A stretch of DNA of 24,034 nt from a virus: positions 1 through 24,034 of IMG/VR virus record IMGVR_UViG_3300041403_000969. One strand, written 5' to 3'. Position 1 is the stretch's first letter. Each line of letters opens with the position of its first letter. Below, in pieces: positions 1 through 24,034 of this stretch. The notes beneath the pieces are model-generated. The model saw nothing but the letters and a program-made list of their open reading frames with translations, had not been told where the DNA came from and did not search any database. Both the position numbers and the translations under genes were made by a program.

Positions 1-98
1 CAGATACCGAGCAGAAAGCAGAGCCTCAAAAGGCAGAACCGAAGCCTGAACAACCGAAGCCTGAGCGCAAGAAGCGCGGGCGCAAACCACGAAAGTAA
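1..98 (+). CDS. C-terminal end of an upstream phage gene (partial)
   Basis: Only the last 31 codons are in the window, read from base 3 and ending with TAA at 96-98. The visible tail is low-complexity and charged: Glu/Lys/Pro-rich repeats (QKAEP, KAEPKPEQPKPE) followed by a basic end, KKRGRKPRK, that looks like an AT-hook or nucleic-acid contact patch. The stop codon directly abuts the ATG of the connector gene at 99, so it belongs to the same operon. From its place just before the connector it could be a capsid or head-associated protein, but nothing in the visible part proves this. Confidence 0.6.
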   Translation, partial: DTEQKAEPQKAEPKPEQPKPERKKRGRKPRK

Positions 99-674
99 AT
101 GCTCAAAGTTACGTCAGCACCTGCTGAAGAGCCTGTAAGCCTAGCGGAAGCAAAGGCGCACCTCAAAGTAGACTACAGCGCTGATGACGATTATATCACA
201 GCGCTGATTACCGCTGCCCGGCAACAGGCAGAGGAATACACGAATTCGGCGCTGATTGATACAACTTATGAGCAGGCTTTTGATGGTTTTCCGGCAACAA
301 CGCGCCTTAACCCTTATCAGTCGTTAGTGCTTTGGCGCTCGCCGCTTATCAGTGTTACGAGCGTTGTGTACACAGCCGAGGATGGCACGAGCATAACTGA
401 GGACGCTGCTAATTACAAGGTTGATACCTATCGTAGGCCACCGAGCGTAAGCCCTGTGTATGGCTATTCCTGGCAGTCAGCACAAGATATACCTGCAAGC
501 GTTGTGGTGACATTCCGGGCAGGCTACGCTGATGCAGATAGTGTGCCTGTAGCCATCAAGCAGGCGTTATTGCTGATGATTGGCGCATGGTATGACAACC
601 GGGAGGACAGCGTGTACAATCTTCCGACACAGAGCAGGGTAATGCTCGATCACTACAGAGTAAGCCGTTTCTGA
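99..674 (+). CDS. Phage head-tail connector protein (gp6-like / phiE125 gp8 type)
   Basis: This 191-residue protein has the signature of the gp6-like head-tail connector family, which forms a ring below the portal and joins capsid to tail. Visible support: the N-terminal pattern in which PVSLAEAKAHLKVD is followed by acidic residues and a helix DDYITALITAARQQAEEYT, then beta-rich central strands, and a C-terminal helix AIKQALLLMIGAWYDNRED typical of the family. Length fits the family. It starts immediately after the preceding stop, and its own TGA overlaps the ATG of the next gene (TGATG at 672-676), suggesting translational coupling. Family assignment is from recognised sequence pattern, not a search. 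Confidence 0.87.
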   Translation: MLKVTSAPAEEPVSLAEAKAHLKVDYSADDDYITALITAARQQAEEYTNSALIDTTYEQAFDGFPATTRLNPYQSLVLWRSPLISVTSVVYTAEDGTSITEDAANYKVDTYRRPPSVSPVYGYSWQSAQDIPASVVVTFRAGYADADSVPVAIKQALLLMIGAWYDNREDSVYNLPTQSRVMLDHYRVSRF

Positions 675-1024
675 TGTACAACAAAAAGGAGAACATAGGG
701 CGTATGCGGCACCGGGTGCAATTCCTGAAGCCTACCTATACGCCTAATGACTACGGCGAAAAGGAGAAGACGTACACACCGCAGGCTGAAACGTGGGCGC
801 ACATTGAGTACAAAGAATCAGGCTCAGACGAGAGCGGAGAGGCAAGCCGGATAACATCGCGCATTAACTGCTTAGTGACAATACGGTTCAACAGCGAGAT
901 TAACGCTGAATGGCGAATGATTCACAATAATGAGAAATTCAACATCCGAACTGTGCTGCCTGATGCAAAGCAGATGTACATGCGCTTAGAGTGCGAGATT
1001 GACGAACCGATAACGAGCTATTGA
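674..1024 (+). CDS. Phage head closure / head-tail adaptor protein (SPP1 gp16-like)
   Basis: A 116-residue beta-rich protein matching the Phage_H_T_join family, which closes the connector channel after packaging. The N-terminal pattern GRMRHRVQFLKPTYTPNDYGEKEKTYT, then a conserved WAHIEY, a middle region with a basic RITSRINCLVTIRF strand, and a late strand around NIRTVLPDAKQMYMRLECE are characteristic. It sits exactly where this protein is expected, between the gp6-like connector and the HK97-gp10-like protein. Its start overlaps the previous stop by one base. The call is secure as to family; the precise step in assembly is family knowledge. Confidence 0.83.
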   Translation: MYNKKENIGRMRHRVQFLKPTYTPNDYGEKEKTYTPQAETWAHIEYKESGSDESGEASRITSRINCLVTIRFNSEINAEWRMIHNNEKFNIRTVLPDAKQMYMRLECEIDEPITSY

Positions 1025-1025
1025 G

Positions 1026-1691
1026 ATGGCGCAAAGAAGAGTAGGATTAACATCGAGAGGCAGAGAGTATTTTGCATCGAGAGCAGCGCAATACAGGGCA
1101 TACAGAAAAGCACTTGCAAGCGGGCAACAACTAAGAAGAACAAGGACTAGAAACATCGGATTAGAAAGTTCTCAGGTAGAGGTGGAGGACTTGATACTAA
1201 GAATGTCAAATGCTCTGTCAGAAATCTCTGACACTGAAGAAAGAAGAAGAATTAACCTGAAAGCAGGTGAATTTGTCAAGTATGCTGCAAGAGCTAGAGC
1301 GCCACGATCGAACAAAGTGCATTATCACTATCGTAGCACAAGTAAACTTGTTAGCAGTCTTAGAGCGAAGCGGGGCAGCAGGACGGAGGACAGGGTGGCT
1401 TATTACCCCGGCAACTTGCAGTTATCCATCAGGGTGTTTAAGCTGAAAAGGGCAATCAGCGCTATTATAGGCCCGCGAATACAACGCAACGCACGGGCAA
1501 AAAGCTATGGCAAGAATGACCGAAACGTTAACGCTTTTTATGCTCAGATGATATACGGCAGTGCAATTGCTTTTCGAGACCGCGTTATGACACCTGCTTT
1601 GAAAAGCCAAGAGGCTAGAGTGAAAGCTTTTATCAAGCGCGAAATTGATGCTTTGAAGCGCAAGGCAGCGCGAAAAAATAACTTGGATTGA
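1026..1691 (+). CDS. HK97 gp10-like tail completion / head-tail joining protein
   Basis: A strongly basic 221-residue protein in the position of HK97 gp10-type tail completion proteins. The central segment carries a long helix (EDLILRMSNALSEISDT) followed by basic residues and an RAPRSNKVHYHYRSTSKLVSSLRAKRG region, comparable to the '...APVDTGRLRRSI' core of the family but divergent. The first half is dominated by AGA/AGG arginine codons and is AT-richer, while the second half uses mainly CGC/CGA. This suggests mosaic origin or different selection on the two halves. It starts one base after the previous stop. A less specific 'phage morphogenesis protein' call remains possible. Confidence 0.65.
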   Translation: MAQRRVGLTSRGREYFASRAAQYRAYRKALASGQQLRRTRTRNIGLESSQVEVEDLILRMSNALSEISDTEERRRINLKAGEFVKYAARARAPRSNKVHYHYRSTSKLVSSLRAKRGSRTEDRVAYYPGNLQLSIRVFKLKRAISAIIGPRIQRNARAKSYGKNDRNVNAFYAQMIYGSAIAFRDRVMTPALKSQEARVKAFIKREIDALKRKAARKNNLD

Positions 1692-2080
1692 ACTTAGGCA
1701 AGCTGACATATAACCTCCTGAGCAACGATGCAACGATAACCGGGCTTGTCGGCAGCAGGATATTCCCTGTTCAGATACCGCAAGATACCGGCTATCCGGC
1801 TATTGTCTATCAGCACACGAGTCAACTGCCTACGAATATTAAAGACGGGCCTTCGCCGCTTGATGTGATTGATATGTCGCTTGTCATCTATTCAACAAGC
1901 TACAGCGATGCGCAGGATATTGCGGCAAGGTGCAGGACTATTTTCGATCACTACCAAGGCACTGTACAGGGTGTTTCGGTAGACAAAATAAGCTTTGCGA
2001 ACCAGTCGGATAATGACTTCATTGATGACTTTGGTTTTTTCGCTATCGAGCAAAGCTATCAAGTAAGAATGAAGCGATGA
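1688..2080 (+). CDS. DUF3168-like tail completion protein (gp17 type)
   Basis: This 130-residue protein resembles DUF3168/tail terminator proteins that cap the tail tube at the head side. Typical features are an N-terminal helix LTYNLLSNDATITGLVGSRIFPVQIPQ, the strand YPAIVYQHTSQLPTN, a strand DVIDMSLVIYSTSYSDAQDIAARC, and a final strand matching 'QSYQVRMKR'. The only sensible start is TTG at 1688, overlapping the previous TGA (TTGA); there is no ATG near the N-terminus. Its stop overlaps the next ATG (ATGA at 2077-2080). Order in the operon (connector, closure, gp10-like, DUF3168) supports the call. Confidence 0.8.
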   Translation: MNLGKLTYNLLSNDATITGLVGSRIFPVQIPQDTGYPAIVYQHTSQLPTNIKDGPSPLDVIDMSLVIYSTSYSDAQDIAARCRTIFDHYQGTVQGVSVDKISFANQSDNDFIDDFGFFAIEQSYQVRMKR

Positions 2081-2364
2081 GAGTGAAGCTAATTAAAGAC
2101 TGGACAGACGAAAAAGGACGGACTGACAAAGCAGGCACTCACATTGATATTGCATACAGGTACGCGAAAGCGCTAATCAAACAGGGCATTGCAATACCTG
2201 ATACTGAGCAGTTGGAGAACATCACCTCCTACTCGAAAGACAACCCGCCTCCTGAAGTGCAGGAAGTGGAACTTGAACAAGAATTTTTTGAACCTGCCCC
2301 TGTGAAGCCAAAGAAGGTGACATGGTGGGATAAAATTAAATCGCTATGGCATCGACTGGCGTAA
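2077..2364 (+). CDS. Small phage protein of unknown function
   Basis: A 95-residue protein. The N-terminal half (VKLIKDWTDEKGRTDKAGTH, then a helix RYAKALIKQGIAI) resembles small phage proteins whose beta-hairpin plus helix carries a 'gets into... LIxxGxA' ending; these occur in head-tail modules but have no settled role. The C-terminal part is Pro/Glu-rich and ends in an amphipathic Trp-rich helix WWDKIKSLWHRLA, which could touch a membrane or a partner protein. It overlaps the preceding gene by 4 bases and the tail tube gene by 19 bases, so it is embedded in the operon and probably translated. Confidence 0.6.
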   Translation: MRVKLIKDWTDEKGRTDKAGTHIDIAYRYAKALIKQGIAIPDTEQLENITSYSKDNPPPEVQEVELEQEFFEPAPVKPKKVTWWDKIKSLWHRLA

Positions 2365-2771
2365 TAAACGGAACTAACCTTCGCCTGTATATTGGCAGTA
2401 CGCCAATTGCATACGCGACGAGCTGTACCCTGTCATTCAGCAGGGAGCTGCGGGAGACTATCCACAAAGACAACCCCGGATCTGGCTGGGCAGAAAGTGA
2501 ACCGGGGCAGAAGTCCGGCACGCTGACTGTTGAGGCGCTGTACAATGAGGATGGCACTTCAAACAACTACGAAACCCCTCGAACGCTGTTTGATGCGCTT
2601 GATGACGGCACAGAACTAAGCTGTACTGTTGAGACAGGCGTATCAGGTGACAACATCTACACGTTCTCGGCATTTTGCACAGAATACGAAGTGACAGCAG
2701 CGGTGGAAGAGAATGCAACCTACTCAGCAAGCTTCACCATCACAGGTGCGGTTGTAATGAGCACAACCTAA
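2346..2771 (+). CDS. Phage major tail tube protein
   Basis: A 141-residue, acidic, beta-rich protein matching TP901-1-type tail tube subunits, which stack as hexameric rings to form the siphovirus tail. Visible hallmarks are the N-terminal loop and strand NGTNLRLYIGSTPIAYATSC, a segment LSFSRELRETIHKDNPGSGWAE with the conserved Trp, the following PGQKSGTLTVEALY strand, a central TLFDALDDGTELSCTV, and a final EENATYSASFTITGAV. Its place just before the chaperone pair and tape measure is canonical. The start overlaps the end of the previous gene. Confidence 0.87.
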   Translation: MASTGVINGTNLRLYIGSTPIAYATSCTLSFSRELRETIHKDNPGSGWAESEPGQKSGTLTVEALYNEDGTSNNYETPRTLFDALDDGTELSCTVETGVSGDNIYTFSAFCTEYEVTAAVEENATYSASFTITGAVVMSTT

Positions 2772-2780
2772 AACATCTGC

Positions 2781-3167
2781 ATGGTACACGAAATCCAAGT
2801 TGATGGTAAGAGCCTGCCCGTATCTTTCACGATGCGGGCGCTCAATCATTTTTGCATCAAACATAAGCTCACTATCGGGCAGTCTTTCGAGATGCTCGGC
2901 GCTACAGGCGGCGAAGGCAATCCTATACAACTGACTTACGAGCAGATCGCAGATTTGTTCTATTTTGGGCTAAAGGAGGGCCACCGCAAAGAATCTAAGA
3001 AATTCAATCTTAGCGCTGATGATGTCATGGACTTGTTCGACGAAAAGCCGGGCCTTCTCACAGAGGTACTGGAAATATATGGTGAGTCGCTGGCTAAAAA
3101 ATGGGCAGCGGATGAGGAAAAAAACTCGAAAGCGCTCAAAGCGGAGAAAGCCAAGAGCGCGAAGTAG
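2781..3167 (+). CDS. Tail assembly chaperone, short form (lambda gpG-like)
   Basis: A 128-residue, mostly helical protein between tail tube and tape measure, the position of tail assembly chaperones that coat the tape measure protein during tail assembly. It has a short N-terminal beta region (HEIQVDGKSLPVSFTMRALN), a helical core (IADLFYFGLKEGHRKE, SADDVMDLFDEKPGLLTEVLEIYG) and a Lys/Ala-rich tail. Codons 114-115 are AAA AAC preceded by A, forming the -1 slippery heptamer A AAA AAC. Shifting there would replace the last 13 residues by a 127-residue extension, giving a 242-residue gpGT-like product. No sequence similarity to lambda gpG is claimed; the call rests on position, fold pattern and frameshift. 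Confidence 0.82.
   Translation: MVHEIQVDGKSLPVSFTMRALNHFCIKHKLTIGQSFEMLGATGGEGNPIQLTYEQIADLFYFGLKEGHRKESKKFNLSADDVMDLFDEKPGLLTEVLEIYGESLAKKWAADEEKNSKALKAEKAKSAK
3119..3125 (+). other. Programmed -1 ribosomal frameshift site (A AAA AAC)
   Basis: A run of seven A's followed by C gives the canonical X XXY YYZ heptamer A AAA AAC. The zero-frame codons of the chaperone gene are AAA (3120-3122) and AAC (3123-3125), which is exactly the phase needed for tandem -1 slippage. After the shift, reading continues at CTC (3125-3127) and stays open for 127 codons to TAG at 3506-3508. Frameshifting between the two chaperone genes is widely conserved in tailed phages (lambda G/T uses G GGA AAG). No stimulatory structure was verified. 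Confidence 0.85.
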
Positions 3168-3199
3168 ATGTTAGCCAGCTTCATTATTACGCCTGCGGG

Positions 3200-3508
3200 A
3201 TGGCAGGCATGTCAGAAACTGACTTTTGGGATAATGAAGTCTGGGCGGTCCTCAACCGTATTGATGCATGGGGCAAAAAGTACGAGCAGCAAGAAAAGGG
3301 CGAGCTACAGCGCATTAGCCTGTTAGGCTCATGGATGCTTAACCCTTACAGCAAGAAAGGCAAGCCTGTTAAGCCCCAAGACCTGCTGCCTGCTGTCTGG
3401 GAAGGCATCAATACAAGCGGTAGCAAAGGGCCTTTGTCGGCAGAAGAAAGAGCAAAGATTTTCGCTAAGCACGATGCGATAGCACGCAAAAAATTCAGCA
3501 ATGGCTAG
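3200..3508 (+). CDS. Tail assembly chaperone frameshift domain (gpT-like)
   Basis: As an independent gene this reads 102 residues from ATG 3200, but the same frame is open upstream to the slippery site, so the natural product is probably the C-terminal 127 residues of a G-T type fusion (2781 to 3125, then 3125 to 3508). The upstream extension includes EREVDVSQLHYYACGM, which joins smoothly to MSETDFWDNEVWAVLNRIDAW, a helix pattern typical of T-like domains that recruit tail tube protein. The end overlaps the start of the tape measure gene by 8 bases. Separate initiation at 3200 cannot be excluded. Confidence 0.78.
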   Translation: MAGMSETDFWDNEVWAVLNRIDAWGKKYEQQEKGELQRISLLGSWMLNPYSKKGKPVKPQDLLPAVWEGINTSGSKGPLSAEERAKIFAKHDAIARKKFSNG

Positions 3509-5837
3509 AGCAGACTTAAATGTAAGGTTAGGTGTCATAACTCGGAATTTCGAGAAGAGCCTAAAGCGTGCAGAGCGTTCTTTGCGCCGTTCAGCGCAGC
3601 AGATGAGCGATATAGGTTCTAGCTTGACTGCTGCGGTGTCCCTGCCTGTTGCAGGGGTTGGCGTTGCATCTTTGAGGGCGGCGGGAGATATTGAGGCGTT
3701 GGAAAAGGGCTTAAAAGCTATTTTGCCACCCTCAGCTAGTGTTTCTGATGAGCTTGAAAGATTAAGGAGAATATCAGAGTTGCCAGGGCTTGGTTTTGAG
3801 CAAGCAGTACAGGGTTCAGTTAGGCTGCAATCTATCGGCTTAAACGCTGACCAATCTGCTGCATCACTTGAGGCATTTGGTCGGATTGTTGCGCTAACAG
3901 GTGGAGGCGCGGAGAAGCTAGATAGTGTTGTCAATCAGTTCACACAGATAAACTCGAAAGGCAAGTTATTAGCTGAAGACCTTAATGTTATCAGAGAAAA
4001 CGCCTCAGGTTTCAATATCGCCTTGCAGGATGCTTTTGGCACTACCAATATTGAGGCTATCCGGGAAACAGGCATAAGCACCGGAGAATTTACAAAGCGG
4101 ATAGTCGAAGCAGTACAACAAAGCAAGGTATTTCAGGAGGTTCAGGGCGGCTTATCAAATAGCTTTGAAAACGCGCGAGTATCTGTTCGGTTGTTCTTGT
4201 CTGAATTAGGCAAAGAAATAAACAGGCTTTTTGATGTTCAGGGAGCAACAGAGCAATTCAGCCTAGCCTTAGGCAGGCTCAGTGCTGCCTTCAAGTCGCT
4301 CGATGACGAACAAAAGAAGAACATTATAAGGTTTGCAGCGCTTGCTGCTGCTGTTGGCCCGGCACTAATCATATTTGGTAAGCTGCTTACTATCCTCAGG
4401 TTTGTGCCAATTGCACTGACTGCGATATTAGGGCCGTTGAAATTGCTTACATCTGGGTTCTTGGTTGCATCGCGGGTGTTTACGATTGTAGCAATCAGGG
4501 GCAAAACTCTTGCTGTTGCGCTTCGCACGGTTGGCGCTTCGTGGCTTACTGCTGCCGCTCCTGTAGTCGGTGTTATCGCTGGTATTGCTGCTGTTGCAGG
4601 CGTCTTTTTGTTTGTCACTAAGAACGCAGAGGCTTTTGAGGCACGGTTCACTAATATCTTCATCAAAATCAAAACAAGGGTATTAGAGCAAATCAACAGG
4701 CTTATCGACGGCTTAAACCCGTTGCTCGGCGCTGTAGGGCTTGAGATTGAACGGGCAAAAATTGAGCCTCAGGACCTTGTTGATGAGCCTAAATTTCAAT
4801 CCTTCTCTGAGTTCATCGGCAGCGTTAAGGATGACTTGGTTGACCTTGTACCTGGGCTAGGCAGTGCAGCAGAAGGGTTTGGCAAGCTCAAAGAAGCAGT
4901 GTTTGGAGGCGGTGACAGCGCTGGCAGTGCAGACTTAGGCATCAAAGGGGCTTTCGATAATTTTACCGGGCTGCCGGGGCAGGAAACGGGGGGCAGCGGT
5001 GGTGGTTCTTCGATTACTGATAGAGCTAAAGAAATAAATAAGTCGATTGCCGATATAAATGATGAAATAGACAAAGAGCTTAGAAAATCTATATTTCTAA
5101 GCAGGGAGTTTGGTGTGTCATTACAAGGTATAGCGTCAGGCACTTCTTTGCTAGGTTTAAGGGCTGCAAGAGAAAATATAGACGAAGTAAATAATGCATT
5201 AGAGCAAACAAAAGTAAAAACAGAAGGCCCTGACCCGTTAGGTCTTGTAAACACATTCGGGTTACCACAACAAATTGTCGAAAATGTCGTCGCTGGCTTT
5301 GATAACGTCAGAAAAGGCGTTGATACAGTAGTTGCGCAATCAGAACAGGTTCTTGCTGCTGTAGCGCTTGTTAGGGAGACAATCACAGCACCCTTTGAGG
5401 ACTTCTTTACTACCCTTGTTGAGGGCGGCAAAAATGCGTTTGGCCAATTCGCTAAGACATTAGGGCAGACGGTGAAAAAGATTATTGCAGACCTGCTCAG
5501 CGCTATTGCTGTCGCTGCTGTCTTAGCGCTTATATTAGGGCCGATTCTCGGCGGTGGCACCTTCGCCTCACAGTTCGGCACGCTACTAAAGGGCGGCGGC
5601 GGCATTGGCTCTATTTTTGCAGGGATTGTGGGCCTTGCACAGGGCGGCATTGTCCCATCCGGCTACCCGAACGACACCTACCTTGCACGCCTTAGCTCAG
5701 GGGAGGCTGTTATCCCGCTGAACCGGCTTAACAGTATGCTCGATATGGGCGGTGGGCAGATGGTAGCAGATACGGTAATCAGGGGCGAGGATATTGTTCT
5801 TTCGTACAACCGCGCAAGCAAAACACTAGGACGGTAA
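3501..5837 (+). CDS. Phage tail tape measure protein
   Basis: A 778-residue protein that sets tail length and is ejected with the DNA. The N-terminal 240 residues contain the tape-measure domain (EALEKGLKAILP, AAGDIE, then NQFTQINSKGKLLAEDLNVIRE and FENARVSVRLFLSELGKEI). Three strongly hydrophobic stretches lie at about residues 276-332, 346-373 and 662-687, as expected for membrane-inserting segments. The C-terminus has the typical motif GLAQGGIVPSGYPNDTYLAR followed by LSSGEAVIPLNRL. A stretch at about 5010-5260 is AT-richer than its surroundings, suggesting local exchange. It starts inside the end of the chaperone gene and ends in TAATG with the next gene. Confidence 0.92.
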   Translation: MARADLNVRLGVITRNFEKSLKRAERSLRRSAQQMSDIGSSLTAAVSLPVAGVGVASLRAAGDIEALEKGLKAILPPSASVSDELERLRRISELPGLGFEQAVQGSVRLQSIGLNADQSAASLEAFGRIVALTGGGAEKLDSVVNQFTQINSKGKLLAEDLNVIRENASGFNIALQDAFGTTNIEAIRETGISTGEFTKRIVEAVQQSKVFQEVQGGLSNSFENARVSVRLFLSELGKEINRLFDVQGATEQFSLALGRLSAAFKSLDDEQKKNIIRFAALAAAVGPALIIFGKLLTILRFVPIALTAILGPLKLLTSGFLVASRVFTIVAIRGKTLAVALRTVGASWLTAAAPVVGVIAGIAAVAGVFLFVTKNAEAFEARFTNIFIKIKTRVLEQINRLIDGLNPLLGAVGLEIERAKIEPQDLVDEPKFQSFSEFIGSVKDDLVDLVPGLGSAAEGFGKLKEAVFGGGDSAGSADLGIKGAFDNFTGLPGQETGGSGGGSSITDRAKEINKSIADINDEIDKELRKSIFLSREFGVSLQGIASGTSLLGLRAARENIDEVNNALEQTKVKTEGPDPLGLVNTFGLPQQIVENVVAGFDNVRKGVDTVVAQSEQVLAAVALVRETITAPFEDFFTTLVEGGKNAFGQFAKTLGQTVKKIIADLLSAIAVAAVLALILGPILGGGTFASQFGTLLKGGGGIGSIFAGIVGLAQGGIVPSGYPNDTYLARLSSGEAVIPLNRLNSMLDMGGGQMVADTVIRGEDIVLSYNRASKTLGR

Positions 5838-8326
5838 TGGCAGTAAGGTTTGAAGGCACGAGCGCAGGAGTGAAGGGTACAACGTACACTGTGCAGGTGC
5901 ATGATTCAGACTTTGCAGGGACTAAGGTTGATGTGAGCCTAGGGGGCGATGGGTTCAGGCTGTCATACGAACCTGAAGAAGATAACCCTGATGTAGCGAT
6001 TATACCCTCTACATTAAGCTTTTCGATAATCAGAACAAGCGCAAACGCTGCTGCCTTCAATAGCTTTCTTTCTGATTTCGCAACTGCCGATGAGGGGCGC
6101 TTTACGGTTAAGGTACTGTCAGGCAGCAACCTGTATTGGTGTGGCTACCTGCTTGCAGATCAGGTTAGATATCTTGACACGCGATGGGCAGACACTAATG
6201 CTGAATTTGCGATGAAAGCAAAGGACGGCATTAATCGCCTTAAGGGCATCAACTACAACGATGACGGCACGGCCTATGAAGGCAGGGTTACGTTCAAGGA
6301 GCATCTATTCAATATCCTTGATAAAATTGGATTGCAGGATTTTTGGGGCGCAACAGATGACTATCTGCACAGTGTGGTAAGATGGTACGAGGAAGATGAC
6401 ACTGCTGCTACGCTAAACGACAATAGTATAGATAGGGTGTATGGTGACCACAGGGCGGCTTATGAAGTCGGCGATAATGGCACCTACGTCTATAAGTCCT
6501 CTTTTGAAATCCTTGAAGCTATCTGCACAACTTTCGGCGCAAGGTTTTTTCAGTCTGATGGCAAATGGCATTTCATACAGTTTAATGAGTTCAGGCAGAC
6601 AGGCAGTATCTACTTGCACAGGTATTACAAGGACGGCACAAAGCCGGGCACTTCATCTAGTGTAGACTTTGAGGTGGATGAGACTGGCGGTGACTTTGTT
6701 ACAGCTTCTGAAGGTGTGCAGTTCTTCATCCCTCCTGTCGGCAGGGTTGAGGTAGAATTCAAGCATAAAGATGACAGGAATTACCTGCAAGGGGAAACGA
6801 TAGTCTTTGAAGTAGATTCTACAATACCAGGAGTACCGGGCAACAATTCAAAATACAGAATATCCGGTCTTTTCACATCAGATGTTGAATTCACGAATAA
6901 CCATCTGCCTGTTTTCAATGTTGTTGGGCTGAAAATTGAAATCAGAGATCAAAGCGCTAATGTCTACAGGTTAGAAAGAATTGCAGAGATAACAGGAGGT
7001 ACTAACATCAACTATGGCGATACGCAATGGGTTGAGGACGGGCTAAACGAGTATCAGATAGTAATGCCGATACAGCAAAGCGGGCTGCCTGTTACTCAGT
7101 CTTTTGATTTTGTTACTCCTGATAGCCCGGCAGGAACAGATAGCGCAACGCTGCTCATTACCTACTTTGACAACAGACAGGTAGTAATAGGTAACATTTT
7201 CAATACAGCAGTAGATACTGTTACCATAAGTGCATCAGGGTTGTCATTTCAGGCGATGAATACAGACGGCACTTTCCCTGCTGCCTCTAATTTGTTAACC
7301 CTAACAAACCCCGACACTCCGGGCGCGAGTGCTGTTGTAAGCAAAGAGGTAATATTCTCTGACAGGATAAACTTCACAAGCTCAGGAAGCATAACAAGGT
7401 TGGTTGGCGATGAACACATAAACACTCTTAGCTGGTCTAAAGGGCTTTCAGGGACGAACTACCCTATTAGGAGGCTGTTGGCTATTGAGTTACTGTATCA
7501 ACGCAGAAAAGCCATAAAATCGATTGATGCCACATTCATATCTATCAACGACTTTCATTTCTTCAACCTGTTAAAACTCAATACAGGTGAACAGTATGTA
7601 CCTATCAGGGCTACATATAACAGCAAAAGAGAAGATTGGGCAGGGCGCTATTTTTCTATCGGTTACAGCGACACATTAACAGGGGTTACTGTAATCAATG
7701 ACGTGCCATTAGGGCCTAATGGGCAGCCTGGAGGCGGCGGTACACCACCTGGCGAAGGGCCAATTACAATACCTGGAGTCAGCGCCAACAACCCAATCGG
7801 CAGCTCATTCGATGATGGCGGGCATATCGTCAGCACAACGGGAGATAGCAGCTATAGCGATGGCGATGAGGTGACAACGATAGGCATTGATACAGCAACG
7901 GTGGACGGCTTAGTGCAGGCAGGCGATACTATCGCGATGATTGACAGGACAACCGGAAACACACAGACGTTCACGGTGACTAGCAATCTACAGGCAGGCG
8001 ATACAACGATAGCAGTAAGCTCAGCGACAATATCGGGCAGTTTTGGGACGAATAGCTATATCACGTTAGGCACCGGCGAGTTCGTGACGAACATCAGGCA
8101 GGGCAGTGCTGCACGCTATGTGCAGAAGTTCGACAACCCTGCAAGCGCTACTCTTACGGTGACAGAGAACAGCGGCACACTGCCGAGCGATACGAACCTG
8201 ATAGACGTTTTCTATAATGGCGTACTGTTATCTGAGACGGATGACTACAGCATTTCAGGCAGTGATATTGTGCTGACATTCACACCGAAGCGAAGGGTGA
8301 TTGTTAAATTTTGGATTATAGGTTAA
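5837..8326 (+). CDS. Tail tip / baseplate-like phage tail protein
   Basis: An 829-residue protein immediately after the tape measure, where the distal tail and hub proteins of siphoviruses lie. The N-terminal third is beta-rich and resembles phage tail proteins of Bacteroidota phages (DPDVAIIPSTLSFSII-like strands, then WCGYLLADQVRYLDTRWADT). A Gly/Pro linker at about residues 630-643 separates it from a C-terminal region with VQAGDTIAMIDRTTGNTQTF and a fibre-like end domain containing FYNGVLLSETDDYSISGSD. I infer a hub or adaptor that also carries a surface-exposed domain; an exact Dit or Tal assignment is not possible by eye. Start overlaps the tape measure stop (TAATG). Confidence 0.7.
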   Translation: MAVRFEGTSAGVKGTTYTVQVHDSDFAGTKVDVSLGGDGFRLSYEPEEDNPDVAIIPSTLSFSIIRTSANAAAFNSFLSDFATADEGRFTVKVLSGSNLYWCGYLLADQVRYLDTRWADTNAEFAMKAKDGINRLKGINYNDDGTAYEGRVTFKEHLFNILDKIGLQDFWGATDDYLHSVVRWYEEDDTAATLNDNSIDRVYGDHRAAYEVGDNGTYVYKSSFEILEAICTTFGARFFQSDGKWHFIQFNEFRQTGSIYLHRYYKDGTKPGTSSSVDFEVDETGGDFVTASEGVQFFIPPVGRVEVEFKHKDDRNYLQGETIVFEVDSTIPGVPGNNSKYRISGLFTSDVEFTNNHLPVFNVVGLKIEIRDQSANVYRLERIAEITGGTNINYGDTQWVEDGLNEYQIVMPIQQSGLPVTQSFDFVTPDSPAGTDSATLLITYFDNRQVVIGNIFNTAVDTVTISASGLSFQAMNTDGTFPAASNLLTLTNPDTPGASAVVSKEVIFSDRINFTSSGSITRLVGDEHINTLSWSKGLSGTNYPIRRLLAIELLYQRRKAIKSIDATFISINDFHFFNLLKLNTGEQYVPIRATYNSKREDWAGRYFSIGYSDTLTGVTVINDVPLGPNGQPGGGGTPPGEGPITIPGVSANNPIGSSFDDGGHIVSTTGDSSYSDGDEVTTIGIDTATVDGLVQAGDTIAMIDRTTGNTQTFTVTSNLQAGDTTIAVSSATISGSFGTNSYITLGTGEFVTNIRQGSAARYVQKFDNPASATLTVTENSGTLPSDTNLIDVFYNGVLLSETDDYSISGSDIVLTFTPKRRVIVKFWIIG

Positions 8327-8352
8327 AAACCAGTAATTTGCAACAGAAGCTA

Positions 8353-10965
8353 ATGAAAACTAGAAAGTCAATACTACTCGCCTTAGCGCTGCTCAGCGCT
8401 GTTGTTGCTTATGCGCAGCCTTCTACGCGCATTGACTTGACTCAGTTGGTAGGCCCTGCTGATGAAAGCAAAGTGAATTACATCATCACGAAGAATGATA
8501 CAGCTTACTATGAATACCAGGTGCCGAGCCTTAGCTTCGACATTACAACTGAGGAAGACGCTGTGCCGGGAATGCTTACATGGAACACGGATGAAAGCAC
8601 GCTTGATATTGGCTTAGATGATGAAGTTATCCTGCAAGCCGGGCAGGAGATGGTGTACTATGTCAAGAACCAAACAGGCAGCACTATCAATGATGGGCAG
8701 GTAGTGCAGTTTGTAAGTAGCCTTGGCAACTCCGGCAGGCTGCTGATTGCACTTGCACGCGCTGATACAACAAGCGAGGCAAAGTACATCATGGGCGTTG
8801 CTACCGAAGAGATAGCGAATGGCGCTGATGGCTTTGTGACGGCGTTCGGTAAGATACGAGGCATTGACACCGATGGCAGTGTATGTAGCGAGACTTGGGA
8901 TGATGGGGATATTCTCTACCTAAGTGCAACGACTGCCGGCTGTTTGACGGTGACGCCTCCTTCTGAGCCTTCGTTACGGATACCTGTTGCCGCTGTTGTT
9001 CATGCAGCTAACAATGGCACCTTATTTGTTCGCCCCACCTACTACCCTAGATTAAATGACCTGCATGATGTGACAACAGATGGGGCAACAAACGGGCAGG
9101 TGCTTGTCTACAATTCAAGCTCAGGCGTTTGGGAGCCGGGCACAGCATCAGGTGGCAGTTCGTTATGGAGCGAAGGCGCTACATCAGGGGAGATATATTA
9201 CAACTCTGGTAATGTCGGCATAGGCACAACAGACCCGCGTGAGCTGCTTGATATAGATGGCGGCAGTATCAGGTTGGAATCTAGTTCAGATCCGGGCTTG
9301 AGGATTTACAGCGATGATGGGGCTGAGACAAGCTATTTAGATATTCGGGACTTCTCTGACAACTACGCGCAAATATCGAAGGTTAGCAATACACTGATTG
9401 ACTGCTTTATAGACATTGACCCACTGCCGCAGAATAACGATAAAGCTGTCATTAGGCTGTTTCGTAATACAAACACTACCGATGAATCAAGGCTAGATAT
9501 TTACAAGGGCAATGGCACTAACGATATATCACATAGATTTGCGACAGCGTCTCTACCTAGTTTTGTCAACATCAATAGTGTTGATCAGGGTTTTGGTATT
9601 GGCACGATTAATCCGACAGAAGAACTTGACATTTTTGGCGATGCGCGTATTCAAGGCCACCTGCTTCTCGACCCGCAAAGCAGCAACCCTACTGAGACAG
9701 ACGAAGGTATCTTATTCTACGACAACGTAGATAACCGCTTTTCTGGCTATTCAGAATCAGCCTACAAAGACTTAGCCTATGTATCGGATATTGACAGCAC
9801 GCGCATCGTAGAGGACAGCATTGCAGTGTATTATACAGGAGGCAGCGAGATAGGCAGGGACACTATCAGGATAACGGTTATCGCTCCTGTTTTTGAGGTA
9901 GCAGGCGACACTGTAAGGACTTCGAGTGCAAGTGATGGGCAGGACTTTGTTTTTGGTTCTTCGTCGCTTGACGATACAGGCACAGCAACTGAAGATGAAA
10001 GGTTCTTTTTTGACAATAGCAAGGGGTATTTCTTTGCAGGTGTTGCAACTACAGACACGACAGTTAATGATGCGGATAGAGGGCTTAGGGCTATTAACTT
10101 AGGATACGACAACTCAGCCAGAGCGACAAATTCAGCAATCAGTGGCGGTATCGGAAACCTTGTTACATCGTTCGGGACTTCAGCGACAATAGGCGGGGGA
10201 GATGGCAATACAGCAAGTAATCTTGGCGCGACAATAGGCGGGGGAATTGATAACGAATCAGGTGGGGCGGGATTAGCGTATTGTGCAACAGTTGGAGGCG
10301 GGCAAAGAAATACAGCATTAGAAAGGTTTGCTACAACATCAGGCGGGGTTGACAATATTAACTCAGCGCAATACGGAACGATCGGCGGCGGCAGGGACAA
10401 CGACCTGTCAACTGATGCGCCAACATATTCTACTATCCCTGGTGGCTTGGGCTCAAAAGCGACGATTTACGGCAGTATGCAGCATAGCTCAGGCAACTTT
10501 GATACCGATAGCGTAGGACAGGCACAAAACATGCAAATCACAGTACGCAGGGAGGTAACAGGGGTAATTGACTTTGACTTATTCCCATCCGGCAACAACC
10601 CTTCTGTCGAGCGCATTGAAATAGAAGAGGACGCCTTTTGGAGCTTCACCGCCAACTGTGTGACAGTAGTAACGAATATCGGCACATCAGCAAGCCTTGA
10701 GCAAGGGGATAGCAGGGCGCAGACGATTTTTGGCAAAGCGGAGAATGATGGCGGCACTATCCGCGTTGATTATGAAGCACCGGCTTTGACGACATTCGAT
10801 GACCCTGACGGGGATATGACAGGCACAGGGATTTCGTTAAGCCCTGACAGTGCTAACAACGCGCTGAAGGTGACTTGCACACCACCGGGCGTTGGCGGCG
10901 GCGGGACAGGCACTACAGTAACGCGGGCAGTCTGCACCTTCTTAATCACGCAACTGAAATACTAA
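8353..10965 (+). CDS. Tail fibre-like protein with Sec signal peptide and YadA-type repeats
   Basis: I place the start at ATG 8353, giving 870 residues that begin MKTRKSILLALALLSAVVAY then AQP: a textbook signal peptide with cleavage expected after AYA. An in-frame TTG at 8311 would add 14 residues but hide the signal. After it comes a phage-fibre domain (KNQTGSTINDGQVVQF ... GVATEEIANGADGFVTAFG), then a VGIGTTDPRELLDIDG motif at about residue 285 and a diverged copy near 415. Residues about 590-710 hold ATIGGGxxNxA repeats like trimeric autotransporter heads. Its position after the tail tip protein favours a trimeric tail fibre. A cleaved signal peptide on a virion protein is odd. Stop and next start overlap (TAATG). 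Confidence 0.8.
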   Translation: MKTRKSILLALALLSAVVAYAQPSTRIDLTQLVGPADESKVNYIITKNDTAYYEYQVPSLSFDITTEEDAVPGMLTWNTDESTLDIGLDDEVILQAGQEMVYYVKNQTGSTINDGQVVQFVSSLGNSGRLLIALARADTTSEAKYIMGVATEEIANGADGFVTAFGKIRGIDTDGSVCSETWDDGDILYLSATTAGCLTVTPPSEPSLRIPVAAVVHAANNGTLFVRPTYYPRLNDLHDVTTDGATNGQVLVYNSSSGVWEPGTASGGSSLWSEGATSGEIYYNSGNVGIGTTDPRELLDIDGGSIRLESSSDPGLRIYSDDGAETSYLDIRDFSDNYAQISKVSNTLIDCFIDIDPLPQNNDKAVIRLFRNTNTTDESRLDIYKGNGTNDISHRFATASLPSFVNINSVDQGFGIGTINPTEELDIFGDARIQGHLLLDPQSSNPTETDEGILFYDNVDNRFSGYSESAYKDLAYVSDIDSTRIVEDSIAVYYTGGSEIGRDTIRITVIAPVFEVAGDTVRTSSASDGQDFVFGSSSLDDTGTATEDERFFFDNSKGYFFAGVATTDTTVNDADRGLRAINLGYDNSARATNSAISGGIGNLVTSFGTSATIGGGDGNTASNLGATIGGGIDNESGGAGLAYCATVGGGQRNTALERFATTSGGVDNINSAQYGTIGGGRDNDLSTDAPTYSTIPGGLGSKATIYGSMQHSSGNFDTDSVGQAQNMQITVRREVTGVIDFDLFPSGNNPSVERIEIEEDAFWSFTANCVTVVTNIGTSASLEQGDSRAQTIFGKAENDGGTIRVDYEAPALTTFDDPDGDMTGTGISLSPDSANNALKVTCTPPGVGGGGTGTTVTRAVCTFLITQLKY
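10183..10245 (+). repeat. 18-bp direct repeat pair encoding YadA-like head repeats
   Basis: The 18-mer GCGACAATAGGCGGGGGA occurs at 10183-10200 and again at 10228-10245, a 45-bp (15-codon) offset. It encodes the ATIGGG core of consecutive head-type repeats in the fibre; further diverged copies follow (ATVGGG, TTSGGV, GTIGGG). Near-identical DNA in adjacent repeats suggests recent duplication or gene conversion and could allow slipped-strand changes in fibre length. Confidence 0.8.
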
Positions 10966-11846
10966 TGAGAATCGGACTAGGCATAGGGTTGAACAGGTTT
11001 CGGGGCGCGGGTGCAGCCATTACAGGCCTACTCGACCAATACACCGGCGCAGCAGCAGCTTTTTCGCTTGATACGCTAATCTACGGCGATCACAGCGTTG
11101 AAGATACAGCGGTAGGCTCGCAGACAAACGGCAGCACAGATACCTACACCGTCCGTGTGCGTCGCAGCTCAGACAATGCAGTGCGCAGCTTCACACATAC
11201 AGAAGTGGGCAATGGCACGCTTGTCACATGGGTAGGCGCAGGCAATGATGGGTTTGTTGAGGCTTGGTACAATCAAGGGAGTGAAAGTGATGCGGTGCAG
11301 ACGACTGCGGCTAATCAGCCGAAGATTGTTGATGCGGGGAGCTTGGTGGTTGAGAATGGGAAGGCTGGAATAGATTTTTTAGGGGAATCAAGCATTTTTT
11401 TAGACACAGGAGATTTCGCACTAATAAGCCAGCCAGTAACCACTTTTGCGGTTATCGCTGATGAAAAACAAAGAGATACTTTCAGGCTAATTCATTCAGG
11501 AAAAAACTCAAACAAATTAGATTTAGGGATTTCAGATAATGGTTCTTTGTATGGGTATTCAACTCAATTAGGGATCAGCAGCAAGAATTTCAACAACCAA
11601 CAAGCAATCGCTTATCTGTTAGCAAATGGAGCATCTAGCCAATTAAACAAAAATAATGAGACACCAGAAATAGAAAACATAGGCAGTTCAGGAACTCAGG
11701 TCGAGTCTCTAAGAATAGGAATAGCACAATTCATAGCTTTTAGTTTTCAAGGTTTGATGCAAGCTCTATTGTTTTTTCCATCCGACCAATCAACCAACCG
11801 CACCGCAATAGAATCAGCCCTCAACGATTACTACGAAATCTACTAA
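10965..11846 (+). CDS. LamG/concanavalin-like putative receptor-binding protein
   Basis: From ATG 10965 (overlapping the fibre stop) this is 293 residues. The N-terminal half has a pattern recurrent in phage and bacterial lectin-like proteins: GAAAAFSLDTLIYGDH, TYTVRVRRSSDNAVRSF, then GFVEAWYNQGSESDAVQTTA and ANQPKIVDAG, comparable to the Y-D-Q-S-G segment of arabinofuranosidase-B/LamG jelly-roll domains. The C-terminal half (about 11365-11800) is much richer in A+T, with runs of T and A, unlike its neighbours. I infer a carbohydrate-binding tail or fibre protein whose specificity half was acquired recently. Enzymatic activity cannot be judged. An upstream in-frame start at 10875 is rejected because it lies in the fibre gene. 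Confidence 0.62.
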   Translation: MRIGLGIGLNRFRGAGAAITGLLDQYTGAAAAFSLDTLIYGDHSVEDTAVGSQTNGSTDTYTVRVRRSSDNAVRSFTHTEVGNGTLVTWVGAGNDGFVEAWYNQGSESDAVQTTAANQPKIVDAGSLVVENGKAGIDFLGESSIFLDTGDFALISQPVTTFAVIADEKQRDTFRLIHSGKNSNKLDLGISDNGSLYGYSTQLGISSKNFNNQQAIAYLLANGASSQLNKNNETPEIENIGSSGTQVESLRIGIAQFIAFSFQGLMQALLFFPSDQSTNRTAIESALNDYYEIY

Positions 11847-11847
11847 C

Positions 11848-12399
11848 ATGAGCAGATACACGAAAGACATAGACATCACACAATCAGGCGAAACCTACCG
11901 CGTCACAATCACGGAGACGGTAGGCGATGAGCAGCCGATTGTGACACAGCTTGACCTGACAGAAACAGAGCTGCAAGCCTACACAGATGCGCAGATAGAT
12001 GCGCAGTTGTCCCTGCAAGACCTGTACGAAGGCTTATCCAAGCGGGCAGAAGGCGAGCAAAGGGCGTGGTTCAGGGAACTGAACAAGGTTGGCAAGAATG
12101 AATACTACAGCCGAAAGCGCCAGAAAATCAAAGAGTGGACAGACGGCTACAATTTCAGATACCTGAACACCGACGGGCAGGAGCCTATTGATTGCACCAT
12201 CAACGCTTCCGGCTTCGTGCGCCCCATCGAGGGGGCAGGCAACTTCTTGCGCGTCACATTCGACAGCAAGCGGAGGATTCAGGCAAAAGTGCCGGGAGGT
12301 AACTTGTTTACTATGCTGTCACTTGATGAAGAGTGGTGGGTAGGCACCGATGAAAACAACATTACGCACAGGCTGCGGCGCATCAAAAAACAAGGATAA
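11848..12399 (+). CDS. Hypothetical phage protein
   Basis: A 183-residue protein not recognised. The N-terminus is a predicted beta-hairpin (YTKDIDITQSGETYRVTITE), followed by an acidic helix (TETELQAYTDAQIDAQLSLQ) and a basic region rich in Lys/Arg/Tyr (FRELNKVGKNEYYSRKRQKI). The C-terminal half is beta-rich with GFVRPIEGAGNFLRVTFDSK. It starts one base after the LamG-like gene and its TAA overlaps the next ATG, so it is in the tail-fibre part of the operon. A fibre-associated or fibre-assembly role is possible but only from context. Confidence 0.6.
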   Translation: MSRYTKDIDITQSGETYRVTITETVGDEQPIVTQLDLTETELQAYTDAQIDAQLSLQDLYEGLSKRAEGEQRAWFRELNKVGKNEYYSRKRQKIKEWTDGYNFRYLNTDGQEPIDCTINASGFVRPIEGAGNFLRVTFDSKRRIQAKVPGGNLFTMLSLDEEWWVGTDENNITHRLRRIKKQG

Positions 12400-12926
12400 T
12401 GACAGGAAATACATGGCTCTGCCTGACATTGGCAGATTACGAAAATACAATACCTGCTGAAGTGGCTTCCTATTACGAGGTAGCAGAAGCAACCACATGG
12501 CAGCAGGTCAACGAACAAAAGCTATCACAGCAGTTCAAGATGCAGCGGGGGCCTTATACCGTCAGCGGTATTCAGGTGATGTTTGTGAACATGGATGTAG
12601 ACTACACGACCGCAATGGCTACAGCCTTGCAAGCCTTGCAGACTACTGTGCCTTTCGGCTTCATGCTCACAGAGGCACAGGTAAGGGGCTACATGCAGCA
12701 GCAGTGGTACACCGGCACATTATCAAAGGTAGTTGCCTACAGCAATAAGGTAGCCACGTCAGAGGGCTACACAGGAGGCACGAACAAGTATGCTGACCCA
12801 ATTGAAAACGACAGCACTCCTGGGCAATGGGCAATACTTAAGCACCCTTCTTATCAGGATGCAAGCATGACATTAATCGAAGGCGAGTTGCCCCAAGGGT
12901 GGCTGCCGGAACCGGAATTACCATGA
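12399..12926 (+). CDS. Hypothetical phage protein
   Basis: A 175-residue protein not recognised. It has a hydrophobic N-terminal strand (TWLCLTLADYENTIP), a Gln-rich middle and a repeat of Thr/Ala helices (DYTTAMATALQALQTTVPFG). The C-terminus is Pro-rich (LPQGWLPEPELP). No signal peptide or membrane helix is apparent. It overlaps the previous stop by one base (TAATG) and the following 31-residue membrane peptide by four bases (ATGA), so it is translationally coupled on both sides. Confidence 0.58.
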   Translation: MTGNTWLCLTLADYENTIPAEVASYYEVAEATTWQQVNEQKLSQQFKMQRGPYTVSGIQVMFVNMDVDYTTAMATALQALQTTVPFGFMLTEAQVRGYMQQQWYTGTLSKVVAYSNKVATSEGYTGGTNKYADPIENDSTPGQWAILKHPSYQDASMTLIEGELPQGWLPEPELP

Positions 12927-13018
12927 GGCTAATCATAGGCATATTGATCGGCTTACTAATAGCCTTAATCGCATACCGGGCGTGGATAGCCTGTATGTTA
13001 TTTCACAACCACGTATAA
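12923..13018 (+). CDS. 31-residue single-pass membrane peptide
   Basis: ATG 12923-12925 overlaps the previous TGA (ATGA) and reads 31 codons to TAA 13016-13018. The peptide begins MRLIIGILIGLLIALIAY, one long uninterrupted hydrophobic helix after a single Arg, followed by a short tail with Arg, Trp, Cys and His. The tight coupling, clean membrane helix and absence of another gene in 12927-13029 argue that it is real. Its place upstream of a holin-like gene makes a lysis accessory (pinholin-like or holin modulator) conceivable, but there is no direct evidence for a function. Confidence 0.5.
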   Translation: MRLIIGILIGLLIALIAYRAWIACMLFHNHV

Positions 13019-13029
13019 CACCAAATCCA

Positions 13030-13332
13030 ATGGCATACAAAAATAGCGAAAGCAGCACCTTAGCCACTCAGCTTATGAGCATGGGCATTCATGGGCATGA
13101 GCGCATAACAGACGATTCGTTTGATGACAAGCGCTTTGGCGCTTTCATTGTTGTTGCTGATGCGACAGTGACGTTCAAAGACTACAACCGCGAGCAGTTC
13201 TTCGGGCAAAAGACAGATGTCACTTACCCGGCAGGGCATATGGTTGTTGGCGACCTGCGCGAACTCGCAGTAACAGCCGGCAGTATTGATGCTTACTACC
13301 AAGCAGGCGAACGCACAGTAAGCGACAGCTAA
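13030..13332 (+). CDS. Hypothetical phage protein
   Basis: From ATG 13030, eleven bases after the membrane peptide, this encodes 100 residues; a longer version from 12982 would overlap the membrane peptide and is less likely. Content: a polar N-terminus (AYKNSESSTLATQLM), a His-rich turn (GIHGHERITDDSFDD), then beta-strands FGAFIVVADATVTFKDYN and YPAGHMVVGDLRELAV. The beta-rich core with a final Gly/Tyr segment is compatible with a small structural or decorating protein. No family recognised. The stop overlaps the next ATG (TAATG). Confidence 0.55.
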   Translation: MAYKNSESSTLATQLMSMGIHGHERITDDSFDDKRFGAFIVVADATVTFKDYNREQFFGQKTDVTYPAGHMVVGDLRELAVTAGSIDAYYQAGERTVSDS

Positions 13333-13913
13333 TGAAGACGTACAGCATCAAAAAAGGGCGCACGGCTTTTCGCCCGATGGCTTCACTGTTTCCTGCACTT
13401 GTTTACTCAGGGTTCAGCTTTACAGCTACGTTTGACAGCTCATGTTGGTTCTCTGCTGCTGAGGTAGGCGGTGACAAGGACAGAGCTGACTGGCTGAAGC
13501 TAACGGGTATTACAGCAGCGTTTAGCCTGAACAATCAACGCTCAGCGCTGATCGCATGGCGGCCTACTGATGTGCCGGATACGTTCGCCATTACTGCCTA
13601 CACAAACAACAAGCGGGGCGGCTGGAAGATTGGCGGGCCGGGCTTCAAAATAGCGACAGTAAAAGCAGGAGAGCAGTTTTCCGGGCGCGTGTTGTTTTGG
13701 CACGACCCGATAACACTACGGCCTACGGTAGACTACTATATCCACACCCCTAGTGGGACATTCACCGCAACACACGATTTCGACAAACCTTGGCACTGCC
13801 TCTACCGGGAAATTAGCCCGTGGTGGGGCGGTGCTAACGATCAACCCGGGAACTACGGCGGCGCTGCACCGAAGGATGCAACGCTAAAGCTAGACTTCCG
13901 GTGGGAAAAATGA
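13332..13913 (+). CDS. Uncharacterised Bacteroidota-type protein (beta-sandwich-like)
   Basis: A 193-residue protein resembling an uncharacterised group of Bacteroidota proteins that begin MKTYxIKKG and share a 'DWxKLxGIxxxFxxxxxSAxxAWR' core; here the core reads ADWLKLTGITAAFSLNNQRS followed by ALIAWR. A later GG-x-APKDATLKLDF segment also fits. The recollection is of a sequence pattern, not of a function. Many Trp/Tyr/Phe residues and alternating strands suggest a carbohydrate-binding beta-sandwich. It follows the fibre genes, so a role in receptor binding is possible. It starts in TAATG overlap with the previous gene. Confidence 0.58.
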   Translation: MKTYSIKKGRTAFRPMASLFPALVYSGFSFTATFDSSCWFSAAEVGGDKDRADWLKLTGITAAFSLNNQRSALIAWRPTDVPDTFAITAYTNNKRGGWKIGGPGFKIATVKAGEQFSGRVLFWHDPITLRPTVDYYIHTPSGTFTATHDFDKPWHCLYREISPWWGGANDQPGNYGGAAPKDATLKLDFRWEK

Positions 13914-13937
13914 TTACCTAACTACCTTCCTGAAAAA

Positions 13938-14279
13938 ATGAACAGGATGAACGATTTTTTTGACGCGCTGGAAGGGCTTGGTTTTAGGCTTGCGGATTTT
14001 GTCGCAGGCATGGCAGGAGGGATAGTGCATATGTTGATAGACAACTCAGAGAAAAGCATACTGCACCGCGCATTGAACGTGCTTGCAGGGGCTGTAACAG
14101 CGGCTTACATCACGCCGCTTGTTGCGTACTACCTGAGTATTGATGAAGCTTTTGAGCGTGCGTTGGCGTTCCTGATAGGCAGCATCGGGCTAAGGTTGAT
14201 GGATAAGGTGTTGGAGTTCATCGAAAAGAACGACATACCGACAATAATTAGACTCTTAATCTTCAAAAAACGAAAATAA
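13938..14279 (+). CDS. Putative phage holin
   Basis: A 113-residue membrane protein with hydrophobic segments at about residues 18-34, 44-66 and 74-90 and a very basic C-terminus ending FKKRK. The middle segment NVLAGAVTAAYITPLVAYYL is characteristic of LydA-like/phage_holin families that oligomerise to open the inner membrane. Size, topology and basic tail are all holin-like. It lies at the end of the structural genes, just before a secreted protease. The endolysin that would use it is on the opposite strand at 18361-18999. A 24-base gap separates it from the previous gene. Confidence 0.68.
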   Translation: MNRMNDFFDALEGLGFRLADFVAGMAGGIVHMLIDNSEKSILHRALNVLAGAVTAAYITPLVAYYLSIDEAFERALAFLIGSIGLRLMDKVLEFIEKNDIPTIIRLLIFKKRK

Positions 14280-14461
14280 TGCAGACTTACATCGCAACAA
14301 TCGCAGTGCCTGCCGCTTGGTTTGCAGGCGACCGGATTGTACAATTCGAGTTTGAATATCCGAAGGGCAAGCCGGTGACACATGAGGTCATTCAGCAGGC
14401 AGCACGAAAAGAAAAGCGCTGGAAGAAGTTTAGCGCCATTTCTGCAATACCTAAAAACTAA
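14279..14461 (+). CDS. Small hypothetical phage protein
   Basis: A 60-residue protein whose ATG overlaps the holin stop (TAATG). It is basic, with a beta-rich first half (TYIATIAVPAAWFAGDRIVQ) and a helical second half (EVIQQAARKEKRWKKFSAIS). No signal peptide or obvious membrane helix is present. Close coupling to the holin gene suggests co-expression at lysis time. Function not recognised. Confidence 0.5.
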   Translation: MQTYIATIAVPAAWFAGDRIVQFEFEYPKGKPVTHEVIQQAARKEKRWKKFSAISAIPKN

Positions 14462-14464
14462 GAA

Positions 14465-16090
14465 ATGAAGAATCTACTGATGCTGTTACTGACAGCAGTT
14501 ACTTTTACGCTCTTTGCACAGCCTGTGCCGGATGAGTATTCAAATGAGTACAAGCGCATTGAGCGCTTCATTCAGGAGAACGAAGGTCCGGGCAAGGTCT
14601 TCTTGGACCCGATTGAGCAGATACCAATGATACCATCGCTTGCCACTGCGGATGCAAATGGCAATTGGGCGTATGATTACTACCGTGTAGCTCAGAATGA
14701 GGCGTGGATTAAGGAGCGCATTAAGCGCAAGGTTGCAGTCTTTGTGTTCGATACAGAAGGCGAGGCAGGGCACAAAAGCCTTGAGGACTTTGCATGGCCA
14801 GAGAAAGATAAAATCTTTACCGGAGAGCCTGCAAGCGCAAAGCACGGGCATGGCATACACGTAGGCACCTGCATTGCAGGCAAGCACGAGTTTAACTACA
14901 AACTAGGGCCTGCATCGGTGTTAGGCGATAACCTGAAGCTCATCTTTTATAAGGTGCTGCGAAAGGAGGGCTACGGTTATACTAATCAGATTGTCACAGG
15001 CATCGAGACAGGCACAGCAGAAGCAAAGAAGCTGATTGATGATGGTTGGTTTGTCATCTTCAACTTTTCGCTAGGTAGTCAATCTGTTAACGAGCAGTTC
15101 AACACCGCTATCGAGAAAGCAGAAGATGCAGGAGTGCTTGTTTTTGCTGCGGCCGGCAATAACGGGCAAAACTTTATCGGCACACCAGCGAATGGCAAAA
15201 GTGCGCACGCTATTGGGGCAATTAACAACTCAGGCACAATTGCAGGCTTCAGCAATTACGGGCCTCAGCTCTATATGTCAGGAGCAGGCGTTCGGGTGTA
15301 CGGTGCCTGGCTGAATGGCGGTTATGCTGAACTGTCAGGCACTTCGATGGCATCGCCTACACAGGCAGCAATAGCGGCTATTGTTGGCGCTACGTCAAAT
15401 GCCACTGCAAAGCAGGTGAGCAACTGCCTGCGGGCTAACGCGGTGGGGCTAGGCCCTGACGGATGGGACGAGAAATACGGGTACGGCGTTAATATCCTGA
15501 CAGCATTGAAGGATGTGAAGCCGGAAAGCTACAGCGATGAGCATAACGGCAACCCTGATACGCCTAATGACGATGAGCCGGATAATCCTGACGAACCCGA
15601 CGAACCGGATGACCCAGGTGATGACGAACCGGACGAACCAGATCAACCGGAGAAAGACGAGCGGGCAATCGTTGTCGAGATGGCTGATGTTTACCCGGTG
15701 ATGTGGAAGCCATACGGGGCGGGCAAGTTCAGGACAGACGAAGTGCAAATTGTTGTCAAGTACAGGACAAAAGAATACGCTGAAGACGCTGTTGAGGCAA
15801 TTACGCTAGGCACTGGTAAGTTTTTCACGAACCGGGCATTTATCCTAAAGCAGACAGATGATGTGATTGATATGACGTTTTGGGTGCGGCACTTCTACGA
15901 GATGTTGATGCGCCGGGCTGGCTACAAAGTGACAATCGAGCTAATTACGACTGAAGTGGACGGCAAAACGGTCAGCCTTGACAAAAAGCGAGGGACTGCA
16001 CTTTCTAATATCCGCAGGATGTTGAGCAGTATTAGCACGTTGACTTTTGCGGAGAACACAATCGAGCAAAAAATCATTTCAAAAAACTAA
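14465..16090 (+). CDS. Secreted subtilisin-family (S8) serine protease
   Basis: A 541-residue protein with a signal peptide (MKNLLMLLLTAVTFTLFA, cleavage before QP) and a complete S8 triad: Asp96 in FVFDTEG, His129 in GHGIHVGT (variant of HGTHVAG), Ser294 in GTSMASP, and the oxyanion Asn232 in AAAGNNG. A roughly 40-residue Asp/Glu/Pro linker (about 363-397) follows the catalytic domain, then an unrecognised C-terminal domain (about 400-541) that may bind a target. No type-IX sorting domain is evident. It is embedded in the late operon three bases after the previous gene, so it is phage-expressed. Likely roles are cleavage of surface proteins, processing of the exported fibre, or aid in lysis; all are inference. 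Confidence 0.88.
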   Translation: MKNLLMLLLTAVTFTLFAQPVPDEYSNEYKRIERFIQENEGPGKVFLDPIEQIPMIPSLATADANGNWAYDYYRVAQNEAWIKERIKRKVAVFVFDTEGEAGHKSLEDFAWPEKDKIFTGEPASAKHGHGIHVGTCIAGKHEFNYKLGPASVLGDNLKLIFYKVLRKEGYGYTNQIVTGIETGTAEAKKLIDDGWFVIFNFSLGSQSVNEQFNTAIEKAEDAGVLVFAAAGNNGQNFIGTPANGKSAHAIGAINNSGTIAGFSNYGPQLYMSGAGVRVYGAWLNGGYAELSGTSMASPTQAAIAAIVGATSNATAKQVSNCLRANAVGLGPDGWDEKYGYGVNILTALKDVKPESYSDEHNGNPDTPNDDEPDNPDEPDEPDDPGDDEPDEPDQPEKDERAIVVEMADVYPVMWKPYGAGKFRTDEVQIVVKYRTKEYAEDAVEAITLGTGKFFTNRAFILKQTDDVIDMTFWVRHFYEMLMRRAGYKVTIELITTEVDGKTVSLDKKRGTALSNIRRMLSSISTLTFAENTIEQKIISKN

Positions 16091-16094
16091 GACA

Positions 16095-16490
16095 ATGAAA
16101 GAGACTAGAGAACTTCTAACCTTCACTGCGCAGGGCATCAACGCGGGCTACACCATCGCAGCGGATGGCAAAGTGGATTTTGCAGATTTGGGCGCACTTG
16201 TACCGCTCGTCCTTGCCGGGCAGCAGGGCATCGGAGGCGTTAAGCTGATCGGCAGCGAGCAGGCAGGTATCGGCGACCGGGAAAAGGACGAGATCCGCAA
16301 GGCGATGGCTGAGAAAATGACATCAGTGCCACGCGAGTTGCAGGGTGATTGGCTTGATGCTGCTATTGGTATTCTGTCTGTCTACCGCCTCGGCCGGGCT
16401 GCTGCACAGTCTGAAGCAGCAAAGACGATTTTTGACCGCATCCGCAAGGGCGAAAAGCTTGAGGAGATTGAAAAGGCTTACAACTTGTAA
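16095..16490 (+). CDS. Hypothetical phage protein, last gene of the late operon
   Basis: ATG 16095, four bases after the protease stop, gives 131 residues; a longer in-frame start at 16047 would lie inside the protease gene. The N-terminal half looks like a phage membrane-associated or structural small protein (QGINAGYTIAADGKVDFADL, then LGALVPLVLAGQQGIGG), and the second half is helical and charged (IFDRIRKGEKLEEIEKAY). Not recognised. A strong rho-independent terminator starts 24 bases downstream. Confidence 0.6.
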   Translation: MKETRELLTFTAQGINAGYTIAADGKVDFADLGALVPLVLAGQQGIGGVKLIGSEQAGIGDREKDEIRKAMAEKMTSVPRELQGDWLDAAIGILSVYRLGRAAAQSEAAKTIFDRIRKGEKLEEIEKAYNL

Positions 16491-16514
16491 GCGAATGCAA
16501 CGACAATGACCGAT

Positions 16515-16550
16515 AACCCCTTGCATCTGCACTAGCAGGCAGGGGGTTTT
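16515..16550 (+). terminator. Rho-independent terminator of the late operon
   Basis: AACCCCTTGC pairs with GCAGGGGGTT over ten positions (one T-G wobble); a two-base bulge (AT) is followed by an inner stem CTGC/GCAG and an ACTA loop, then a short T-run (TTTT with the stem end) and CGC. It lies 24 bases after the last late gene and 25 before the phosphoesterase gene. Confidence 0.85.
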
Positions 16551-16575
16551 CGCTAATACCTAATACGCTCTTACT

Positions 16576-17733
16576 ATGCGCCCTAGACTGACCGGAGACG
16601 AGGAAAAATGGCAACGCCTGATTGATGCTGTGCGCAAGATTGGCATTGACAACGTAGTTGATGCGATGGATGAGGCGGGCGGCGATTGGATGCTTCGACT
16701 GACTAAGCAGACGCTCGACGGCAATGGCAACGTCATAAGCGAGGTGTACAGCCGTCAAAACAGCACAAGCACACCAACGGAGGGGATGAGGCTTAAACGT
16801 CTGTCAAAGGCTCCTAATGGCGGTGAATGGCGCATATATGAGCAGTCGCATGACATGGCACTAGCCTATAGCGAGCTTGTGCAGGAATTGAGCCTACAGG
16901 CACGCCCATTTCCGCCTGCTGAGATACCGGACAGCTTGCAGCAGGGTTACTGCCTTATGCCGATGCTGACAGATCATCACTTCGGGAAGATCGCGTTTGG
17001 GTACAAGGGCGATTCATGGAGCTTGGATGAGGCGCGGGAGGTATGGCAAAAGGCGTTGGATTACTACCTGTACAAAGCGCAGGACCTGCCGATAGCTCAG
17101 GTGTTGCTGCCGATTGGCAACGACCTGTTGCACACCAACAGCGATACAAATACTACCAAGCGGGGCACACCAATGGAGGTTAGCGAAAGCTTTGGCAATT
17201 TATACAAATACGTTCGGGACGTAGTGGTAGCAGGTATCTTAGCTTGTGCAGAGATTGCGCCTGTTCAGGTGATAATGGTGCCTGGCAATCACGATGAGGA
17301 CGCGGTGCTGCGGCTAGGGGATTACCTAGAGGGGCTGTTCGACAGGCATCCGGTAGTTCAGGTCAACAACAAGCAATACCGCCGTAAATACTTCAAATTC
17401 GGAGCGACAGGGATAGGGTTCACGCATGGTGAAAAGGTTAAGCCACGCGATCTGCACGGGGCTTTCTCGAATGATATGCCCTCAATTTTCAGCAGCGTAA
17501 AGTATCGCTACTTTTTTGTCGGTCACCTGCATAAGAACGCAAGTGCAAGGCTGAGTATATATGATGAAAGGAGGGATGAATATATGGGCACGCAGGTAGA
17601 GATATGCCCTTCGCTTTGCCCGACCGATAAGTGGCACTTTGACAACAACTTCACCGGCAATCAGCGCAGCAGCAAGGCGTATCTTTTTTGCCCGGATAAG
17701 GGGAGGGTTGCAGAATGGTATTTTAATCTTTAA
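16576..17733 (+). CDS. Calcineurin-like metallophosphoesterase
   Basis: A 385-residue protein with the metallophosphoesterase motifs in order: D133-x-H135 in TDHHFGK, GND at 181-183, GNHD at 237-240, H284 in FTHGEK, and GHLH at 316-319, which bind a two-metal centre. The GND variant of the usual GD motif is noted. Residues 1-110 form a separate N-terminal region that is mostly helical with a basic patch and could bind nucleic acid or a partner. SbcD/Mre11-type nuclease or phosphatase activity is possible; phage relatives are usually only called phosphoesterases. The gene is isolated between two terminators, so it needs its own promoter, which I could not identify. Confidence 0.85.
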   Translation: MRPRLTGDEEKWQRLIDAVRKIGIDNVVDAMDEAGGDWMLRLTKQTLDGNGNVISEVYSRQNSTSTPTEGMRLKRLSKAPNGGEWRIYEQSHDMALAYSELVQELSLQARPFPPAEIPDSLQQGYCLMPMLTDHHFGKIAFGYKGDSWSLDEAREVWQKALDYYLYKAQDLPIAQVLLPIGNDLLHTNSDTNTTKRGTPMEVSESFGNLYKYVRDVVVAGILACAEIAPVQVIMVPGNHDEDAVLRLGDYLEGLFDRHPVVQVNNKQYRRKYFKFGATGIGFTHGEKVKPRDLHGAFSNDMPSIFSSVKYRYFFVGHLHKNASARLSIYDERRDEYMGTQVEICPSLCPTDKWHFDNNFTGNQRSSKAYLFCPDKGRVAEWYFNL

Positions 17734-17766
17734 CTTAGCAGCGTATGAGAGTTATAGCAGTTAGTG

Positions 17767-17798
17767 AAAGCCCCGCGCAAAAGAGCGTTTGGGGCTTT
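17767..17798 (+). terminator. Rho-independent terminator after the phosphoesterase gene
   Basis: AAAGCCCC pairs perfectly with GGGGCTTT (17767-17774 with 17791-17798); an inner CGC/GCG pair with an AAAAGA loop and a TTT bulge lengthens the hairpin. A T-rich stretch (CTTGTTATTGCTTTTT) follows. It also sits just beyond the end of the converging minus-strand gene at 17803 and may serve both sides. Confidence 0.8.
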
Positions 17799-17802
17799 CT
17801 TG

Positions 17803-18015
17803 TTATTGCTTTTTGCGCACAACTATCTCCCATCCGATATGCGCTAACATTTTATTGAATAGGCGTAACTTACTTGTAATAGGTGATACAATGCGCCTAA
17901 AGCTTGCATTACCGTTGTTTGGGTTTTTGCCCATGTCAGAGTACCACTGCTTGTAATCGACTGATAAGCGGCAGTAGTCTTCAAATTCGGTTATGTTGTC
18001 GGTTGGTAGGTTCAT
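17803..18015 (-). CDS. Small hypothetical protein, possible nucleic-acid binder
   Basis: A 70-residue protein. The C-terminal segment (SKLRLFNKMLAHIGWEIVVR, then KKQ) resembles the end of small helix-turn-helix regulators ('RLLxALGxELVV'), but the central recognition helix is not clear. It has Tyr/Trp-rich middle residues (DYKQWYSDMGKNP). The start lies immediately after a minus-strand hairpin with a U-tract (18018-18054), so expression probably depends on readthrough or regulated termination. It is the last gene of the leftward arm. Function unknown. Confidence 0.5.
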   Translation of the reverse strand: MNLPTDNITEFEDYCRLSVDYKQWYSDMGKNPNNGNASFRRIVSPITSKLRLFNKMLAHIGWEIVVRKKQ

Positions 18016-18017
18016 AG

Positions 18018-18054
18018 AAAAAGATTTAGCCCCGTTGATGTTATCGCTGGGGCT
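18018..18054 (-). terminator. Minus-strand terminator or attenuator before the 18015 gene
   Basis: On the minus strand AGCCCC (18054-18049) pairs with GGGGCT (18033-18028) around a 15-nt loop, followed by AAATCTTTTT, a U-rich run reaching 18018. The ATG of the next gene is only three bases away. It ends the transcript of the 67-residue gene, or acts as an attenuator. Confidence 0.65.
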
Positions 18055-18063
18055 TGGTTGATG

Positions 18064-18267
18064 TTAAAATTGATATTTAAAAACAGCCTGCTCAAGTCCT
18101 GTTAATACTTTGCATTCTTTTGGTTGATTTGGGATGTGAAACCTTCTGTTAAAGTAGTCAATGTATAATGTAGCATGGTAAAGTTTTCCATATTTACGGT
18201 ACAAAACTTTAGCATTAAAATCTTTATCAGAATCACCGAAATAATTTATTTTCTCTATTGTTATCAT
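18064..18267 (-). CDS. Small AT-rich hypothetical protein
   Basis: I place the start at ATG 18267, giving 67 residues; the longer in-frame start at 18327 would lie on the -33 element of its own promoter. The protein is basic and aromatic, with predicted strands ITIEKINYFGDSDK, VLYRKYGKLYHATLYIDYFN and a short final helix. It looks like a small beta-rich accessory protein. DNA here is much richer in A+T than the flanking genes, consistent with a recently acquired accessory gene ('moron'). It has its own promoter and terminator. Function not recognised. Confidence 0.58.
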   Translation of the reverse strand: MITIEKINYFGDSDKDFNAKVLYRKYGKLYHATLYIDYFNRRFHIPNQPKECKVLTGLEQAVFKYQF

Positions 18268-18288
18268 TGTAATTGCTTTTGTTGTTAT
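18268..18288 (-). promoter_or_regulatory. A/C-rich translation leader
   Basis: The bases before ATG 18267 read AACAACAAAAGCAATTACA on the minus strand. There is no Shine-Dalgarno sequence. The pattern is shared with the leaders of the genes starting at 20688, 20914 and 22192. Confidence 0.5.
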
Positions 18289-18296
18289 TGATAGTA

Positions 18297-18327
18297 CAAA
18301 TATACTATGCAATACATTACCATGCAA
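18297..18327 (-). promoter_or_regulatory. Bacteroidota-type promoter (TTG, 20 bp, TATATTTG)
   Basis: On the minus strand TTG (18327-18325) is followed after exactly 20 bases by TATATTTG (18304-18297), a full match to the -7 consensus TAnnTTTG used by the Bacteroidota primary sigma factor. The expected transcript starts about 10-25 bases before ATG 18267. The position decides the start of the 67-residue gene. Confidence 0.72.
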
Positions 18328-18360
18328 GCTTTTTGATAAAAAAATAGTAAAATAAAACTG

Positions 18361-18999
18361 TTAAAGTTTAACCCACCCCGCACAAAACCGAAAATAACAC
18401 CACTTCAAACGTTCCACGAAATTCACATCCATCAGCAGTAGCGCATCTTCGGTATTATCAAAAAATAGGTTCTCAGCTAAGATAGCCGTGCAGCGCGTCT
18501 GTGTCAGCACCTTGAACTTATTTTCAAAGTCGGCATCGCCATCTGATACGTCTGAGCGCATCGTTATCATTCCTCCAAACTCCTGCTGTACTTCATCCCA
18601 CAACTGCTGCCCTATCGCATCGCTGCGTGTTTCTCCGGGTGAGGTATGCACCTGCCAGCCTCTAACGGTGCTGTCGTGCGCGTTGGCGTGGATGCTGATG
18701 AAAAGAACGTCATGCAGTTGGTTCAGCCAGTTAGCGTAGCTTATGCGCTCGCCCAGGCTTACATCTTCATACCAGCGCTCAAAGGGGATGGTGTACAAAA
18801 AAGGGATGCCAGAAGCAGCTAATACAGCCCCTAGCTCAAGCGCGAAAAATCTATTCCATGCGCCTTCGTAGAACCATCCATCATGGTGCATAAAATGCCC
18901 TTCGTGGTACGCCATCTTGTCCGGTGCGGTGGTGTACTCGCAGGTGTCAGGATAGATGCCGCCGTGGCCGGGGTCTAATAAGATTAGCTTTCTTTTCAT
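18361..18999 (-). CDS. N-acetylmuramoyl-L-alanine amidase (endolysin, Amidase_3)
   Basis: A 212-residue zinc amidase that cuts the bond between MurNAc and L-Ala in peptidoglycan. Zinc ligands and catalytic Glu are visible: His12 in LLDPGHGG, Glu45 in FYEGAWN, His104 in ISIHANA, and Glu176 in ILAENLFF. The insert YEDVSLGERISYANWLNQL is the usual 'R-x-x-x-A-N' helix of the family. There is no signal peptide and no separate wall-binding domain, typical of phage endolysins of Gram-negative-type hosts; delivery would need a holin. It is on the minus strand with the replication genes, about 4 kb from the holin-like gene. A large inverted repeat (19013-19050) lies just upstream. Confidence 0.9.
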   Translation of the reverse strand: MKRKLILLDPGHGGIYPDTCEYTTAPDKMAYHEGHFMHHDGWFYEGAWNRFFALELGAVLAASGIPFLYTIPFERWYEDVSLGERISYANWLNQLHDVLFISIHANAHDSTVRGWQVHTSPGETRSDAIGQQLWDEVQQEFGGMITMRSDVSDGDADFENKFKVLTQTRCTAILAENLFFDNTEDALLLMDVNFVERLKWCYFRFCAGWVKL

Positions 19000-19012
19000 G
19001 CTTGCAAGTTAA

Positions 19013-19050
19013 GCAACCCTGTAAGTGTTTGCAAACGGTTACGGGGTTGC
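19013..19050. repeat. 38-bp imperfect inverted repeat upstream of the amidase gene
   Basis: GCAACCCTGTAA (19013-19024) pairs with TTACGGGGTTGC (19039-19050) over twelve positions with one T-G wobble. The centre contains the perfect palindrome GTTTGCAAAC. There is no U-tract on either strand, so a terminator is unlikely; an operator or other protein-recognition dyad, or a structured 5' region, is possible. Confidence 0.7.
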
Positions 19051-19073
19051 GGGTGTTGTGTAGTTATGCACCA

Positions 19074-19283
19074 TTAGGCGTTAGTATCTATTTCCTTTGG
19101 ATTAGCAGGGCATCCATAGTTATAATTTCGTTGACATCGCCAATCTTCTTTTTTGTGCCCCTTTTCTCCATAACGATTGAAGTTATGAGGTTGGAAACAT
19201 TGAAATTTTGGACAATCTGTACATACAACAAGTACGTCTTTATTGCCTTCGTATGTTTTTGTTTTAACTCGAATCATTGCCAT
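19074..19283 (-). CDS. Small Cys-rich, probably zinc-binding protein
   Basis: A 69-residue protein with five cysteines at residues 21, 24, 29, 50 and 58 (CTDCP, FQC, RCQ, GCP) and His33/His43, which suggests a zinc ribbon or similar small metal-binding fold. The N-terminus is basic (MAMIRVKTKTYEGNK), compatible with nucleic-acid binding. About 75 bases without a gene separate it from the upstream 57-residue gene, and I see no clear promoter there. Function unknown. Confidence 0.58.
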   Translation of the reverse strand: MAMIRVKTKTYEGNKDVLVVCTDCPKFQCFQPHNFNRYGEKGHKKEDWRCQRNYNYGCPANPKEIDTNA

Positions 19284-19358
19284 AGTTAATATCTTTAAAG
19301 CGCTACAAAGGCGGTGAATGAATAATATTAGTTTCTTACCCGTTTCTCTGTCACCCGC

Positions 19359-19532
19359 TTACTTATCGTGCAGATCTTCTAACTCCTTCAACCTCTTTTT
19401 CTTCCCCTTCAACCCTTCACGATAAGCTTTCGCAAGCCCATGATTACCGCAGTCCTCAGCTTGCTGCGCACAGGCTGTTTCGCGCTTGATCTCCATGCGC
19501 AAATGCCGAATTTCAAATACTTCGTCTTTCAT
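19359..19532 (-). CDS. 57-residue charged helical protein
   Basis: ATG 19532 overlaps the stop of the 122-residue gene (ATGA), and the frame reads 57 codons to TAA at 19361-19359. It starts MKDEVFEIRHLRMEIKRETA, has a central Cys-rich turn (CAQQAEDCGNHG) and ends in a Lys/Glu-rich helix (GKKKRLKELEDLHDK), so it is probably an all-helical hairpin. The start/stop overlap is the main evidence that it is translated. Function unknown. Confidence 0.55.
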   Translation of the reverse strand: MKDEVFEIRHLRMEIKRETACAQQAEDCGNHGLAKAYREGLKGKKKRLKELEDLHDK

Positions 19533-19897
19533 TGATTGATATTTTTAAGGCGCTTCATTTCTTCAAGAATATCGTACAACGCTTCCATGAAAATAATGTC
19601 ATCTAGCCAAGGGTTTTGCTTGAGATGATGATACGTCGCATCCCAGGACGATAGCGCGATGGCATCATCTTCATCCGTCAGGATAAACGGCTCGCCCTGA
19701 ATCCAGTCAAGCGGCTCGTGCGCGTGGATGTAATGCTCATCTACGCCTCCAACTTCGCCGTAATATCCAAAGTTAATAGGATCTAGCTGCCTTGATATGT
19801 CGCGGTACAACTCGCTTTCTGTGTCAAAAATAGGCGCGTCCGGGTTGTTCTTCCAGTTGCGCTCAATTGCGGCTTCGATAAATTCTTGAGTTATCAT
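19529..19897 (-). CDS. Hypothetical acidic phage protein
   Basis: A 122-residue acidic protein with many Asp/Glu and aromatic residues (EPLDWIQGEPFILTDEDDAI, DIIFMEALYDILEEMKRLK). No metal or nucleotide motif is recognised. Its acidity and small size would fit a DNA-mimic or inhibitor, but this is speculation. It overlaps its neighbours by four bases at both ends (ATGA with the genes at 19532 and 20139), so it belongs to a coupled block of small early genes. Confidence 0.6.
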   Translation of the reverse strand: MITQEFIEAAIERNWKNNPDAPIFDTESELYRDISRQLDPINFGYYGEVGGVDEHYIHAHEPLDWIQGEPFILTDEDDAIALSSWDATYHHLKQNPWLDDIIFMEALYDILEEMKRLKNINQ

Positions 19898-20139
19898 AAG
19901 TCATCAATGATTGAGTCTCGATAATCTACCTTGTCAGCGTAGAATGTTGAGAAGTTAATAATAGATTCTTGAAGTGTTTCTGTGAAAACGTTTAGCCCTT
20001 TTGCCATCCACCCTTCTTCGTGCAGAGTAAACCAATGCTCGAAGCCGTTGCGCCAAATGACATGCGCTCTGCTGTATTCGATTTTGTAGCGGTAAGACAG
20101 CTCAGGGCTATCTACCAAGATGTAAGGGTCTATTGTCAT
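19894..20139 (-). CDS. Hypothetical phage protein
   Basis: An 81-residue acidic, aromatic-rich protein (SYRYKIEYSRAHVIWRNGFE, HWFTLHEEGWMAKG), with a predicted beta-hairpin followed by a C-terminal helix. It is translationally coupled on both sides by ATGA overlaps. Not recognised; part of the run of small accessory genes downstream of SSB. Confidence 0.58.
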   Translation of the reverse strand: MTIDPYILVDSPELSYRYKIEYSRAHVIWRNGFEHWFTLHEEGWMAKGLNVFTETLQESIINFSTFYADKVDYRDSIIDDL

Positions 20140-20339
20140 CGCTTCTTTTTTCTCCGAAACCCTATGCGCACCGCATCAGGTGGCAGCAGGTTTTTAGGAT
20201 CCGAGCAGTTAAGGTATATGGTTTTCTTTTCCTCCGAATACCAGGCAACAAAAAAGCAGGTGGCGCCAGTTGCTTCGCCGCCCTTGACAATTTCGGTGCC
20301 TGGTTCGGTTTGTATGTCGCTGATGCGCAGCGCTACCAT
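20136..20339 (-). CDS. Small hypothetical protein with basic tail
   Basis: A 67-residue protein with beta-rich content (GATCFFVAWYSEEKKTIYLN) and a very basic end (GFRRKKKR). Its ATG overlaps the end of the 26-residue membrane peptide (ATGGTAG), and its stop overlaps the next ATG. Could bind nucleic acid through the tail; function unknown. Confidence 0.55.
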   Translation of the reverse strand: MVALRISDIQTEPGTEIVKGGEATGATCFFVAWYSEEKKTIYLNCSDPKNLLPPDAVRIGFRRKKKR

Positions 20340-20413
20340 ATTGCTACAATTGCGGCTACGATAAGCAGCCAGATCAACACTTCAGTTGCTGCTGATAAGT
20401 TGCTCCTTACCAT
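20333..20413 (-). CDS. 26-residue single-pass membrane peptide
   Basis: ATG 20413 lies inside the last codons of the upstream 93-residue gene (ATGGTAA), and the frame ends TGG TAG at 20333, itself overlapping the next gene's ATG. The peptide starts MVRSNLSAATEVL and continues as a hydrophobic helix IWLLIVAAIVAIW to its end. It exactly fills the otherwise empty space between two genes, with stop/start overlaps on both sides, which strongly suggests translation. Proximity to another membrane protein suggests they act together. Function unknown. Confidence 0.52.
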   Translation of the reverse strand: MVRSNLSAATEVLIWLLIVAAIVAIW

Positions 20414-20688
20414 GTCCCGCAGTTATAGACCGGGATGCGCTCGCCTGTCGCCCTGTCGATTAGAGTATCGCAAGCAATACGTTCGTGCTTAATCGGCTGA
20501 TAGCCTTGCAGCACGTCAGGGGAGTACGTTGTACGGTTGCAAGACAGGAGCAGGCTAAGTGCTGCTAGGATTGCGATACCTGCAATTAGCCAGACTAGAT
20601 AGCCTGCCGTTACAGTCCGTGTGCGATGCTTGCGGGAGTAGTAATCGTCCTCCCAATTGTTGTCGGGGTTCATGTGGTTCATGCTCAT
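20407..20688 (-). CDS. Small single-pass membrane protein with lipobox-like motif
   Basis: A 93-residue protein with a 25-residue polar N-terminus (including Asn, Asp, His and Arg), a hydrophobic helix at about residues 26-50 (GYLVWLIAGIAILAALSLLL), and then SCNRTT. LLSC resembles a lipobox, but the long polar N-terminus would be unusual for a lipoprotein, so a plain N-in, C-out anchor is equally likely. The remainder ends with a Cys-containing tail (YNCGTW). It is adjacent to a 26-residue membrane peptide. A spanin or superinfection role can be imagined but is not supported by sequence. An A/C-rich leader precedes it. Confidence 0.58.
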   Translation of the reverse strand: MSMNHMNPDNNWEDDYYSRKHRTRTVTAGYLVWLIAGIAILAALSLLLSCNRTTYSPDVLQGYQPIKHERIACDTLIDRATGERIPVYNCGTW

Positions 20689-20711
20689 TGTTGATTGGTT
20701 TTGGTTGTTAA
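20689..20711 (-). promoter_or_regulatory. A/C-rich translation leader
   Basis: Minus-strand bases before ATG 20688 begin TTAACAACCAAAACCAAT and continue CAACA. Same pattern as the leaders at 18268, 20915 and 22193; no Shine-Dalgarno. Confidence 0.55.
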
Positions 20712-20713
20712 GA

Positions 20714-20914
20714 TTATTCTTCTATTTGTTCTTCTATTTTGTACACATAGCGGTCGTTTGGCACATCTGCCCAATGCTCGTAAAACTTTTTTAATGCATC
20801 TAAGATGTCAATGCCCGTAAAAGTATCACAGCCTCCGCCGTTTGTAGTTTTGACCCAATAGACATCAAATGGTTTTTCGTCTTTAGATGGGTGCCTCGTT
20901 AGCAAATCCTTCAT
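20714..20914 (-). CDS. Small hypothetical protein
   Basis: A 66-residue acidic protein with a beta-hairpin N-terminal half (KPFDVYWVKTTNGGGCDTFT) and a helix (GIDILDALKKFYEHWADV). The pattern resembles small phage proteins with an alpha-beta fold, but no function is recognised. It lies between SSB and the membrane protein genes and is preceded by an A/C-rich leader that overlaps the SSB stop. Confidence 0.55.
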   Translation of the reverse strand: MKDLLTRHPSKDEKPFDVYWVKTTNGGGCDTFTGIDILDALKKFYEHWADVPNDRYVYKIEEQIEE

Positions 20915-20938
20915 ATTGTTGTTAGTTTTGATTGTTAA
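20915..20938 (-). promoter_or_regulatory. A/C-rich translation leader
   Basis: Minus-strand sequence TTAACAATCAAAACTAACAA leads into CAAT and ATG 20914. It overlaps the SSB stop codon. Part of the shared leader family. Confidence 0.55.
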
Positions 20939-21375
20939 AAAGGTAATTCATCATCAGGGGTGTCACTATCTTTTGACGGAGCTTTTGCAGTATCTTCAGT
21001 GACTTTTGCAGTAGGTGTCGCCGATGGCTCAGAAGTTTGTGCAGCCTCCCGGCTATCCAAAATCAAAAACTCGTCAACTACCACCTCGGCAGAAGTGCGC
21101 TGTATGCCGTCTTTTTCCCATTTTCGGTACGTCATCTTACCTCGCACCGCTACCTGCATCCCTTTTTTGGCAAGGTTGTTAATGATGCCTGCAAGCTGCC
21201 GCCAGGCAACGCAGGTGTGCCACTGCGTTTCTTCTACTTTCTCGCCTTGCTTGTTCTTGTAGCTCTCGGACGTTGCCAAACTGAAGCGTACTACCTCAGC
21301 GCCTGATTCGAGGGTGCGGTGTTCAGGGTCTTGGCCTAAGCGGCCGATTAGTAGGATTTGGTTTCTTAGTCGCAT
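20935..21375 (-). CDS. ssb: Single-stranded DNA-binding protein
   Basis: A 146-residue SSB. Residues 1-105 form the OB fold with the familiar signatures NQILLIGRLGQDPEHRTLES, VVRFSLATSESYKNKQGEK, TQWHTCVAWRQLAGIINNLA and KKGMQVAVRGKMTYRKWEKDG. A Ser/Thr/Ala-rich flexible linker leads to an acidic tip ending DDELPF, the interaction peptide that recruits replication and repair partners. It binds ssDNA at replication forks and supports the phage replication arm. The gene starts directly after the stop of the DUF3223/HNH-like gene, so both are probably on one transcript. Confidence 0.95.
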   Translation of the reverse strand: MRLRNQILLIGRLGQDPEHRTLESGAEVVRFSLATSESYKNKQGEKVEETQWHTCVAWRQLAGIINNLAKKGMQVAVRGKMTYRKWEKDGIQRTSAEVVVDEFLILDSREAAQTSEPSATPTAKVTEDTAKAPSKDSDTPDDELPF

Positions 21376-21981
21376 TTACTTTGCTTTTAAAATTCGCAAA
21401 TTAGCCTCCTTGGTTACAGCCCTAAGGTGGGTATTTGCATTATGAAAAGTAATAAAATCTTCTTTGACTCTTTGATCTACAAAATACCTGCCAAGCTCAT
21501 TGTCTTTTGGTTTATTTATTGCAGCAAAAAGAGTATTTAATCCATGCTTCTTGACGTATTCTTTGAATAGATCTGCAAAGGTCAGATCGTAATGGTCAAT
21601 ATGGGTTTGCCCTTTTATTAGGAGTTCATTTGTAATAGGGCATTTGTCTACTCCAAAATTAACCTTTGAGTGAGCATGTATCATTATTGGCTCTATTGCA
21701 TGCCGGCAGGCTTGAATGACAAGCGCTCTTTTAGTCGGCGCACCACTTATGCTGACGTGAAAAGATATGTCTGTTTTAGTGCCATCCTTCCTTAATATAC
21801 CAAAGCAATAATCACCGTACTTGGTCTGCATTTTTATGATGTCAGCAACTCCAACGCCCTTTTTTTGCTGCCAACTTGGATGGTTTTGAAACAGCCGATA
21901 AAGCCAAATTTTATCATCTCTTGTTAATGACGATTTTTTCAGCAATTCTCCGGCTATTCTTTTTTGCTCCTTTTTCGTCAT
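21376..21981 (-). CDS. DUF3223 (DCL-like) protein with HNH-like C-terminal region
   Basis: From ATG 21981 (one base after the previous stop) this is 201 residues; a longer start at 22041 would overlap the upstream gene. Residues about 30-80 match the DUF3223/DCL pattern: FQNHPSWQQKKGVGVADI, then YCFGILRKDGTKTDISFHVS. The C-terminal part has CPIT at 114-117, HIDHYD at 127-132 and FHNANTHLRAVTKEANLR at 179-196, resembling the H-x-D-H and terminal N-L-x-x-x-x-x-x-x-N pattern of HNH nucleases. Nuclease activity is plausible but not proven; some cysteines expected for zinc are absent. DNA is AT-rich relative to SSB, suggesting independent acquisition. Confidence 0.65.
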   Translation of the reverse strand: MTKKEQKRIAGELLKKSSLTRDDKIWLYRLFQNHPSWQQKKGVGVADIIKMQTKYGDYCFGILRKDGTKTDISFHVSISGAPTKRALVIQACRHAIEPIMIHAHSKVNFGVDKCPITNELLIKGQTHIDHYDLTFADLFKEYVKKHGLNTLFAAINKPKDNELGRYFVDQRVKEDFITFHNANTHLRAVTKEANLRILKAK

Positions 21982-21982
21982 A

Positions 21983-22192
21983 TTAAAATTGCTTTTGATT
22001 ATCAATGTCGTATAATTCTTGCGCTTGCATGTACACCTCAACGGGGATGCCTTCAGGGTGCTCTCCTTGCGGCATAGGCACGTAGGCTGATGTTCTGTAA
22101 CTGCCTACGTAAACGCGGGCTACTACTATGCGGATGCCTTCGTCAGTGTGCCATTCTGCTTTGTAGTGTTGGGTTACTAGTTCGTCTGTCAT
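21983..22192 (-). CDS. Small hypothetical protein
   Basis: I use ATG 22192 (69 residues) because the alternative upstream start at 22231 lies inside the terminator hairpin. The protein is beta-rich (GIRIVVARVYVGSYRTSAYV) with a Pro/Glu turn (PMPQGEHPEGIP) and a C-terminal helix. No family recognised. It is preceded by the leader TTAACAACAAAACA, and by a hairpin with U-tract, so it is either expressed by readthrough or from a promoter I cannot see. Confidence 0.55.
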   Translation of the reverse strand: MTDELVTQHYKAEWHTDEGIRIVVARVYVGSYRTSAYVPMPQGEHPEGIPVEVYMQAQELYDIDNQKQF

Positions 22193-22206
22193 TGTTTTGT
22201 TGTTAA
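22193..22206 (-). promoter_or_regulatory. A/C-rich translation leader
   Basis: TTAACAACAAAACA immediately precedes ATG 22192. It follows directly on the U-tract of the terminator hairpin. Fourth member of the shared leader pattern. Confidence 0.55.
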
Positions 22207-22242
22207 AATAAAAAAGCCCAGTGGCCGTCACTCCACTAGGCT
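22206..22242 (-). terminator. Strong minus-strand terminator hairpin with a kissing-capable loop
   Basis: On the minus strand AGCCTAGTGG (22242-22233) pairs with CCACTGGGCT (22224-22215), ten pairs with one T-G wobble, closing an 8-nt loop AGTGACGG. A U-rich tract, TTTTTATTTT, follows to about 22205. It would end helicase transcripts or a small RNA. The loop is exactly complementary to part of the loop of the upstream hairpin at 22265-22301. Confidence 0.85.
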
Positions 22243-22311
22243 AATTATGGCTTATTGCCAATGCGGTTCTTTGCTGTAGTGACGGCAGACAGTAAAGAAC
22301 CCCGTTTCATG
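22206..22311 (-). ncRNA. Putative structured small RNA with complementary hairpin loops
   Basis: Minus-strand hairpin 1: GGTTCTTT (22301-22294) pairs with AAAGAACC (22272-22265), then an A/C mismatch, then CTGT/ACAG, with the 11-nt loop CTGCCGTCACT. Hairpin 2 is the terminator with loop AGTGACGG. CCGTCACT of loop 1 is a perfect 8-nt complement of loop 2, so the loops can kiss. A promoter-like TTTG, 20 bp, TACATTAG lies just upstream (22315-22346). The RNA would be about 100 nt with promoter and terminator. It could instead be the 3' UTR of the helicase mRNA acting as a switchable terminator. No known RNA family is recognised. Confidence 0.45.
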
Positions 22312-22314
22312 CTG

Positions 22315-22346
22315 CTAATGTACGTTGTAATTTTGTATTATGCAAA
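22315..22346 (-). promoter_or_regulatory. Candidate promoter for the small RNA
   Basis: On the minus strand TTTG (22346-22343, in the last codons of the helicase gene) is followed after 20 bases by TACATTAG (22322-22315), which matches five of the six fixed positions of TAnnTTTG. The spacing equals that of the promoter at 18297-18327. Weaker than that one. Confidence 0.4.
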
Positions 22347-23822
22347 CCCTTCTGCTTTTTTTCTTCGCACCAAATGCGGAAACCGCCCCTGATTATGATG
22401 CCACCAGCCCTTCTTCCAGCCCATCAGCTCCCGGAAGCGGTCAGCGTCTTCGTAGTTGTCTATTAGGTTGTGCAGCACCCAAAACGGCTTAATGGCTTTT
22501 GCTTTCGCCATTGCGGCAAGCTCTTCAAGGCTTTCTGCCTGCTTTGCTATCTGCAACCGTTCGCGCTTAGGGACTTCGACAAGCTGAGCGATGCGCTCTT
22601 CAAGTTCTTCTTCTTCGCTTTTGACAAACTCGTAGCCGCATTCAGGGCAGGACCTGACGGCAGTGTGCATCATGTACTGGCATTCAGGGCATTCTTTGAC
22701 CGGGCTTGCCTCCTGCTTTTTGCTCCGCTTTTTTGGCGGGTGCAGGCTCCATTCGCGGTCAGTCTCCCACAGGCCATGCTCGCGGGTATTGTCGCCAAAA
22801 TCTAGAATGAAGAACTCCTGCTTTTTGCCGGGCACCACCCGGCTTCCACGGCCTACCATCTGCAAGAACAGCGGCAGGCTTTTGGTTGCGCGGTAGAGGA
22901 TAACCACCTCCGTCTCCGGCGCATCAAAGCCAGTCGTAAAAAGCCCTACATTACAGAGGATTGCTCCGGGTGTATTGCGATACCAAGCAAGCGTCTTTGT
23001 GCGCTCAAAGCTGCGGGCAGTGCCGTCCAGGTGCTTAGCAGGCAATCCAGCTGCCTGTAGCTGCTCGCACATCTCAATAGATCCCTTGATGTTAGAAGCG
23101 AACAGTAATGCTTTTTTGCCGGGCGTAATCCTGTTGTAGTTTTCAATAACGCCAGCCCATACCTTTTGGCGGCTGTACTCCCTGCCCATCGCTTCGGTAT
23201 CGTAGTCCCTGCCCTTCATCTTCACCTGGCTCAAGTCTACCGGGTTGTTGAACGTGCGAGGATAAGCAAGGTAGCCCTGCTCAATCAGGCTGCTGATGGT
23301 TACAGGCTCAATGATAGTATCGTAATCCTCAATAAGCGGCCGCATGCCCCTGTCTCGGTAAGGCGTTGCAGTAGCACCAATCACAATAGTCCTGTCTGAG
23401 ATGTGCTCAAACAATCGATTGAAAACCTGTTTGTGCGCCTCATCAAAAATGATGACGTCAAAGCGCTTCATCAGGTTCTGATAGCGTGCATCTTTCTTCA
23501 GCCTCCGCTTAAGCGTTTCAGCCATCGCTGTATATAGGTTGGGGTTCAGAAAGTCAGGCTCTTTGCCTGGCTTGATCTGCTCCGGCTTCATCCCGAACGC
23601 ATTGAGCGCCCCGCCTGCTTGCATCAACAGTTCTGTCCTGTCAGTGACAATAAGCACTGTGCTGCCTTTCTCCATCGCGCTCTTGCAGATTGCAGTGAAG
23701 GTTATCGTCTTACCTGCTCCGGTAGGTTTGCAAAGGATAAGGCGCTTATTGCCCTCGATGATTGCTCTTTTCGCTTCGTTGATTGCCCGCTCTTGATAGG
23801 GGCGTAGGGTTATTTGTTTCAT
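22338..23822 (-). CDS. Superfamily 2 DEAD/DEAH-box helicase with zinc ribbon
   Basis: A 494-residue SF2 helicase. Motifs in order: LRPYQERAI (Q-like, near residue 6), Walker A PTGAGKT at 33-39, Walker B DEAH at 127-130, motif III GATATP at 149-154, motif V near GLFTTGFDAPE (293-303), and motif VI QMVGRGSR at 321-328. A zinc ribbon follows (C378, C381, C392, C395 in CPECQYM and CPECGYE), then a helical C-terminal region ending with a basic RRKKAEGFA. This arrangement is common in phage replication or recombination helicases of the UvsW/RadD-like type. It starts in ATGA overlap with the upstream gene and ends before the hairpin region. Confidence 0.93.
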   Translation of the reverse strand: MKQITLRPYQERAINEAKRAIIEGNKRLILCKPTGAGKTITFTAICKSAMEKGSTVLIVTDRTELLMQAGGALNAFGMKPEQIKPGKEPDFLNPNLYTAMAETLKRRLKKDARYQNLMKRFDVIIFDEAHKQVFNRLFEHISDRTIVIGATATPYRDRGMRPLIEDYDTIIEPVTISSLIEQGYLAYPRTFNNPVDLSQVKMKGRDYDTEAMGREYSRQKVWAGVIENYNRITPGKKALLFASNIKGSIEMCEQLQAAGLPAKHLDGTARSFERTKTLAWYRNTPGAILCNVGLFTTGFDAPETEVVILYRATKSLPLFLQMVGRGSRVVPGKKQEFFILDFGDNTREHGLWETDREWSLHPPKKRSKKQEASPVKECPECQYMMHTAVRSCPECGYEFVKSEEEELEERIAQLVEVPKRERLQIAKQAESLEELAAMAKAKAIKPFWVLHNLIDNYEDADRFRELMGWKKGWWHHNQGRFPHLVRRKKAEGFA

Positions 23823-24034
23823 CGTTCTACTCGTTTTGGTGCTGCATTCATGCCTTCAATCCTGATGTCTTCAACCTGCTCAATGCCGCTGAGCTGTATT
23901 TCATACTCGATGACGTAATCAGTAAGCAAGGCTTTCAAGCTCGTAGCGTTGGGCCACTGCCTGAAGTACCCGGCTGCTGACAGGTAGCAGGTGAAGCTAT
24001 CCCTGTCAAGCCATGCTTCGCGCTGATCGTCAGT
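23819..24034 (-). CDS. C-terminal part of an unknown phage gene (partial)
   Basis: The frame is open from the window edge to TGA at 23821-23819, overlapping the helicase ATG (ATGA), and gives the last 71 residues. Visible content: an aromatic helical stretch (REAWLDRDSFTCYLSAAGYF), RQWPNATSLKALLTDYVIEY, then beta-like EIQLSGIEQVEDIRIEGMNA. No domain is recognised. The coupling to the helicase suggests a role in replication or recombination. Confidence 0.6.
   Translation of the reverse strand, partial: TDDQREAWLDRDSFTCYLSAAGYFRQWPNATSLKALLTDYVIEYEIQLSGIEQVEDIRIEGMNAAPKRVER

Follow-up and report, generated by a model that had tools for sequence, protein, structure and literature searches.

What do two hairpins with complementary loops do when they lie just behind a phage helicase gene? 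The question arises at one locus of a complete virus record of 24,034 bases, the whole of which we analyzed and call the window. The original prediction proposed either a self-kissing or dimerizing small RNA or a terminator regulated by loop-loop pairing. Sequence comparisons strongly support pairing between the two loops, and they point to an undescribed loop-loop RNA switch in many Bacteroidota viruses, including this one.

The element is a leader on the minus strand (22346-22210) with a Bacteroidota-type promoter, a first hairpin (H1), a small middle hairpin (H2), and a 10-bp intrinsic terminator (H3). The helicase gene (Pfam ResIII/DEAD/Helicase_C) is directly upstream on the same strand, and the promoter of the leader overlaps its stop codon. 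The features of the leader and of the genes behind it are:

22315-22346, minus strand: putative promoter, from the sequence; TTTG at 22346-22343, a 20-nt spacer, and TACATTAG at 22322-22315
22265-22301, minus strand: hairpin H1, from RNAfold; 8 + 4 bp with a 1x1 mismatch and the 11-nt loop CTGCCGTCACT
22278-22285, minus strand: kissing sequence 1, CCGTCACT, within the H1 loop; exact complement of the entire H3 loop
22248-22260, minus strand: middle hairpin H2, TGGC-AATAA-GCCA, from RNAfold
22215-22242, minus strand: terminator hairpin H3, from RNAfold and a terminator scan; 10 bp with the 8-nt loop AGTGACGG
22225-22232, minus strand: kissing sequence 2, AGTGACGG, the whole terminator loop; complement of 22278-22285
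22210-22215, minus strand: U-tract TTTTTT, from the sequence and the terminator scan
21983-22192, minus strand: first gene after the leader, a 69-aa ORF whose ATG is 18 nt past the U-tract
22041-21376, minus strand: DUF3223 protein (Pfam PF11523), directly before SSB
21375-20935, minus strand: SSB (Pfam PF00436)

When we folded the single strand with RNAfold, we obtained exactly H1, H2, and H3 (-37.5 kcal/mol, z -3.3), and just 1 of 200 shuffles was as stable. The originally predicted coordinates and stems on the minus strand are correct; the middle hairpin (22260-22248) and the nearby ATG had not been described. The arms of H1 are GGTTCTTT (22301-22294), A, and CTGT (22292-22289) on one side of the loop (22288-22278), and ACAG, C, and AAAGAACC (ending at 22265) on the other. 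H1 probably occupies the 5' end of the transcript. The arms of H3 are AGCCTAGTGG (22242-22233) and CCACTGGGCT (22224-22215), with the loop at 22232-22225. H3 has 10 bp, of which 6 are GC, and TTTTTT directly after the stem, as expected for an intrinsic terminator and as also seen in its relatives, and it is the best terminator-like site within 14034-24034. The terminated leader would be an RNA of ~95 nt. A 21-codon ORF, MKRGSLLSAVTTAKNRIGNKP (22245-22310, minus strand), runs from the predicted transcription start across H1 and H2.

The promoter was predicted to have the same spacing as another one at 18327-18297. The 20-nt spacing is indeed identical, but the comparison promoter has a perfect TATATTTG, while the box of the leader, TACATTAG, is imperfect, with one mismatch to TAnnTTTG. 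Boxes of the TAnnTTTG type are found upstream of H1 in most related elements. The leader was also thought to control the genes from SSB onwards, which is slightly off: the small ORF and the DUF3223 protein come before SSB, so that the controlled block beyond the first ORF is 20935-22041 (minus strand). The 69-aa ORF has no match in Pfam, and its protein has no close relative in the viral contigs. Elsewhere in the window (14465-16090, plus strand), a phage protein resembles subtilisin-type serine proteases, as judged from motifs by eye.

All eight bases of the H3 loop are matched in the H1 loop, as claimed, and neither CCGTCACT nor its complement occurs anywhere else in the window. The kissing duplex has a predicted energy of -12.3 kcal/mol. 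On sequence alone, the loop match would accommodate both intramolecular kissing and self-dimerization. We scanned the window with a descriptor that requires a stem of at least 7, a terminator of at least 7, and a loop match of at least 6, and found a single hairpin/terminator pair, with a kiss score of 8. Across 300 dinucleotide shuffles of the window, there were 7 matches of 6-7 and none of 8 (0/300), which bears out the claim that a chance origin is unlikely.

The same order of parts (promoter, H1, H2, terminator, ATG) is present in dozens of other Bacteroidota phage contigs. We scanned related viral loci totaling 807 kb and obtained 11 matches, as compared to 2 in shuffled sequences; 9 of the 11 carry the full layout, and we judged 9 to be real. 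The elements that the scanner found (in L002/L003, L004, L022, L025, L026, L027, L029, and L033) have unrelated loops and stems. For instance, L002 and L003 have the leader before a gene for a VirE-type primase, with loops GTAGCAG/CTGCTAC. Among 18 helicase-encoding viral loci, only L004 has the layout of the window immediately behind the helicase gene, and its loops (GTAGGAG/CTCCTAC) are wholly unlike those of the window. No sequence is conserved between the window, L004, L026, and the VirE group.

We also took the stems of two elements to build a covariance model in which the loops were treated as unpaired. It added elements in L028, L057, L087, L067, and L076, as well as second copies in L025 and L026, and the loops were again complementary. 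Because the loops were not modeled as paired, these matches are an independent confirmation. The kissing codes are GTAGGAGT in L028, GTGGAAAG in L087, AACGACCAA in L067, TCACCAC in L076, and GTAGTAG in the second copies. The two elements within L025 or within L026 have differing codes. More broadly, among 437 non-identical candidates from viral loci with a promoter, a hairpin, and a terminator (some elements were counted twice, under two promoter boxes), 109 had a kiss of at least 7, versus 0.9% with the loops swapped.

H1 and the terminator are found in all of the relatives, H1 with a different sequence each time, and a small hairpin of variable sequence recurs at the position of H2. The promoter is immediately before H1, and an ATG is usually 1-40 nt past the U-tract region. 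This constant placement from promoter to gene start fits the original suggestion of a terminator regulated by loop-loop pairing. The genes behind the leaders vary (VirE-type primases, helicase-methylases, and small proteins of replication regions), but they are often replication genes. An unusual variant in L065 (4805-4934, plus strand) has a 10-nt match, GACTATCCGT/ACGGATAGTC, and a large branched terminator before a helicase-methylase gene.

Cultured phages have the element too. Among the Flavobacterium phages, we found it with the code GTGGAACG in mumin9-1 and snusmum6-1, GTGAGACG in hattifnatt9-1 and filifjonk9-1, GTGAGAAG in morran9-1, and GTAGAGAG in FCV-1; FCL-2 has CATCCAC at the site of FCV-1's element. 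FCOV-S1 has the code GTAGAGA, and mumin9-1 has a second element with a different code (GTCGTCG). Phages from the same two host strains, Flavobacterium LMO6 and LMO9, have at least three codes. Cellulophaga phi10:1 is a weaker case, with a weak H1 and the code GTACGAC. We found no convincing element in P12024S, phi46:1, pippi8-1, or FPSV-S1. The Flavobacterium elements often contain ATG-AAG-TAG or a short ORF in H1. FCV-1 (L307) has two more copies of its kissing 8-mer GTAGAGAG, at 5076 and 24034 (plus strand), where 0.5 are expected per genome; these could be due to chance or could be targets in trans.

A stem-only model (R2) run against ~400 Bacteroidota genomes gave matches of 33-46 bits in 68 of 296 and 46 of 101 genomes. 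Except for a few AT-rich matches, the host loci that we retrieved showed no kissing, and we rejected them as chance pairs of a hairpin and a terminator whose loops are not complementary. The stems by themselves therefore make an unspecific model, and the element seems to be carried by phages. At the gathering score, no Rfam family matched the leader, and relaxed thresholds gave weak matches to unrelated families only, none of them credible. The c4 family (RF01695) did not match. Nor does the leader appear to be a riboswitch or another known Rfam leader, as there was neither an Rfam match nor a conserved core sequence. The exact terminator pattern of the window has no relatives in the viral contigs. 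Because the leader of the window has no close orthologue in the collections we searched, its membership in the class rests on shared architecture. We found no prior description of such an element in the literature (subscription journals were outside the coverage).

Do the two loops change together? The covariation analysis draws on relatives within the class rather than on orthologues of the window's own leader. We took 80 loci with relatives of the VirE-type primase gene of L003. Because MAFFT misaligned the whole diverse set, we used hand-padded and family-wise alignments. Essentially all of the VirE leaders of this type kiss perfectly over 6-9 nt, and their codes are numerous. Within the family, the leaders are nearly identical but the kissing pairs differ, and every code is matched by an exact complement in the loop of the terminator. 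The codes include ATTCCAG, ATTGCAG, ATAGCAG, TTGCGG, TTCCGG, TAACGG, GTCGTAG, GTCGAAG, ATACCAG, TTCGCAG, GTAGGAG, and GGTGGTGC. The sole mismatched kiss of the family is upstream of the VirE-type gene in L276 (GTCGAAG vs. CTACGAC), and is possibly an evolutionary intermediate or a recombinant.

In an alignment of 17 distinct leaders, 100% of the kissing cells are paired, and 3 of the 7 kissing pairs have changed on both sides (UA/AU, GC/CG/AU, and AU/GC). For the kiss and the H3 stem taken together, covariation across these 17 leaders is 0.294, versus 0.131, and none of 500 shuffles reached it. As a control, sliding the partners by 1-3 columns left 20-55% paired (again for the kiss and the H3 stem together). 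On a tree of the downstream genes, all 20 of the scorable kissing changes fell on the same branch in both partners, a figure that is inflated by recombination of whole leaders. The comparison of L230 and L267 is free of this concern because the two leaders are identical except in the loops: a C->G change in loop 1 accompanies a G->C change in loop 2, 58 nt away. The mixed combinations of these loops have predicted energies of -1.2 and -3.7 kcal/mol, versus about -8 kcal/mol for the natural pairs. Taken together, loop-loop complementarity and strict covariation show by computation that there is selection on pairing. At the level of the class, the two loops have passed the covariation test that the original prediction proposed.

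The kissing sites also differ from the stem and the linker in the kind of changes they undergo. We inferred about 3 events per kissing site versus 2.3 in the linker. Counting events that are not fully independent, the kissing sites had 5 transitions and 16 transversions, as compared to 19:0 in the terminator stem (Fisher p = 3e-7) and 40:38 in the linker (p = 0.03). The terminator stem changes by transitions only, which is the route expected through G-U intermediates.

What would such a pairing do? We lean towards attenuation of transcription, in which loop-loop pairing would set the read-through into early or replication operons. The phage promoter would fire, and the nascent RNA would form H1 at its 5' end, then H2, and then the intrinsic terminator, which is placed a few nucleotides ahead of the first start codon. 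Because H1 is fully formed well before the loop of the terminator appears, its own loop can capture that loop, in a kiss of 7-10 bp. Judging from geometry, the recurrent H2 and an H1-H3 spacing of 20-45 nt would leave room for this to happen within one molecule. The pairing would set the frequency of read-through by RNA polymerase into the early or replication genes. From the architecture, the complementarity, and the covariation, all of which were computed, we infer an action on termination by a kiss that would form mainly in cis. The capture may be timed around the synthesis of the 3' arm of the terminator and could delay the terminator or lock it, so that the outcome would be either antitermination or enforced termination. 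A kiss of 7-8 nt is compatible with a closed terminator stem; because the two can coexist, an effect on termination is a matter of inference only. Phages with two leaders of different codes (L025, L026, and mumin9-1) are expected if pairing is leader-specific.

The rate at which the codes change, largely by pair flips, exceeds what a purely cis structure would need, and this favors an additional role in trans. Much like the P4 CI RNA or plasmid RNAI, the released leader of ~95 nt might pair through its loops with nascent leaders of the same code, either as negative feedback on the replication genes or to exclude co-infecting phages that share the code. We regard this reading as a serious rival, though a less likely one. 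The code diversifies as fast as the unpaired linker despite the pairing constraint, and mainly by transversions; a pair flip abolishes cross-pairing in one step; and, as seen at specificity loci, the codes have a scattered distribution across the gene tree. The differing codes of two leaders in one phage, the at least three codes among the phages of LMO6 and LMO9, and the frequent replication genes downstream would fit as well. There are also precedents (PMC4825925): the P4 CI RNA terminates its own replication operon, and in Salmonella IsrK a terminated form acts on a read-through form. On the other hand, pairing within a molecule should outcompete pairing in trans, and the event counts from the tree run too high because whole leaders recombine. 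Furthermore, prophage immunity cannot be the general role, given that the mumin phages reportedly can replicate only lytically (PMC7077304) and that FCL-2 is likewise termed virulent (PMC8092290). A specific form of the trans reading, which we offer as speculation and consider somewhat improbable, is that the two loops form an RNA "password" in the leaders of replication or early genes. Each leader would recognize itself by its hypervariable kissing code, terminated leaders would shut down any other genome that shares their code, and the coordinated pair flips would be driven by selection for orthogonality.

A stand-alone phage small RNA seems unlikely. Here, H1, H2, and the kissed terminator would form a compact, nuclease-resistant RNA with a target in the host or the phage, and the gene behind it would be expressed by read-through or from another promoter. 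The compact structure with its own promoter and terminator, and with H1 directly at the predicted 5' end, is as this reading expects. However, nearly every element directly precedes an ATG in the same direction, and this position favors a leader over a stand-alone RNA. Also, there is no third copy of the kissing 8-mer, as a target in trans, in the window, mumin9-1, or morran9-1, which argues against a phage target through the loops, and a fixed host target is at odds with a fast-changing code.

We think it very unlikely that the leader is a leader-peptide attenuator, with the 21-codon ORF translated from 22310 and the position of the ribosome choosing between H1 and the terminator. The ORF does begin at the predicted transcription start and span H1 and H2, and H1 contains ATG-AAG-TAG or a short ORF in several relatives. 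But neither the length nor the sequence of the ORF is conserved, it is absent from many elements (L002, L004, L022, and the VirE group among them), and it contains no run of regulatory codons. Finally, an ordinary promoter-terminator boundary, with a coincidental loop match or with the repeats as DNA sites for a repressor, has next to no chance of being correct. Intergenic terminators are nothing out of the ordinary, and two 8-mers in inverted orientation could serve as an operator. But none of the 300 shuffles had such a match, and dozens of phages have matching loops in which the sequence changes and the complementarity is preserved, where an operator would preserve the sequence instead; the covariation refutes both versions.

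The attenuator that we propose resembles known systems in part. In ColE1 RNAI/RNAII and the inc RNA of IncI/IncK plasmids, replication genes are controlled by loop-loop kissing between hypervariable complementary loops, and our leaders share the kissing, the hypervariable loops that stay complementary, and the association with replication-gene control. In these plasmids, though, the antisense partner comes from the opposite strand and is automatically complementary, whereas here the loops are 50-60 nt apart on one strand, and it takes two mutations for them to change together; an antisense RNA from the other strand may exist as well. The put sites of phage HK022 are two hairpins early in a phage leader that act on transcription termination, as we propose here; we compare them by description only. 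The put RNAs act in cis and make RNA polymerase ignore terminators further downstream; they are not terminators themselves and are not known for kissing loops. The antisense immunity RNAs P1 c4 and P4 CI (the latter as described in PMC4825925) are similar in that the leader of a phage replication operon has short complementary segments in one transcript, whose pairing is linked to premature termination. The CI RNA is separately processed and pairs with seqA and seqC, while here a 5' hairpin would pair through its loop with the terminator's own loop. Our leader has no Rfam match, c4 included, and such leaders are also found in lytic phages. In IsrK of Salmonella Gifsy-1, a single phage promoter yields a short RNA that ends at a terminator as well as a longer mRNA made by read-through, and the former acts on the latter (PMC4825925); IsrK activates translation, and it is not known to have kissing loops with a covarying code.

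Little is known of how Bacteroidota phages control gene expression, even though their hosts dominate the gut and many aquatic habitats. These leaders appear to be a class of structured RNA that has no Rfam entry and is present in cultured phages. The covariation evidence is unusually strong for a tertiary contact between loops, one of which is that of a terminator. The natural double mutants with flipped pairs provide a ready-made compensatory experiment on RNA contacts that may tune intrinsic termination. The rapid change of the code also raises a question that can be tested, namely whether phages exclude each other by RNA pairing. If the password idea is true, it would be an RNA-only form of incompatibility or exclusion between co-infecting phages, even strictly lytic ones.
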